Shown piece by piece: positions 1-64,000 of a stretch of 64,000 bases of DNA (position 1 is its first letter; every line of letters starts with the position of its first letter). The stretch covers positions 97,061-161,060 of the forward strand of contig JBBEBG010000040.1 of assembly GCA_040882465.1 (NCBI GenBank), written 5' to 3'. Under the pieces are notes generated by a model. The model saw only the letters and a list, made by a program, of their open reading frames with translations. It was not told the origin of the DNA and did no database searches. Source of the DNA: Gemmatimonadota bacterium (GTDB lineage Bacteria > Gemmatimonadota > Gemmatimonadetes > Longimicrobiales > Gaopeijiaceae). The translations under genes were made by a program, and so were the position numbers.

Positions 1-98
1 ATCCCCACACCGAGCGTCAGCACGGCGATGAGGGTGAGCCCCGGCTTCCTCCGCAGGAGCCGGGCGCCGTAGGGGAGGTCGTGCAGGAGCGTGCCCAT
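1..98 (-). CDS. FtsX/MacB-like ABC permease of the ADOP type, N-terminal fragment
   Basis: Only the first 32 codons are present; the gene runs off the left edge. The ATG is at 98-96 with GGAG about 8 nt upstream. The N-terminus reads MGTLLHDLPYGARLLRRKPG and then enters a hydrophobic stretch (LTLIAVLTLGVG). An amphipathic start followed by RRKPG and the first membrane helix is typical of the large orphan MacB-like permeases (ADOP family) common in Acidobacteria and Gemmatimonadota. These proteins belong to the FtsX superfamily and carry two repeated permease units. Substrate is unknown, and family membership rests on a short segment. Confidence 0.6.
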   Translation of the reverse strand, partial: MGTLLHDLPYGARLLRRKPGLTLIAVLTLGVG

Positions 99-231
99 GG
101 TGGTCTCCGGGGGAGGGGCGGCGCGCGGGGCGACGGGGCCCTTCGCATTTTGTGGTGCGATCCGGACGACCTTCCTAACTTGGGACATCCGGCGGGGACT
201 CATCGGCGACTCCCACCAAGGAGGTTCGGCC

Positions 232-666
232 ATGAAAATCCACGAGGTGCTCGACCGGAAGGGGAGAAATGTGGTCACCGTCGCCCCGGAGGCGACCGTC
301 GCCTTCGCCGTGCGCCTTCTCGTGCACCACGGGATCGGATCCGTCGTCGTGACGCGCGGCGAGCGGATTCTCGGGATCCTTACCGAGCGGGACGTCCTTC
401 GCCTGGCCGACCGCGATCCGACCGTCCTGGCCCTTCTTCCGGTAAGCGAGGTTATGACGGCCGAGCTCGTCGTCGGCGCGCCGGACGACGACCTCTCCTA
501 TGTCATGGAGGTCATGACCAATCGGAGAGTCCGGCACCTCCCCGTGGTAGACGAGGGCGTTCTCCAGGGCCTGATCTCGATCGGGGACGTGGTGAACGCG
601 CTCCGCCGAACCGCGGAGCACGAAAACCACTTCCTCCGGGACTACGTGCAGGGGGTGGTGCGCTGA
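232..666 (+). CDS. CBS-domain pair protein
   Basis: A 144-residue cytosolic protein made almost entirely of a tandem CBS (Bateman) module. CBS1 covers about residues 8-60 (TVAPEATVAFAVRLL, then GILTERDVLRL). CBS2 covers about 72-130 (VSEVMTAELVV, HLPVVDEGVLQGLISIGDVV). Bateman modules bind adenine nucleotides or S-adenosylmethionine and act as stand-alone sensors. The G-[IL]-[LI]-[TS]-x-x-D-[VL] ending of each repeat is intact in both copies. Translation starts at the ATG at 232, preceded by AAGGAGG at 218-224; an in-frame reading from further upstream has no such site. It is transcribed away from the permease fragment at the left edge. No partner enzyme is adjacent, so its target is unknown. 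Confidence 0.88.
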   Translation: MKIHEVLDRKGRNVVTVAPEATVAFAVRLLVHHGIGSVVVTRGERILGILTERDVLRLADRDPTVLALLPVSEVMTAELVVGAPDDDLSYVMEVMTNRRVRHLPVVDEGVLQGLISIGDVVNALRRTAEHENHFLRDYVQGVVR

Positions 667-675
667 CTCCTGCGA

Positions 676-1500
676 TCAGCCTTCCAGGATCTCCTCGAGG
701 AAGGTGATCGTGCGTGGCCAGGCACCCTGGGAGGCGCGCATGTTCGCGCCCTCCCGGCCGTCCTGCTGCCGGAGGAAGCCGTGCCCGGCTCCCTCGAAGA
801 TCTCGACGCCGTAGGGCACGTTCATCGGACCGAGGACGAAGCGCGCCGGCTCGATCGTCGCGTTCACGCGGGCGTCGTCCCCGGCGTAGAGCCCGAGAAT
901 CGGCGCGGCGGTGCGCTGGAGGTCGGTTTCGGCGGGCGAGCTTCCGTAATAGACGACCGCGCCATCGAGGCCGTCCCACGCCGTGGCGAAGGTGAAGCTC
1001 GAGGTCCCGCCCCAGCAAAAGCCGATCGATGCGACTCGATCCGTCGCGGCGGGAAGCGCGGTGGCATACTCCGCGCTCGCCTGGAGGCGGCGGTTCACCT
1101 CCGCCCGGTCGAGCTCACGGATGAGCGCCGTGGCGCCCTGCTGATCCACCGATTCCGTCCCGCCCCCACCCGGACCCTTTCCGCTGAGGAGGTCCGGCGC
1201 GATCGCGATGAATCCTTCGGCCGCGAGCTGATCGGCGACCCCTCGAATCCAGTCGGAGAGCCCGAAGATCTCGTGGATCACGACGACGACCGGGGCCGGA
1301 TCGGGGCGTTCGGGATAAACGACCCAGGCGCGCACCTCGTCGCCGCCTCCCGCGGGGACAGTGACCCATTCGCCGTGCCGGGGGGATGCATTCAGGCGGG
1401 CAGTCGCATCGGCCTCACCAGCGGGGAGTGTCTGCGCGAAGGCGGGAAAGGCCAAGATCAGAAAGAGGGCGGCAGTGGAAAAAATCGTGCGAACGCGCAT
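676..1500 (-). CDS. secreted dienelactone-hydrolase-family protein
   Basis: A 274-residue alpha/beta hydrolase of the dienelactone hydrolase (DLH) family. A signal peptide (MRVRTIFSTAALFLILAF, then PAFAQ) implies export. DLH enzymes use a Cys-Asp-His triad. Here the nucleophile elbow is IGFCWGG (Cys), the acid lies in YAGDDARV and the histidine in GAGHGF, so the triad looks complete; the early motif VVVIHEIFGL is also typical. The start is the ATG at 1500 with GGAG six bases upstream; the open frame extends 5' to 1620 but without a comparable site. Cytosolic DLHs open lactones in chloroaromatic breakdown, whereas secreted members such as this have no assigned substrate. The gene ends ten bases from the convergent CBS gene. 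Confidence 0.87.
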   Translation of the reverse strand: MRVRTIFSTAALFLILAFPAFAQTLPAGEADATARLNASPRHGEWVTVPAGGGDEVRAWVVYPERPDPAPVVVVIHEIFGLSDWIRGVADQLAAEGFIAIAPDLLSGKGPGGGGTESVDQQGATALIRELDRAEVNRRLQASAEYATALPAATDRVASIGFCWGGTSSFTFATAWDGLDGAVVYYGSSPAETDLQRTAAPILGLYAGDDARVNATIEPARFVLGPMNVPYGVEIFEGAGHGFLRQQDGREGANMRASQGAWPRTITFLEEILEG

Positions 1501-1636
1501 CGGTTTCTCCGGCATCGTGTGAGGGCCAAAGGACGGTTCTTTCAGAAACGACACTTCCGAGCGATCGGGGGTCCCGGACCATGGTTCGGCGCGCGAGACC
1601 CCGACGACCGATCGCTTCACGCGGTCGGGACCCTCA

Positions 1637-2464
1637 TCACATCCCCTGGACGACCGGGTTTCGAAGGATTCCGATCCCCTCGATCTCGACTTCGTATACG
1701 TCTCCCGGCTCCATCGCGCGGGTCGAGCCCATCGTCCCGGTCCAGATCAGGTCGCCCGGATACAGCGTGAAGTACGTCGAGATGTAGCTCAACATCTCGT
1801 GCATGTCGTAGAGAAGGTCTGAGCTGTTTTCCCCCTGTCGCACCTCGCCGTTCAGCCGCCCCTCGATGTCGAGATCGTGGTAGTCGAGCCCGCGGACGAG
1901 CACCGGACCGACGGCGTTGAATGTCCGGCTTCCCTTGGCACGGCTCCACTGGATGTCCGCTCCCTGCCAGGTCCGCTCGCTCACATCGTTCCCGGCCGAG
2001 ACCCCGAAGATGTAATTCGGGGCATCTTCGACGGACACATTCGTCGCTTCCCGCCCCACCACGGCGACCATCTCCGCCTCATAGTGGAGATTCTGGGAGT
2101 CCGGGGGACGGACGATGTTCTCCTCGTGACCGATGATGGACGAAGGAGGAACCAGGAAGAGCCCGGGATACTCAGCGGGCTCCCCGGTGATGTGGCTGAG
2201 GAAGTTGAACGCCGTCATGAAGATCTGCGTCGGATCCACGGGCGCCTTCAGCGCGACCGCCGACATCGCCACGGTCTGCCCTGTCCTCGTGCCATCCAGA
2301 TACGGGGCGTCGCTCAGTTGATGAACGATTTCGCCTTCGAGCTCCCCCCAGGAGATCGTTCCGCCCTGATCGTAACGCACGTACTGCGTGATCTGCGCCT
2401 CGGCCGCCACGGCGAGCGTGGAGAGCGCCGCGAGAGTGAAGAGCACCGGCTTCATCGAACGCAT
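1637..2464 (-). CDS. exported fumarylacetoacetate hydrolase-fold protein (copy 1)
   Basis: A 275-residue FAH-family protein with an N-terminal signal peptide (ATG at 2464, GGGAGG 9 nt upstream; cleavage probably after VAAEAQ). FAH-fold enzymes cleave C-C bonds or decarboxylate 2-oxoacids with a Mg/Ca ion held by Glu-x-Glu and Asp. Both are visible: HYEAEMVAVVG supplies E-x-E and FGVSAGNDVSER the Asp. The end LYPGDLIWTGTMG, then MEPGDVYEVEIEGIG, is the standard family C-terminus. Most FAH proteins are cytosolic, so export is the odd feature. Two further secreted paralogues lie at 18132-19879. Substrate unknown. Confidence 0.86.
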   Translation of the reverse strand: MRSMKPVLFTLAALSTLAVAAEAQITQYVRYDQGGTISWGELEGEIVHQLSDAPYLDGTRTGQTVAMSAVALKAPVDPTQIFMTAFNFLSHITGEPAEYPGLFLVPPSSIIGHEENIVRPPDSQNLHYEAEMVAVVGREATNVSVEDAPNYIFGVSAGNDVSERTWQGADIQWSRAKGSRTFNAVGPVLVRGLDYHDLDIEGRLNGEVRQGENSSDLLYDMHEMLSYISTYFTLYPGDLIWTGTMGSTRAMEPGDVYEVEIEGIGILRNPVVQGM

Positions 2465-2650
2465 CAAAACACACCTCCCAGGTCTGGACGCGGGGCACCT
2501 TCAACAAACGAGTCTTTTTTCACCGCCTCCACCGCATTGGTTCCTCGTCACCATACGAGCCGAAGGGGCGCCAGGCCATCCCGATCCGCCGGCCCGGCGC
2601 CCCTCCCAACTTCTTTCCACCAACTAGCCCCTGACCGGGCGGGGCGGACT

Positions 2651-3700
2651 TCACATGTCGAGGCGCACCCGCTGGACCCTCCAGTTTCCGACTTCGCCGA
2701 TGAGGAGCTGGGGAGCGTTCCGGCAGTCGATCGCGTTCACGGTGCCGAACTCACCCGGCAGCTTTCCCGCCCGGCCGAACTGGCCGAGTACCCGACCGTC
2801 GAGCGAGAGGACGTAGATCTCGCCCGCGACGTCAATGTTGTCCGTCGGATTCGAATTCGAGACGAAGAGCCGCTGATTCGGCGGCGGCGAGATGCAGATC
2901 GCCGAGGGCGCGCCCACGCCGGTGATCTGGCGTTGGAAGTTCCCCTGCGTATCGAAGACCTGAATTCGCTCGTTCCCTCGATCGGCCACGTAAACGTTGT
3001 CCTGTGCGTCGATCGCGATCCCGTGAGGAGTAGTGAACTGCCCCTGCTCGGTTCCGCGTTCTCCCCAGTTCATGATCCAGCGTCCCTCGGGCGTATACTT
3101 CGCGATGCGGGCGTTTCCATAGCCGTCGGAGACGTAGATGTTGCCCTGGGAGTCCCAGGCGACGTCGGTCGGTCGGGAGAAGCTTTCTCCCGCGGTCCCC
3201 GCGCCACTCCCTCGTCCGGGGGCCGGGGGCGTTCCCGGCTCGGGCGGTGGCGCCGTCGGAATCGTCATCGCCTCCGGTTTCCGGCCAAAGACCATCCGGA
3301 TCCGTCCGTTCGGATCGAAGCTGACGACCTGGTTCGCGAGCCGGTCCACGATCCAGATGTTGTCCTGCGGATCCACGCGAACCTGCTGAGCGAACAGGAG
3401 CCCATAGGCGCCCGTGCCCAGCTCGCGCATGTAGATCCCGTTCGACGAAAATTGGAAAAGCCGCGAACCACCGTGCGACACGGTTCGCGCCGTCCCGATC
3501 GTCACCGTGGGATTCCCGGTGCGTGTGTAAACGAAGATCTCTCCCCGTGAGTTCGTCGCGACGCCCGCGACCTCACCGAGGTGGATGTTCGGCGGGAGGC
3601 CGAGAAAGGTTTCGGCCGTGAAGGGAATGTTCTGGCCCGACAGGGAAGCTCCCGGAAGGCCGATCGCCGCGAAGATCGCGAGAATGAGAAATCGCTTCAT
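2651..3700 (-). CDS. secreted NHL-repeat beta-propeller protein (copy 1)
   Basis: A 349-residue exported protein with signal peptide (MKRFLILAIFAAIGLPGASL, then SGQ) and NHL repeats forming a six-bladed propeller. Recurrent blade motifs include WDSQGNIYVSDGYGNARIAK and IDAQDNVYVADRGNERIQVF. TPHGIAIDAQ followed by ADRGNxRIQ resembles the lyase half (PAL) of peptidylglycine amidating monooxygenase; the last blade has VNAIDC, lacking the histidine present at this place in the neighbour. The ATG at 3700 is preceded by GAGG inside a 10-nt gap after the stop of the paralogue at 3711-4772, so translation is probably coupled. A proline/glycine-rich insert (TAPPPEPGTPPAPGRGSGAG) sits between two blades. 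Biochemical role unknown. Confidence 0.85.
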   Translation of the reverse strand: MKRFLILAIFAAIGLPGASLSGQNIPFTAETFLGLPPNIHLGEVAGVATNSRGEIFVYTRTGNPTVTIGTARTVSHGGSRLFQFSSNGIYMRELGTGAYGLLFAQQVRVDPQDNIWIVDRLANQVVSFDPNGRIRMVFGRKPEAMTIPTAPPPEPGTPPAPGRGSGAGTAGESFSRPTDVAWDSQGNIYVSDGYGNARIAKYTPEGRWIMNWGERGTEQGQFTTPHGIAIDAQDNVYVADRGNERIQVFDTQGNFQRQITGVGAPSAICISPPPNQRLFVSNSNPTDNIDVAGEIYVLSLDGRVLGQFGRAGKLPGEFGTVNAIDCRNAPQLLIGEVGNWRVQRVRLDM

Positions 3701-3710
3701 GGGAGTCACC

Positions 3711-4772
3711 TCAGCGGTCCGAGTCGGATGCGAGCCTCGGATGCTTCACGAGGATCTTCTGTACGCGCCAGGCCGAGATCTCGGCGACGATGAGCTCGGC
3801 GGGATTTCGGCAGTCGAGTCCATGCACCGTCTGGAACTGGCCGATGTTTTTCCCCGCCTCACCAAAGCGTCCGATGATCGTCCCGTCGAGCTCCATCATG
3901 TAGATCTCGCCCGTCTGCGCCCACGATGCGGCGGGATTCGAGTCCGGGTTCGAGTTCGATACGAAGAGATACTGGTGTTCGCCGCCCGAGACGCAGAGCT
4001 CCCAGGGATTCCCGACGGTGTCGTAGGTGGCGATGAGGTTCAGGTCGTTGTCGAGGACCTGGACACGTCGGTTCCCGCGATCCCCCACGTATACGCGTCC
4101 CTGCCGGTCCACCGCGAGGGTGTGCGGAGTGTTCAGCTCATCCACCGCCTCTCCCCTCTCGTTCGTCGCGAACTGCCCGAGGAAACGGCCCTCCAGCGAG
4201 TACTTCACGACACGGCTGTTCTGGTATCCGTCGGAAATGAAGATGTTGCCCTGCGGATCGAAGCCGACATCGGTTGGGCGCGCGAAGAGGTAGGGCTCGT
4301 TCAGCCGGACGATGGCGTTGGCGTGGAGCACGCCGTCGGCCGCTTCGGGCCGCGCCCCGAGGACCATTTCGACCCGTCCCGCCGGGTTGAATTTGATGAC
4401 CATGTTGGTCCCCTCGTCCACGGCCCAGATGTTGTCCAGCGAGTCCACGCGGACCTTGTGGGCGAACTCGAAGCCGTAAAGGCCCTCACCGATCTCGCGG
4501 ACGTAGTTCCCGCTCGGATCGAACTCGAAGAGGCGGGTATCGCCGGTCCGCGTGTAAACGAAGATGTGACCGCGGGAGTTCGTCGCGACGCCCATCGCCT
4601 CCCCGAGGTGAATATCCGGCGGAAGCTTTAGGAAGTCGGGGACTGACTCGAACTCGATCTCCGGCACATCTTCCGCCAACGCGCGGCTCTGGCCGGAGAG
4701 GGGGCCGGCGCTCGCGAGCGCCAGAAAAAGCGGCGCGAGCATGGCCGCGCCGCACAGCGGGTGTCGCTTCAT
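3711..4772 (-). CDS. secreted NHL-repeat beta-propeller protein (copy 2)
   Basis: A 353-residue exported paralogue of the downstream propeller. The ATG at 4772 has GGAG 6 nt upstream and begins a signal peptide (MKRHPLCGAAMLAPLFLALA). The mature part opens with PPDIHLGEAMGVATNSRG, nearly the same as the neighbour (PPNIHLGEVAGVATNSRG), then has blades such as RVDSLDNIWAVDEGTNMVIK and TLAVDRQGRVYVGDRGNRRV. Histidines occur in TPHTLAVD and in the last blade (VHGLDCRNPAELIVAE), so it keeps one more PAL-like histidine than copy 1. It is the first gene of a two-gene unit and arose by tandem duplication. No membrane segment other than the signal is seen. Confidence 0.86.
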   Translation of the reverse strand: MKRHPLCGAAMLAPLFLALASAGPLSGQSRALAEDVPEIEFESVPDFLKLPPDIHLGEAMGVATNSRGHIFVYTRTGDTRLFEFDPSGNYVREIGEGLYGFEFAHKVRVDSLDNIWAVDEGTNMVIKFNPAGRVEMVLGARPEAADGVLHANAIVRLNEPYLFARPTDVGFDPQGNIFISDGYQNSRVVKYSLEGRFLGQFATNERGEAVDELNTPHTLAVDRQGRVYVGDRGNRRVQVLDNDLNLIATYDTVGNPWELCVSGGEHQYLFVSNSNPDSNPAASWAQTGEIYMMELDGTIIGRFGEAGKNIGQFQTVHGLDCRNPAELIVAEISAWRVQKILVKHPRLASDSDR

Positions 4773-4869
4773 GGGTGTCTCCGAAGGGGGATCCAGCCGC
4801 GCGATCCGTCGCACGGGATGCTCCGGGCCGCGCGAGCAAGCTAGGCGGCGGCGGAAATTTCTACAATAC

Positions 4870-4942
4870 GGCCGGAATGGGACGGCCGGAATGGGACGGC
4901 CGGAATGGGATGTGCCGGAATGGGATGCGGCCGGAATGGCAC
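4870..4942. repeat. short tandem repeat, about 14-bp unit
   Basis: Five consecutive copies of GGCCGGAATGGGAC or variants lie between two minus-strand genes. Units 1 and 2 (4870-4883, 4884-4897) are identical, unit 3 (4898-4911) differs at the last base, and units 4 and 5 (4912-4926, 4927-4942) are 15-16 nt with extra substitutions. The array falls between the SurE stop (4976) and the propeller start (4772), so it is in the 5' region of the propeller operon or between transcripts. No protein-coding role is apparent. Confidence 0.9.
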
Positions 4943-4975
4943 GGCGGGCGGGGGCCGCCGGGGATTTCCACGGCG

Positions 4976-5824
4976 TCAGGGATCGAGCCGCAGGTCCCAC
5001 CCGGAGAGGCGCTCCAACATCTCGAGATCGGTCCAGTCGTACCGAAGGGGCGTCACGGTGACGAAGCCGTCGAGATACGCGGCCGTATCCGTATCCTCGC
5101 CGCCTCGAATGGCCGGGCGGAGGACGGATCGGTAGGAGGTCGAATCGGGACCGGTGGCGATCTCCTCGAAAGAGCCGACTCCGAAGTACGATCCACCCAT
5201 CCGTGCCGCCCGGATTCCCCTGAGCTCGCCTCCGGGAATATTGATCGAGAGCATCACGCGGGAAGGAAGCCCTTCTTCTAGCACCATGCGCACGATCCGC
5301 GCGGTGATCGCCGCCGAGCGCGCGTAGTCCTGTTGCGCGCCCTGAGACGTCGCGATCGCCGGAATCCCATGATGCAGGGCTTCCATGGCCGCGCCGACCG
5401 TCCCCGACGAGTGGGAGATCTCTCCCGTGTTCGCACCGGCGTTGATTCCGGAAACCACGAGGTCGAACGGGCGTTCGACTCCCAAATGGAGAATTCCGAA
5501 TTTCGCCGCGTCGGCGGGCGTCGCATTGACGCCGTACCCGAAGAGCTCTCCGTCCCGGTAGAACGGCTTCAGTTCCGCACGAATCGTACGAATCACGCTG
5601 GAGTGACTTCCGCCGGAGTAGTTCTCGGAGGGGGCGACGACGACCACGTCGGCGAAGGTCTTCAGCTCGTTCACGATCGCCGCGATCCCAGTCGAGCCGA
5701 TCCCGTCGTCGTTCGTCACGAGTATGCGGGGGCGCGCGTCCTGCGCGGCGGCGCCGAGGGGGGAGGCGATAAGCAGGATGACGACGAGCGTTCGCAGGAC
5801 GGCGGTCGGCGAGGGAGTCGGCAT
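4976..5824 (-). CDS. surE: SurE-family 5'/3'-nucleotidase with signal peptide
   Basis: A 282-residue SurE-family acid phosphatase, which removes phosphate from nucleoside monophosphates using a divalent metal. The N-terminal metal motif is intact (RILVTNDDGI, Asp-Asp), followed by the loop APSENYSGGSHSSV and the signature SGINAGANTG. The start at 5824 (GGAG 8 nt upstream) adds a signal peptide (MPTPSPTAVLRTLVVILLIA, then SPLGAAAQ) absent from classical cytosolic SurE, so this copy should act outside the cytoplasm, perhaps scavenging phosphate from nucleotides. It is transcribed divergently from the propeller at 5984. The enzyme class is well supported; the export prediction rests on the signal peptide. 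Confidence 0.9.
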   Translation of the reverse strand: MPTPSPTAVLRTLVVILLIASPLGAAAQDARPRILVTNDDGIGSTGIAAIVNELKTFADVVVVAPSENYSGGSHSSVIRTIRAELKPFYRDGELFGYGVNATPADAAKFGILHLGVERPFDLVVSGINAGANTGEISHSSGTVGAAMEALHHGIPAIATSQGAQQDYARSAAITARIVRMVLEEGLPSRVMLSINIPGGELRGIRAARMGGSYFGVGSFEEIATGPDSTSYRSVLRPAIRGGEDTDTAAYLDGFVTVTPLRYDWTDLEMLERLSGWDLRLDP

Positions 5825-5983
5825 CCTGACATCTCCGATGATGGAACGTGAAAGACGGCTTTTCCGCAGGGTAGCACAGCGCCGGCAGACGCGCCATTGC
5901 GTGTTTCCTGGCCCGACCCGCATGCGTCGTGCTAAGGTGACTTCCTGAAGGATGGCGAGCACTCGAGCGAAAGGAGGAACGCG

Positions 5984-7132
5984 ATGTCAGGATTTCGGAT
6001 GCGATTCTCGGTGTTCTCCGCGGCGATGTCGGGAGCCGCCGTCGCGCTGGTCCTCTTGGCGGCTCCGCCGCAGGCCTTTGGCCAAGGAGCCCAGATGGGG
6101 GCCGGCGAGGTCGCTCCCATCAACAACCTTCCGAACCCCTACGAAACGGTCCGGAACTGGGGCACCCTCCCCGGCGGCCGCAGCTGGGGGTCCGTGAGCG
6201 GCATCCATGTGGATATCGACGGTGTGCATATCTGGGCGGCCGACCGCTGCGGCACGAACTCCTGCGCGGGTTCCGCCGTGGACCCGATCGTGAAGCTCGA
6301 CGGGGCGGGGAACGTGGTGACGAGCTTCGGTGCGGGGCTCTTGATCTGGCCGCACGGGATGCACGTGGACCGCGAAGGGAACGTCTGGATCGTGGACGCC
6401 CGCGCCGCGAATGCCGGCGAGCTGGAGCGCTTCCCCGACGCGGCCGGCCTCGGACACAGAGTGGTCAAGTTCAGTCCCACCGGAGAAGTCCTCCTCACGC
6501 TGGGAACGGGCGGGTCCCCCGGTGAACCTCCCACTGGTTTTTTCGAGCCGAACGACGTGATCACGGCCCCGAACGGTGACATCTTCGTTTCGGAAGCCCA
6601 CAACGCGCAGTTCATCAGCGACCCGGCCCAGGCGGGCGCGGTCGGCCGGATCTCCAAGTTCTCGGCGGACGGGACCTTCATTCGGAGCTGGGGGACCTTC
6701 GGCTTCGAGCCGGGGCAGTTCCGGGGACCCCACGCGCTCGCGATGGATTCTCAGGGTAGGCTCTTCGTCTCCGACCGGGGGAATAACCGGATCCAGATCT
6801 TCGACCAGGAGGGCAACCTGCTCGACGTCTGGATGCAGTTCAGCCGGATCAGCGGCCTTTCCATCGACGCGAACGACGTGCTCTACGCGGTGGACTCGGA
6901 GTCCGATCCGAACTACAACCCGGGGTGGCGGAAGGGTGTTCGCGTGGGAAGCGCCGCCACCGGCGAAGTCTGGTATTTCATTCCCGAACATGTCTCCGAT
7001 CGCCCATCCGGGATGGGCGGATTCGGGGCGATGGGCGAGGGAATCACGGCGGACGCGGAGGGCAACCTCTACGTGGGTGAGGTCGGACCGATCCAGGGAA
7101 TCACGAAATTCATCCCCCGCCTCGTGCCCTGA
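5984..7132 (+). CDS. secreted NHL-repeat beta-propeller protein (copy 3)
   Basis: A 382-residue exported propeller protein. AAAGGAGG lies just upstream of the ATG at 5984, and a signal peptide ends near PPQAFGQ. Blades are clear: MHVDREGNVWIVDARAAN, VITAPNGDIFVSEAHNAQ, AMDSQGRLFVSDRGNNRIQI, ITADAEGNLYVGEVGPIQG. The PHALAMDSQG...SDRGNNRIQ motif recalls peptidyl-amidoglycolate lyase (PAL) folds, as in the two propellers at 2651-4772. It differs from them by a CGTNSCAG cysteine pair early in the chain and by being on the opposite strand. Substrate unknown. Confidence 0.85.
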   Translation: MSGFRMRFSVFSAAMSGAAVALVLLAAPPQAFGQGAQMGAGEVAPINNLPNPYETVRNWGTLPGGRSWGSVSGIHVDIDGVHIWAADRCGTNSCAGSAVDPIVKLDGAGNVVTSFGAGLLIWPHGMHVDREGNVWIVDARAANAGELERFPDAAGLGHRVVKFSPTGEVLLTLGTGGSPGEPPTGFFEPNDVITAPNGDIFVSEAHNAQFISDPAQAGAVGRISKFSADGTFIRSWGTFGFEPGQFRGPHALAMDSQGRLFVSDRGNNRIQIFDQEGNLLDVWMQFSRISGLSIDANDVLYAVDSESDPNYNPGWRKGVRVGSAATGEVWYFIPEHVSDRPSGMGGFGAMGEGITADAEGNLYVGEVGPIQGITKFIPRLVP

Positions 7133-7153
7133 GCGGGCGACGGTCGCGCTTCA

Positions 7154-7186
7154 GGGGGCCGGGCCGCTCGACTCGGCCGGGCCCCT
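7154..7186. terminator. GC-rich hairpin between convergent genes
   Basis: Arms 7154-7166 and 7174-7186 pair over 13 positions with one G-G mismatch and one G-T, around the 7-nt loop 7167-7173. It fills the 58-nt gap between the propeller stop (7132) and the cytochrome stop (7191), so it could terminate both transcripts. It lacks a U-tract, so it may work through Rho or only as a stability element. Confidence 0.5.
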
Positions 7187-7190
7187 CCTC

Positions 7191-8165
7191 TCAGGGAGTC
7201 GGCGTCGGGGTCGGCGGCAGCGACTGGAGGTAGGTCCAGAGCGCCCGGAGCTCGATGTCGGTCATGACATTGGCGGCCGGCGTGACGAAGGTCATCGGCG
7301 CGACGAGCGGCGTTCCGTCCGGGCGAACCGCCTCCCGCATGGCCGCCAGGAAGTCGTCGTAGCTCCAGCCCGCCAGGCCGTCCGTGTGGGGCGTCAGATT
7401 CCGGGCCGGCGGCCAGCTCGGATCGCCTCCCGCGATGGGCCCGCCCGCGAGACTCGTCCCGTGGCACCCCGTGCAGGTGCCGGCGAGGTGCCGGCCGAAC
7501 TCGACCGAGACCTCCGCCGGGGGGGGGACGAGTTCATGCGGGGCGTTGTGGTCTTCAATCATCGCGGCGGCCGCGGGGAGCTGGCCGGTCGCGATGAGGA
7601 TCCGGCCGAGTGGCCCGAACGATGGCGGCGCCACCTCGTTGTCCACCGGCGGGACCGACTCGATGAATGCCACCATATCGGAAAGCTCCCGATCCGTCAT
7701 CAGGAGGAAGTCCCCGGCCGGCATCATCGAGGGGCGTCCGTCCGGGAGGACGCCGTGCCGCACGGCACGGTCCCAGTCCGCGGGCGAGTACGCCGCCGTT
7801 TTTCCGCCCGCCCCGGCCGTCAGGTTCGGGCCGAGCAGGGTCCCCATCGGAAAGGCGTCAATCATCACGCCACCGGACAGGTCGGCGCCATGGCAATCCG
7901 CGCACGCATGCCTCGCATGAATCAGATGCTCACCCCGCTCTCGGGCTCGCTCCAGCGCGATGGCACCCCCCGGATCCTCCATGATCTCAAGCTGGGCAAG
8001 CTCCTCCTGGGTGAGGGGGAAGGGGACCGCGAAGTCCACCCGATGTGTCTCGTAGGTGCGTGTGAGCGCCTGGTTCGTTGCGTAGCTCGCCCACAGGTAG
8101 GCGCCGACGGCCAGGACGAGCACAAGTCCCACGAGAAGCCCCAGCACCTTGAGTAGCGACTTCAT
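7191..8165 (-). CDS. membrane-anchored dihaem cytochrome c
   Basis: A 324-residue protein with an N-terminal membrane anchor (MKSLLKVLGLLVGLVLVLAV) and two c-type haem sites. The first is HACADCHGADLSG (CADCH) and the second GTCTGCHGTSLAGG (CTGCH). Each domain ends with an AFIESVPP- or TYLQSLPP-like segment typical of short electron-transfer cytochromes c, and methionines in GDFLLMTD and VAPMTFV could be the distal ligands. The ATG at 8165-8163 overlaps the stop of the upstream MerR gene by 4 nt, so the two are cotranslated and probably coregulated. It should sit on the periplasmic face of the inner membrane; its electron partner is not in the window. Confidence 0.9.
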   Translation of the reverse strand: MKSLLKVLGLLVGLVLVLAVGAYLWASYATNQALTRTYETHRVDFAVPFPLTQEELAQLEIMEDPGGAIALERARERGEHLIHARHACADCHGADLSGGVMIDAFPMGTLLGPNLTAGAGGKTAAYSPADWDRAVRHGVLPDGRPSMMPAGDFLLMTDRELSDMVAFIESVPPVDNEVAPPSFGPLGRILIATGQLPAAAAMIEDHNAPHELVPPPAEVSVEFGRHLAGTCTGCHGTSLAGGPIAGGDPSWPPARNLTPHTDGLAGWSYDDFLAAMREAVRPDGTPLVAPMTFVTPAANVMTDIELRALWTYLQSLPPTPTPTP

Positions 8166-8932
8166 TCTTCCCCCGCGTAAAATTTCATGGCCGCAGAGAC
8201 GAATTCCGCGAGGCCGGGACGATTGCGCTCGAAGAAGGCGCGGAATCGAGCGTCCTCTAGATACAACGCCGCGAGCCCCCGGTAAACCTCTCCGGTGACC
8301 GGAAAGAAGTGTTCGATGTGACGCCAGTGGCGTGCCACCACCCCCTGCACCTCGGGATCTGTGGCGTCCCGCCCGGCAAGCGCCGAAAAGTCGGCATAGA
8401 TCCGGTCGCCCTCCGCCTGCACCAGCGTCCACTCGCCCTTCGTCATCTTCCGTACCTTCCGGTTCGACTCGGCGACGAGCTCCTCTCCGTACTTCTCGGC
8501 CGCTTCCCGTTCGAGCGCGCGCCCCTCCTCCTTCGACGCGAATCCCGCGTAAAGTTCTTCGTCGGCCACGAGACTTCTGTCTTCCGATGTCATCCCGTCC
8601 TCCTCCAGTCTTTGAATCGTTCGATCCACGGTCGTGCGGAGGTGGCGAAGCCGTTCGATCCTCTGCTCGATCAACCTTCCATGATTCCGGAGCGCCTCGA
8701 CACGATCGAAGGTCGGGTCGTCCAGGACCTCTCCGATCTGAGCCAGGGTGAAATCGAGCTCCCTGAAGAATAGGATCTGCTGGAGCCGCAGAAGATCCTC
8801 CTCACCGTACTTCCGATATCCCGCCGCCGTCCGCCTGGACGGAACGAGAAGGCCGATTCTATCGTAGTGATGGAGCGTTCGGACGGTGATCCCGGCCATG
8901 CGGGCCAACGTTCGGACGGTGTAGTCGCGCAT
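8162..8932 (-). CDS. MerR-family regulator with TipAS-type ligand domain
   Basis: A 256-residue regulator. Residues 1-70 are a MerR winged helix (YTVRTLARMAGITVRTLHHY, then DRIGLLVPSRR), followed by the long dimerisation helix and, from about residue 120, a TipAS domain (EELYAGFASKEEGRALEREA). TipAS domains bind peptide antibiotics covalently or other hydrophobic compounds non-covalently. Of two close start codons, the ATG at 8932 is preferred because GGAGG lies 7 nt upstream; the ATG at 8938 is only 1 nt from it. The stop overlaps the start of the cytochrome gene, indicating an operon. A 19-bp-spaced promoter typical of MerR targets lies upstream, consistent with autoregulation. Confidence 0.9.
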   Translation of the reverse strand: MRDYTVRTLARMAGITVRTLHHYDRIGLLVPSRRTAAGYRKYGEEDLLRLQQILFFRELDFTLAQIGEVLDDPTFDRVEALRNHGRLIEQRIERLRHLRTTVDRTIQRLEEDGMTSEDRSLVADEELYAGFASKEEGRALEREAAEKYGEELVAESNRKVRKMTKGEWTLVQAEGDRIYADFSALAGRDATDPEVQGVVARHWRHIEHFFPVTGEVYRGLAALYLEDARFRAFFERNRPGLAEFVSAAMKFYAGEE

Positions 8933-8962
8933 CGCCATTCCTCCGCGCCCTCAGGGTAAGCC

Positions 8963-11526
<2,564 letters not shown>

Positions 11527-11702
11527 TCAATTGAAGGTTACCGAAGGGCGACCGCGGACGCCATGCCGAAGGTCCCGCGCTCGGGATTCGGACGTGCGAG
11601 TGACGGGGTGGCGAGCGAGTCGAGCTCCGAAGTATCTTTTCCTGGGCGATATGAGGCGGGCGCGCACCCCGCATTGGAATCCACTCGGAGTGAGATCACG
11701 AG

Positions 11703-12545
11703 ATGGCAAGGCGGACCTTCCCGTTGCGCGAATGCGCTCTGGCCCTCGCGGTGCTCGGGGTCGCGGTCCCGGCCGCGCCCCAAGCGATCGAGCTTCAGGA
11801 CCGTCCCTTCAACGAACAAGTCCTGAGGGAGCAAGGACAGCCGGTCGTTCCGGTCTACGAAGGATGGTACGAAGAAGAGGATGGGACGAAGCGCCTCTGT
11901 TTTGGTTACCTGAACGCGAACACGGAGGAATCGCTCGAGATTCCGATGGGTCCGCAGAACTTCATCGAGCCCGCTTCATTCGACGGGGTGCAGCCGACAC
12001 ATTTCCGGCCCGTCCCGCCGCGAAACTACCGCCGCGACTATTGTGTCTTTACAATCACCTGGCCCGAGGGCTTCGGCGACGAGGACCGGATCCGCTGGAC
12101 GCTCCAGAGCCGGGGGAGCCCCCTGACCGCGCCGGGGCACGTCGGCGCCGCGTACGAACTCGACAACTTCGCCTCTCCCGGGAGGGGCGATTTCGCGCCG
12201 GTCCTGCGCTTCGGGTCCGACGGACCTTCGGCGGAGGGAAGGACCGGTGTTTGGGTCGGCCCCGTCTCGGCCCGCGTGGGCGTACCGCTCCAGATCGACG
12301 TCCAGGTCGAGCATCCCCTCCCGGGGAGCTGGCTCCTCTGGGCGAAACACACGGGCCCGGGCGACGTCGCCTTCAGCGCGCATGAGTTTCGGGTGGGCGA
12401 GGCAGACGGAAAGGGCACCACGATGGCAACCTTCAGTGCCCCAGGAACTTACGTAATTCGTGTTCAGGCCGTGAACAGTCTGGGCTCTTTCGACTTTTAT
12501 TGTTGCTGGACGAACGGATATCTGGAAGTTACTGTGGAGCAGTAG
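11703..12545 (+). CDS. exported protein of unknown function
   Basis: A 280-residue protein with a signal peptide (REC ALALAVLGVAVPAAP region, cleavage near PQAIELQ). The N-terminal half contains YEGWYEEEDGTKRLCFGYLN and RRDYCVFTITWPEGFGDEDR. The C-terminal half ends in a strand-rich, immunoglobulin/PKD-like segment (TFSAPGTYVIRVQAVNSLGS) with a CC pair in FDFYCCWTNGY. I do not recognise a named family. It lies 43 nt upstream of the cytochrome/copper monooxygenase-like gene on the same strand and may be cotranscribed with it, which would place it in a periplasmic redox or substrate-binding role, but this is inference. Confidence 0.75.
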   Translation: MARRTFPLRECALALAVLGVAVPAAPQAIELQDRPFNEQVLREQGQPVVPVYEGWYEEEDGTKRLCFGYLNANTEESLEIPMGPQNFIEPASFDGVQPTHFRPVPPRNYRRDYCVFTITWPEGFGDEDRIRWTLQSRGSPLTAPGHVGAAYELDNFASPGRGDFAPVLRFGSDGPSAEGRTGVWVGPVSARVGVPLQIDVQVEHPLPGSWLLWAKHTGPGDVAFSAHEFRVGEADGKGTTMATFSAPGTYVIRVQAVNSLGSFDFYCCWTNGYLEVTVEQ

Positions 12546-12588
12546 CCCTACTGGTGTGTGGAAGAATCCATTCGCGAGGAGCGCGTCC

Positions 12589-13965
12589 ATGAGCGTAGGG
12601 AAGACCATGGGTCAACGGCGGGGCTCCAGGGGACTCCTGATGGGTGTCCCCTTCGCCGTTATGGCCCTCTTCTTCGCGGCTGTGCCCGCGTCGGCGGACG
12701 ACCCGCCCGCCGACATTCCGACTTTCTCGAAGGACATCGCCCCCATCCTCCAGGCCTCCTGCCAGCAATGCCATCAGGAGACTGGAATGGCCCCGATGTC
12801 GCTCGTCACTTTCGACGAGGTTCGCCCGTGGGCTCCGGTCATCAAGGAGCGCGTGGTGAACCGCGAGATGCCGCCCTGGCACCTGGACCGGACGGTCGGC
12901 GTTCAGGAGTACGAGAACGATCCGTCGCTCACCGATGAGCAGATCGATCTCGTCGCGCGCTGGGTGGACGGTGGGGCTCCAGAGGGCGACCCCGCGGACC
13001 TCCCGCCGCCGGTCGCGGCGATCGTGCCGGGGGGAGCCTGGCAGCTCCAGGCGCGCCTCGGGCGGCCGCCGGACCTCATCATCCGCTCCGATCCCTTCAC
13101 GCTCGAGGCGAACGGGATGGACCAGTGGTGGCGTCCGCGCGTCGCGTTCGAGGGATTCGACGAAGAGAAGTGGATCATGGCCGCCGAGTTCAAGCCGGCC
13201 TTTCCGCTCGGGCAGAAAGTCGTCCACCACGGCCACGCTAACCTCGTGCAGGAGGGTCAGGGCACTCGGGGCGTCGCCCGGTACGGCGTCGGAAAGACCT
13301 GGGAGATCTTTCCCGAAGACGTCGGGATGCGGATCGCTCCGGGGGGCGGCACGATCAGCTGGGACCTCCACTACTGGCCCACCGGGGTACGGGTGGAAGA
13401 CGATGTCGTGGAGGCGGGGCTCTGGTTCTATCCCACGGACGCGCCTCCGACGCGCGAGACGCGCGGCGAAGTGATGATCCTCGTGGACCGCTCCGAGGAA
13501 CGGCCGCGCGGGGTGGACATCATCATCCCGCCCCACGGGTACCAGACGCTCCAGGGCGTCCACGTCCTTCAGCAGCCGACCGTCCTCCATTCGTTCCGCC
13601 CGCACGCGCACATGCGGGGGAAGGAAATGTCCATGGAGGCGATTTATCCGGACGGACGCCGGGAGATGCTGAGCAAGGTAGACCGGTACGATCACTTTTG
13701 GCAGCTCGCCTACCAGTACGCGGAGCAATCCCGGCCGATTCTCCCTCGGGGGACTGTCCTCCTCTTCACGACGGTCTTCGACAACACGACCAACAATCCT
13801 ATCAATCCGGATCCCGATCAGTGGGTCACTTTCGGACAGCGCGGTGTGGATGAAATGTCCCACGCCTGGGTCGGGATGACGTATCTCGACGACGCGTCTT
13901 ACGAGCAGCTTCTCGCCGAGCGGGAAGCCCAGCGAAGGCTCGCGAGCGTGATCGACGACGACTGA
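12589..13965 (+). CDS. cytochrome c / copper type II monooxygenase-like fusion, exported
   Basis: A protein of about 458 residues with a signal peptide, a c-type haem motif (CQQCHQETGMAPMSL) and a long domain resembling peptidylglycine hydroxylating monooxygenase (PHM) and dopamine hydroxylase. All six expected copper ligands can be placed: a His pair in KVVHHGHANL and His in WDLHYWPTG for one copper; His-x-His in RPHAHMRGKEM and Met in GVDEMSHAWVGM for the other. Family members use ascorbate or another electron donor to hydroxylate C-H bonds; here the fused haem could feed electrons. The ATG at 12589 follows GAGGAG; the ATG at 12607 is an alternative. A strong terminator follows the stop. 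Substrate unknown. Confidence 0.87.
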   Translation: MSVGKTMGQRRGSRGLLMGVPFAVMALFFAAVPASADDPPADIPTFSKDIAPILQASCQQCHQETGMAPMSLVTFDEVRPWAPVIKERVVNREMPPWHLDRTVGVQEYENDPSLTDEQIDLVARWVDGGAPEGDPADLPPPVAAIVPGGAWQLQARLGRPPDLIIRSDPFTLEANGMDQWWRPRVAFEGFDEEKWIMAAEFKPAFPLGQKVVHHGHANLVQEGQGTRGVARYGVGKTWEIFPEDVGMRIAPGGGTISWDLHYWPTGVRVEDDVVEAGLWFYPTDAPPTRETRGEVMILVDRSEERPRGVDIIIPPHGYQTLQGVHVLQQPTVLHSFRPHAHMRGKEMSMEAIYPDGRREMLSKVDRYDHFWQLAYQYAEQSRPILPRGTVLLFTTVFDNTTNNPINPDPDQWVTFGQRGVDEMSHAWVGMTYLDDASYEQLLAEREAQRRLASVIDDD

Positions 13966-13973
13966 CTTCGAAA

Positions 13974-14015
13974 ACGGGCCTCCCGGGGAGCTCCCCGGGA
14001 GGCCCGTTTTTTTTT
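13974..14015 (+). terminator. strong intrinsic terminator
   Basis: A perfect 17-bp inverted repeat (13974-13990 with 13991-14007) is followed by nine T residues at 14007-14015. It lies just after the stop of the copper monooxygenase-like gene at 13965 and only 11 nt before the aldehyde dehydrogenase ATG. Confidence 0.95.
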
Positions 14016-14026
14016 CTCCCTCTCCC

Positions 14027-15394
14027 ATGCCGTTTCCCGTCATAGACCCGAGCACCGGAGCGACCCTCCGGGAAATTCCCGAGACGTCGCCGGAGGCGGT
14101 GTCCCGCATCCTCTCTTCCGCGGATACGGCGTTTCGCAGATGGCGAAGGTCGGAATTTTCCGAACGTACCGCGCTCCTGGAGAGAGCGGCCGCACTCGTC
14201 CGGAGACGCGTTGACGCCTGGGCCGGCCTCATGGCGGAGGAGATGGGGAAGCCGCTCCCGCAGGGACGGTCCGAAGCCGAGAAGTGCGCCTGGGTCTGCG
14301 AACATTACGCCGAGGAGGGCCCGAAGGCGCTCGCGCCCGAGCTCGTCGAGACGGACGCGACCAGTAGCACCATCCGTTTCGAGCCGCTGGGTGTCGTCCT
14401 CGCGATCATGCCCTGGAACTTCCCCTTCTGGCAGGTCTTCCGGTTCGCGGCGCCCGCGCTGATGGCCGGAAACGCGGTCGTCCTCAAACATGCGCGGAAC
14501 GTCCCGGGGTGCGCGGAGGCGGTCGTCCGTCTCTTTGAGGAGGCGGGCGCGCCGGAAGGGCTTCTTCAGGGCGTCTTTCTCGACGACGACGCGGCCGAAG
14601 CGCTCATCGACCGCCGGGAGATTCGCGCCGTCACCCTCACCGGAAGCACACGCGCGGGGCGGGCGGTGGCCTCCAGGGCGGGAGCGGCACTGAAGAAGAC
14701 GGTCCTCGAGCTGGGCGGGAGCGATCCATATCTCATCCTCGCGGACGCCGATCTTGACCTAACCGCGAGCGCCTGCGTCGTGAGCCGGATGAACAACGCC
14801 GGCCAGAGCTGCATCGCGGCGAAGCGCCTCATCGTCGTGGACGCGCGGAAGGAGGAGCTCGAGGCGCGCGTGCTGGAGGCGCTCCGGAGCGTGAAGGTCG
14901 GTGACCCGCGCACGCCCGGGACCCAGGTGGGTCCCCTGGCGCGCGAAGACCTTCGGCGGGCGCTCCATCGACAGGTCGCGGAGAGCGTGGAATCCGGAGC
15001 GCGGCTTCTCCTGGGAGGCGAGATTCCGGAGGGCCCGGGATGGTTCTATCCACCGACACTCCTGACGGAGGTGGGGCCCGGGATGCCCGCGTACGAGGAG
15101 GAGCTCTTCGGCCCGGTCGTGGCGATCGTACCGGTCCGAGACGAGGCGGAAGCCATTCGGGTCGCGAACGATTCGGACTTCGGACTCGGGGGAGGGGTCT
15201 TCACCTCGGACGTGGCTCGAGGAGAGCGAATCGCGGGCGCCGAGCTCGAGGCGGGATTCGTGGCCGTGAACGACTTCGTGCGATCCGATCCTCGGCTCCC
15301 TTTCGGCGGGATCAAGGATTCCGGCTATGGGCGGGAGCTCGGGACCTTCGGGATTCGCGAGTTCGTGAACGTGAAGACCGTCTGGGTCCGGTAG
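14027..15394 (+). CDS. NAD(P)-dependent aldehyde dehydrogenase, succinate-semialdehyde type
   Basis: A 455-residue aldehyde dehydrogenase. The cofactor/substrate motif MPWNFPFWQVFRFAAPAL, the general-base glutamate in LELGGSDP and the catalytic cysteine in NNAGQSCIAAKR are intact, as is the C-terminal PFGGIKDSGYGRELG. The length and the Sad/GabD-like opening (VIDPSTGATLREIPETS) fit enzymes that oxidise succinate semialdehyde to succinate, although other aldehydes are possible. The ATG is 11 nt after a terminator's T-run and has no Shine-Dalgarno sequence, so the transcript may be leaderless. It stands alone, and no GABA transaminase is nearby. Confidence 0.9.
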   Translation: MPFPVIDPSTGATLREIPETSPEAVSRILSSADTAFRRWRRSEFSERTALLERAAALVRRRVDAWAGLMAEEMGKPLPQGRSEAEKCAWVCEHYAEEGPKALAPELVETDATSSTIRFEPLGVVLAIMPWNFPFWQVFRFAAPALMAGNAVVLKHARNVPGCAEAVVRLFEEAGAPEGLLQGVFLDDDAAEALIDRREIRAVTLTGSTRAGRAVASRAGAALKKTVLELGGSDPYLILADADLDLTASACVVSRMNNAGQSCIAAKRLIVVDARKEELEARVLEALRSVKVGDPRTPGTQVGPLAREDLRRALHRQVAESVESGARLLLGGEIPEGPGWFYPPTLLTEVGPGMPAYEEELFGPVVAIVPVRDEAEAIRVANDSDFGLGGGVFTSDVARGERIAGAELEAGFVAVNDFVRSDPRLPFGGIKDSGYGRELGTFGIREFVNVKTVWVR

Positions 15395-15543
15395 GATCGG
15401 TCCGCCGCGGGGAACATCGTGGAGATCCCGCTGTAGGAAGAATCAGGACCTCGTCCGGCATTCCCCCTGATGCCGGTTCGAGTTCCGGGCCCCCGGGACC
15501 AGGACACTGGCTCCGGGGGTTCATGCGTTTTGGCGCCCCGTCT

Positions 15544-16020
15544 TCACTCCTTTCCGAGCTCCACCACCTCTGTCGCGATCCCCCGCGCCGTGAGCGTCGC
15601 GTACACGATCGAGGGCGGAAATCCCTTCAGCCTGTCCCCGCAACACCCCGGATTCACCGCGAGGACGGTTCCCACCCGCTTGATCGTCGGGACATGCGTG
15701 TGTCCGAAGACGACGAGGGATGCGTCGGCGTAGGCCTCGGCGAGCGCCTCCGGAGCCGGCACGCCGAACTGGTGCCCATGCACGACCACGATAGAGCGCC
15801 CTTCCCAGTTGCGACGCGCGATTTCGGGGAGGCGGCCCCGGACGTCGAAGCCGTCCGTGTTCCCCCATACCGCGGTGAGCGGGGCGACCGCTTCGAGCTG
15901 GACGAGGAGGGAGGCGGGACCGATGTCGCCCGCGTGGACGATCTGATCCATGCCCTCGAGGAGGGGAAAAAGCTCCGGCCGAAGCAGTCCATGCGAGTCG
16001 GAGAGGATCGCCAACTTCAT
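15544..16020 (-). CDS. YfcE/MJ0936-type metallophosphoesterase
   Basis: A 158-residue calcineurin-like phosphoesterase. The dimetal motifs are in order: ILSDSHG (D-x-H), VHAGDIG (GD), VWGNTDG (GN-D), VVVHGHQFG (GH) and VFGHTHVP (GHTH). Small proteins of this group are Mn/Ni phosphodiesterases with poorly known natural substrates. The start ATG overlaps the stop of the upstream glycosyltransferase by 4 nt, so the two are translationally coupled. No signal peptide is present, so it is cytosolic. The gap between its stop and the aldehyde dehydrogenase (15395-15543) holds only small hairpins such as 15455-15476. Confidence 0.92.
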   Translation of the reverse strand: MKLAILSDSHGLLRPELFPLLEGMDQIVHAGDIGPASLLVQLEAVAPLTAVWGNTDGFDVRGRLPEIARRNWEGRSIVVVHGHQFGVPAPEALAEAYADASLVVFGHTHVPTIKRVGTVLAVNPGCCGDRLKGFPPSIVYATLTARGIATEVVELGKE

Positions 16021-17117
16021 CGGGCGTGTCCCACTGTCGCCGGGAGTGTGGCTTCGAGAAAATTGGTCGCAACTTTCGGGAGGTCGAACTCTCGGGCTCG
16101 CCGGATGCCGGCGGCTCCCATCCGCTCGCGGGCGGCGCCGTCTCTCAGGAGGAAAATCAGCGCCTCGGCGAGCGGGCCCGGTTCACCTTCCGGAACGAGG
16201 AGCCCGGCCCCGCCATCGGGGACGACTTCCGGGACCGCGCCCGCCCGGGAGGCGACGATCGGAAGTCCTGCGGCCATCGCTTCCAAGAAGGCGATGCCGA
16301 AGCCCTCCTGCTTCGAAGGAAGGCAGAAGACGTGGGCTTCGAAGTAGCTCCGGTGGACAGCCTCATCCTCTGGAATCGCACCCTGAAAAGTCACGGCATC
16401 TTCAATCCGAAGCTCACGCGCGACCGCCCTGAGGCGGGGAAGCTCGGGCCCGCCGCCGATGACCCGGAGGTGGACCGCCGGGACGGCTCTGCGCACCATG
16501 GGGAAGGCACGCAGGAGGGTGGCCGTGTCTTTTCTGGGATACTGCCGGGCCACCGACAGGATGGTCGGGCGGCGGGGGGGGAGGGGCGCCGATCCGCGCA
16601 ACTCGTCCCACGCCGTCATTTCGATCGGCTCGGGCACGATGCGGATCCGTTCCCTCGGGATTCCGTACCTCCCTTCGATGAATCGCGCCGAATAATCGCT
16701 GGGCACGAGGACGCGGTCCGCCGACTCCGCGTTCCGCCGCTCGAAGGCGGCAAGCGTGGAGAGGAGCAGCCGCTCGGCTCCCGACCGGGAAAACCGGGCC
16801 TCGTCCGCCGCGACTCCTTTGAGCGAGACCAGGTAGCGGGAAGCCGCGGGACGGGAGGCGGACCATCGCCAACCGTCCAGGTCGAAGCCGACGACGAGAT
16901 CGTCCGACGGCCGACCCCGCAGGAGGGAGGGGAGCCGAAGATTGAAGGCGGCCCGGGAGCGAAGGGTCGGAGGGCCGGCCTGGGGCCGAAGCACCTCCAC
17001 ATGGTGCCCGAGGTCGCGGAGCCCCCGCCCGAGCGTCGAGATCCCGACGGCCGTTCCCGACCCCTCGTGCGCGGAAGGATGCCAGGAGTCGAGGAAAACG
17101 ATCCGGAGCGGATCCAC
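16017..17117 (-). CDS. GT4-family glycosyltransferase
   Basis: A 366-residue retaining glycosyltransferase of GT-B fold (glycosyltransferase group 1). The N-terminal domain has the glycine-rich donor loop region (HEGSGTAVGISTLGRGL). The C-terminal domain shows ILSVARQYPRKDTATLLRAF, GGGPELPRLR and the E-x7-E motif in SKQEGFGIAFLEAMAAG followed by LPIVAS. Such enzymes move sugars from nucleotide donors to polysaccharides or lipids at the inner face of the membrane. It uses a GTG start and is flanked by the pterin dehydratase (7 nt upstream) and the phosphoesterase (4-nt overlap). Substrate cannot be told from the sequence. Confidence 0.92.
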   Translation of the reverse strand: MDPLRIVFLDSWHPSAHEGSGTAVGISTLGRGLRDLGHHVEVLRPQAGPPTLRSRAAFNLRLPSLLRGRPSDDLVVGFDLDGWRWSASRPAASRYLVSLKGVAADEARFSRSGAERLLLSTLAAFERRNAESADRVLVPSDYSARFIEGRYGIPRERIRIVPEPIEMTAWDELRGSAPLPPRRPTILSVARQYPRKDTATLLRAFPMVRRAVPAVHLRVIGGGPELPRLRAVARELRIEDAVTFQGAIPEDEAVHRSYFEAHVFCLPSKQEGFGIAFLEAMAAGLPIVASRAGAVPEVVPDGGAGLLVPEGEPGPLAEALIFLLRDGAARERMGAAGIRRAREFDLPKVATNFLEATLPATVGHAR

Positions 17118-17124
17118 GCGGGCG

Positions 17125-17451
17125 TCAGGCCAGGGTATCGAGCCGCGCGGCGAGGATGAAGTCGTTCTCGCTGAGTCCGCCGATCGAATGCGTCCAGATC
17201 GTCACCCTGGCGGCCCCCCAGGTGATCGCGATGTCCGGGTGGTGACCCTCGGCTTCGGCCGCACCTCCCGCCCGGTTCGCGAAAGCCAGGGCACCCATGA
17301 AGTCGTCGAACTCGAACTTTCCCTCGATGTGGTGGTCGTCCACGACCGACCACCGATCAGAGATCGCCGCGAGGTATGGGTCGAGTGCGTCGCCCTCGAG
17401 GGGCGGCGTCCCCTTGGGCAGGGACGTGCAGTGGCGTGAGAGAAGGTCCAT
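17125..17451 (-). CDS. pterin-4a-carbinolamine dehydratase
   Basis: A small cytosolic enzyme of 108 residues (PCD/DCoH family). It dehydrates 4a-hydroxytetrahydrobiopterin during recycling of the aromatic-hydroxylase cofactor; in bacteria it may instead have a moonlighting role. The signature EGHHPDIAITWGAARVTIWT, then HSIGGLSENDFILA, contains the conserved His-His-Pro and later Thr-His. The start at 17451 gives the usual family length; extension to 17544 adds only low-complexity sequence. No phenylalanine hydroxylase is adjacent. It lies 7 nt upstream of the glycosyltransferase and is probably the first gene of that three-gene unit. Confidence 0.9.
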   Translation of the reverse strand: MDLLSRHCTSLPKGTPPLEGDALDPYLAAISDRWSVVDDHHIEGKFEFDDFMGALAFANRAGGAAEAEGHHPDIAITWGAARVTIWTHSIGGLSENDFILAARLDTLA

Positions 17452-17597
17452 GGGGTCGGCTACCCGGGAGGGAGAGCTCGGGTCCTGGCACGCAGGTGAA
17501 CGAAATGACCCGTTGCGGGGAGCGTGGCGTGGGGCGAGAAACAAAAAGTAGTGCCCCGCTCCTCCTCGCTCCTCTGACCATCGTCGCGCGACGCCGG

Positions 17598-18113
17598 ATG
17601 GATGCAGGGCGGGAACAGTTCGCCCGAGGGTGCAAGGAGGGAAGTGGAATCTGCCTCGACCTCGTGGCCATCGCGCTCCGGGAGCCGGTTGTGGCCACCG
17701 ACCTCCTCCGAGGCATACCGACGGTGGTGCTGGATCCGGCCACCGGTGGATTTCGGCGCCTCGCCGGCGCCGGGTGCCTGCTGATCTTTCTCAACCACGA
17801 CATCGAGCCGATCATCTCGTTCAATCCCGGGGGCCCGGCCTCTCGGATCGGGGCCCAGTACGCGGCCGGCTCGGCGCTCGCCTCCCCGACGAGGAGGGCG
17901 AACACGCCGCTTCCTCGGACTGGCCTGCTCAACCGGCTCGGGAGCGAAGTCGCTGCAGGGACGATCCGTGGGCTCGAGGTCTACCTCTCGCCGCGGGACG
18001 TCCCGGACGAGATCATGTTCGGTCCGCGCAAGTGGGCTCTCTGGCCGGCCTCAACGACGGGATACCTGGCACGGTGCGGCGCGATCGTCGTCTGGACCGC
18101 GGACCAGCGGTGA
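17598..18113 (+). CDS. hypothetical protein, possible gene remnant
   Basis: A 171-codon frame with no clear ribosome site. It includes ALREPVVATDLLRGIPTVVL and ends LARCGAIVVWTADQR. The tail weakly recalls the soluble C-terminus of GT39-type membrane glycosyltransferases, but the membrane helices that should precede it are absent, so it could be a leftover fragment. Upstream in the same frame the sequence is low-complexity and overlaps the pterin dehydratase on the other strand. It ends 18 nt from the convergent FAH-fold gene. I am not confident that it is expressed. Confidence 0.35.
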   Translation: MDAGREQFARGCKEGSGICLDLVAIALREPVVATDLLRGIPTVVLDPATGGFRRLAGAGCLLIFLNHDIEPIISFNPGGPASRIGAQYAAGSALASPTRRANTPLPRTGLLNRLGSEVAAGTIRGLEVYLSPRDVPDEIMFGPRKWALWPASTTGYLARCGAIVVWTADQR

Positions 18114-18131
18114 GGGATCCCGCGCCCGCCC

Positions 18132-19004
18132 TCAGGGCGTGTGGGGTGGCGGAAGCGTCAAGGCCACCGGCGGAGCCGCGGCGACAGAATTCCTGAGCGT
18201 TCCGACTCCCGATACCTCGACCTCGAAGTTGTCCCCCGGCTGGAGCGCCACGGTGAATTCCGCTCCGGCGGTGCCGGCGAATACGACGTCGCCGGGATTC
18301 AGCGTCATGTACCGCGAGATGTAGCTGACCACCTCGTTCGGACTCCAGATCATCTCCGACGTGCGGACCGGCTGAAGGGCCGTGCCGTTGTGCCGTCCGG
18401 TGATCGTGAGGTTGTCGTAGTCCACGCCGCTCACTACCGCGGGCCCCATCGGCTTGAAGGTATCCGTCCCCTTGGCGCGGGCCCACTGGCCCGTCCGCCA
18501 ATCCATCGCGGTGACGTCCACCGCCGGGGCCACGCCGAGGATATGTTGCCCCGCTTGTTCTGGTGAGACATTTCGAGCGATGCTCCCGATCACGATCGCG
18601 AGTGTCGCCTCGGCCCGAACATTCTCCGCCTCCACCGGCCGAAGGATTGGAGAGCCGTGTCCCGTGAGCGCCCGGGGCGGAATCGTGACAAGCGTGGGCC
18701 GCTCGCGCGGCTGCCCGGTCACGCCACTCGGATAATTCACGTTCAGGACGATCGTCGTCTTCGGCGTCGCGGGAGCGAGCAAGGCGACGGACGAAAGCGC
18801 GACGGACTGACCTGTCCGCGTCCCGCCTGCGTACGGTGCGGCGCTGAGCCGCTGAATCGTCTCGCCTTCGAGCACGCCCCACGCGTCGGCCATCCCGTCC
18901 TGGAAGCGGACGTACCGCGTGACTTGGGCGTCGAGAGAGGGGGCGCCGGCCGCGAGCAGCGCGGCGACGAGGAGCGCACCCCGCAGCATCGTTCTGCGAT
19001 TCAC
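18132..19004 (-). CDS. exported FAH-fold protein with altered metal site (copy 2)
   Basis: A 290-residue relative of the exported FAH-fold proteins, starting at a GTG (19004) with GGAGG 9 nt upstream. It has a signal peptide (MLRGALLVAALLAAGAPSLD). The C-terminal block LNPGDVVFAGTAGAEFTV matches the family. However, the metal motif that reads YEAEM in copy 1 and YEAEA in copy 3 is RAEATL here, so the second glutamate is threonine; the Asp region is APAVDVTAM rather than AGNDVSER. It may be a non-catalytic or altered-specificity paralogue. It is downstream of copy 3 with a 20-nt gap and is probably cotranscribed. A proline-rich tail (LTLPPPHTP) ends the protein. Confidence 0.85.
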   Translation of the reverse strand: MNRRTMLRGALLVAALLAAGAPSLDAQVTRYVRFQDGMADAWGVLEGETIQRLSAAPYAGGTRTGQSVALSSVALLAPATPKTTIVLNVNYPSGVTGQPRERPTLVTIPPRALTGHGSPILRPVEAENVRAEATLAIVIGSIARNVSPEQAGQHILGVAPAVDVTAMDWRTGQWARAKGTDTFKPMGPAVVSGVDYDNLTITGRHNGTALQPVRTSEMIWSPNEVVSYISRYMTLNPGDVVFAGTAGAEFTVALQPGDNFEVEVSGVGTLRNSVAAAPPVALTLPPPHTP

Positions 19005-19024
19005 TTTGGATTTCCTCCGCTGGG

Positions 19025-19879
19025 TCAGGGCGCCGGAGCCGCGGCGATGGGGGTGCGCAGGACGGTCACGCCTTCGATCTCGACTTCGTAAACGTCGCCG
19101 GGGCTCATCGCCTGGGTGGATCCCGGGGTGCCCGACCAGATCAGGTCGCCCGGCTCGAGGGTGAAGAAGTGCGAGACGTAGCTGACCATATAGTCGAAGT
19201 TGAAGATCATGTCGGAGGTGTTCTCCCTCTGCCGCTCCTCCCCGTTCATTCGGCCGATGATCGTCACGTTGTTCGGGTCCACGCCGCGGACGAGGACCGG
19301 CCCGATCGGGTTGAAGGTGTCCGCGCCCTTTCCGCGCGACCACTGGCCCTCGTCTTCGCGAAGTTGCCATCCCCGCTCGCTCCCGTCGTTCCCCGCGGTG
19401 ACGCCGAAGATGTATTCGTGCGCATCTTCGAGAGGGACGTTTTTCGCGCGGCGACCGATCATGATCACGGCCTCGGCCTCGTAGTTGAGGGCGTTCGAAT
19501 CGTTGTAAATGAACATCGGTGAGCCGGGTGCGGCCACGGACTGCGGCGGAACCAGGAAGAGGCCCGGATAGTCGGAAGGTTGCTGGCCCCCGAGGTGGCT
19601 CAGGAAGTTGAGCGCCGTCATGACGACGAGCGTCGGCTCCGCGGGAGCGAGCAGCGCGACCGATGCCATGGCCGCCGTCTGTCCGGTGCGTCGGCTCCCC
19701 TCCAAGTAAGGAGCGGAGGTGAGCTGATGAATCGTCTCTCCCTCCAGCTCACCCCACGAAGCCGCTCCGCCGACCTCGTAGCGGACGTAACGGGTTACCT
19801 CCTGGGCATCGGCCGACGGCGCAGTCGCCAGGAGCGCGCCCGTGAGCAGACCGATGACCGCTGCGAATGAACGCTTCAC
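19025..19879 (-). CDS. exported FAH-fold protein (copy 3)
   Basis: A 284-residue exported FAH-fold protein, GTG start at 19879 with GGGAGG about 6 nt upstream, and a signal peptide (SFAAVIGLLTGALLATAPSA). The catalytic metal residues look intact: NYEAEAVIMIG gives Glu-x-Glu and FGVTAGNDGSERGWQ the Asp. The body is close to copy 1 (shared features include SWGELEGE, FNFLSH/LNFLSH and YPGLFLVPP). The tail LEPGDLIWSGTPGSTQAM is standard. It heads a two-gene unit with copy 2. The 250-nt upstream region holds a GC-rich palindrome at 19979-19996. Substrate unknown; export is unusual for the family. Confidence 0.86.
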   Translation of the reverse strand: MKRSFAAVIGLLTGALLATAPSADAQEVTRYVRYEVGGAASWGELEGETIHQLTSAPYLEGSRRTGQTAAMASVALLAPAEPTLVVMTALNFLSHLGGQQPSDYPGLFLVPPQSVAAPGSPMFIYNDSNALNYEAEAVIMIGRRAKNVPLEDAHEYIFGVTAGNDGSERGWQLREDEGQWSRGKGADTFNPIGPVLVRGVDPNNVTIIGRMNGEERQRENTSDMIFNFDYMVSYVSHFFTLEPGDLIWSGTPGSTQAMSPGDVYEVEIEGVTVLRTPIAAAPAP

Positions 19880-19978
19880 AGCTCACCTCCCGAGTTATGC
19901 GTGTTCTTAAGGAAGATCATTTCGCTCGCCCTTTTCCTTCCGGGGCGTCACGCTCGGTAAATTCGACCTCAAGCTCGC

Positions 19979-19996
19979 CTTGGGCCGGGGCCCAAG
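19979..19996. other. perfect short palindrome upstream of the FAH-fold operon
   Basis: CTTGGGCC-GG-GGCCCAAG has 8-bp arms and a 2-nt centre. It lies about 100 nt upstream of the GTG at 19879 and 137 nt upstream of the divergent amine oxidase. It could be an operator for either gene; no -35/-10 pair is convincing around it. Confidence 0.4.
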
Positions 19997-20132
19997 CAAG
20001 ATGTCGCCACCCTTCCTCACCGCGCATAGGAGACTGCCTCATCGCGCATCGGGGACCGGGCGGGTTCAGGTGTCCGTGAAGGAGGGCGGGCTCTACGTTG
20101 GCTGTCCGGCATGAAAGAGGGGCGGGGACCAA

Positions 20133-21329
20133 ATGGGGGCGCGGATGGGAGAAGGGCGTTGGTCGCATTCCCGGCGCGACTTCCTTCGGGCAGCGGGTCT
20201 TGCCCTGGGGGGAGTGGGGCTGGGTGGGTGTTGGGACCTCTTTGGACCCGGCGAGACCGGTGGCCAAGCTCCGAAACGCGTGGTAATCATCGGGGCCGGC
20301 CTCTCGGGACTGGTGGCCGGATTCGAGCTTGACCAGTTGGGGCACGACGTCACGATCCTCGAGGCGCGGGACCGGGTCGGCGGGCGCGCGCTGACGATTC
20401 GGGCCCCATTCTCGGATGGGCTCTTCGCGGAAGCGGGGGCGGCTCGGATTCCCCCGAGCCATGACCTCACGTTGGGGTATGCGGAGCACTTCGGTCTCAC
20501 GGTGGATCCGTTTTACCCGGGAACCGGGAGCTTCGTGGACTATGCGCAGGGGATGCGTTCGATCGTGTCGCCGGACGACTTCCTCTCTTCACGGCCGTCG
20601 TACGTCAAAATCCGCGGCGGGACGGAGCGACTTCCGCTGGCATTCTCCGGGTCGCTCGGATCCCGGATCCGGCTTTCCTTTCCGGTGATCCGGATCGAAC
20701 AGCGCGGCTCGGAAGTGGTTGTGAGCGGCGACGGTGGTGAGGAGCTTGAGGCCGACCGGGTGTTATGCACGGTGCCCCTTCCGGTCCTGCACCGCATTCA
20801 ATTCCTTCCCGAGCTCTCGTCGGCGAAGGGTGCCGCCGCCGATGGTGGATTCCAGTATATGCCGTCGACGCGCGTGTTCGTGCAGTTCTCCTCTCGCTTC
20901 TGGGAAGGCGAAGGATTAAACGGGTGGGCCACCACGGACTGGCCGGAGGAGCTCTGGCATCCCACCTGGGATCTGGCCGGGGGGCGCGGCGTGCTCCTTT
21001 CGTACGTTCGGGGGGCGCGCGCGCTGGAGATCGATGCACTGGTCGGGCCGGAAAAGGTGCAAGCCGTCCTCGACCATTGGGAGGGGATCTTTCCGGGAGT
21101 GAACGCAGATGCTGAAGCCTCGACCGTCCACTCCTGGCAGGAGGACCCATGGTCCGGCCGTGCCTGGGCGGCCCCCACAGGTGCTCAGCTCGCCGCCTAC
21201 GGGACCGCAATTCGCCAGCCCGAGGGGAGGATGCACTTTTCCGGGGAGCACACGTCCGACGACCGGGGTTGGATGCAGGGGGCCCTGTCCTCAGGGCTCC
21301 GTGCCGCCGAGGAGATCCACCTGAGCTGA
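20133..21329 (+). CDS. flavin-containing amine oxidase, Tat-exported
   Basis: A 398-residue FAD enzyme. The twin-arginine motif SRRDFLRAAG precedes a hydrophobic stretch, so it is probably exported folded by Tat. The FAD-binding beta-alpha-beta reads RVVIIGAGLSGLVAGFEL, followed by ILEARDRVGGRA; the C-terminal FAD contact is MHFSGEHTSDDRGWMQGAL. These define the flavin monoamine oxidase/protoporphyrinogen oxidase superfamily. The protein is shorter than the usual 450-500 residues because the segment between SPDDFLSS and KIRGGTERLP, normally part of the substrate domain, is reduced. Either the ATG at 20133 or at 20145 may be the start. The amine substrate is unknown. Confidence 0.87.
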   Translation: MGARMGEGRWSHSRRDFLRAAGLALGGVGLGGCWDLFGPGETGGQAPKRVVIIGAGLSGLVAGFELDQLGHDVTILEARDRVGGRALTIRAPFSDGLFAEAGAARIPPSHDLTLGYAEHFGLTVDPFYPGTGSFVDYAQGMRSIVSPDDFLSSRPSYVKIRGGTERLPLAFSGSLGSRIRLSFPVIRIEQRGSEVVVSGDGGEELEADRVLCTVPLPVLHRIQFLPELSSAKGAAADGGFQYMPSTRVFVQFSSRFWEGEGLNGWATTDWPEELWHPTWDLAGGRGVLLSYVRGARALEIDALVGPEKVQAVLDHWEGIFPGVNADAEASTVHSWQEDPWSGRAWAAPTGAQLAAYGTAIRQPEGRMHFSGEHTSDDRGWMQGALSSGLRAAEEIHLS

Positions 21330-21358
21330 GGAGGGTCACGGCCCCGGCGGGCGTCTCT

Positions 21359-21584
21359 AGTGGTTCGCCTCCGAAGTCCCTTGGCATTACCGGCGCGATG
21401 CGCCGTTGTCTCGCGGGGACCGTGCGGGTCTTCGAGAACCGGACCGGTCGCTCGGCTCGGCCGCGACTGGAAGCCGTCCTGCGTCGTTGCTCATCGTCGC
21501 TGTAGCGTTGCTACGACTCCTCGTCGCGCCTAGCAATCCAGCTTCCATCCGCGCCCTCGGTGCTGCAAGGGACGTTTCCTCACT
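21359..21584. repeat. long palindromic repeat element, diverged copy
   Basis: This fills the gap between the amine oxidase and the convergent DUF6504 gene and overlaps the latter's stop codon. The ends form imperfect inverted arms: AGTGG...GTCCCTTG near 21359-21385 against CAAGGGAC...CACT near 21566-21584. It contains GTAGC-GTT-GCTAC (21502-21514) followed by CTCCTCGTCG. It shares blocks with the minus strand of the element at 26421-26583: GCTA..CCTCGTCG in the centre and GCGC(C/T)CTCGGTGCTG near the end. It is a more diverged and longer family member. Confidence 0.7.
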
Positions 21585-21867
21585 GCACCCACCATCCTCC
21601 CTCGATGAGATCGAGATAGAGGGTCAGGATCCTCCCGTTTTCGAGGACCACTTCGTGGTAGAGGCGCGCGATCGGGCGTCTCCACCATTCGTCGTCGATC
21701 CGCCAGATCTCGCGGATCGCCACGACCCTTCCGGCTCGCACCGAGCCCCGGACCCCTCGGCCCTCCCGCGTGCCTCGCAAAATTTCGACGGGCCGTCCTT
21801 CACGGTCCGTCCGCACCCGAACGGGGAAGGGGGCGTCGAGCGGCTTCAGGCGTGCGTCGGACTCCAT
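21580..21867 (-). CDS. DUF6504-like protein downstream of imuB
   Basis: A 95-residue basic protein whose second half (IDDEWWRRPIARLYHEVVLE, then NGRILTLYLDLIEGGWWVQ) matches the small DUF6504 proteins encoded beside imuB and dnaE2 in Actinobacteria. The aromatic Trp-Trp pairs and the Y-x-E/L-x-x-L-x-D pattern are the recognisable features. It lies 25 nt downstream of imuB on the same strand, so it is probably cotranscribed and may assist the mutasome, although no activity is established. The stop codon falls inside the palindromic repeat element. Confidence 0.75.
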   Translation of the reverse strand: MESDARLKPLDAPFPVRVRTDREGRPVEILRGTREGRGVRGSVRAGRVVAIREIWRIDDEWWRRPIARLYHEVVLENGRILTLYLDLIEGGWWVQ

Positions 21868-21892
21868 GGAAGAGGCTTCGCGCGAGGAGACA

Positions 21893-23179
21893 CTACGGCT
21901 CGATCTCCAGGAGGGCGTGACGCCGCTCCGGGATCCGGGACCAGGGGTCCACCTCGACCACCCGATAGAGGGGCGAGTGCCCGAGCTTCAAGGTGAGCTC
22001 CCGTACCGCTTCCCTCAGCGTTTGGGAAATTCCGCCCGCCGTGAGGGGGGAGTCCCGCGTGGCCCTCCCACCCTCTTCCTGGCGCCGGAAGAGGTCGCGC
22101 TGGAGGACCGGAGTCCCGAAGTCGAAGAACTCCACGAAAAGGGTCTCCACCGCGCGGGGGGGAGGGGAGAGGAGGATGCGCTGACGAAGAGGGAAGGCGA
22201 GCGCCTCCCGCTTCGCCGCGGGCTCGCGGAGCGTCGCCGACACCTCCCAGGAGCCACCTCCTTCGAGAATTCCTCCCGCCCGGATTCCCCGGACGCTCCG
22301 GTCCTTCCGCTCCGGCCGGGCGAGCCCCCTCTCCAGGAGCCGATCCACGCCCCGGTGGAGCGCCTCTCGATCTCCCACCGGGGCGGGGAAGTCGAGGGAG
22401 ACCCGGATCGGCCGGGGGCGGTGAACCGGACGCACCGGGTCGAGCCGTTCTCCCCGGGCCAGCTCCCGGGCCTCTCTCCCGGGGGGTCCGAAGTGGCGCA
22501 GAAGCGCCGAAAGGGGGAGCTCTCCCAACTCTCCGAGAGTCCGGACGTCCAGCCGCTTCAGTCGCTCCAGCATCTCTTCGGGGACGGGGAGAACGGAAAT
22601 CGGAGAGGGAGCGAGGAAGGAAGCGAGAGACCCCTCTTCCACAAGGACCGGGGCCCCCGTGCGGGCGGCGGCGGCGGCGACCCGAGCCCCGAAACACCCC
22701 GGGGCTCGCCCCATCCGGATCGCGGCCACGAGGGGGCGGGGAAGGACCTCCAGGAGGGCGTAGAGGATCCGGTCCATCTGGACGCGGGGAGGGCCGTAGA
22801 GGCGTTCGAGCCCGTCCACTCCCACATGGAAGACGCCCGGCTCGGTGGACTCGACCACCGGGCTCACCCCTTCGAGAATCTCCAGGATCCCCTGTGTGGC
22901 GGCCTGGTAGTGGGCCGGATCGGGTTCGAGGAGGGTGAGGGAAGGACAGAGGGAGATGGCCTGCGAGACCCGCATCCCGGCGCGGGCTCCCGCCTCGGCC
23001 GCCCGCTCCGAGAGCTGCCGGATCTCTCCCCGTCCCCCGGAGCTCCCGGGGGCGAGGAGCGCCACCGAAGTCGCATCCAGCTCCGGGGTGCGGACCAATT
23101 CCAGGCGAAGCTCGAAGGTCGGAAGCCAGAGGCAGACGGAGGTGAGGGAGGAGGCGCGGGAAGATGGAGGGGGGAGCAT
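21893..23179 (-). CDS. imuB: ImuB-type Y-family polymerase homologue, non-catalytic
   Basis: A 428-residue Y-family polymerase-like protein. It keeps the family architecture: palm start CLWLPTFELRLELVR, helix region QAISLCPSLTLLEPDPAHYQ, the ESTEPGVFHVGVDGLERLYG block, and helix-hairpin-helix-like RLDVRTLGELGELPLSALLR. The acidic residues needed for catalysis are missing: the usual first Asp motif is replaced by LWLPTFE, and the S-x-D-E motif reads STEP. This is the hallmark of ImuB, which bridges the sliding clamp to the error-prone polymerase DnaE2 in damage-induced mutagenesis. Neither imuA nor dnaE2 is adjacent here. A clear promoter with three 11-bp repeats lies upstream. Confidence 0.88.
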   Translation of the reverse strand: MLPPPSSRASSLTSVCLWLPTFELRLELVRTPELDATSVALLAPGSSGGRGEIRQLSERAAEAGARAGMRVSQAISLCPSLTLLEPDPAHYQAATQGILEILEGVSPVVESTEPGVFHVGVDGLERLYGPPRVQMDRILYALLEVLPRPLVAAIRMGRAPGCFGARVAAAAARTGAPVLVEEGSLASFLAPSPISVLPVPEEMLERLKRLDVRTLGELGELPLSALLRHFGPPGREARELARGERLDPVRPVHRPRPIRVSLDFPAPVGDREALHRGVDRLLERGLARPERKDRSVRGIRAGGILEGGGSWEVSATLREPAAKREALAFPLRQRILLSPPPRAVETLFVEFFDFGTPVLQRDLFRRQEEGGRATRDSPLTAGGISQTLREAVRELTLKLGHSPLYRVVEVDPWSRIPERRHALLEIEP

Positions 23180-23208
23180 GGACCGGGAGCGCGGGGTGGA
23201 GCCAGGGG

Positions 23209-23261
23209 AAACCGAAGATAGGCCGAAAACCGAATATAAACCGAAGATGGAGGGGCGACAA
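23209..23261 (-). promoter_or_regulatory. imuB promoter with three 11-bp repeats
   Basis: On the minus strand TTGTCG (23261-23256) and TATATT (23238-23233) are separated by 17 bp, a good sigma-70-type promoter. Three copies of an 11-mer, read on the plus strand as AAACCGAAGAT, cover it: 23209-23219 (exact), 23227-23237 (one mismatch) and 23238-23248 (exact). Two abut over the -10 and spacer and one is downstream of the predicted transcript start, a layout suited to repression. The regulator is unknown. Confidence 0.65.
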
Positions 23262-23334
23262 GGAAAATCGGGAAGGAGCGTCGAGCCGGGGAGTGCCCCG
23301 GCGCATCAGAGGTGGCTCAGCCCCTCAGGATCAC

Positions 23335-23958
23335 TCAATCCGAAGAAGAAACGACCGGGAAGCCGGCGGATTCGAGGAGGAAGGCGAGCTGGGCCTCGAG
23401 CGTACTCCGGAGCCCCTTCCCGCGGGCTTCCCCGCGCACCCAGTCCTCGAGCGTTCCTCGAAGGGTCCAGGTCACGACCGAGGCGAGCGCCCCATAGTCG
23501 ATCTGGTGCAGGGGGACCCGCAGCGGGAGCGCCTCCCCGAGCCGCTCCTGGATCCATTGCCGGATCCTCTCCTCCTGGGTGAGCTCCTCGGGATCGGTGG
23601 GAGGGAGCATGAAGAGGCGCGGAACGAGGGCGAGGGCCAGGTTTCGGTCCCGTGTCACCTGGCCCGAAAGGCCGAGAGCGAAGGCGAGAACGGCTTCCCC
23701 GCCCGCGAGCCGCCGTTCTCCCACCTCCTCGATGCTTCGATCCACCATTCTGCTGATAACTTCCGTCAGCACATGGTCCTTCGTCGGGAAGTGATTGAAA
23801 AAACTCCCCTTGGCGATCCCCGCTTCACGCGTGATCTCGGCCACCGGAACCGCGTCGAAGCCCCGCTGCCGGAAGTGGCGGAGGGAAATCTGGAGGAGGC
23901 GCTCCCGAATCTCCCGGGGCTTGTCGCGCGCGCGGTGTGGGGAAGAGCGAGTCGCCAT
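23335..23958 (-). CDS. TetR-family transcriptional regulator
   Basis: A 207-residue regulator. The N-terminal helix-turn-helix is typical: ERLLQISLRHFRQRGFDAVP, then VAEITREAGIAKGSFFNHFP. The C-terminal ligand-binding domain is divergent and gives no ligand. No ribosome site precedes the ATG at 23958, and a -35-like TTGACC lies so close that the transcript may be leaderless. Two nested inverted repeats upstream (23968-23993) are probable operators. The divergent neighbour is the sensor kinase gene; downstream on the same strand, after 155 nt, comes imuB, which has its own promoter. It could control the kinase gene, itself, or both. Confidence 0.9.
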   Translation of the reverse strand: MATRSSPHRARDKPREIRERLLQISLRHFRQRGFDAVPVAEITREAGIAKGSFFNHFPTKDHVLTEVISRMVDRSIEEVGERRLAGGEAVLAFALGLSGQVTRDRNLALALVPRLFMLPPTDPEELTQEERIRQWIQERLGEALPLRVPLHQIDYGALASVVTWTLRGTLEDWVRGEARGKGLRSTLEAQLAFLLESAGFPVVSSSD

Positions 23959-23967
23959 GAGATTAGA

Positions 23968-23993
23968 TTGACCCCGGTCAGTTCCCGGGTCAA
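23968..23993. promoter_or_regulatory. nested inverted repeats, probable TetR operator
   Basis: An outer repeat TTGACCC (23968-23974) / GGGTCAA (23987-23993) encloses a tighter one, TGACC-CC-GGTCA (23969-23980). The element is 10 nt upstream of the tetR ATG and shared with the divergent kinase gene. On the minus strand TTGACC (23993-23988) with CAATCT 17 nt downstream could be the tetR promoter, placing operator over promoter. Confidence 0.6.
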
Positions 23994-24166
23994 GGGTGAT
24001 CCTTGTTCACCTTCCCCGAACGTGCATAGCTTCGGGGATTCGAAACCGTCCGAGGCGGGTACGGAACTTGCTCCCTATTCGATGTGGAGAGCGCACGAGG
24101 CGGTTGAATCCCAAGAATTTCAGGCGACCGATTCCGGTGATGAACCGAGGGTGGAGCGCGGGTGCG

Positions 24167-26422
24167 ATGGCCGGGCCGATGGCCCCGGTCTTCGTGGAGG
24201 GGTTGAGCGGGGTGGGGGCGCCCAGGAGGACGGAGCCTACACCGCGTCGTTTAGGCGTACCGTCCGTCGCCCCGGCATCCGAAGAGGCGATGGCCCCTCC
24301 TCCTCCTGCCGAACGAGGAAACGGGGACGGAGTGGACCACATCGAAGAGATCGCAAAGGAAGCGGCGCGCATCCTTCGCGTGGACCGGGTGGCGGTCTGG
24401 ACCCAAAGTGGAGCCGAGGGAGCGCTCCGCTGTCTTCTGCGGCACCATCGCCGTGAGGGGACGATCTCCAGGCCGGGCGTTCAGCCCGACGAGGTGGCGC
24501 GGGCCTTTGGCGAGTCCCTTCGGGAAGAGGGCACACTCACCTCCGAAGACTCCCCCCGCAATGGACCGGAAGCCCTTCGCGGTTGGATCGCCGAAGAAGG
24601 CATTCGCGCCTTCATCGCCGAGCCCCTACGCGTCCAGGAGGAGCTCGTCGGATTCGTGACCTTCGAGGAGGACCGAGGTCCCCGACGGTGGACGCCTCAT
24701 GCGCGGGAGCTCGCCGTATCTCTCGCCGGTCAGATCGGAGCCGCGATGAGGGAACCGGAAAGGCCCGTCCGCGTCGAGCGGTCCGCCGGGCCAAGCCGGC
24801 CGGCCGACCTTGGTGAGCCTTCCGCGACAGAGATCGCCTCCGGAGCGCCTGCGCCGCCGCAGCGCATGCGGACGGAGGCTCCGATGCCCGAGGGCGTGTC
24901 GTCCTCGGTCTCGACCACCGGGCTCGCTTCTCACGCCACCGACAGCTTACGTCTCCACGCGATCGAACCCGAAGGGCCCCAGCTCCCCCGAAACGTTCGG
25001 GCCGAACCCGAGGGGCCCGAACCCGCGTGGCACGAAGTCCCGACCCACGAAGCGGAAAAAATCGTGCAAGCCCCGGAGCTCGCGCGAGCGGGGACGACCC
25101 GCGATCCCGCTCCGGCCGAGACAGGCGAGGCGGCCCCGCGCGGTAATGTGGGGCCCGACCGGCGGTCCGAGCCTCGACGACTTTCGCGGCTCGAGAGCGC
25201 CGCGCTCCTCGCCAGTGAATCCGTTCCTGAGCTCCTCCGGATTCTGGAGGTCCAGCGGGGAAGCTTTCGCCTTCTCGAGGACTCTCTTGCCGGACGCGAA
25301 GGCGAGCTCGACATCTTGATGCAGGCGAAAGAAGCGGCGCATCGGGTCGAGTCCGCCCTGAAAGACTTCCTGGTCCACCTTCGGAGAGGGGTCGGAAGCG
25401 CCGATCGGGTCGAGCTCAATGTGGTGCTGTCCACCATGATCGCATCTCTCGCGGAGGAAGCGGGTGACAAGGTGCGCCTGCGGGTCGCCCCTGGCGCCGA
25501 TCCGATTCCCGTGAACGCGGACCCCTCACTCCTCGAGCACGCGCTCCTACACCTCGTGCGCAACTCTCGTGAGGCGGCGCCCGATGGAACCGACGTGCGC
25601 CTCTCCTGGGGGCGCGTTTACGCAAGCGGGAGCGGGGCCCCGGCCGAAACGGGGCTCGTCCGGATCCGGGTGGAGGACCGTGGCGAGGGGATGCCACCGG
25701 AACAGCTTCCGTGGGTCCTCGAGCCCTACCACTCCCTGACGGGCGAGGAGGGAGAGCGCCGTGGACTCGGACTCGCGGTGGTGCGGGCGATCATAGAGGG
25801 TCACGGCGGATGGCTAGAGATCGGGTCACGACCGGGCGAGGGAACCGTGGTGGATCTCTTCCTCCCCATTTCCGGGGCCCCTGCGGCAGTGGTGACAGCG
25901 CCCGTAGCCGCCCCCGAAGCACCGAAGGCCGTGGCCACTCCCGTGGGGCCCGCGACCGTCCTCATCCTCGAAGACGAGCCACTGCTCGCACGCCTCATCG
26001 AGCAGATTCTTGCCCGGAACGGGTACCGCACCGAATTGGCGGGCGGGGCCGCCGAGGCGGAACGCCGCTGGCACCGGCTCGAAGGCGGGCTCGATCTCGT
26101 CATCGTGGAGCGCGAGCTCGCCGGGGGACGCTCCGGGCTCGACCTGGTCCGGAGGTGGCGGAGGGAGTCCCCCGAGCTGCGCGCGGTCGTGCTCGATCGC
26201 CGCGCGACTCCCGACGCGGAAGGGGAGCCCCAGTCCATCGAAGGATTCCCCATGCTCCAGCGTCCCTTCGATCCTTCGGACGTCCTCAAGCGGGTCAGGG
26301 AGGAGTTGGCGGGTCGGGCCGACGATGCCTCCACGGAGGACACGAGTCCCGAAGAGCCCACGACCCCTCCCTCCACACTTCCCGAATCGCCTGGCCAGAC
26401 CGGGCGAATGCTCGCGCACTAG
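24167..26422 (+). CDS. degenerate GAF/HATPase/receiver sensor protein
   Basis: A protein of about 751 residues. An N-terminal GAF-like domain (DHIEEIAKEAARILRVDRVA through PLRVQEELVGFVTFEED) is followed by a long Pro/Glu-rich linker and a helical segment. Then comes a GHKL ATPase domain: N-box HLVRNSREAAPDG, G1 VEDRGEGMP, G2 RGLGLAVVRAIIEGHGG. The C-terminus is a receiver-like domain (VLILEDEPLLARLIEQI). The helical segment has no H-box histidine, and the receiver phosphoacceptor position reads VIVERELAGG, Glu in place of Asp, so normal phosphotransfer looks unlikely. The ATG at 24167 (GGAG 10 nt upstream) is one of several possible starts; another is 24140. Divergent from tetR. Confidence 0.8.
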   Translation: MAGPMAPVFVEGLSGVGAPRRTEPTPRRLGVPSVAPASEEAMAPPPPAERGNGDGVDHIEEIAKEAARILRVDRVAVWTQSGAEGALRCLLRHHRREGTISRPGVQPDEVARAFGESLREEGTLTSEDSPRNGPEALRGWIAEEGIRAFIAEPLRVQEELVGFVTFEEDRGPRRWTPHARELAVSLAGQIGAAMREPERPVRVERSAGPSRPADLGEPSATEIASGAPAPPQRMRTEAPMPEGVSSSVSTTGLASHATDSLRLHAIEPEGPQLPRNVRAEPEGPEPAWHEVPTHEAEKIVQAPELARAGTTRDPAPAETGEAAPRGNVGPDRRSEPRRLSRLESAALLASESVPELLRILEVQRGSFRLLEDSLAGREGELDILMQAKEAAHRVESALKDFLVHLRRGVGSADRVELNVVLSTMIASLAEEAGDKVRLRVAPGADPIPVNADPSLLEHALLHLVRNSREAAPDGTDVRLSWGRVYASGSGAPAETGLVRIRVEDRGEGMPPEQLPWVLEPYHSLTGEEGERRGLGLAVVRAIIEGHGGWLEIGSRPGEGTVVDLFLPISGAPAAVVTAPVAAPEAPKAVATPVGPATVLILEDEPLLARLIEQILARNGYRTELAGGAAEAERRWHRLEGGLDLVIVERELAGGRSGLDLVRRWRRESPELRAVVLDRRATPDAEGEPQSIEGFPMLQRPFDPSDVLKRVREELAGRADDASTEDTSPEEPTTPPSTLPESPGQTGRMLAH

Positions 26423-26583
26423 TGTGGTGGAGCAGAAGTCCTGTTCAGCACCGAGAGCGCTGATGCGCCGCTCTGGCAAGGCGCACCGACGAGGAATAGC
26501 AGAGCTATTGCGAGCGAGGTGCAACGCACCCAGAGCGGATGCAGCGGCGCTCGAATGCCACAGGACTTCTGCTCCACTACACT
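26421..26583. repeat. 163-bp near-perfect palindromic element
   Basis: The ends are 24-nt inverted arms (26421-26444 and 26560-26583) with a single mismatch, opening with AGTGTGGTGGAGCAGAAGTC. Shorter paired blocks continue inward to an exact centre AATAGC-AGA-GCTATT (26495-26509), which coincides with the midpoint of the element. It overlaps the stop codon of the kinase gene and ends 10 nt before the stop of the convergent permease. It has no coding content. It could act as a bidirectional hairpin terminator or be a non-autonomous mobile repeat. A related copy lies at 21359-21584. Confidence 0.88.
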
Positions 26584-26592
26584 AAGGCCGGC

Positions 26593-28296
26593 TCAGCTTC
26601 TCCCCCGGCCGATCAGCTTCGACAGGAGAATGACCGGCGCAAGCCCCGTCGCGATAATGAGAAGCGATGGGAGGGCAGCGCGCGCAAGCTGTTCATCCAT
26701 TGCGAGTTGAAACGCACGGGTCGCAAGCGTGTCGAAGTTGAAGGGGCGAAGGATGAGAGTCAGGGGAAGCTCCTTCAGGACGTCCACGAAAACGAGAAGT
26801 GCCGCCGCCAGGAGGGTGCCCCGCAGGAGGGGCACGTCCACCCTCGTCAGCGTCCGAAAGGGAGAAGCGCCCAGCGAGCGGGAGCTCTCGTCCAGGTGCG
26901 CGCAGCTCCGTTCGAACCCCGATTCGATCGGATTCAGCGCCACCGCGAGGAATCGCACGAGGTAAGCGAAGAGGAGCGCCCCGACCGTCCCCGTGATCAG
27001 GAGCCCCGTTGGGCCGCCGCCCAGCCCAGCCACGACCGCCGCGATGCGCCGGTCCAGCCAGATGAAAGGGATGAGGACGCCGACGGCAATCACGGCGCCG
27101 GGAATCGAATAACCCAAGGAGGATGTCCGGGCCGCGAGCCGGAGGAGCCGCGTCGGCGCGAGCCGGACGGAATAGACGATGAGGAGCGCGGCGACGATGG
27201 TGATTCCCGATGCGCCGATCGCGAGCACGAAGGAGTTCAGCGTCAGGCGAAGGAACCGATCGTCCACGTAGCCGGGCGCGGACCGTGCCGCCCACGCCGT
27301 GAGCTGGAGTACTGGAAAAGCGAACCCGAAGGCGACGGGAATCGCGCACGCCGCGGTCGCCCCCCACCCTCTCCATCCCCGGAGGCCGAAGCGCGCGACC
27401 GGCCGCGCCCGCCCGGTGACGTCGTCGAAGCGAGCTCGTCCACGCTGCCAGCGCTCCACGAGGATCAGCGCAAAGACGAAAATCAGGAGGAGGGCGGCGA
27501 GCCGGAGAGCCGCCGGCGGATCCCCGAGGGCGAACCATGCGCGGAAGATCCCCGTCGTGAACGTCGTCACCCCGAAGTAGCGCACCGCTCCGTACTCGTT
27601 GAGCACCTCCATGAGGACGAGCGTGACTCCGGCCACAATCGCCGGGCGCGCCATCGGGAGCGCCACCCGTGAAAAGGTGGCCCAGGAGGACCGCCCGAGA
27701 ATTCGTGAAGTCTCGAGGATTCCCCCCGACTGCTTCAGGAAGGAGGTCCGCGTGATGAGGTACACATAGGGGTAAAGCGCGAGCGCCAGGATCAGGCCGA
27801 CCCCGGGGAGGGTCATGAGCCTCGTCCGGATTCCCGCGGTAGAGGAGGGGTCGAGGACCAGTTGGAGGGTGCCCTGGATCGGCCCCGTATGCGAGAGAAT
27901 TCCCGCGTACGTGTAAGCCATGATGTACGTCGGGATGGCGAGAGGGAGGATCAACGCCCACTCGAAGAGGCGCCGACCCGGAAATGCGCACGTCGTGACG
28001 AGCCAGGCGGTGCCGACGCCGATGACCACGGTCATCAGTGCGACGCCGACGACGAGGAGGGCGGAGTTCCGGACATAATCCGCGAGGACGGTCGAGGCGA
28101 GGTGGCGCCAAGTATCGCTCGACTCGCCCAGGACTCCGAGGAAGATCGAAACGAGCGGGAGGAGGACGAGAGCGACCGTGAGAAGCGTCGCGATCGTCCA
28201 GGGAGTCAACGAGACCCGAAGGGCAGGTCGGTTGCGACTCCGCCTGGGAAGGTCGGGCCCGCGCGCGCGTCGTTCTTCGAGGGACTCTACCGCCAT
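26593..28296 (-). CDS. iron(III) ABC transporter permease, FbpB type
   Basis: A 567-residue inner-membrane protein with two fused permease halves (about 12 transmembrane helices). Each half has an EAA-type coupling loop: ILGRSSWATFSRVALPMARP in the first and SLGASPFRTLTRVDVPLLRG in the second. Fused two-domain permeases of this length are typical of FbpB/SfuB/FutB ferric-iron importers. The start overlaps the last 10 nt of the binding-protein gene, so the pair is cotranslated. No ATP-binding subunit is encoded next to it; it must be elsewhere or shared. The gene ends beside a long palindromic repeat. Confidence 0.92.
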   Translation of the reverse strand: MAVESLEERRARGPDLPRRSRNRPALRVSLTPWTIATLLTVALVLLPLVSIFLGVLGESSDTWRHLASTVLADYVRNSALLVVGVALMTVVIGVGTAWLVTTCAFPGRRLFEWALILPLAIPTYIMAYTYAGILSHTGPIQGTLQLVLDPSSTAGIRTRLMTLPGVGLILALALYPYVYLITRTSFLKQSGGILETSRILGRSSWATFSRVALPMARPAIVAGVTLVLMEVLNEYGAVRYFGVTTFTTGIFRAWFALGDPPAALRLAALLLIFVFALILVERWQRGRARFDDVTGRARPVARFGLRGWRGWGATAACAIPVAFGFAFPVLQLTAWAARSAPGYVDDRFLRLTLNSFVLAIGASGITIVAALLIVYSVRLAPTRLLRLAARTSSLGYSIPGAVIAVGVLIPFIWLDRRIAAVVAGLGGGPTGLLITGTVGALLFAYLVRFLAVALNPIESGFERSCAHLDESSRSLGASPFRTLTRVDVPLLRGTLLAAALLVFVDVLKELPLTLILRPFNFDTLATRAFQLAMDEQLARAALPSLLIIATGLAPVILLSKLIGRGRS

Positions 28297-29342
28297 CCCG
28301 CCCGATCGAAGATCTGGACGGCCTCCGCGTTCAGCTCACCCAGGCGATCGAGGGAAAGGGTGTCCGCGCGGTACGGCCCCCAGTCGGCGAGTGTCTCGGC
28401 CCAGGGGATTCCCGGGCGGACAGGATACTCGAAGTTCGCCTCCGCGAAGGCCCTCTGCGCCTCCTCGCCCACGAAAAACTCGAGAAGGAGAATTGCGTTC
28501 GCCGGATTCGGCGCGTGGGCGGTGACTCCCGCGCCGCTGACGTTGATATGTGTGCCTCGTCCGAACTGATTCGGGAAAAAGACGCCCACCTGCTCCGCCA
28601 GCTCCCGGGAGGCGGGATCCTCGTCGTGGAGGAGGCGACCGACGTAATAGGTGTTCACGAGCGCGACGTCGCCGACTCCGGCCGCCACGTCGAGGATCTG
28701 ATCGGTGTCGTTCCCCTGCGGGGGTCGGGCCAGATTCGCGACGATGCCGCGCGCCCAGGCCTCCGCGGCATCCACTCCGCTCGCGGCGATGATCGAGGCG
28801 AGGAGAGAGACGTTGTAAATGTTCTCCGAGCTGCGGGTGAGGACGCGTCCCGCCCACTGCGGCTCGGCGAGCGTCTCATAGGTGGAGAGCTCGGACGGAT
28901 CCACGCGGTCTCGTGCGTACGCGAGGATGCGGGCCCGTTGCGTGAGACCGAACCAGTACCCTTCGGCGTCCCGCAGGTGGGCCGGAATCTCGGCCTCGAG
29001 GACTTCAGAGGAAACGGGCTGGAGGAGGCCGAGCTCCTTCGCGCGGTAGAGCCGTCCGGCGTCCACGGTGATCAGGACGTCCGCGGGCGATGCCTCTCCC
29101 TCCCTCTCGAGCCGGGCGATGAGCTCGTCGGCGGACGCCGTGACGACCTGGACCCGAATCCCCGTGACTTCCGTGAAGCGGTCGAAGAGGGTCTGATCCG
29201 TATCGTAGTGGCGATGCGTATAGACGTTCACGACCTCGGATCCGTCGCCCGCGCAGCCGGAGACGGCGAGAGTGAGCGCCAAGACGAATCCGAGCAAGGC
29301 GCTCGAGGGGGCATCGAAGGTTTGGCCGCGGAACGAGATCAT
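28287..29342 (-). CDS. iron(III) ABC transporter substrate-binding lipoprotein
   Basis: A 351-residue periplasmic binding protein of the FbpA/FutA class. The signal peptide ends in a lipobox (LALTLAVSGCAGD, Cys as the lipid site). Mature landmarks are VVNVYTHRHYDTDQTLFDRF near the N-terminus and the tyrosine pair in LVNTYYVGRLL, which normally binds ferric iron, together with YTHRHY. The fold pattern ALLASIIAASG, then ARPPQGNDTDQI, also fits. A 19-bp inverted repeat 18 nt before the ATG resembles an iron-regulator box. It leads a two-gene operon with the permease; SDR gene 29420-30142 lies upstream on the same strand. Confidence 0.92.
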   Translation of the reverse strand: MISFRGQTFDAPSSALLGFVLALTLAVSGCAGDGSEVVNVYTHRHYDTDQTLFDRFTEVTGIRVQVVTASADELIARLEREGEASPADVLITVDAGRLYRAKELGLLQPVSSEVLEAEIPAHLRDAEGYWFGLTQRARILAYARDRVDPSELSTYETLAEPQWAGRVLTRSSENIYNVSLLASIIAASGVDAAEAWARGIVANLARPPQGNDTDQILDVAAGVGDVALVNTYYVGRLLHDEDPASRELAEQVGVFFPNQFGRGTHINVSGAGVTAHAPNPANAILLLEFFVGEEAQRAFAEANFEYPVRPGIPWAETLADWGPYRADTLSLDRLGELNAEAVQIFDRAGWR

Positions 29343-29360
29343 GTCAGCCCTGGTCCGTTA

Positions 29361-29379
29361 GTTGAGAACTAATCTCAAC
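29361..29379. promoter_or_regulatory. iron-regulator-like inverted repeat
   Basis: GTTGAGA-ACTAA-TCTCAAC has perfect 7-bp arms and a 5-nt AT-rich centre, 19 bp in total, immediately upstream of the iron-binding lipoprotein gene. Its size and TTGAGA...TCTCAA arms resemble Fur-family operators, consistent with iron repression of the transporter. The exact regulator class is inferred from context. Confidence 0.6.
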
Positions 29380-29419
29380 CATCCCATGGCCGAAGTCCAG
29401 CGAAAGAGTCTCGCTCGCC

Positions 29420-30142
29420 TCAACCCAACGTGAGTGTGATCGCCGCGCCGTTCACGATGCGCGCCTCGTCCGAGGCCAGGAATGCAAGGACGGATGCGAT
29501 CTCCTCGGGCGGAAGCCAGGTCGAGCGGTCCGCATCCGGCATCGAGGATCGGTTCGGGGGAGTGTCGATGATCGAAGGGAGGACCGCGTTCACCGTGATC
29601 CCGTGCCCGAGCCCTTCTCTTGCAAGGGTCTGGGTGAGGTTCAAAACAGCGGCTTTGGCGGCTCCGTAAGCGGAGAGCCCGGACTTTCCGCGGTCGATCG
29701 CCGGGAATGCGGAGACGTTCACGATTCGGCCCCAGCCGGCATTTTTCATCCCTGGGAAGACGGCGCGGGAGGTGAGGAATGCCGAGCTCGCGTTGATCTC
29801 CCACATCCTCTGCCAGCCTGCGGGCTCGGTGTCCTCGATCGGACTCGACGCGAAGCCTCCCGCGAGATTCAGGAGGACGTCGGGGCCGGACCCTTCGTCC
29901 TCCCGAAGCGCGGCGACAACCCGGTCCGCTCCCTCCGGATCCGCGAGGTTCACCTCCCGGTGGAGGCGCACGGCGTCAAGTCGATCGCCGAGAAATTGCG
30001 CTAAGGCGGTTTCGTCCTCGCCTTCGAAGAGGGGGACATGGACACTGGTCCCCTCCGCGAGAAAGCGCCGCACGACGTAGCGGCCGAGGTGTCCCGCCCC
30101 TCCGGTGACGAGGACGGTGCGCCGGGGTCGGTTCGAATGCAT
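29420..30142 (-). CDS. short-chain dehydrogenase/reductase
   Basis: A 240-residue classical SDR. The dinucleotide loop is VLVTGGAGHLGRYV, the NAG-like motif is LLNLAGGFASS, the catalytic serine lies in VNVSAFPA and Tyr-x3-Lys in SAYGAAKAAV. The C-terminal part VNAVLPSIIDTPPNRSSMPD, then LASDEARIVNGAAITLTLG, is that of FabG-like enzymes. Cofactor preference and substrate are not evident. It is divergent from icd (224-nt shared upstream region) and upstream of the iron transporter genes on the same strand. The ATG at 30142 gives the usual length. Confidence 0.92.
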   Translation of the reverse strand: MHSNRPRRTVLVTGGAGHLGRYVVRRFLAEGTSVHVPLFEGEDETALAQFLGDRLDAVRLHREVNLADPEGADRVVAALREDEGSGPDVLLNLAGGFASSPIEDTEPAGWQRMWEINASSAFLTSRAVFPGMKNAGWGRIVNVSAFPAIDRGKSGLSAYGAAKAAVLNLTQTLAREGLGHGITVNAVLPSIIDTPPNRSSMPDADRSTWLPPEEIASVLAFLASDEARIVNGAAITLTLG

Positions 30143-30366
30143 CTCGCGGGCTCTCTTCCGTCGGATCGCGGTGCGTGCCAGGTCGGTGGGGAGCGCCGCT
30201 TTTCGCGCCCTCGCGTCGTGCGATACCCTGGCCCCGCACGGGGGTGCCGGAGGGCTCGGGATCCGCCTTGCCCCTCCGGTCCGCGCCCGACTAAGTTCGG
30301 TGGCTTTCTCCGTGCGGGCGCCTCCCCCGCCCCCGCGCTCTCCGCACTCTCACGGAACACAGGAAG

Positions 30367-31602
30367 ATGAGCGACTACGAACACGCCCGCGTCCCCGACT
30401 CGGGCGATCCCATCACCATCGAGGGCGGGAAGATCCGCGTTCCGGACCGGCCCATCCTCCCCTTCATCGAAGGAGACGGGATCGGTGCGGACATCTGGCG
30501 GGCGACCCGCCACGTCGTGGACGCGGCCGTGGAAAAGGCGTATGGCGGAGAGCGACAGATCGCATGGATGGAGATCTATGCGGGCGAGAAGGCGTTGGGG
30601 AAGACGGGGGAATGGCTTCCCGAGGAGACCTTCCAGGCGCTCCGCGACTTCAAGGTCGGGATCAAGGGACCCCTGACGACCCCGGTGGGTGGGGGGATTC
30701 GCTCCCTCAACGTCACCCTGCGAAAAGTCCTCGACCTCTACTCCTGCATCCGCCCGGTGCGATGGATCGAGGGCGTTCCCTCTCCGATGAAGGAACCGGG
30801 CAAGCTCGATGTCGTGATCTTTCGGGAAAATACGGAAGACGTGTACGCCGGGATCGAGTGGGAATCGGGGAGTGCCGAGGCCGAAAAAGTGCGGCGCTTC
30901 CTCGTCCACGAGATGGGTGCCCAGATCCGCGAAGGGAGCGGGATCGGGATCAAGCCGATCTCCCCCTTCGGGACGAAGCGTCACGTTGCCGCCGCGATCC
31001 GGTACGCACTCGATCGCAAGCGCCCACGGCTGACCCTCGTCCACAAGGGGAACATCATGAAGTTCACCGAGGGGGCCTTCTCGGACTGGGGATACGAAGT
31101 TGCCCGCGAGGAATTTTCGGACCGGACCGTTCCAGAGTCCGCGGTGTGGAGCGGAGAGGATCCGGCGGGCCGCGTCGTCATCGGCGACCGGATCGCGGAC
31201 GCGATGTTCCAGCAGGTTTTGCTCCGCCCCGACGAGTACGACGTGCTCGTGACTCCAAACCTGAATGGCGACTATCTCTCCGATGCGTGCGCGGCTCAGG
31301 TCGGTGGGCTTGGGATGGCGCCGGGGGCGAACGTCGGGGACGAGGTCGCGGTTTTCGAAGCCACACACGGAACCGCACCGAAATACGCGGGGAAGGATAT
31401 GGTCAATCCAGGATCCGTCATCCTCTCGGCGGTCATGATGCTCGAGCACATGGCGTGGGATGAAGCGGCACGGCTCATCAACAAGGGACTCGAGGGCGCG
31501 GTGAAGGCGAAGACCGTCACCTACGACCTCGAGCGCCAGATGAAGGGCGCGACGAAGGTCGGGACCTTCGGATTCGGCGAGGCGACAGTCCGGCACATGT
31601 AA
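30367..31602 (+). CDS. icd: NADP-dependent isocitrate dehydrogenase
   Basis: A 411-residue homodimeric TCA-cycle enzyme converting isocitrate to 2-oxoglutarate. Substrate residues include the Ser in [12 protein letters not shown] (equivalent to the regulatory Ser113 of E. coli) and the metal-binding aspartates in [23 protein letters not shown] preference is indicated by Lys-Tyr in HGTAPKYAG and the later Tyr/Arg in [15 protein letters not shown] lies just before the ATG at 30367. It is monocistronic and divergent from the SDR. Together with the E2, mdh and sdh genes in this window it covers several TCA steps. Confidence 0.97.
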
Positions 31603-31701
31603 GGTGCTTGCCCTCGCGCCGCGGGGATTCTCCCGCGTGCGCCCGCGTGCGGCGATGCGGCGTTACGAAGAGGCGAGCCAAACTGGGATGGGGCGGATTT
31701 C

Positions 31702-33225
31702 ATGCGGGTGACACTCAACTTCGACGAACCTCTCGGTCTCGAGACCCCGCTCCTCGTCCTCCCCGTTTTTAAGGGCGAACACGCGCTCACGGGCGCGGCT
31801 GCCGCGGCGGATCGGCGACTCGGGGGGGCGTTCTCCCGTGCGCGCGGCGCGGGCGACTTCCGTGGCGACCCGGGCGACTCCCTTCTTTTTTACGGCGCGG
31901 AATCCGCGCAGGGCGGGCCCGGGCGCTTTCTCTTCGTGGGCGTCGGTGAGCGGGACGAGTTGGATGCCGAAGGGGTGCGCCAGCTCGCGGGGCGGGCCGT
32001 TCGGGGGGCGGAGTCCAGGTCGCTGACGAGCCTCGTCCTCCACCTTCCCTCGGAGCTGCCGGCGAGACCCGTGCTCGCCGTGCAGGTGGCCGCCGAGGGT
32101 GGGATTCTCGCGGCGTGGGACTACCGAGAACTCCGCTCCGGTCTCGGGGAGGAGGATCCGGTCTCGGAGGACCCCCGCCACCCCCTCGTGGACGCGCTTG
32201 TCCTCTCCACATCTGCCGAGCGCAAGGGGTCGGAGCGGGCCCTGAGCATCGGAGTGGCGTTCGCGGAGGGAGAAAATCTGGCGCGCCTCCTCCAGAACCG
32301 TCCGGGAAACGTCGCCACGCCGTCGCACCTCGCGGAAGTGGCCCTCGGCGTCGCGCGCGAATACGGGTTCACCTCGCATGTGCTGGGAAAAAAAGAGCTG
32401 GAAGACGAAGGGATGAGGGCGCTCCTCGCGGTCTCCGCCGGCTCGGAAGAAGAGCCGAGGCTGATCGTTCTGGAGCACCACGGCGGGGAAAAGGGGGACC
32501 CGCCGCTCGCGCTGGTGGGGAAGGGGATCACCTTCGATTCCGGCGGAATCTCCATCAAGCCCGGACTCGGGATGGAGGAAATGAAGTTCGACATGTCCGG
32601 CGCCGCGGCCGTTCTCGGCGCGATGCAGGCGATCGGCGCGCTCCGGCTTCCGCTGAACGTCGTCGCGGTCGTGCCGTCGGCGGAGAACCTCCTCTCGGGA
32701 AGGGCCACCAAACCGGGCGACATCGTGCGCGCCCGCAGCGGAAAGACGATCGAAATCATCAATACGGACGCGGAAGGACGGCTCGTCCTCGCCGACGCTC
32801 TTTCGTACGTGATCGAGCACTACGCGCCGAAAGTCGTCGTGGACTGCGCGACATTGACGGGAGCCTGCCTCATCGCCCTCGGAAACCACGCTTCCGCGGT
32901 TCTCGGCAACGACGAGGGCGTCATCGCGGAGCTCAGGGAGGCTGGAGCGCGGGCCGGAGAGCGGTGCTGGCCCCTTCCCCTCTGGAAGGAGTATCGAAAG
33001 CAGCTCGAGAGCACCGTCGCGGACCTGAAAAACGTCGGCGGGCGGGCTGCTGGCACGATTACGGCTGCCTGGTTTCTCGCCGAGTTCGTGGGGGAGACAC
33101 CGTGGGCGCACCTCGACATCGCCGGCACCGCGTACGGGGACGTTCACGCTCCTTACCACCGGAAGGGCGGGTTCGGGCGTCCCACCCGGCTCCTCCTAGA
33201 GTGGTTACACGCGCGGGCGGGGTGA
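31702..33225 (+). CDS. pepA: leucyl aminopeptidase (M17)
   Basis: A 507-residue cytosolic dizinc aminopeptidase. The catalytic domain is complete: VGKGITFDSGGISIKPG, MKFDMSGAAAV, VPSAENLLSG, the signature NTDAEGRLVLADAL, and the end DIAGTAYGDVHAPYHRKG followed by GFGRPTRLL. M17 enzymes form hexamers that trim N-terminal residues from peptides; some also bind DNA. The N-terminal domain is divergent as usual. The ATG at 31702 has a GGATGGGGCGG stretch upstream. The stop overlaps the GTG of the next gene by 4 nt, suggesting translational coupling with an outer-membrane protein. Confidence 0.95.
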   Translation: MRVTLNFDEPLGLETPLLVLPVFKGEHALTGAAAAADRRLGGAFSRARGAGDFRGDPGDSLLFYGAESAQGGPGRFLFVGVGERDELDAEGVRQLAGRAVRGAESRSLTSLVLHLPSELPARPVLAVQVAAEGGILAAWDYRELRSGLGEEDPVSEDPRHPLVDALVLSTSAERKGSERALSIGVAFAEGENLARLLQNRPGNVATPSHLAEVALGVAREYGFTSHVLGKKELEDEGMRALLAVSAGSEEEPRLIVLEHHGGEKGDPPLALVGKGITFDSGGISIKPGLGMEEMKFDMSGAAAVLGAMQAIGALRLPLNVVAVVPSAENLLSGRATKPGDIVRARSGKTIEIINTDAEGRLVLADALSYVIEHYAPKVVVDCATLTGACLIALGNHASAVLGNDEGVIAELREAGARAGERCWPLPLWKEYRKQLESTVADLKNVGGRAAGTITAAWFLAEFVGETPWAHLDIAGTAYGDVHAPYHRKGGFGRPTRLLLEWLHARAG

Positions 33226-35114
33226 GGCAGGTGCTCTCCCGAATCCACCGAGTCCTAGGCGCGTTCCTCCCGGCGGCCCTTCTCCTGGCTACCATGGCGG
33301 CGCGAGGTGCGGCTGCGCAGGAACCCGTCCCTCCGGCCGCCGCTCCACCGGACTCCCTCGCCGCCGACGAGGTCCTCGAGGTCAGAAATCTTCCTTTCGC
33401 CGGGAGCCTCGCCCCCGCCGGGTGGAGCACCGGGATCTGGGAGTGGGACCGGGAAGGGCTCCAATCCACGCGGGCTCTCACCCTCCTCGAGCTCCTCGAA
33501 GAGATCACCGGTGTGATCGCGCTCCGCGGGGGAGACTTCGGCCAGCCTTCGTCCGCGACGGCGTTCGGCGTGGGCGGGGGACGCCTCCGCGTCTTCCTCG
33601 ACGGAATCGAGCTCCCTCCTCTCCAGGGCGGCATCGTGGACCTCTCGAGGATGGGGCTCGGAGGGATCGACCGGGTGCGGGTGGAACGGAGACCGGGAGA
33701 GCTCAGGATCGAGCTCTATCCCCTTCACCTTTCGGATCCGCGTCCGTACTCCTTGCTCGAGGTCGGGACGGGAGACCTGAACACGAACCTCTTCCGAGGG
33801 ACCTTCGCGCACCCGGACGCCCTCGGGGGGAGCGTGATGATCAGTCTCGACCGTGTGGATACGGAGGGACCACAGGCGCTGGAGCCGGGCGCCTCCTTCG
33901 GGGCCCACCTCCGCCACACGATCCACGTCGGGGAAAGGGGAGGACTCGCCTGGGAGCTCAGACGGATGACTTCCCGCCGTCCCGAGGCGCTCTGGTCTCC
34001 GCGGGGTGTCAACCGGACAGACCTGGCCCTGCATGGGCGCTTCGAGCCCTCTCCAGGACTGGTCCTGGCTGCATTCGCACAACGCTCCTCTCTGGGTGCG
34101 GACTACGGTCGGGGCGCGACACCTCCCGAGGTTCCGGAGGTGAACGAGGACCCGCGGACGCAGGCCGGACTTCGTGTCGCGGTGGAGCGCGAGTGGTGGT
34201 GGGGAGAGGCGGGAGGCTTCGCCGGGTGGGGACACGGGTGGATCGCGAACGGCCTCTCCGGACGGCTCGGCGGGCGGATCCCGGGCTGGGTGGGCGCGGA
34301 GGTTTCGTTCGATCGGGAGAGTTGGCGGGACGACGAGGCGGCGACGACAACGCACGCCCGTGGCTGGACGGAGCCCCTCCTGGGGTTTTCATTTTTCGGC
34401 GAAGTGGAGGACGGGCGTCGGGGGATTCCCCGCTGGATGCCCCCGGAGCTCGAGGAGATGCCCGGGGAGGAAGATCCGATGGAGGACAACCCGGTCGGAG
34501 AAGAACCGCCGGTGGCACCGTCGCCGCTCTCCTTTACCGAATGGCGAGGGGTCCGCGGGGGCGCCGAGTTCCGATGGAACGGGATCTTCCTCGGAGGGGC
34601 GGCCATGCGGATCGAGGCGGACTCGCTCCACCCGATGGGGACGGAAGCGGACCGGGAGGGACTCGTCCTTGCCGGCGGAGAGCGGACCGGATTCGAGGTC
34701 GCGGGAGAGCTCCCCCTCACCCCCCTCCTCGACGGGCTCGCGCTTGCCGGGAGCGTACAGATCTGGGACGACACGGAAAGCTGGCGGTACCTCCCGCGGC
34801 GAATCTACGAAGGTCGGCTTCGCTTCCACGACGTCTTCCTCGAGTCGGAAAACCTCGAGGTCTGGCTGGACGTGGGGGTGCGGGGGCGAGACCCGATGTT
34901 CGTTCCCTTCGAGGAGGCCGGGCCTCCCGGGATCCTCGCCGAAGTCCCCTTCGCCCAGAGCTGGTTCGGCCGGCTGCAGATCCGGATCGCCTCCGCCCGC
35001 ATCTTCGTCCTCTGGGACAACTTCACCCTGCGGGAGAGCAACCAGGACTTCCCGGGCCGGCTCCTCCCCCCCACCCGGGCGCTTTACGGAGTCCGATGGA
35101 CCTTGTGGAACTGA
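33222..35114 (+). CDS. TonB-plug-type outer-membrane protein
   Basis: A protein of about 630 residues with a signal peptide (VLGAFLPAALLLATMAARGA, then AAQ). After it comes a plug-like domain: TLLELLEEITGVIALRGGDF, then RLRVFLDGIELPPLQGG and IDRVRVERRPGELRIELYPL. The rest is strand-rich barrel with an acidic, proline-rich loop (ELEEMPGEEDPMEDNPVGEE). It is shorter than full TonB-dependent receptors and no TonB box is obvious. The GTG at 33222 overlaps the pepA stop; a second GTG at 33231 is also possible. Ligand unknown; the link to the aminopeptidase could reflect peptide use, but this is only inference. Confidence 0.75.
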   Translation: MRQVLSRIHRVLGAFLPAALLLATMAARGAAAQEPVPPAAAPPDSLAADEVLEVRNLPFAGSLAPAGWSTGIWEWDREGLQSTRALTLLELLEEITGVIALRGGDFGQPSSATAFGVGGGRLRVFLDGIELPPLQGGIVDLSRMGLGGIDRVRVERRPGELRIELYPLHLSDPRPYSLLEVGTGDLNTNLFRGTFAHPDALGGSVMISLDRVDTEGPQALEPGASFGAHLRHTIHVGERGGLAWELRRMTSRRPEALWSPRGVNRTDLALHGRFEPSPGLVLAAFAQRSSLGADYGRGATPPEVPEVNEDPRTQAGLRVAVEREWWWGEAGGFAGWGHGWIANGLSGRLGGRIPGWVGAEVSFDRESWRDDEAATTTHARGWTEPLLGFSFFGEVEDGRRGIPRWMPPELEEMPGEEDPMEDNPVGEEPPVAPSPLSFTEWRGVRGGAEFRWNGIFLGGAAMRIEADSLHPMGTEADREGLVLAGGERTGFEVAGELPLTPLLDGLALAGSVQIWDDTESWRYLPRRIYEGRLRFHDVFLESENLEVWLDVGVRGRDPMFVPFEEAGPPGILAEVPFAQSWFGRLQIRIASARIFVLWDNFTLRESNQDFPGRLLPPTRALYGVRWTLWN

Positions 35115-35143
35115 AGGGTCGGCCCGGTTAGCTTTCCTTTTCT

Positions 35144-36046
35144 ATGCGCCGGGCGCCTCTTCGCAGCATGACCGGCTTTGGGGAGTCGGAACGGGACCTT
35201 TCGGGCACCAGGCTCTCGGTCCAGGTCCGCTCCGTGAACCACCGGTTCCTGAACGTTCAGTTCCGAACGCCTCCAGGGATGGAGCGCCACCAGGCCGCGC
35301 TCGAGCGGGCTCTTCGGGACCGTTTCGTGCGCGGACACGTGAACGTGAGCATCGGGCTGGAGCGGCCGGGGTCGAGCGGGGTGGCGGTCGCGGTGGACGT
35401 GGAGCGGGCGCGCGGTTATGTGCAGGCGCTTCGCGGCCTGCAGGAGGAACTTGGGCTGGAGGGTCGGATCGAAGTCGGACTCCTTCCCTGGTTCCGGGAC
35501 GTCTTTCGGGAGGCGGAGGGAATAGACGCCGTCGAAGAAGTCGCCGAGGCGGAGCTCGTGGCGGCACTTTCCGAGGCAGCGGCGCGGGCCGCGGAAATGC
35601 GGGAAGCGGAGGGTGCTCGTCTCGCGGAGGATCTCGAGGCGCGCCTCGACGCGATGGAGGGTGTGGTCGTGCGCATTGCGGAGCGGGCACCGACGCGCCT
35701 CGTCACGGAGCGCGATCGCCTGCGCGGGGCGATTCAGGAGCTTCTCGGGGCCGACCTACAGGTGGACGAAGAGAGAATCGCTCGTGAGGTCGCGCATCTC
35801 GCCGAGCGCTGGGACATCCACGAGGAGATCGTCCGCTTTCGGGCTCACCTCGCGATGTTTCGCGATACGATCCGGACGGGAGACCCCGCCGGGATCGGGA
35901 AGAGGCTCGGGTTCATCGCGCAGGAGATTCTCCGCGAGGCGAACACGATGGGCTCCAAGGCGAACGACGCGGAGATCGCGGAGCGGGTGGTCGTGCTGAA
36001 GGAGGAGATCGAGCGGCTCAGAGAGCAACTGGAGAACGTGGAGTGA
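35144..36046 (+). CDS. yicC: YicC-family protein
   Basis: A 300-residue YicC/YloC protein; members are linked to RNA turnover, as a ribonuclease or adapter. The family start (LRSMTGFGESERDLSGTRLS) and RSVNHRFLNVQFRTP are followed by a helical middle. The conserved end KRLGFIAQEILREANTMGSK, then ANDAEIAERVV, is diagnostic. The ATG at 35144 lacks a good ribosome site; 35168 (MTGFG) is the alternative. It heads the long plus-strand polycistron, with gmk overlapping by 4 nt, an order (yicC-gmk-rpoZ-coaBC) conserved in many bacteria. Confidence 0.93.
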   Translation: MRRAPLRSMTGFGESERDLSGTRLSVQVRSVNHRFLNVQFRTPPGMERHQAALERALRDRFVRGHVNVSIGLERPGSSGVAVAVDVERARGYVQALRGLQEELGLEGRIEVGLLPWFRDVFREAEGIDAVEEVAEAELVAALSEAAARAAEMREAEGARLAEDLEARLDAMEGVVVRIAERAPTRLVTERDRLRGAIQELLGADLQVDEERIAREVAHLAERWDIHEEIVRFRAHLAMFRDTIRTGDPAGIGKRLGFIAQEILREANTMGSKANDAEIAERVVVLKEEIERLREQLENVE

Positions 36047-36696
36047 CGACGGGTCTCCCGGCACGGCCGGCGCCGCTGGTGCTGGCGGCCCCGAGTGGAA
36101 CCGGGAAGACCACGATCGCGCACGCCCTCGTCGAGGGCTCGGTGGATTTCGTCTTCTCGATCTCGGTCACGACACGTCCGGCGCGGAAAGGGGAGAGGGA
36201 CGGGGTAGACTACGAGTTCGTGGGCCGGGAAACATTTCTGCGTCTGGCCGAAGGCGGGGAGCTCGTCGAGTGGGCGGAAGTCCACGGAAACCTCTACGGG
36301 ACGCGGCGGCGCGTCGTGGAAGAGGCGAGGGACCGAGGAAAACATCCGGTCCTCGACATCGATGTCCAGGGAGCTCGGCAGATCAAGGAGCGGATTCCGG
36401 AGGCCGTCCTCGTCTTCGTCTTTCCTCCTTCGGGAGAAGTGTTGCGGAGCCGGCTGACGAGGAGGGGCACGGAGGATCCGGCCGAAGTGCGGCGTCGGCT
36501 ACAGACGGCCCATCGCGAGATGGAGGAGGTCGTTCGCTTCGATTATATCGTGGTGAACGAGACGCTCGAGAGCGCGGTGGCGCGGGTGCGGGAGATCGTC
36601 ACCTCGGAAGGGCACAGGGTTTCGAGGATGTTGGGTCTCGAGGGAGAAGTGGCACGGATCCGTGACGACATCGAGCGGATCCTGGCGGACGCCTGA
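36043..36696 (+). CDS. gmk: guanylate kinase
   Basis: A 217-residue cytosolic kinase converting GMP and ATP to GDP and ADP. The P-loop is LAAPSGTGKTTIAHAL. GMP-binding residues lie in SVTTRPARKGERDGVDYEFV and WAEVHGNLYGT, and the Walker B-like segment is PVLDIDVQGARQIKE. The lid region SRLTRRGTEDPAEVRRRL is intact. The GTG start overlaps the yicC stop (GTGA). It precedes rpoZ by 81 nt; that gap is short enough for readthrough. Length and motif order are standard. Confidence 0.97.
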   Translation: MTTGLPARPAPLVLAAPSGTGKTTIAHALVEGSVDFVFSISVTTRPARKGERDGVDYEFVGRETFLRLAEGGELVEWAEVHGNLYGTRRRVVEEARDRGKHPVLDIDVQGARQIKERIPEAVLVFVFPPSGEVLRSRLTRRGTEDPAEVRRRLQTAHREMEEVVRFDYIVVNETLESAVARVREIVTSEGHRVSRMLGLEGEVARIRDDIERILADA

Positions 36697-36777
36697 ACGA
36701 CACCGCGGAGCGCGGCGCTCCGTTGCGGGTACACGAACCAATGTTGTGGAAATTACGAGAAGAGGAGCGCACGAACG

Positions 36778-36993
36778 ATGATCGTCTTCACGCCCGACCA
36801 GATGGCCGAACACACCGGAAGTAAATACCTCGGCGTGCTCGTGGCCGCGAAATATGCCCGGGAGCTCAACTCGCTTCCGCGCGATCTCAAGCCCCTCGGC
36901 GAAGAGGAGAAGCTTTCGACCCGGTCGCTCGGAGCCCTCACTTCCGGGCAGATCGAGTTCCGCCTCGTGGGACGGCGCCGCGTCGAGGAGTAG
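36778..36993 (+). CDS. rpoZ: RNA polymerase omega subunit
   Basis: A 71-residue protein in the conserved gmk-rpoZ-coaBC context. The sequence SKYLGVLVAAKYARELNSLP matches the conserved omega core that clamps beta-prime during polymerase assembly, and TSGQIEFRLVGRR is the usual end. A GAGGAG lies 12 nt before the ATG. The stop is 4 nt before the GTG of coaBC. The family name rests on both the core motif and the gene order. Confidence 0.88.
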   Translation: MIVFTPDQMAEHTGSKYLGVLVAAKYARELNSLPRDLKPLGEEEKLSTRSLGALTSGQIEFRLVGRRRVEE

Positions 36994-36997
36994 TCGT

Positions 36998-38266
36998 GTG
37001 GCAAGCCGGTCCCTGAGTCCCCGCCCTCCCTGGGCGGGACGGAAGGTCGTTCTCGGAGTGACCGGAGGGATCGCGGCGTACAAGGCAGTGCAGGTGGCCC
37101 GGGACCTGACGCGCTTGGGCGCGGCCGTGGACACCGTCCTCTCTCACTCGGCCCGCTCCTTCGTCGGGCCACTCAGCTTCTCCGGGGTGACGGGCCGCGA
37201 GGTTCACACCGACCTCCTTTCCGGAAGCGGGGCCGCCCTCCATCTCCGGATTGCCGCAGAGGCCGACCTGGTTCTCGTCGCCCCCGCGACCGCGGACCTC
37301 ATCGCCCGGGCCGCACAAGGGCGCGCGAACGACCTCCTCGCTTCGGTCCTTCTCGCCACAAGGGCCCCGGTTCTGCTCGCTCCCGCGATGAACGACCGGA
37401 TGTACTCCCATCCGCAGACCCAGCGAAACGTCGCACACTGCCGGGACGTCCTTGGTTATGGGATCGCCGGTCCAGCGGTGGGCGCTCTCGCCGTGGGAGA
37501 AGGGGAAGGACCGGGCAGAATGCTGGAACCCGAGGAGATCGTGGACTTCGCCGGCCGGGTCCTCGGGAACGATCCGCTTTTCGCCGCTCGTCACGTGATG
37601 GTCACGGCGGGGCCCACGCGGGAAGCGATCGATCCGGTGCGGTACGTCGGGAATCGTTCCTCGGGGCGGATGGGGTTCGCACTCGCGCGCGAGGCCTGGC
37701 TCCGTGGGGCCCAGGTCACGCTCGTGTCCGGGCCGAGCCAACTCCCCGACCCGGCCGGTGTCCGGACCCTCCGCGTCGAGAGCGCCGCGGAGATGCTCGA
37801 AGAGGCGCGGGCGGCGGTCCCGACGGCGGACGTCCTGATCTTCGCCGCAGCGGTCGCCGACTTCCGGCCGAGCACTCGCTCGGCCGAGAAGTGGAAACGG
37901 TCCGAGGCGGGACCGACTCCCACGATCTCCCTCGCCGAAAACCCGGACGTGGCGCTCGAAACGCTCCCCCTGCGGCGAAAAGGAGCGATCGCTGTCGGAT
38001 TCGCCCTCGAAACGGGCAAACTGGTCGAGCGTGCACAGGCGAAGCTCCAGGCGAAGGACTTCGACCTCATCGTCGCAAACGACCCCGAGGAGGAGGGCGC
38101 CGGATTCGAGGTGGCGACCAACCGTGCGACCATTCTCGATCGCGAGGGCGGAGAAGAGGCCCTTCCACTTCTGTCCAAGGACGAGGTGGCCCTGCGCGTC
38201 CTCGACCGAGTGCGAGAGCGCATCGCCAGAAGGGAAGGGCACCGCGGCGCAGGATCGCGGACGTGA
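36998..38266 (+). CDS. coaBC: phosphopantothenoylcysteine synthetase/decarboxylase
   Basis: A 422-residue bifunctional enzyme of coenzyme A synthesis. The N-terminal CoaC flavoprotein half shows GVTGGIAAYKAVQVARDL, the substrate histidine region SHSARSFVGPLSFSGVTG and LAPAMNDRMYSHPQTQRN. The CoaB half contains VTAGPTREAIDPVRYVGNRS and ALETGKLVERAQAKLQAKDF, with VANDPEEEGAGFEV near the end. The GTG at 36998 follows GGAG and begins directly after rpoZ. Its stop overlaps the uracil-DNA glycosylase GTG by 4 nt. The cysteine donor is joined to phosphopantothenate with CTP, then decarboxylated. Confidence 0.96.
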   Translation: MASRSLSPRPPWAGRKVVLGVTGGIAAYKAVQVARDLTRLGAAVDTVLSHSARSFVGPLSFSGVTGREVHTDLLSGSGAALHLRIAAEADLVLVAPATADLIARAAQGRANDLLASVLLATRAPVLLAPAMNDRMYSHPQTQRNVAHCRDVLGYGIAGPAVGALAVGEGEGPGRMLEPEEIVDFAGRVLGNDPLFAARHVMVTAGPTREAIDPVRYVGNRSSGRMGFALAREAWLRGAQVTLVSGPSQLPDPAGVRTLRVESAAEMLEEARAAVPTADVLIFAAAVADFRPSTRSAEKWKRSEAGPTPTISLAENPDVALETLPLRRKGAIAVGFALETGKLVERAQAKLQAKDFDLIVANDPEEEGAGFEVATNRATILDREGGEEALPLLSKDEVALRVLDRVRERIARREGHRGAGSRT

Positions 38267-39039
38267 GCCGGGGTGCCCCGGATCCCGCGGAAGTCGCAAG
38301 GCTCATCCGGCAACGAGAGGAGCTCGGAGCCGGACCGCTCGTCCTCCAGGGAATGACGCGGGAGGAGGCTCTTGCCTCGACGCGAAGGAGGTCGGCGGCC
38401 GCCACGCCGCGTCCGAGCGACCGGGGGAGTGTGCGGGCGCCCCTTCCGGTCACCGGCACCGACGTGCCGGAGGGCTATGACGAGCTGAAGGCGGCGGCTC
38501 TCGCTTGCACCCGGTGCCGACTCGCACCTGGAAGGACGCAGGTCGTCTTTTCCGACGGAAATCCCGAGGGACGCCTCATGGTCGTCGGCGAAGCGCCGGG
38601 GGCCCAGGAGGATCGGACGGGGCTTCCCTTCGTCGGTCCGGCGGGAAAGCTCCTCGACCTTCTCCTCGCGACGATCGGCCTTTCGCGGGAAGCCTCGGTC
38701 TATATCTGCAACGTGATCAAGTGCCGGCCGCCGGAGAACCGGAATCCGAGGCCCGACGAGATTGACGCCTGCGCACCCTACCTCCGCCGCCAGATCGAGT
38801 TGGTGAAGCCGGAGGCGATCCTTGCGGTGGGCACCTTCGCGGGGCAGCTCCTTTCCGGATCCGATCGTCCTCTGGGAAAGCTCCGCGGGGAGGTGTACAG
38901 TTACGAGGGAATCCCGGTCGTGGTGACTTACCACCCCGCGGCGCTCCTCCGGAACTCCGGGTGGATCCGCCCGACTTGGGACGACTTTCAGCTCCTTTGT
39001 AAACTCCTCGACTCGACGCCGACGTCCCGGCCGACGTGA
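38263..39039 (+). CDS. family 4 uracil-DNA glycosylase
   Basis: A 258-residue iron-sulfur uracil-DNA glycosylase that removes uracil arising from cytosine deamination. Cysteines for the 4Fe-4S cluster are in ALACTRCRLAPGR and YICNVIKCRPPENRNPRPDE, then IDAC. Catalytic motifs are VVGEAPGAQEDRTGLPFVGP and TYHPAALLRN. The first 70 residues are a low-complexity extension. The GTG start overlaps coaBC and the stop overlaps dnaB, both by 4 nt. Family 4 enzymes are common in thermophiles and high-GC bacteria; the gene position within a replication/CoA operon is conserved in several phyla. Confidence 0.94.
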   Translation: MSRGAPDPAEVARLIRQREELGAGPLVLQGMTREEALASTRRRSAAATPRPSDRGSVRAPLPVTGTDVPEGYDELKAAALACTRCRLAPGRTQVVFSDGNPEGRLMVVGEAPGAQEDRTGLPFVGPAGKLLDLLLATIGLSREASVYICNVIKCRPPENRNPRPDEIDACAPYLRRQIELVKPEAILAVGTFAGQLLSGSDRPLGKLRGEVYSYEGIPVVVTYHPAALLRNSGWIRPTWDDFQLLCKLLDSTPTSRPT

Positions 39040-40487
39040 ACCCGACTACCTCTCCTCCGGCCTCCGAGCCCCGCGCACCGCCCCGGTACGACCGGGATCC
39101 GCCCTATTCGATGGAAGCGGAGGTGTCGGTGCTGGGAGGGCTGCTCATCGACGCCGAATCCATCGCGAAGGTCCAGGACCTACTCGACGACTCGATGTTC
39201 TTTCGCGAGCAGCACCGCATCCTTTTCCGGGTGATGCGCCAGCTCCAGGAGCGTCGGACCGCGATCGACGTCGTCACGGTGGGAGACCTCCTCCGGAGCT
39301 CGGGTGAGCTCGACCGCGCCGGCGGGATGGAGTTTCTGGCCGAGCTCCTGGACGCCGTCCCCACGGCGGCGAACATCCAGTACCACGCGCGAATCGTCCG
39401 CGACAAGGCGCTTCTGCGGCGCCTCGTGGACGCCTCGACTCGGATCATCCAGGACGTCTACGAGCCGGGAGACCGCTCTGTGGACGAGGTCGTGGACGAG
39501 TCGGAGCGCCGCATCTTCCAGGTCGCGGAGAGCCACGACCGGGGTGGATTCGTCTGGATCAAGGATCTGCTCTGGGATGCTTTCGAAAACATCGAGCGGC
39601 TCCAGGCGAACAAGGGTGGCCTGACCGGCGTCCCCTCCGGATTCCCGCGGCTCGACTACATGACGACGGGGTTCCAGAGGGGCGACCTCGTCATCGTGGC
39701 GGGGCGCCCCTCGATGGGAAAGACCTCCTGGGTGTTGAACGTCGCCCAGAACGCGGCGATCGATCACCAGGTCCCCGTCGCGATTTTTTCGCTCGAGATG
39801 TCGAAGGAACAACTCGTCCAACGCCTCCTCTGTTCGGAGGCGCGCGTGGACGCGCAGAAGCTCCGCACCGGGCGACTCTCCCCGTCGGATTACCAGCGAA
39901 TCGGAACGGCGGGTGCGAAGCTCAACACCGCACCGATCTGGATCGACGATTCGCCCGGAGGGACGGTCCTAGACATGCGCGCGAAGGCACGGAGGCTCAA
40001 GGCCGACGCCGGGCTCGGGATGCTCGTCGTGGACTACCTCCAGCTCATGGCGGGATCGGGGAGGGTCGAAAGCCGCCAGCAGGAGGTCAGTCAGATCTCG
40101 CGCGGGCTCAAGTCGCTCGCGCGGGAGTTGGAGGTGCCGGTCCTCGCTCTCTCCCAACTTTCGCGCGGCCCGGAGCAGAGGACCGAGCATCGCCCCCAGC
40201 TTTCGGACCTGCGCGACTCCGGGTCCATCGAGCAGGATGCCGATATCGTCATGTTCCTGTACCGCCCCGAGTACTACAGTTCGTCCGCGACCGATGATGA
40301 GGGGAAGTCGATCCTCGGGAAGGCCGAGCTCATCGTCGGGAAGCAGAGGAACGGACCCACTGGCACCGTGGACCTTTATTTCCACCACACCTACACGCGC
40401 TTCGACGAGCTGACGGAGGATTCCCCCGAGGCGGGCGCCGCGGTCGGGGGCGGAAGCCGGGGCGGGCCCGAGGACGTGCCCTTCTGA
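39036..40487 (+). CDS. dnaB: replicative DNA helicase DnaB
   Basis: A 483-residue hexameric helicase. The N-terminal domain (SMEAEVSVLGGLLIDAESIA) is joined by a linker to the RecA-like motor, with Walker A GRPSMGKTSW, the Walker B region MLVVDYLQLM, and the arginine-rich segment DLRDSGSIEQDADIVMFLYR. The basic end KQRNGPTGTVDLYFH is canonical. A short Pro-rich leader and a Gly-rich C-tail (AAVGGGSRGG) are added. No intein or insertion interrupts the motor. The GTG start overlaps the glycosylase stop. It should load at the origin with DnaC-like or DnaA-dependent help, none of which is in this window. Confidence 0.97.
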   Translation: MNPTTSPPASEPRAPPRYDRDPPYSMEAEVSVLGGLLIDAESIAKVQDLLDDSMFFREQHRILFRVMRQLQERRTAIDVVTVGDLLRSSGELDRAGGMEFLAELLDAVPTAANIQYHARIVRDKALLRRLVDASTRIIQDVYEPGDRSVDEVVDESERRIFQVAESHDRGGFVWIKDLLWDAFENIERLQANKGGLTGVPSGFPRLDYMTTGFQRGDLVIVAGRPSMGKTSWVLNVAQNAAIDHQVPVAIFSLEMSKEQLVQRLLCSEARVDAQKLRTGRLSPSDYQRIGTAGAKLNTAPIWIDDSPGGTVLDMRAKARRLKADAGLGMLVVDYLQLMAGSGRVESRQQEVSQISRGLKSLARELEVPVLALSQLSRGPEQRTEHRPQLSDLRDSGSIEQDADIVMFLYRPEYYSSSATDDEGKSILGKAELIVGKQRNGPTGTVDLYFHHTYTRFDELTEDSPEAGAAVGGGSRGGPEDVPF

Positions 40488-40537
40488 GCGGGGAGGGGGG
40501 GCGAGGGGGCACGGCGGGCGTGGGGGGAGGGCGTCCC

Positions 40538-41239
40538 ATGGTCGGAGTCTGCCTTCCCGCCGCGGGGTCGGGGGAGCGGATGGGCGGCGCCCGGAAACCC
40601 TTCCTCGAATTGGACGGTGCCCCGCTCCTCCTGCATGCGCTTCGCCCCTTCCTCGCGCATCCTGACGTTGCATGCTTGGTCGTCGCGCTCGCGCGCGAGG
40701 ACGCCGACGCCCCCCCGCTCTGGCTTCGAGAACTCGAGCCGCGAGTCCGCGTGGTCGCGGGAGGGGCGACGCGCACCGAGTCCGTATTCGCTGCGCTCGA
40801 GGCGCTCCCGGAAGAGGTCGAGATCGTGCTGGTGCATGATGCGGCTCGCCCGCTCGTCACGCGGGACCTCGTGGATCGGTGCATTCGCGGGGTCGGAGAA
40901 GGGGTGGGTGCGGTCGTCGGAGTTCGGGTGAGCGACACGTTGAAGGAAGTGGAGGAAGTGGAGGAAGGCGATTGGATTACGGGGACTCCGGACCGAAGTG
41001 GATTTTGGCACGCGCAAACCCCGCAGGGATTCCCGAAGAGGCCCCTCCTCGACGCCTACAGGGGTGCTCGACGGGAGGGTGCGGAGGCGACCGATGACGC
41101 TGCCCTTTTCGCGCGGGCCGGCGGCCGCGTGCGGATGGTGGAGGGATCGAGATGGAACTTGAAGGTTACCGTGCCGGAGGACCTCGAGATCGCAAGAGTT
41201 CTTCTCGCGCGGCGCGATCCCGGGCGGGAAGGTCCATGA
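40538..41239 (+). CDS. ispD: MEP cytidylyltransferase IspD
   Basis: A 233-residue enzyme of the non-mevalonate isoprenoid pathway, joining CTP to methylerythritol phosphate. The nucleotide-binding start LPAAGSGERMGGARKPFLEL, VHDAARPLVTRDLVD and AQTPQGFPKRPLLDA are diagnostic. The ATG at 40538 has GGAGGG about 7 nt upstream; a GTG at 40520 is less well placed. A repeated EVEEVEEG stretch lies in the middle. Its stop overlaps the tsaC ATG. ispF, often the next gene, is not here. Confidence 0.95.
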   Translation: MVGVCLPAAGSGERMGGARKPFLELDGAPLLLHALRPFLAHPDVACLVVALAREDADAPPLWLRELEPRVRVVAGGATRTESVFAALEALPEEVEIVLVHDAARPLVTRDLVDRCIRGVGEGVGAVVGVRVSDTLKEVEEVEEGDWITGTPDRSGFWHAQTPQGFPKRPLLDAYRGARREGAEATDDAALFARAGGRVRMVEGSRWNLKVTVPEDLEIARVLLARRDPGREGP

Positions 41240-41943
41240 CCTCCGGGCGGCCCGGCGGCAAGGTGAACAAGCCTCTGCTTCGGTCCTGGCCGGTCGCGGG
41301 AAGAGGCGCGGAATCGAGCGAGGTCGAGCGGATCGGGGACCACCTCGCCGGCGGCGGCCTCCTCGCGTACCCGACGGAGACCTCTTACGGGCTCGGAGCG
41401 GCCGCGACCGAGGGCGGGGTCGAAGCAGTTCGACGACTGAAGGGGCGGGCGGCAGACGCACCCTTTCTCGTCCTTCTCCCCAGCGGGGGCGATCCCGTGG
41501 ATGCTCCCAAACGGTGGGGTCTCGCCCTTCCCGACGCCGCCCGAAATGCCGCCGCGGGCCTTTGGCCAGGACCGCTCACGATGGTACTTTTCGACCGGGA
41601 GGCACGTTTTCCCCCGGGGATCCGCAGCGCGTCAGCAGGGGTCGCCGTGCGGGTGAGCTCGCACCCCTTCGTCGAGGCACTCATGGCGCTCTGGGACCGT
41701 CCCCTCATCTCGACGAGCGCGAATCGGTCGGGTTCCCAGCCAACCCGCTCCGCCAGGGAGATCGTGGCGGCCTTCGAGGGTCTTCCAATGTCGGAGGAGC
41801 TCTGGATCGTGGACGCGGGAATGTTGACGGCATCCCTCCCATCGACCGTCGTGGACTTCACCCTTCCACGCCCCCGCGTCCTTCGGGAGGGCGCCCTGAC
41901 CTTCGCGGAGCTCTTCCGACGCGTTCCCGAACTCGACCGATGA
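41236..41943 (+). CDS. tsaC: L-threonylcarbamoyladenylate synthase
   Basis: A 235-residue Sua5/YciO/YrdC-domain protein. It makes threonylcarbamoyl-AMP from threonine, bicarbonate and ATP for the t6A modification of ANN-decoding tRNAs. Motifs are LLAYPTETSYGLGAAAT, RLKGRAADAPFLVLLPS, GLWPGPLTMVLFDR, GVAVRVSSHPFVEAL and ISTSANRSGSQP. The length is that of the short YrdC-type form without the Sua5 C-domain, although a tail of about 50 residues follows. ATG overlaps the ispD stop; the stop overlaps the YwlE-like gene. The two-gene order is also seen in Firmicutes (ywlC-ywlE). Confidence 0.93.
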   Translation: MTSGRPGGKVNKPLLRSWPVAGRGAESSEVERIGDHLAGGGLLAYPTETSYGLGAAATEGGVEAVRRLKGRAADAPFLVLLPSGGDPVDAPKRWGLALPDAARNAAAGLWPGPLTMVLFDREARFPPGIRSASAGVAVRVSSHPFVEALMALWDRPLISTSANRSGSQPTRSAREIVAAFEGLPMSEELWIVDAGMLTASLPSTVVDFTLPRPRVLREGALTFAELFRRVPELDR

Positions 41944-42479
41944 AAGACGCGGATCGGCCCCACCCGGACCCGAAGAGGCCACCTTCACACCAAGGGGAGG
42001 CGGGTGAGGCTTTTCGACTCCTCTTCGTCTGCACGGGAAACACGTGCCGGAGTCCTCTCGCGGAGGCGCTGACCCAACGCGCGCTGGTCCGGCTCGGGTG
42101 GAGGCAAGTCGAAGTGCGCTCCGCCGGAGTCTTAGCCACCGTGGGCGCTCCGGCGAGTGAGGGGTCACTTCGGGCGGGGGCGCGGCACGGGCTCGACCTT
42201 TCAACGCACCGAAGCGTGCAGGTGACCGAGGAGCTCGTGGCCTGGGCAGACCTCATCCTCACGATGTCCGCTTCGCACCTCCTCGCCGTCAGTGCGTACG
42301 GAGGAGAGGAGCGCGCCTCCGTCATCACAGACTTCGTCGGCGGCGACGCGGAGGGGCGGGGGATCGGCGTCGTCGATCCGCACGGCGGAGACGATGCCCT
42401 ATACGAAGAGACGCTCATCGAGATCGAGGGGCTTGTGGACCACGCGCTAACGAAACTCGCTCCGCTCGTGGCCCCATGA
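41940..42479 (+). CDS. low-molecular-weight phosphatase, YwlE-like
   Basis: A 179-residue phosphatase of the LMW-PTP family. The P-loop FVCTGNTCRSPLAEAL has the nucleophilic Cys, the Arg, and the Thr that marks protein-arginine phosphatases (YwlE) instead of the Ile/Leu of tyrosine phosphatases. The general-acid Asp is in GVVDPHGGDDALYEET. A charged 25-residue extension precedes the P-loop. It is locked by 4-nt overlaps between tsaC and aroE. Arginine versus tyrosine specificity is inferred from one residue; no McsB arginine kinase is seen in this window. Confidence 0.88.
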   Translation: MKDADRPHPDPKRPPSHQGEAGEAFRLLFVCTGNTCRSPLAEALTQRALVRLGWRQVEVRSAGVLATVGAPASEGSLRAGARHGLDLSTHRSVQVTEELVAWADLILTMSASHLLAVSAYGGEERASVITDFVGGDAEGRGIGVVDPHGGDDALYEETLIEIEGLVDHALTKLAPLVAP

Positions 42480-43326
42480 TTGGCGCGTCCACACGCCTGG
42501 TGGCGCTCCTCGGGAATCCCGTGTCCCATTCCCTGTCGCCTCGAATCCAGAATGCGGCCTTCCGTGCGCTCTCGGTTGATGGGGTGTACGTCGCACTCCG
42601 CTGTGAAGAATCCGACGTCCCCGGGCTCGTGCGCGGAATCGCGCGGGCCGGGGGCGCCGGAAACATCACCCTCCCGCACAAGGAGATCGCGGCTCGCACG
42701 GTGGACCACCCGAGCGAGCTCGTGCGGCGTACCGGGGCGTGCAACACCTTCTGGCTCGAGAACGGTCTCGTGCACGGGGAGAACACCGACGTGGCCGGAT
42801 TTCGCGGAGCGGTCGAGGCGCTGATCGGGCGTTCGGCGAAGGGACTTCGGGTCCTGCTTCTCGGCGCGGGCGGGTCCGCGCGCGGGGCCCTCGAGGGACT
42901 TCTCGCCGACGGCGTGGGGGAGGCGTGGGTCTGGAATCGCACCCCCGATCGTGCGCGGGCTCTCGTCGCAGTCGCGAATGACCCCCGTGTTTCGGCGCTC
43001 GACTCTCTCGGTGCGATGGCGGGGGAGCCCCTCGACCTCATCGTGAACGCGACATCGCTCGGGCTCCGGGATTCGGATTCGCTTCCGATCGACCTTTCGG
43101 AGGTCGCGGAGCCGGGCGCCCTCCTCGATCTCGTGTATCGTCCGGCGGAGACGCCGCTCGTTCGATTCGCCCGCACGCTCGGAATCCCCGCCGCGGACGG
43201 TGGAGAGATGCTTGTGAGGCAAGGGGCGGAAGCATTCCGGCTCTGGTGGGGCCACCCTGCTCCCCTCCAGGTCATGCAGGAGGCGATGGCGGGGTCCAGG
43301 ACCGCCGGCGCCGGGGCTGCGGGCGG

Positions 43327-43330
<4 letters not shown>
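42476..43330 (+). CDS. aroE: shikimate dehydrogenase
   Basis: A 284-residue NADPH enzyme that reduces 3-dehydroshikimate on the route to aromatic amino acids. Substrate residues are in LLGNPVSHSLSPRIQN and GNITLPHKEIAART (catalytic Lys), and GENTDVAGF carries the Asp. The Rossmann loop is LLLGAGGSARGALEGL followed by WNRTPDRA. The ATG overlaps the phosphatase stop, and the stop overlaps the likely TTG start of comF. Alanine/glycine-rich residues make up the C-terminal tail. Length is normal. Confidence 0.95.
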
Positions 43331-45203
<1,873 letters not shown>

Positions 45204-45210
45204 GCGCCCC

Positions 45211-46467
45211 GTGTCGCGCACCCGGACACTCGCCGATCTCGCGGAGGGAGAGCTTCGGGGAAGGCGCGTCCTGGTCCGTGCCGACTACAATGTTCCTCTG
45301 AAGGATTCGGGAGAAATCGCGGATCCGAGCCGCGTGGACGCCACACTCCCGACGCTCGCCCTCCTTCGAACCAGGGGGGCGCGTACGATCCTGGCCTCGC
45401 ATCTGGGACGCCCCGACGGCACCCGCGATCCCTCCGCCTCGCTCGCACCCGTGGCCCGCCTCCTCTCCGAGCGTCTCGGCACCGAGGTGCGCCTCGTGGA
45501 TGGCGAACCCGGAAGCGAGGCGGTCCGGAGCGCCGTGGATCGGCTCGTCTCGGGCGAATGTCTTCTCCTCGAGAACGTCCGCTTCCACCCTGGTGAAACC
45601 AAGAACGATCCCGCGCTCGCCCGGGCCTTTGCGGGGCTTGCCGAAGGATTCGTAGGGGACGCGTTCGGGGCGGCGCACCGTGCCCATGCCTCGAACGTGG
45701 GGGCGGCCCGGATCATCCGGGAACGCGCGGGGCCGGCTGTGGCCGGCCTCCTCATGGCGCGCGAGCTGCATTACCTCCAGGAGGCCCTGCGAGAGCCCGC
45801 CAGGCCCTTCATCGCCATCCTCGGCGGCGCGAAGATCTCCGGGAAGATCGACCTCATCCGAGCGATCCTTCCCCGCGTTGACCGACTCCTCGTGGGCGGC
45901 GCGATGGCGAACACCTTTTTTCGCGCGCTCGGGCTGGACACTGGGGCTTCGCTCGTGGAAGATGACCGGGTCGCGATGGCCGCGGAGCTCCTCGACGAGG
46001 CCGGCGACAAACTGCTCCTCCCCGTGGACTGCACGGTCGCGAACCAGATCGAGGCGGGCGCGCCGGCCCGAAACGTGGACCGGACGGCGGTCGGTCCGGC
46101 GGATCGGATCGGCGACATCGGGCTCGACTCCCGCGAGATCTTCGCGGCCGAGGCCCGTGGCGCCGCGACCGTCCTCTGGAATGGTCCGATGGGGGTCTTC
46201 GAAACGCCCCCCTTCGACGGTGGGACCTTCGAGCTCGCCCGCGTTCTGGCGGAGGCGGCGGACCGGGGTGCGACGATCGTCGTCGGCGGAGGAGATTCGG
46301 CCGCGGCGGCGGCGGCGGCGGGAGTGGCCGACCGGATGACGCACATCTCGACTGGAGGGGGCGCGTCGCTGGACCTCCTCGCCGGACGGGAGCTCCCGGG
46401 AGTGGCGGTCCTCGACAGAGTGGAGAGCGAAGCGGCGGCTGTCGGTGAGGGAGGAGCGACTCGATGA
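45211..46467 (+). CDS. pgk: phosphoglycerate kinase
   Basis: A 418-residue glycolytic enzyme making ATP from 1,3-bisphosphoglycerate. Substrate motifs are VLVRADYNVPLKD, LASHLGRPDGTRDPSASLAP and LLENVRFHPGE; the nucleotide domain has AILGGAKISGKIDLIRAIL, WNGPMGVFETPPFDGGT and HISTGGGASLDLLAG. A GTG start at 45211 lies 7 nt after gap, with AAGGGG upstream. The stop overlaps the tpiA ATG by 4 nt. An alanine run (SAAAAAAAGVAD) occurs near the C-terminus. All expected residues are present. Confidence 0.97.
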   Translation: MSRTRTLADLAEGELRGRRVLVRADYNVPLKDSGEIADPSRVDATLPTLALLRTRGARTILASHLGRPDGTRDPSASLAPVARLLSERLGTEVRLVDGEPGSEAVRSAVDRLVSGECLLLENVRFHPGETKNDPALARAFAGLAEGFVGDAFGAAHRAHASNVGAARIIRERAGPAVAGLLMARELHYLQEALREPARPFIAILGGAKISGKIDLIRAILPRVDRLLVGGAMANTFFRALGLDTGASLVEDDRVAMAAELLDEAGDKLLLPVDCTVANQIEAGAPARNVDRTAVGPADRIGDIGLDSREIFAAEARGAATVLWNGPMGVFETPPFDGGTFELARVLAEAADRGATIVVGGGDSAAAAAAAGVADRMTHISTGGGASLDLLAGRELPGVAVLDRVESEAAAVGEGGATR

Positions 46468-47234
46468 GCAAGGTCGTGGCCGGCAATTGGAAGATGAATC
46501 ACGGGCTGGCCGCGACCCGCGCGTACCTCGAATCCTTTCAGGGGGCGGAGGAGGTCTCCGGGGTCACCGTGATCCTCTTCCCGCCTGCGATTTCGCTCAC
46601 GACGGCTCGTGCGGCCCTCGGGAACAACACGCGGGTCCGCTTCGGGATTCAGCACATCCACGGCGCCTCTTCGGGGGCATTCACGGGAGAGCTGTCCGCC
46701 GAAATGGCCGCGGAAGCTGGGGCGAGATACGCCCTCATCGGGCACTCCGAGAGGCGGCATCTCTTCCATGAGACCGAAGCCGAGACCGCGATACAAGTGG
46801 AGGCCACGCGACGTGTGGGGATGACTCCGGTGCTCTGTGTCGGAGAAACAGTGGAAGAGCGCCGTGCCGGAAAACTGGAGAAGGTTCTCGCGAGGCAGCT
46901 GAAAGGAGGAATCGGGAATCCCGCGGAGCTCGAGCGGATCACGGCCGGGGATGCCCTGATTCTCGCCTACGAGCCGGTCTGGGCGATCGGAACGGGGGAG
47001 ACGGCCTCTCCCGGAGACGCCTCGGAGGCGCAGGGCTTCCTCCGAGAGCGACTCGGAGAGCTCGTGGGCGCCGAACGAGGCCGCCGGGTGCCCATCCTCT
47101 ACGGCGGCTCGGTCAATCCGGGAAATGCGCTGGAGCTGTTGTCGGCGCAGGACGTGGACGGCGTACTCGTCGGAGGGGCGTCCCTCGAGCCGGATTCCTT
47201 TCTGAGCATCGTCCGGGCCGGCGCGGAGAGTTGA
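46464..47234 (+). CDS. tpiA: triosephosphate isomerase
   Basis: A 256-residue TIM-barrel enzyme. Catalytic residues are the Lys in AGNWKMNHG, His in IGHSERRHLF and Glu in AYEPVWAIGTGETA; the phosphate loop is LYGGSVNPGN followed by VDGVLVGGASL. One conserved region differs: the usual Gln-Asn pair reads GIQHIHGASSGAFTGE, His replacing Asn, which is tolerated in some members. ATG overlaps pgk. An intergenic segment of 61 nt leads to secG. Confidence 0.97.
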   Translation: MSKVVAGNWKMNHGLAATRAYLESFQGAEEVSGVTVILFPPAISLTTARAALGNNTRVRFGIQHIHGASSGAFTGELSAEMAAEAGARYALIGHSERRHLFHETEAETAIQVEATRRVGMTPVLCVGETVEERRAGKLEKVLARQLKGGIGNPAELERITAGDALILAYEPVWAIGTGETASPGDASEAQGFLRERLGELVGAERGRRVPILYGGSVNPGNALELLSAQDVDGVLVGGASLEPDSFLSIVRAGAES

Positions 47235-47295
47235 CACCCCAAGCCTCCCCGGCGACCTTTTTCCGCTGGCCCAAGACCCAAACTCGCCTAGAGTC

Positions 47296-47664
47296 ATGTA
47301 CGGTTTTCTCCTCACCTTCCTCGTTCTCGACGGGATCTTCCTGATCCTGGTGATCCTCCTGCAATCCGGTAAGGGCGGGGGGCTCGCGGCCATGGGGGGC
47401 GGAGTGACGGCGGCGGAAGGGGTACTTGGAGGCCGCCAGGCGGCGACCTTCCTCACCCGGGCGAGCTGGGTCGCGGGTTCGGCCTTCATGGTCCTCTCGC
47501 TCGTGCTCGCGATCGTTTCGTCGCGCGGGCAGCAGCCGACCTCGATCCTCGAAGGCGGACTCGAGCCCACGACCGTGCCTTCTCCCGTGGTCCCCGGCAT
47601 CCAGCCCGCGCCCGCCGAATCCGCTCCGGAAACGGGTGGGGAAGCACCGACCACACTTCCCTGA
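47296..47664 (+). CDS. secG: preprotein translocase subunit SecG
   Basis: A 122-residue inner-membrane protein of the SecYEG channel. Two transmembrane helices are visible (LLTFLVLDGIFLILVILLQS and SAFMVLSLVLAIVSS) with the SecG loop QSGKGGGLAAMGGG and GGRQAATFLTRAS between. The C-terminal 40 residues are a Pro/Glu-rich periplasmic or cytosolic tail not found in short SecG proteins. The position after tpiA is conserved across many phyla. No good Shine-Dalgarno precedes the ATG. Confidence 0.93.
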   Translation: MYGFLLTFLVLDGIFLILVILLQSGKGGGLAAMGGGVTAAEGVLGGRQAATFLTRASWVAGSAFMVLSLVLAIVSSRGQQPTSILEGGLEPTTVPSPVVPGIQPAPAESAPETGGEAPTTLP

Positions 47665-47751
47665 TCCTCCGCGGGGAGGCCGGAATTCGGCGTCTCACGC
47701 GAAACTCGGCTCGAGCCTCACCGGGGCCGCCATTGGCGGTCGCGCTTCACC

Positions 47752-47779
47752 TTGCCAAGGTCTCCCGTCCGGTTAAACT
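47752..47779 (+). promoter_or_regulatory. promoter of the E2 gene
   Basis: TTGCCA (47752-47757) and TAAACT (47774-47779) with a 16-bp spacer, 73 nt upstream of the GTG at 47852. Both boxes match the sigma-70 consensus at most positions, and it lies in the only sizeable gap after secG. Confidence 0.55.
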
Positions 47780-47851
47780 CAGGGTCCCCAGCGCGAAGAG
47801 TCGCCGGGATGGCCGGCGACATGCCCGCATCGAAGTCCGGAGAGACCAACG

Positions 47852-49333
47852 GTGGCGCGAATCGAAGTTCCCATGCCCCAGATGGGTGAGTCCATCGCAG
47901 AGGGAACTGTTTCCAAGTGGCTGAAGAAGGTCGGTGACACGATCGAGCGGGATGAACCGCTCCTCGAAATCTCCACGGACAAGGTAGACGCGGAGATCCC
48001 AGCGCCGCAGTCGGGGACGCTCGTCGAAGTGATGGTGCAGGAGGGCGAAACGGTGGAGGTCGGAACCGTCGTCGCCTTCATTGACACCGATCCCGCTGCC
48101 ACTCGGCCTTCTGCGGGGGTGAGCGCCCCTCCTCCCGCGCGGGAAACGGTTGCGGCGCCGGTCGAAGGAGATAAACCCCGGGTCCCGGAACGGGCGATTG
48201 CCCGGGAGCCCGAGATGGAGGTCCCTCCGGCGGCGGCGGAGCCGGCCCGCGTGACCGCGACCGAGACCGCCGAAGACCGTCTCCGCCAGCGCTCCACACC
48301 ACTGGTCCGTCGCATTGCCGAGGAGCATGGGGTGGACCTCGCCCAGCTCGAGGGAAGGGGCACCGGCGTCGGCGGGCGTGTGACCAAGCAGGACCTCCTC
48401 GAGTTCCTCGGGACCGAGGACGGGCAGGAAAAGCCGCGCGAAGCGGAGCCGGCGATGCCCACGGCCCCCTTCCGTCCGGCGGCCGCACCGACGGCCTCGC
48501 AGCCTGCCGCGGCACGGGCACCATCCGCGGCACCATCCGCCCCTCCTTCGGCGGGTGTTTCGGCGGCACCCTCAGAGTTCTGGAAGACCTTCTACGGGCA
48601 GGTGCAGCACCCGGAATTCCCCGTCCGCGAAGGGGACGAAGTCGAGACGATGGACAAAGTTCGACGTCTCACCGCGGAACACATGGTGCTCGCGAAACGG
48701 GTCGCGCCGCACGTCCACTCCTTCATCGAGATCGACTTCACGCAGGTGGACCGCGTCCGGAAGGATCGTGGCCCGAAGTGGAAGGAGCAGGGCGCGAAGG
48801 TGAGTTTCACGGCCTTCGTCGCATGGGCGGTTTCGCGTGTCCTGCGCGACTTCCCCATGCTGAACGCGACCGCGTCAGGGAACAACGTCATCCACCGAGG
48901 GAGCGTGAACATCGGGATCGCGGTGGATCTCGATCCGGGGCTCATCGTTCCCGTCATCCGCGACGCGGACCACCTTTCGCTCGTGGGGATCGGGAACAAG
49001 ATCGTGGATCTGGCCGAACGCGCGCGCAGCCGAAAGCTCGGGCCGGACGAGATTCAGGGAGCTACCTTCTCCATTACCAATCCCGGAGTCCTCGGCACTC
49101 TTGTCGGGATGCCCATCATCCCGAAGGGGACTTCAGGCATCCTCGGGACGGGAGCGATCGAAAAGCGGGTGGTCGTGGTGCGGGACCCGGTCACCGGCGA
49201 GGACTCCATTGCGATCCGGAAGCGGTCGCTATTTGCCCTCGGATACGATCACCGGATCGTGGACGGCGCGGACGCGGCACGCTTCCTCGCCGGCCTGAAG
49301 GGGCTGATGGAGGACTTTCCGGAAGACGCCTGA
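47852..49333 (+). CDS. 2-oxoacid dehydrogenase E2 (dihydrolipoamide acyltransferase)
   Basis: A 493-residue E2 subunit. Residues 1-80 form one lipoyl domain (lysine in LLEISTDKVDAEIPAP). A Pro/Ala linker leads to a peripheral subunit-binding domain (TPLVRRIAEEHGVDLAQLEG, then RGTGVGGRVTKQDLL), another Ala/Pro linker, and the catalytic domain ending in LGYDHRIVDGADAARFL with the active-site His. One lipoyl domain and this catalytic sequence fit 2-oxoglutarate or branched-chain complexes; E1 and E3 are not in the window, so the substrate is undecided. GTG start with GGAGAG upstream. It is followed 13 nt later by lipB, which supplies the octanoyl precursor for its lipoyl group. Confidence 0.93.
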   Translation: MARIEVPMPQMGESIAEGTVSKWLKKVGDTIERDEPLLEISTDKVDAEIPAPQSGTLVEVMVQEGETVEVGTVVAFIDTDPAATRPSAGVSAPPPARETVAAPVEGDKPRVPERAIAREPEMEVPPAAAEPARVTATETAEDRLRQRSTPLVRRIAEEHGVDLAQLEGRGTGVGGRVTKQDLLEFLGTEDGQEKPREAEPAMPTAPFRPAAAPTASQPAAARAPSAAPSAPPSAGVSAAPSEFWKTFYGQVQHPEFPVREGDEVETMDKVRRLTAEHMVLAKRVAPHVHSFIEIDFTQVDRVRKDRGPKWKEQGAKVSFTAFVAWAVSRVLRDFPMLNATASGNNVIHRGSVNIGIAVDLDPGLIVPVIRDADHLSLVGIGNKIVDLAERARSRKLGPDEIQGATFSITNPGVLGTLVGMPIIPKGTSGILGTGAIEKRVVVVRDPVTGEDSIAIRKRSLFALGYDHRIVDGADAARFLAGLKGLMEDFPEDA

Positions 49334-49346
49334 CGGGGCCGGGGCG

Positions 49347-50018
49347 ATGAGCGGACGGCCCCTCGAGGTCCGAAAGCTGGGCGTCGTTCCTTACGACCGG
49401 GCACTCGCGCTTCAGGACGAGTTCGTTCGGCGCCGGCGCGCGGACGAGATTCCGGACCAGCTCCTCCTTCTCGAGCACCCGCACGTCATCACCCTGGGTT
49501 CGGGCGCGCTCGCCGAACACGTTCTCGCGGATTCCGTCCGTAGGGAAGAGCTCGGCATCACCCTCGCGCACACGGGGCGCGGCGGGGATGTCACCTACCA
49601 CGGACCCGGCCAGCTCGTCGGTTATCCGATCCTCGATCTGAATCCGGACCGCAGGGACGTCCACCGGTACCTTCGCGATCTCGAAGAAGTCCTCATTCGA
49701 CTCCTGGCCGGGTACGGCATCGAGTCGGGGCGGGTGAGGGGAAAAACCGGAGTCTGGACGTCCGGCGGAAAAATTGCCGCGATCGGAGTGCGGGTCTCGT
49801 CCGGGTGGATCACCTCGCACGGGTTCGCGTTGAACGTCTCCACGGACCTCGCCTACTTCGGGACGATCGTGCCGTGCGGGATTCCAGGCGAGCCGGTCAC
49901 ATCGCTGGAAGCGATCCTGGGGCGCCCCCTCTCCGCGGACGAGGCGGCGAGTCGAACGGCGGAGCGATTCGCCGAGGTCTTCGAACGCGACCTCCACGAC
50001 ACCGAGGACGAAGCCTAG
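49347..50018 (+). CDS. lipB: octanoyltransferase LipB
   Basis: A 223-residue enzyme that moves octanoyl from acyl carrier protein to lipoyl domains. Motifs are LLEHPHVITLGSGA, the signature RGGDVTYHGPGQLVGYPILD, GGKIAAIGVRVSSG (catalytic Lys) and IVPCGIPG (Cys). The ATG at 49347 is 13 nt after the E2 gene, so the two are cotranscribed and functionally linked. lipA is not present. The stop is 9 nt from the convergent RNase HI-like gene. Confidence 0.96.
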   Translation: MSGRPLEVRKLGVVPYDRALALQDEFVRRRRADEIPDQLLLLEHPHVITLGSGALAEHVLADSVRREELGITLAHTGRGGDVTYHGPGQLVGYPILDLNPDRRDVHRYLRDLEEVLIRLLAGYGIESGRVRGKTGVWTSGGKIAAIGVRVSSGWITSHGFALNVSTDLAYFGTIVPCGIPGEPVTSLEAILGRPLSADEAASRTAERFAEVFERDLHDTEDEA

Positions 50019-50027
50019 CGGACGCCC

Positions 50028-50600
50028 TCAGCGATTGGCGCGTGACGTTTTTTCGAGCCAGGCGGAGAACCCGCTCTCCACGAATCCGTCGGAGGTCGTC
50101 TGATCGGCAGCGGCGCGGGTCGCGAGTTCGTTTGCGTATTCGTTCCTGGGATGACCCGCGTGTCCACGGACCCACTCCCATGAAACCGAATGACGCTGCG
50201 CGACCGCGTCGAGTTCCTGCCAGAGTTCGAGGTTCTCGATTCTGCCGCCTTTCCGGCGCCACCCCCGCGCCTTCCATCCGGGAAGCCACTCACGCATTCC
50301 CTTCACGAGGTATTCCGAATCGGAGACGAAGCGAACGCGAGATGGACGGTCGAGCTCGCGAAGGCTGGCGATCGCGCTGCGGAGGGCCATCCGGTTGTTG
50401 GTCGTGGCGCGTTCGGAGATCCAGAAATCCTTCGGGATCCAACGCTCGCCGGAGCGCACCTCGACGAGTCCCGCCGCGCCGCCTGGATTGTCGCGCCCCA
50501 CGAACTGGTTTCCCAGGCACGATTCGTCCGCGTGTACGATCACGTCGGTTTCGAGGGGCGCCTGCGCGCCGGAATTCGAAGGCGGGGCCGTCGGGCTCAT
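50028..50600 (-). CDS. RNase HI-like protein with altered catalytic site
   Basis: A 190-residue RNase HI homologue. Clear homology runs from VIVHADESCLGNQFVGRDNP through VRFVSDSEYLVKGMREWLPG to VRGHAGHPRNEYANELATRA. Two of the four carboxylates used for metal-dependent RNA:DNA cleavage are changed: the Glu of the E. coli NNRMELMAA helix is Ala (NNRMALRSA), and the Asp of NERCDELA is Asn (NEYANELA). The first Asp (VHADES) and third (VSDSEY) and the His (GHAGH) remain. The start ATG at 50600 has no strong site. It is convergent to lipB and divergent from carA. It may bind hybrids without efficient cleavage. Confidence 0.88.
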   Translation of the reverse strand: MSPTAPPSNSGAQAPLETDVIVHADESCLGNQFVGRDNPGGAAGLVEVRSGERWIPKDFWISERATTNNRMALRSAIASLRELDRPSRVRFVSDSEYLVKGMREWLPGWKARGWRRKGGRIENLELWQELDAVAQRHSVSWEWVRGHAGHPRNEYANELATRAAADQTTSDGFVESGFSAWLEKTSRANR

Positions 50601-50685
50601 CGCGGGACTCGGAGTGGAGTTCGAAGGCAAACGCGAGGGGATGAAGGTACCCGACCCCCATCATTCGTGGAAGGCGTGCTTCACC

Positions 50686-50713
50686 TTGACGCGTCTTCCC
50701 TCGAATCTACATT
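50686..50713 (+). promoter_or_regulatory. carA promoter
   Basis: TTGACG (50686-50691) and TACATT (50708-50713) with a 16-bp spacer, 33 nt upstream of the carA ATG. Five of six and four of six bases match the consensus boxes. Confidence 0.6.
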
Positions 50714-50746
50714 CAACGGCCGACGGAGCCTTTCCCCGCACAATCG

Positions 50747-51913
50747 ATGGTGATTCCCGTGTCCAGAGCCGGCGAGCGCTCACCGACGTACCTCCTCCTG
50801 GAGGATGGACGCCGCTTCGAGGGTGCCTCCCTCGGCGCCCCGGGAGTTGCGCTCGGCGAGGTCGTTTTCAACACTGCGATGACCGGCTACCAGGAAGTCC
50901 TGACCGACCCCTCTTATACCGGACAGCTGGTGACGATGACCTACCCGCTCATCGGGAACTACGGGGTGAACGACGAGGATCGCGAGTCGGAGGCGCCGAC
51001 GGTGGCCGGCTTCATCGTCCGCGAGGCGTCCCGGATGTTTTCGTCCTGGCGCGCCACCGGCGGCCTGACGGACTACCTCTCCCAGCACGGAATCGTGGGG
51101 ATCACCGACCTGGACACGCGGGCCCTGACCAGGCACCTCCGTGATCGAGGAGCGATGCGGGGTGGAATCGCCCCCGTAGATCTCCCCGAAGAAGAGCTCC
51201 AACGGAAAATCCAGGCGCATCCCATGATGGAAGGACTGGACCTCGCGTGCGGGGTCTCCACGACCGAGCGATACGAGGTTCCCGCCGTCGGGGAGGAGCG
51301 GTTCCACGTCCTCGCCTACGATTTCGGGGTGAAGGCGCATTCGCCCAAGCTTCTCGCGGAACGGGGTTGCCGCGTCACCATCATTCCGTCCGACACCCCC
51401 GTGGAAGAGGTGATGGCCGAGAACCCGGACGGCCTCTTCGTTTCAAATGGGCCCGGCGATCCGTCCGCGGTGAAAACGGCTGCGGAATCCATCCTTCAGC
51501 TTGCGGGGGCGGGGATCCCCGTGTTCGGAATCTGCCTCGGCCACCAGCTCATCGCGCGCGCGTTCGGCGCCGAGACCTACAAGCTTCCGTTCGGACATCA
51601 TGGCGCCAATCATCCGGTGCGCGCAGTGGACCGGGACCGCGTCGAGATCACGTCGCAGAATCATGGCTTCGCGGTCGAAGTCGCGGAGGACGGGACGATC
51701 CCGGGGGCCCCCGACCTACGCCCCACGCACCTGAATCTCTACGACGGGACCCTCGAGGGCATGGAACACACGTCGCTCCCCGTCTTTTCCGTCCAGTACC
51801 ACCCCGAGGCGGCTCCCGGGCCGCACGACTCGCGCTACCTGTTCGATCGCTTCACTCGTCTCATGGAGGAGTGCCGCGCGGCGGGCTCCGGGAAGGGTCG
51901 CGCTCGGGGTTGA
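50747..51913 (+). CDS. carA: carbamoyl-phosphate synthase small subunit
   Basis: A 388-residue glutaminase subunit that supplies ammonia for carbamoyl phosphate, the precursor of pyrimidines and arginine. The N-terminal domain has GEVVFNTAMTGYQEVLTDPS and GIVGITDLDTRALTRHLRD. The class I amidotransferase domain has FVSNGPGDPSAV, the nucleophile Cys in FGICLGHQLIARAFGA and the His/Glu pair in SVQYHPEAAPGPHDS. carB is not adjacent. The only Shine-Dalgarno-like GGAG is too far upstream, so the start is slightly uncertain. Its stop overlaps the -35 box of the next promoter. Confidence 0.96.
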   Translation: MVIPVSRAGERSPTYLLLEDGRRFEGASLGAPGVALGEVVFNTAMTGYQEVLTDPSYTGQLVTMTYPLIGNYGVNDEDRESEAPTVAGFIVREASRMFSSWRATGGLTDYLSQHGIVGITDLDTRALTRHLRDRGAMRGGIAPVDLPEEELQRKIQAHPMMEGLDLACGVSTTERYEVPAVGEERFHVLAYDFGVKAHSPKLLAERGCRVTIIPSDTPVEEVMAENPDGLFVSNGPGDPSAVKTAAESILQLAGAGIPVFGICLGHQLIARAFGAETYKLPFGHHGANHPVRAVDRDRVEITSQNHGFAVEVAEDGTIPGAPDLRPTHLNLYDGTLEGMEHTSLPVFSVQYHPEAAPGPHDSRYLFDRFTRLMEECRAAGSGKGRARG

Positions 51914-51939
51914 CGCCTTCCTCCCGCGCACGTTACCCT
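51910..51939 (+). promoter_or_regulatory. promoter of the HU-type gene
   Basis: TTGACG (51910-51915), 18-bp spacer, TACCCT (51934-51939), giving a leader of about 90 nt before the ATG at 52036. The -35 box includes the carA stop codon. Confidence 0.6.
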
Positions 51940-52035
51940 AGCGCCTCTCGGGCGGCGGGCCCCACGACGTCGGAACTCATTGCACCGCATGTAGAAAACC
52001 GGCTCACCAGGCCTGATCCTGGTTGGGAGGAAAGA

Positions 52036-52338
52036 ATGACGAAAGCGGACCTGGTGGAGCAGGTGGCCGAGGCAATCGGGCCCGGCGTCACGAAGAAAGA
52101 TTGTGCCCTCGTCGTGGACGGCTTTCTGAACGCGGTAAAGCTGGCGCTCGCGCAGGGCGAGAACATCGAAATCCGGGGATTCGGCACCTTCAAGGTGCGG
52201 GAGCGGAGGGCGCGGAAGGCGCGGAACCCGCGGACCGGAGACTCGGTGAAGGTCCCCTCGCGACATGTGCCGGTCTTCAAGCCGTCGAAGCAACTGAGGA
52301 GCCGAGTCTCCGCCAAGGCCGTATCGCGCCGGGGTTAA
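52036..52338 (+). CDS. HU/IHF-family DNA-binding protein
   Basis: A 100-residue nucleoid protein. The fold is typical: N-terminal helices (MTKADLVEQVAEAIGPGVTK), then IEIRGFGTFKVRERRARKAR and the DNA-binding arm NPRTGDSVKVPSRHVPVFKP. It forms dimers that bend DNA. The sequence cannot separate HU from IHF-like subtypes. GGGAGG lies 7 nt before the ATG. It stands alone with its own promoter; the C-terminal SKQLRSRVSAKAVSRRG adds extra positive charge. Confidence 0.94.
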   Translation: MTKADLVEQVAEAIGPGVTKKDCALVVDGFLNAVKLALAQGENIEIRGFGTFKVRERRARKARNPRTGDSVKVPSRHVPVFKPSKQLRSRVSAKAVSRRG

Positions 52339-52437
52339 GCGGCCCGCGGCGATCCGTCCAAGAGATCTTGGGGTGCCGGCGGCGGGGTCCCAGAGGGACG
52401 CCGTGAGGCCGTTTTTCAGCGCGGGGAGGAGGCTTCT

Positions 52438-53064
52438 TTGGGGCCATCGACCCCTTCCCCCCTTAACGCCGCTCCCACCCTCAGCGTCCAACGATCGGTG
52501 ACCCTTCCGAGGAGCCCGCAGGATCCGGATGACACGGAGCTTGTGCGCCAGGCTCGGGAGGGCGACCAGAAGGCCTTGGAAAGGCTGGTGGACCGCCATC
52601 AAGGGGTGGTGTATCGGTTCCTCCTCGGCTTTTTGAAGGACGAAGACAGAGCCGCGGACGCGACTCAGGACACCTTTCTCAAGGCACTTGACCGCCTCGG
52701 GGGGTTTCGGGGCGAATCGAGCTTCCGGACGTGGCTCCTGGCGATCGCGCGAAACGAGGCCTTGGGCACGATTCGGAGCCACTCGCGGCGGAAAGAGGAA
52801 GCGCTCACCGACGCGGAGGGTCTCGCGGACGGAGAGTTGGCTCCGGACCAGAGGGCCGTCCGGGAGGAGGAGCTGCGGCGGATTCGGGGCGCCCTGGACC
52901 GACTCCCCGAGAAGCAGCGCCTGAGCGTCGCCCTGAGGCTGTTCGACGGGCTGAGCTTTCGAGAGGTGGCCGAGATCATCGGATCCACCGAGGGTGCAGC
53001 TCGGGTGAACTACCACTATGGCATCGGACGATTGCGGGAGTGGCTACATGACGAACCGCGATGA
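52438..53064 (+). CDS. ECF-type RNA polymerase sigma factor
   Basis: A 208-residue extracytoplasmic-function sigma factor. Region 2 (VYRFLLGFLKDEDRAADATQ, then DTFLKALDRLGGFRGESSFR) and region 4 (LDRLPEKQRLSVALRLFDGL, then SFREVAEIIGSTEGAARVNY) are both intact. A TTG start at 52438 has AGGAGG 5 nt upstream; the first 30 residues are a low-complexity leader and a GTG at 52498 is an alternative. The 3' end overlaps the start of the anti-sigma gene by 17 nt. It should direct transcription of an envelope-stress or similar regulon, probably including its own operon. Confidence 0.93.
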   Translation: MGPSTPSPLNAAPTLSVQRSVTLPRSPQDPDDTELVRQAREGDQKALERLVDRHQGVVYRFLLGFLKDEDRAADATQDTFLKALDRLGGFRGESSFRTWLLAIARNEALGTIRSHSRRKEEALTDAEGLADGELAPDQRAVREEELRRIRGALDRLPEKQRLSVALRLFDGLSFREVAEIIGSTEGAARVNYHYGIGRLREWLHDEPR

Positions 53065-53554
53065 GGGGGACCTTATGAACGACCGGTTCCGTTCGAGCGA
53101 AGACATGGATTGCGGCTCGGTCCGGGATCTTCTTCCGCTGAGCCTTCTCCGCGTTCTTCCCTCGGAAGAGGCGCGCCTCGTGGAGGCCCACCTCCAGTCC
53201 TGTAAGGAGTGCAGGGACGAGGGGATTTTCCTCACACGGCTCCAGAGTGCGCGGAGCGAACCCCCGCCGGGGCTCCATCGCCAAATCGTGGGCTCGCTCG
53301 CGAAAGGCCGTCGGAGTTTCGGGAAGATCTGGGGGTGGGGTGTCCCCGCTGTGGCTGCCGTCATCGCGCTCGCTCTCGGTCTGGGCACCGTCCTCAATCA
53401 ACGCCCATCAAACGAAGAGATCTGGTCCCTCGCACTTCAACCCGAAGCTCCTGCCGAGTGGCTCGGCGAAAACTGGATGGTAGCCGGGGCGCCCATGCTC
53501 CACGCCCTCTCGGACGAGGTCTTGCGGGAAGTGCTCGAGGAGCTCGATCCATGA
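53048..53554 (+). CDS. zinc-finger anti-sigma factor (putative)
   Basis: A 168-residue single-pass membrane protein. The cytosolic part has the ZAS motif His-x3-Cys-x2-Cys in EAHLQSCKECRDEG, which normally binds the partner sigma factor. A transmembrane helix follows (GWGVPAVAAVIALALGLGTV), then a short periplasmic domain. ATG at 53048 with GGAG 7 nt upstream; it overlaps the sigma gene and its stop overlaps the next start. This order (sigma, anti-sigma, periplasmic protein) is that of signal-responsive ECF loci. Confidence 0.85.
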   Translation: MTNRDEGDLMNDRFRSSEDMDCGSVRDLLPLSLLRVLPSEEARLVEAHLQSCKECRDEGIFLTRLQSARSEPPPGLHRQIVGSLAKGRRSFGKIWGWGVPAVAAVIALALGLGTVLNQRPSNEEIWSLALQPEAPAEWLGENWMVAGAPMLHALSDEVLREVLEELDP

Positions 53555-54084
53555 AACACGCACTCGGCACAGCATCGCTCCTCCTGGCCCTTCTTGCAGC
53601 GGGCGCTTCTCCGGTCGCGGCCCAACCCGGCCCGGATCAGATGACCCGCCAGGAGCTCCTCCAGAGGATTCAGCGCGAGTTCGAGGAGCAGATCGCGCGT
53701 GAACTGGTCCTTTCCGACGAGCAGAGGGCCGAGCTTCCCGGGATTCTCTCCGAGTTCGGAGCGGCGCGCCGGGAGCTCGGCGACATGCGTGGTGCCTTCA
53801 TGGACCGGGTTGCCGCCATCCTCGAGGCGGACACCGATGATCCCGTCCAGTCATTGGCCTTGATCGAGGAGGGACGGGCTCTCCGTAACCTGGAGGAGCA
53901 ACTTCTCGTTCGGGAGGAGGAGCGTCTCCTCGACATCCTCGAGCCATCCCAGGTTCTCCTCCTGCAAATCGTTCGAGATCAGTTCGGAGACCTCATCCAG
54001 TCGGTCGGGAACCGCGACGCCGTCGCACGATTCTCCCGTGGCGGGCGCGGGCTCCCCGAAGCTCCGGAAATCCCGCGCCCCTGA
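53551..54084 (+). CDS. CpxP/Spy-like periplasmic protein (putative)
   Basis: A 177-residue exported helical protein. The signal peptide is MKHALGTASLLLALLAAGAS, then PVAAQ. The mature chain is rich in charged helices (RQELLQRIQREFEEQIAREL, then VLSDEQRAELPGILSEFG), with a LSDEQ motif recalling the LTxxQ repeats of Spy/CpxP, and ends Pro-rich. It is the third gene of the ECF operon (4-nt overlap), where such proteins often sense or buffer misfolded envelope proteins or metals. Homology is suggestive, not certain. Confidence 0.65.
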   Translation: MKHALGTASLLLALLAAGASPVAAQPGPDQMTRQELLQRIQREFEEQIARELVLSDEQRAELPGILSEFGAARRELGDMRGAFMDRVAAILEADTDDPVQSLALIEEGRALRNLEEQLLVREEERLLDILEPSQVLLLQIVRDQFGDLIQSVGNRDAVARFSRGGRGLPEAPEIPRP

Positions 54085-54116
54085 AGGATTTCCGGCCCGC
54101 TGGTTCGCCCCATTGA

Positions 54117-55160
<1,044 letters not shown>

Positions 55161-55227
55161 GGGATTCTGCGCGGGGAACGAGTCGCAAACCTGGATCCGG
55201 CGCCTAGAGTTCGGGAAAGAGGAAGCG

Positions 55228-55914
55228 ATGCACCGGGTGATCGCCCTCTACGGTTCATCGGTCGGAAAGAAGCTCTGGATGGCCGTGACCGGAGTCTTCC
55301 TGTTTGGCTTCACCCTCCTGCACATGCTCGGGAATCTGAAGGCCTTTCACGGGAGAGAGGCTTTCGACGCATACGCCGAGTTCATCCGTGAGGTGGGGTA
55401 CCCCCTCCTCCCGCATTACGGGCTCCTCTGGACGCTCCGCCTGGCGCTCCTCGCCGCCGTAACCGTTCATGTGGTGGCCGCGACCCAGCTCTGGCGCCAG
55501 AGCAAGGGCGCGCGCACGCATGGGTACACGAAGCTCCAGCCGCAGACCTTCTCGTACGCGTCTCGCACGATGCGCTTCGGAGGGGTGATCGTTCTCGCCT
55601 TCGTCGGTTATCACCTGCTTCACATGACGACGGGGACGGTCCATCCGGATTTTGTCGCGGGATCGGCGTACAACAACCTCGTCATCGGCTTCCAGTCCTA
55701 TCCTGTGGCCGCTTTTTACCTGATCGCGGTGGGTGCGCTCTGCGTCCACCTCTACCACGGGATTTGGAGCGCTTTCGCGACGGCGGGAATCGAAAACCCC
55801 CGCATCGAGAGGGTGCGGCGACCGATCGCCGCGGTCCTCGCGTGGGGACTCTTCCTCGGCTACGCCCTGGTGCCGCTTTCCGTGCTGGCTGGCGTCGTGA
55901 ACCTCGAGGGGTGA
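55228..55914 (+). CDS. sdhC: succinate dehydrogenase cytochrome b subunit (B-type)
   Basis: A 228-residue integral membrane protein of five helices, binding two b haems. Ligand histidines are in [35 protein letters not shown] and [11 protein letters not shown]. The [20 protein letters not shown] opening identifies the B-type (TIGR02046-like) subunit found in Bacteroidetes, Firmicutes and related phyla. AGAGGAAG precedes the ATG. The sdhA TTG starts 5 nt after the stop. It anchors SdhAB and passes electrons to menaquinone or ubiquinone. Confidence 0.94.
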
Positions 55915-55918
55915 CCAG

Positions 55919-57832
55919 TTGGAGCTGAACCCACGGGTGCCCGAGGGGCCGATCGCGGAGAAGTGGTCTCGCCGCCGATTCGAGATGAAGCTCGTGAACC
56001 CCGCGAACAAGCGGAAATACGAGGTCATCGTCGTGGGCACTGGGCTCGCGGGCGCGTCGGCCGCGGCCACGATGGGTGAGCTCGGATATCGGGTCCGGGC
56101 CTTCACCTTCCACGATTCCGCGCGCCGGGCGCATTCGATCGCGGCGCAGGGGGGGATCAACGCCGCGAAGAACTACCAGGCGGACGGCGACTCCATCCAG
56201 CGGCTCTTCAAGGACACGGTGAAGGGCGGCGATTTCCGCTCACGGGAGGCAAACGTGTATCGTCTCGCTGAGCTGTCGCTGAACATCATAGACCAGGCCG
56301 TCGCCCAGGGCGTGCCCTTCGCGCGGGAGTACGGGGGCCATCTCGCAAACCGCTCATTTGGAGGGGCGCAGGTTTCCAGAACGTTTTACGCGCGGGGCCA
56401 GACGGGGCAGCAGCTCCTCCTCGGGGCCTACCAGGCATTGGAGCGGCAGGTGGCGGCCGGCACCGTGAAGCTCCACACTCGCGCTGAGATGCTCGATGTG
56501 GTCGTGGCCGGCGGACGGGCACGGGGCATCGTCATCCGGGATCTCGTGTCCGGGAAAATCGAAGGGGTCGCAGCCGACGCGGTAGTCCTCGCCACGGGTG
56601 GATATGCGAACGCCTTTTTCCTTTCGACCAACGCAAAGGCGTGCAACGTCACCGCGATCTGGCGAGCGCACCGTCGCGGCGCGGGATTTGCAAATCCCTG
56701 CTTCACGCAGATCCATCCCACTTGTATTCCGTTGTCGGGCGAGTATCAGTCCAAGCTCACCCTCATGAGCGAGTCGCTCCGGAATGACGGGCGGATTTGG
56801 GTCCCCAAGAAGAAGGGAGATGACCGTCGCCCCAGCGAGATCCCGGAAGAGGAGCGCGACTATTACCTCGAGCGGATGTATCCCTCCTTCGGCAACCTCT
56901 CTCCGCGGGATATCGCGTCGCGTCGCGCCAAGGAGATGGTGGACGCCGGGCACGGCGTAGGCCCGCTCAGAAATGGGGTCTATCTCGACTTCCGCGACGT
57001 CATCGAAAGGGCGGGACGCCGGACGGTCTCCGATCGATACGAAAACCTCTTCGCCATGTATGAGAAGATCACGGGCGAGGACCCGTTCGAGGTCCCGATG
57101 CGGATCTATCCGGCGCCGCACTATACGATGGGTGGGCTCTGGGTGGACTACGACCTGATGACTACGATCCCCGGGCTGTTCGCCATCGGAGAAGCCAACT
57201 TCTCCGATCACGGGGCGAACCGACTCGGTGCGAGTGCCCTCATGCAGGGGCTCGCGGACGGGTACTTCGTCGCTCCGCTGACGGTGGGAAACTACCTCGC
57301 CGATGCGCCGCGTTCGGGGACGGGCCCGGACGATGGGTCCTTCCGCGCCGCGGTGGGCGAAGTCGAGGCGCTCCAGGATCGCCTCCTCTCCGTGAATGGC
57401 TCGCGCACGGTGGACTCGTACCACCAGGAGCTCGGCCGTCTCATGTGGGACCAGTGCGGAATGTCCCGGAATGAAGCGGGGCTCCGCGAAGCCGTAGGCC
57501 GGATTCCGGAACTTCGGGAGGAGTTCTGGAAAAACGTGCGGGTCCCGGGGTCCGCCGGCACGCTAAACCAGTCTCTCGAGAAGGCGGGGCGGGTCGCGGA
57601 CTTTCTCGAGTTCGCCGAAGTGATTTGCCGAGACGCTCTCGCCCGCAACGAATCGTGCGGCGCGCACTACCGAGAGGAGCACACTACCGAAGACGGCGAA
57701 GCGAGAAGGGACGACGACAACTTCGCGCACGCGGCCGTCTGGGAGTGGCGGGGTTCCGGCACGGAGCCGCTTCGCCATACGGAGCCTCTCGATTTCGCCG
57801 AAGTCCCCCTCGCTCGGAGGAGCTACAAGTGA
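55919..57832 (+). CDS. sdhA: succinate dehydrogenase/fumarate reductase flavoprotein
   Basis: A 637-residue catalytic subunit with covalent FAD. The dinucleotide loop is [20 protein letters not shown], the FAD-attachment His in [18 protein letters not shown], and substrate residues lie in [20 protein letters not shown], then ESLRNDG, and in [17 protein letters not shown] and [22 protein letters not shown] start at 55919 follows GAGGGG; a later ATG ([17 protein letters not shown]) is an alternative. It sits between sdhC and sdhB with overlapping ends. The B-type complex can run as dehydrogenase or reductase. Confidence 0.97.
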
Positions 57833-58605
57833 AGCTGACTCTGAACGTCTGGAGGCAGGCGGCACGGGGGGCCGCGGGGGACTTCGAGCGGCACGAGGCG
57901 GGCAACATCTCGCCCGACATGTCCTTTCTCGACATGCTCGACCTCGTGAACGAGAAAATCACTTGCGGCGGTGGTGAGCCGATCGCCTTCGAACACGACT
58001 GCCGCGAAGGGATCTGCGGATCGTGCGGGATGATGATCAACGGAATCCCACATGGGCCAAACAAGCTGACCACCGCCTGCCAGCTTCACATGCGGTCTTT
58101 CGCCGACGGTGACGAGCTCTGGGTGGAGCCGTGGCGGGCGGATGCTTTTCCGGTCCTGCGAGATCTGGTCGTGGACCGCACCCCCTTCGACCGAATCATC
58201 GAAGCGGGAGGATACATCTCGGTCCGGACGGGGAGCGCGCCGGAGGCGAACGCCACCCTCGTTCGCAAGCCGGATGCCGACAAGGCATTCGACGCGGCGG
58301 CCTGCATCGGGTGCGGGGCCTGCGTGGCGGCCTGCCCGAACGCTTCCGCGATGCTCTTCACCGCGGCGAAGGCGGCCCACCTGTCGTATCTCCCGCAGGG
58401 CCAGGCCGAGCGGGGCTCGCGGGCTCTCTCGATGGTGACTGCGCACGACGAGGAAGGGTTCGGGAACTGTACGAATCACGGGGCCTGCCAGGAGGCGTGC
58501 CCGAAGGGGATCAGCGTGCGTTATATCGCACGCCTGAATCGGGACCTGGTGAGGGCGGTATTGTCCGGCGTCGGGATGGACCAGGAATCGTCCGCGGGAG
58601 AGTAA
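57829..58605 (+). CDS. sdhB: succinate dehydrogenase iron-sulfur subunit
   Basis: A 258-residue electron-transfer subunit. The 2Fe-2S site is in [17 protein letters not shown], with the distal Cys in TTACQLH. The 4Fe-4S and 3Fe-4S ligands are in [16 protein letters not shown] and [15 protein letters not shown]. It passes electrons from SdhA to the haems of SdhC. GTG start overlaps the sdhA stop. A Gly/Ser tail ([10 protein letters not shown]) follows the last helix. Gene order C-A-B is that of B-type complexes. Confidence 0.97.
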
Positions 58606-58754
58606 CCACCGATCGCGTGGCGCGGGTCCGCTCCCTTGCCCGGATTCGCGTCGCGGCCGCCTTACCGGCGAGCCGCATCGCGGGTCGGTATCGTTGGGGA
58701 AAGGTTCTCCCCGCGTTCGGGTTTCACGGTTCGAGCGCGAGCACCCACGAATGC

Positions 58755-58786
58755 TCAGGCCTCCCGGCGGGGGCCGGGAGGCCTGA
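58755..58786 (+). promoter_or_regulatory. 14-bp hairpin enclosing a Shine-Dalgarno site
   Basis: Arms 58755-58768 and 58773-58786 pair perfectly around the 4-nt loop GGGG. The 3' arm contains GGAGG (58777-58781), the only good ribosome site for the ATG at 58791. No U-run follows. It lies about 150 nt after sdhB, so it could end that transcript or control translation of the small Cys-rich protein. Confidence 0.7.
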
Positions 58787-58790
58787 TCCG

Positions 58791-58979
58791 ATGATGGACA
58801 CCGAAGGGGCCAACTGTCCCTACTGCGGCGAATCGGTCGAGGTGCTCGTGGATCGCTCCGGGGGCACCCGCCAAACTTTTGTCGAAGATTGCCCGATCTG
58901 CTGCCGGCCGTGGCAGGTCCACGCGGAACGCGATTCCACCGGCCAATGGTACGTCGAACTCAGGACGCTCGACGAATAA
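58791..58979 (+). CDS. small CPxCG-type cysteine-rich protein
   Basis: A 62-residue protein with a four-cysteine zinc-ribbon pattern: NCPYCGESVEV and EDCPICCRPWQVHAE. This CPYCG...CPICCxPW arrangement is that of the small CPxCG-related zinc-finger family of unknown function. The start at 58791 is placed by GGAGG, which is buried in a hairpin (58755-58786). No interaction partner is evident; the neighbours are sdhB upstream and a convergent small basic protein. Confidence 0.8.
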   Translation: MMDTEGANCPYCGESVEVLVDRSGGTRQTFVEDCPICCRPWQVHAERDSTGQWYVELRTLDE

Positions 58980-59039
58980 CCGGGAGCCACTCCCCGAACC
59001 CCACGATTTCGCGCGACGTCCTCTCGACACTCAGACGGG

Positions 59040-59213
59040 TCAGACTCGGCGCATCTGGTTGGTGACGGGATTGAAGCGCATCGTTTTCATCCGCTTCACT
59101 CCGTCCGGAGAGGTCTTGTAGACCGTCTTGTCGGTGGGAGCGTCCTCCTCTTCGTCGCGCCAGAAGTAGCGCGTCGGCGTACCGTCCCGTCTCTTGATCT
59201 TGACCTTGGCCAT
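59040..59213 (-). CDS. small basic protein of unknown function
   Basis: A 57-residue, strongly basic protein (MAKVKIKRRDGTPTRYFWRD, then EEEDAPTDKTVYKTS, ending NPVTNQMRRV). GGAGGAAG lies 6 nt before the ATG at 59213, a very good initiation site, so it is likely expressed. The size and charge recall ribosome-associated proteins, but I recognise no family. It is downstream of the DEAD-box helicase start region's opposite end: the helicase stop is at 59324 on the same strand, 110 nt upstream of this gene. Confidence 0.7.
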   Translation of the reverse strand: MAKVKIKRRDGTPTRYFWRDEEEDAPTDKTVYKTSPDGVKRMKTMRFNPVTNQMRRV

Positions 59214-59323
59214 GGACTTCCTCCGGCTCTGGGGAGGCTTTCGGACCACGGGGGGCGCCCGAAGGCTTCGTGACACAACCCACATAATACCCCCCAAGCG
59301 GCCGTTGGCTCCGTCCTGCACGA

Positions 59324-60619
59324 TCAGCGACCCCCTCGGAAGGGGCGACGCCGGGGCGTGCGAGACGGCGCGGCGGCCGATGCTGCGGTCTCCCGGGCGG
59401 TTTTCGCCGCCGCGCGGGCGCGATCCTGCGACTTTCTCGCCCGAATCGCCGCGATGCGTTCGCCGCGGGGAACCTCGAGAGGCGGTTCGGCCGCCGCCGC
59501 GTAGGAAAAGTTCTCGAGGTGCATGCGGGGAAGCTTTCTTCCGACTGCTCGCTCGATCCGGCCGAGATCTTCCTCCTCCTCCGGCGCTACGAGCGTGAAG
59601 GCATCACCCACGGCTTCCGCACGCGCCGTGCGTCCCACGCGGTGGATGTAGTCGTCGGGGACCGCGGGGACGTCGAAGTTCACGACGTGGCCGAGCGCCT
59701 CGACATCGATGCCGCGGGCCATCAGATCGGTTGCCACCAGGACACGGATATCACCGGCTTTGAAGCCGGCGAGTGCCTTCGTCCGCTGCGCCTGTGAGCG
59801 ATTCCCGTGGATTCGCTCCGCGGAGATGCCGGCGCGGTTGAGGACCTTCATCAAGCGATCTGCGCGATGTTTCGTGCGCGTGAAGACGAGCGCCTCCTTC
59901 ATCTTGTTTCGACAGAGGAGCTCGACGAGCAGATTCGCCTTCAGCGATGCAGGAACCGGATACACTGCCTGGGTCACACCTTGGGCGGGCGCAGCCTTCC
60001 GCTGAAGGGCGATGCGCACGGGACTCGTGAGCATCTCGCGCGTCAGCGCTTCGATCGGGGCAGGCATCGTCGCGCTGAAGAAGAGAGTCTGCTTGGGTGT
60101 CGGGATGTGACGAAGGACGCGCCGAATATCGGGAAGAAAACCCATGTCGAGCATTCGATCGGCCTCGTCAAGGACGAGGATCTCGATGGACGTGAGCGCC
60201 GCGTAGTGTTGCTGGAAGTGATCGAGCAGCCGTCCCGGAGTGGCGACGATGACATCGACTCCCGTGCGGAACGCCTTTTCCTGGGGGCCCATTCCGACAC
60301 CCCCATGGACCGCCGCGGCGCGGACTCCGGTGCCGCGCGCGAGACCGCCGAAGTCGTCCAGGATCTGGAGCGCGAGCTCTCGCGTCGGCGCGAGGATCAG
60401 GGCTTTCGTCGTGCCGCGGGGGCGCTCCATGAGCTGCTGTAGCACGGGAAGAAGGAAGGCGGCGGTTTTCCCGCTTCCGGTCACGGCGCTCGCGAGGATG
60501 TCTTTCCCGTCGAGGGCGGCTGGAATCGCTTGGGACTGAATCGGAGTGGGCTGGGTAAAACCAAGGGCCTCAGTGGCCCGAACGAGCGTGGGGTGTAACC
60601 CGAGTGTGGAAAACGACAA
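59324..60619 (-). CDS. DEAD-box RNA helicase, RhlE-like
   Basis: A 431-residue ATP-dependent RNA helicase. Motifs run in order: Q motif GFTQPTPIQSQAIP, I AVTGSGKTAAF, Ia PTRELALQI, Ib TPGRLLDHF, II VLDEADRML, III FSATMP, IV ALVFTRTKHRAD, V VATDLMARGIDV and VI HRVGRTARA. The C-tail is short and Arg/Ala-rich (SRTPRRRPFRGGR), as in RhlE proteins that aid ribosome assembly or RNA decay at low temperature. The start is a TTG at 60619 with a weak site. Confidence 0.95.
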   Translation of the reverse strand: MSFSTLGLHPTLVRATEALGFTQPTPIQSQAIPAALDGKDILASAVTGSGKTAAFLLPVLQQLMERPRGTTKALILAPTRELALQILDDFGGLARGTGVRAAAVHGGVGMGPQEKAFRTGVDVIVATPGRLLDHFQQHYAALTSIEILVLDEADRMLDMGFLPDIRRVLRHIPTPKQTLFFSATMPAPIEALTREMLTSPVRIALQRKAAPAQGVTQAVYPVPASLKANLLVELLCRNKMKEALVFTRTKHRADRLMKVLNRAGISAERIHGNRSQAQRTKALAGFKAGDIRVLVATDLMARGIDVEALGHVVNFDVPAVPDDYIHRVGRTARAEAVGDAFTLVAPEEEEDLGRIERAVGRKLPRMHLENFSYAAAAEPPLEVPRGERIAAIRARKSQDRARAAAKTARETAASAAAPSRTPRRRPFRGGR

Positions 60620-60780
60620 TGAATAGTCCGGTGAACGGGCGCCCGGCAGGCCGGCCGGGGAATCCGGCTCGAGGTGCTGGCGCGATGGTCTGGCTGAGGG
60701 GTCGCCCTGGAACCGAGGGCTCTAGGAAGGGATCCCGCAAAGGGGAGGCTAGTGGAAGGGGGGAGGAGGGGTCAAGGGGG

Positions 60781-61446
60781 ACGAGACTCTGGCGCCTCCT
60801 CTTTCTGGCTTCCCTGGGCGGGTTCCTCTCCCCAGTTGTCGCGCGGACAGAAGTCCCGCGCCGGGCCTGGAAGACGAGGTGGCCCTGGACCGCACAGCGT
60901 ACCAGTGCGAGGACCTCAACATCGAAGTCGGGACGCTGGCGAACGGGGCGGTTCGCGTGACCCTGCCGGGCCGAGACCTCCGGCTCCCACGCGTGGAATC
61001 CGCGTCCGGAACGCGGGACGCCGGTGCAGGGGACGAATTCTGGTCGCGGGGTTCGCGCGAAGCCCTTCGCACGCTTTTCGGACGGCGTCCCGTGGGAGTG
61101 CACGGCCTTCGAAAGTCGCTTGATCTGGGCCGAGGCACGGGACCGGGGGGTGCGGCTCCGTGTCAGCGGGAACGAGCCGGGGTGGTACGCGGAGGTCCAG
61201 GACGGAAACTCGCCCGAGATGCGCCTGGTGCTCCACTATGGCGAACGGGATCTCCTTCTCCCGCGAAGCCTTCCGCTGTCCGATGCGTTGGGTTATCGGG
61301 CCGTGGCCTCCGGGGATTCCGTCACACTCCGCGTTACCGGGGAGCCATGCAGCGATTCGATGAGCGGATGGGACTTTCCGTTGAGCGCCGACCTCGTCGT
61401 GAACGGTCGTCAGTACCGGGGGTGCGGGAGATTCTTCGAGAATTGA
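60781..61446 (+). pseudogene. MliC + COG3650-type lipoprotein gene, frameshifted
   Basis: Three consecutive pieces of one expected protein lie in two reading frames. A signal-like helix (LWRLLFLASLGGFLSPVVA) is at 60781-60843. An MliC lysozyme-inhibitor-like domain (TAYQCEDLNIEVGTLANG, then VRVTLPGRDLRLPRVESASG) follows in another frame from about 60846. A COG3650-type domain (VSGNEPGWYAEV, then GWDFPLSADLVVNGRQYRGC) resumes in the first frame to the stop at 61446. The second break falls at a run of four T (61075-61078); one more T would restore the frame (…RTL-FSDGVPWEC). The first break is near 60843-60870. Either sequencing error or decay explains this. A GTG at 60879 could start a shortened MliC product. 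Confidence 0.65.
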
Positions 61447-61559
61447 GCGGCTCAGGATGCGCGTATGCGCCGGGGCTCACCCGGCCCCGGCGGAACCAAA
61501 GTCGAGCCGCGCTCGTAGAACCCCGCAACACAAAAACCATTCTTCCGAGGAGATTCACG

Positions 61560-62198
61560 ATGCTCCGCTTCGCCTCCGCCGCACTTTTCGCATTGTTCCT
61601 CGCCGTCCCGGTGGCGGCGCAGGTGCCCGAAGGATTGATGATGAGGGTGGACCGCAGCACGAACGCCGCCGATCCGGACGACGTTCCCGAGGTGACGATC
61701 ACGACCGTGGGGAGCGGATTCCAGGTAAATACGGGTCCGGCAGCAGTCCTCTGGAAGGCCGACCAGACCGCGACCGGGGCCTACACGCTCCGCGGCCGCT
61801 TCACCCTCCAGGCTCCGAGTAGCCACCGAAACTTCTATGGGCTGGTGTTCGGCGGCCGGGATCTTGGGGGCGCCGGCCAGAATTATCTCTACTTCATGGT
61901 CGCCCAGACCGGTGAGTTCATCTTGATCCATCGGGCGAACAGCGAAACCACCCACACGGTTCAGGCCGCCACCGCACACCCCTCGATCGTCGTTCCCGAC
62001 GCGAGCGGGAAGTCCGTGAATGAACTCGAGGTGAGGGTCGGCGCGAGTGAGATCGCGTACGTCGTGAACGGCACTGTCGTCCACACGACGCCGAAGTCGG
62101 GGATGACGGGGAACACGGACGGGATCTGGGGCGTCCGGATCAATCACGTCCTCCCCGGCGTGCTCGTCGAGAACCTTGGGGTGACGACCGGGAACTGA
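61560..62198 (+). CDS. secreted protein of unknown function, laminin-G/DUF1080-like fold
   Basis: A 212-residue exported protein. GAGGAG is 8 nt before the ATG at 61560 and the signal peptide is MLRFASAALFALFLAVPVAA, then Q. The mature part has strands (GAYTLRGRFTLQAPSSHRNF, then YGLVFGGRDLGGAGQNYLYF) and VRVGASEIAYVVNGTVVHTT, resembling jelly-roll sugar-binding or DUF1080-type domains. No catalytic residues are obvious. A 15-bp hairpin follows the stop. Function unknown; periplasmic or extracellular location is predicted. Confidence 0.75.
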   Translation: MLRFASAALFALFLAVPVAAQVPEGLMMRVDRSTNAADPDDVPEVTITTVGSGFQVNTGPAAVLWKADQTATGAYTLRGRFTLQAPSSHRNFYGLVFGGRDLGGAGQNYLYFMVAQTGEFILIHRANSETTHTVQAATAHPSIVVPDASGKSVNELEVRVGASEIAYVVNGTVVHTTPKSGMTGNTDGIWGVRINHVLPGVLVENLGVTTGN

Positions 62199-62233
62199 AC
62201 GGGCGCGGGGTGTATCGCGCGCGCGGTGGGAAA

Positions 62234-62267
62234 CCGAGGCCCGGGCGAGAATTCGCCCGGGCCTCGG
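62234..62267. terminator. 15-bp hairpin between convergent genes
   Basis: Arms 62234-62248 and 62253-62267 pair perfectly around the loop GAAT. It lies between the secreted protein stop (62198) and the DUF4382 stop (62272). There is no T-run on either side, so it may act with Rho or as an RNA 3' end stabiliser for both transcripts. Confidence 0.6.
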
Positions 62268-62271
62268 CGCG

Positions 62272-62893
62272 TCAGGGAAGCTGCATGAGCACGGGCTTGA
62301 AGAGCACGCCGATCGGACTCTCCAGCGGGCCCTGGAACACGAAGCTGGCGGCCACATCGAAGTCCACGAGCACGACGGTGGTTTCTCCCCCCTCGATCAC
62401 GACACTCCCACTGTCATCTTCTTCGTCTTCCTCTCCGTGAAGGATCACGCGATAGAATCCCGACGGAACTGTGAGCTCGATGTCGGATGCTCCACCTGCG
62501 AAGGTGTAACCATCGGCCAAGGCGAGCCGCGCCTCATCCACGACGAAGCGAAGTTGCCCGTAGCTTCCCTCGGGGATGGGGACCTCGCCCGTGAGATCGA
62601 GGGTCACTCCATTCTGGAGGTCGAGGAGTTCCATCTGATGCGGTTCCTCCGGACCATTGAACAGGTCCACATGGCCTTCTCCTCCTCCCGTCAGATAAAT
62701 CCGAGAGATGGTGACTTCGGCCGATTCGATCGCTTCGAGGGGGAAGTCCGTGAGAAGAACTTGGATCGTTCCGTCTCCCCGTGGGCCATTCGGGTCCGAG
62801 GCGCACCCGACCGCGAAGGCATCCAAGGGACATCGCAAGGGGCATGAAGCGACGAAGAGTCCCGACAATTCGACTGCACTGGATGGAGTGCAT
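62272..62893 (-). pseudogene. DUF4382 lipoprotein gene, apparent 5' frameshift
   Basis: The body is a DUF4382 domain protein (GTIQVLLTDFPLEAIESAEV, VTLDLTGEVPIPEGSYGQLR, ELTVPSGFYRVIL and VVLVDFDVAASFVFQG). The best start is the ATG at 62893, which has AAGGAG 7 nt upstream and opens a signal-like sequence (MHSIQCSRIVGTLRRFMPLA), but in a different frame from the body. A one-base shift near 62821-62830 would join it to FAVGCASDPNG, forming a normal lipobox. In the body frame only a TTG at 62868 without a ribosome site is available. Sequencing error is as likely as true mutation. Confidence 0.6.
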
Positions 62894-63091
62894 CAGGAAT
62901 CTCCTTCTCAGGACACGGTTGGCTAAGAGGTTGAGAGTCGGAAGTGACTCCTTCCGGTCGCCGGCGTGCCCCGGAAATTCCTGCAGGTGCCGTGCCTCGG
63001 ACGCGGTTTGGCAGGGAGACCGAACCGAGTCCGAGTGGTGCCAAGGGTCCGCGGCTCGAGCGCGGGTCGGGACTGGGCGGCACGCCTCCCC

Positions 63092-63140
63092 CAAAAAAAA
63101 GAAGAAAGTGCCGTTCCGGGGGGGCTTTCTTCCCCCCCGG
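63092..63140 (-). terminator. intrinsic terminator of the hydrolase pseudogene
   Basis: On the minus strand a 9-bp GC stem (63140-63132 with 63124-63116) and a 7-nt loop are followed, after about 15 nt, by TTTCTTCTTTTTTTT. It lies just after the stop of the hydrolase gene at 63150. On the plus strand the same T-run reads as a lysine stretch and has no coding meaning. Confidence 0.6.
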
Positions 63141-63149
63141 GGAGCGTGA

Positions 63150-63988
63150 CTACCAGCCTTCCGCGGCCGGGTCGCCGGGATCCGAGGAGAGGAACCGCAC
63201 CAACTCCGTGTTCACGATCTCGGGCACTTTTTCGTGCGGATTGTGCCCAACGCCTGGAATGAGCACGACCTCCGCATTCGGAAGCGCCTCCGCGGCCCGA
63301 CGCGCGTCGGCGGGGAAATTCGGGCCATCCTCTATCCCCCCGAGCACCATGGACTTGGTCTCGATGTGCGGCCAGTCGTTCACCACCGAATCCATCGAGT
63401 GGAGGTTGTTTCCGAGCGCGCGCACGTAAGCCAGCCGAGGCCATTCGGCGGAGAGGCGAACACCATGACGAATCCTCAGGTGCTCGAGGTACTCGGGGCG
63501 CCAGGACACATAGCGGTTCATGCCTGTCCGCACGTCCGTCTCGTAGGCGGCCTGCAAATCGGGCCCGACCACCACGGCGCCGTCGAAGGGACGGAAGCCG
63601 CGCCCCGCCCGATAGTCCGTGAGCCCAACGGGGTTCGCCATTACCATGTGCGTCGTCCTGTCGGGATACAGGAAGGCGAAGCGTGTGGCCATTACCACCC
63701 GTAATAACTCCCGCCGTGTAGGAGCACGACCGTTTGTCCGTTCGCCGGTCCGACGGGGGCGACATCCATGTACGCGATCCGCACGTCCTGCCCGTAGAGA
63801 TTCAGGTTCAGGAAGTGCACCGGATGGGGATACTCGATTTCTTCGAGATTGATCGAGATGGGGCCCCATTCGGCGGGAGGGGAAGGGGGCGGCGATGCGC
63901 TCTGGGCGCCGAGGTCGGCGAAAAAAACGACCATCAGAGTTCCGAGCGCCAGCGATAGGGCAACGTTATCCCTCGTTCGACCGGACAT
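63150..63988 (-). pseudogene. alpha/beta-hydrolase gene with internal deletion
   Basis: The 5' part (ATG at 63988, GGAGG upstream) encodes a signal peptide and the start of an alpha/beta hydrolase up to the oxyanion-loop region QTVVLLHGGSYYGW, then hits a stop near 63692. The 3' part, in another frame, resumes at MATRFAFLYPDRTTHMVMAN and continues to the histidine region VVLIPGVGHNPHEKVP at 63150. In homologues the nucleophile elbow (G-H-S-x-G) lies between these halves, at GHSMGG-like sequence just before ATRFALLYPD. About 60-70 codons including the catalytic serine are therefore missing. The gene is non-functional unless the sequence is wrong here. Confidence 0.75.
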
Positions 63989-64000
63989 GGTCCTCCTCCT

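Follow-up and report, generated by a model that had tools for sequence, protein, structure and literature searches.

The palindrome and its position

The stretch of DNA analyzed here (the window, 64,000 nucleotides from a Gemmatimonadota bacterium) carries a long palindrome between two convergent genes, and the locus raises the question of what this element is and how it came to lie on a stop codon. A preliminary description placed a near-perfect palindrome of 163 bp at 26421-26583; the palindrome is real, but its true ends lie one base further out on each side, and the exact element, a complete copy, spans 26420-26584 (165 bp, TA...TA; plus strand in the orientation of the aligned family core). 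The term "near-perfect" suits the outer arms (26420-26443 and 26561-26584, 24 nt each), which mismatch at one position only, but not the core, which is an imperfect hairpin: its internal loops and small indels lower the ungapped self-complementarity of the full 165 bp to 53%. The symmetry centre, AATAGC-AGA-GCTATT, is located at the midpoint, as had been described. Between the two terminal TA dinucleotides (26420-26421 and 26583-26584), the left terminal inverted repeat or hairpin arm GTGTGGTGGAGCAGAAGTCCTGT (26422-26444, plus strand) and its right counterpart (26560-26582, minus strand) enclose a family-conserved core hairpin (26445-26559, plus strand), whose inner helix covaries and whose internal loops are conserved but not complementary.

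Folded as single-stranded DNA, the element reaches -60.7 kcal/mol, compared with -36.9 +/- 3.5 for shuffled sequences (z = -6.8; none of 200 shuffles folded as stably). When the 64 kb were scanned for inverted arms of 24 nt, with at most 3 mismatches and a spacing of up to 220 nt, 8 matches were obtained, and the six listed were all registers of this same element; these two results rule out a chance palindrome. The element has no gene of its own, is shorter than about 300 bp and possesses terminal inverted repeats, which places it within the size and content limits of bacterial miniature inverted-repeat transposable elements (MITEs).

The upstream gene encodes a hybrid sensor histidine kinase (GAF, HATPase_c, response regulator; 23996-26422, plus strand, start codon uncertain), whose stop codon TAG (26420-26422) is formed by the left end of the element; its first two bases are the left terminal TA. 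On the other side, an ABC transporter permease (BPD_transp_1; 26593-28296, minus strand) is convergent, with its stop codon 9 bp beyond the element. The preliminary description had thus located the start of the palindrome correctly, inside the kinase stop codon.

Copies and distribution of the family

The nucleotide search of the genome and its relatives, which had been proposed as a check, revealed a multi-copy family with conserved ends. The own genome (3.53 Mb in 41 contigs, a draft with 4.55% estimated contamination) contains nine copies that are complete at both ends; three of these nine are a 232-bp form with an extra hairpin, and at least two deletion derivatives are also present. Copies were found in 23 of the 58 genomes searched, the own genome included, in agreement with the earlier reading as a dispersed repeat. 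BLAST combined with TA-ended inverted arms delimited 49 distinct copies. The arm subtypes of the family include CCCGTCCC, GTGGAGC (the window copy) and CCCGAGTC. A search of 84,980 species genomes with the core pattern matched 31 stretches, nearly all in Gemmatimonadota-type records, the exceptions being one Thermoanaerobaculia MAG (four contigs) and one Latescibacterota contig; no match was obtained in the plasmid and phage collections. Our literature search, whose coverage is incomplete, found no description of this MITE family, and a full-text search for such elements in Gemmatimonadota returned only two passing mentions.

In G016, G001 and G050, many contigs begin or end within the element (L063-L071). 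It is important to consider that copy numbers are underestimated and assemblies broken at the element, because contigs of draft genomes end inside it; for the same reason, assemblers and gene callers will encounter it. In another genome, G036 (L148-L153), we observed a graded series of derivatives with internal deletions, the longest about 166 bp and the shortest 37 bp, and each of them retains both ends at TA.

Target site and empty counterparts

Among 37 full-length copies, 30 begin with TAGTGT, and the insertion target is CTAG (C|TA|G), since a C precedes the left end in 31 and a G follows the right end in 30. The insertion element IS630 reportedly prefers a TA within CTAG as well (Tenzen and Ohtsubo 1991, cited in PMC2170065). 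This tetranucleotide is depleted in the own genome, where 82 occurrences were seen in the 195 kb examined versus 610 expected from base composition.

One case concerns a copy in G025 that lies on the stop codon of groEL, whose protein ends ...GGDMGGMY-stop. The site is empty, ATGTACTAG, in each of the 21 sister species whose groEL end could be read, and the filled site of G025 reads GTAC[TA]GCGT...ACAC[TA]GCCGC, with two TA dinucleotides versus one in the empty sites; in three sister species the groEL alignment extends past the junction at 88-89% identity. The groEL sites prove insertion with TA duplication. The two permease genes that flank the L088 copy likewise occur elsewhere with an empty site between them; in G083, CTAG is found at that spot. 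At the window locus, the convergent kinase-permease junction occurs without the element in five relatives (G109, G027, G009, G107 and G098), which support both terminal TAs here as the same kind of duplication, and the insertion polymorphism that had been proposed as a check is therefore seen at this locus as well as at groEL and L088. The kinases of all five relatives end in His-stop, as the window kinase does. When the window flanks are joined at a single TA they read CAC-TAA-GGCCGGCTCAGC, and the corresponding sequence in G109 is CAC-TGA-GGGGCCGGTTCAGC; to judge from these two junctions, the element most likely entered the TA of a TAA stop codon, which became TAG through the G at the start of the element.

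Overlap with stop codons

Position on stop codons is the distinctive feature of the family. With genes called by a simple codon-usage caller, 35 of the 63 gene 3' ends that face an element stop exactly on its terminal TAG, none ends inside, and seven convergent pairs have the stop codons of both genes on the element. Elements lie on a stop codon in 29 of 67 cases, compared with 39 of 290 empty CTAG sites (odds ratio 4.9, p 3e-7), and with intragenic sites excluded the odds ratio is 3.0 (p 5e-4), these p-values being indicative only because the copies are related and the sampling is uneven. Part of this excess may reflect survivorship, insertions elsewhere being harmful. Truncation of genes by a chance in-frame TAG was considered and rejected, both by the 0 of 63 facing genes that end inside an element and by orthologues that share the same final residue or motif (GroEL GGMY-stop, kinase His-stop).

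The stop-codon overlap, remarked on only in passing in the preliminary description, is not incidental and follows from insertion specificity. Insertion occurs at the TA of (C)TA(G), and a G follows the TA on both strands of the element; for this reason, an in-frame TAG is rebuilt from either side when the stop codon that is hit is TAG or TAA. CTAG is rare in these GC-rich genomes, and stop codons offer a favoured and harmless landing place. Target choice and terminal bases that rebuild the stop codon together make this a clear sequence-level case of how a selfish element can spare its host.

A candidate helper of the IS630 family

An intact IS630-family element is present in the own genome (C31:4427-5601 in G000; 1175 bp), with a 363-aa transposase that scores 266 bits against NF033545 (cut-off 100). 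Its ends, TAGTGTCCCGTCCCAGAGAT and TAGTGTGATGTCCCAGAAGT, match the MITE arms TAGTGTCCCGTCCCAGAAGT over 16-20 bases. Relatives of this transposase in the order also have TAGTG-type ends, and all 13 clearly delimited IS630 relatives are flanked as C|TA...TA|G. The match of IS630-type ends and target is strongest for the CCCGTCCC subtype; for the GTGGAGC subtype of the window copy, only a near match was found among the IS ends (TAGTGTAGTGTTGCAGAAGT in G020, 2 differences in 20). In G089, a member of the same genus as G025, an IS carries TAGTGTTGTGTCCCAG, which is also seen in the MITE of G025. The likeness between IS and MITE is confined to about the first 20 bases, after which they diverge, and the MITE is therefore not a simple internal deletion of the own-genome IS630. 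At E 1e-20, no members of this IS630 clade were found in the copy-rich genomes G013, G016 and G036.

Based on these terminal likenesses, the MITE is most likely mobilised in trans by IS630-family (Tc1/mariner) transposases, which would cut it out and paste it elsewhere. Multiple copies, TA duplications, the CTAG preference, empty orthologous sites, and terminal repeats and a target common to intact IS630s lead us to consider the element, with high confidence, a non-autonomous MITE with IS630/Tc1-mariner ends. What had been offered as a mere "perhaps", a non-autonomous mobile element, is thus supported by copy number, by TA duplication at polymorphic sites, by the compensatory changes described below and by a candidate helper in the own genome. 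A palindrome of the REP/REPIN type, or an IS110 target, mobilised by a Y1 (RAYT) or IS110-type enzyme would also be long and imperfect, and an IS110-family transposase does adjoin a copy in G025; however, this association occurs at one locus only, and the TA duplication, the IS630 terminal identity and the CTAG target make such an origin extremely improbable.

Compensatory change and the role of the hairpin

Compensatory change, another of the proposed checks, is pronounced. In 37 copies, 93.6% of the pair cells are standard pairs versus 79.1% in shuffled alignments, 36 of 52 pairs show double changes versus 21.2, and 259 cells are changed on both sides versus 77.8 (none of 500 shuffles reached such values; slid controls gave no more than 66). 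The arms (helix 1 of this analysis) vary strongly among copies after their conserved start, both sides together, and the inner helix covaries at 15 of 18 pairs; the non-complementary loop sequences of the core are conserved. Inner-helix covariation is not explained by recognition of the terminal repeats alone: either selection on the hairpin or template-switch correction of palindromes could yield it.

The core hairpin is maintained by compensatory change, and a rival reading takes it as useful to the host at gene ends, as a transcription barrier, a stabiliser of mRNA 3' ends or an RNase target, kept for its function in the transcript. The strong covariation of the inner helix agrees with this, as does the frequent location at gene 3' ends, and arm mismatches in 53 copies, read on the core-defined strand, are more often G.T than A.C (52 versus 14; 36 versus 14 as distinct local events). 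Against it, the orientation of the core relative to flanking genes is random (17 versus 16, and 18 versus 17), which argues against a role at the transcript level; orthologous junctions exist without the element; and many copies are found at other positions, some of them upstream of genes. Nor does the window element contain a T-run or a terminator-like site, in line with the preliminary description, and the reading as an intrinsic terminator, which calls for a GC-rich stem followed by a T-run, was rejected. We consider a host-useful hairpin very improbable, and the earlier proposal that the palindrome doubles as a transcription barrier is left unsupported.

The other route, in which the compensatory changes come from quasi-palindrome correction by replication template switch and the element is otherwise a plain MITE, is compatible with the IS630-type MITE reading, and we give it real, if minority, weight. 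Arms differ between subfamilies as matched blocks, and G036 is rich in the internal-deletion derivatives typical of hairpin slippage; however, the loops on the two strands of the core have not been corrected in this way, being conserved across genera without becoming complementary.

Starting from the MITE reading, we may tentatively, and with more doubt than assent, propose a lineage specialised for stop codons. Insertion would be neutral for both flanking genes owing to the palindromic TAG ends, even where two convergent genes have a single CTAG in common. The core hairpin, selected independently, would persist across the order, and the two arms would be exchanged together as the element came to use other transposases, with IS630 ends in one case and a second terminal type, in G025, in the other.

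Relationship to known elements

The closest known system is RUP of Streptococcus pneumoniae, a 107-bp element with 9-bp repeats in a low-GC Firmicute, whose helper is IS630-Spn1 (PMC2229807, PMC3049150). Like the present element, RUP is short, gene-less and intergenic, has TA ends and a duplication, carries repeats like those of a resident IS630 and is enriched between convergent genes (PMC2229807, PMC3049150); in contrast, the element described here is 165 bp long and GC-rich, with covarying arms of 21-23 bp, a conserved core and a precise overlap with stop codons. The Correia/NEMIS and ERIC elements are also palindromic MITEs with TA ends, target duplications and transcripts foldable into long hairpins, and Correia, like our element, exists in a shorter form and a longer one with an internal insertion (107/155 bp, versus 165/232 bp here) (PMC2229807). 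They occur in other hosts, and a helper IS for them is not recorded in the PMC2229807 review; our element has no credible match in Rfam. BOX elements of pneumococcus provide the stop codon for 36 annotated genes, none of them evidently truncated, but they are modular boxA/B/C repeats with ISSpn2 as helper, and they do not form a TAG exactly at a target TA (PMC3049150). The autonomous Tc1/mariner insertion sequences IS630 and ISY100 insert at TA with a 2-bp duplication (PMC2170065) and, unlike our element, carry a transposase gene. The family described here is new but belongs to a kind already known (RUP/IS630-Spn1-like), and its stop-codon-restoring insertion habit is unusually well documented. 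With its many genomes and its filled and empty sites, the family also provides a large natural data set on the coevolution of terminal repeats with IS630 transposases.

Additional observations

In G025 (OX639991.1), head-to-tail arrays of 2-5 units of about 171-174 bp were observed at L055:4491-5345 and at L056, L057, L058 and L059. The units carry the family core with a different terminal type, (TA)GCAGYCCGYGGAYRAA, and their joints lack TA; the arm GCAGYCCGYGGAYRAA has 62 exact matches genome-wide. At L060:3169-4680 of the same genome, a TAGTGT-type copy is joined directly, through a common TA, to a second copy that has the other terminal type and is interrupted; this pair is followed by a gene for an IS110-family transposase. 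Elsewhere in the window, a TPP riboswitch is located at 11428-11524 (minus strand), with 64.4 bits, above the Rfam gathering score.
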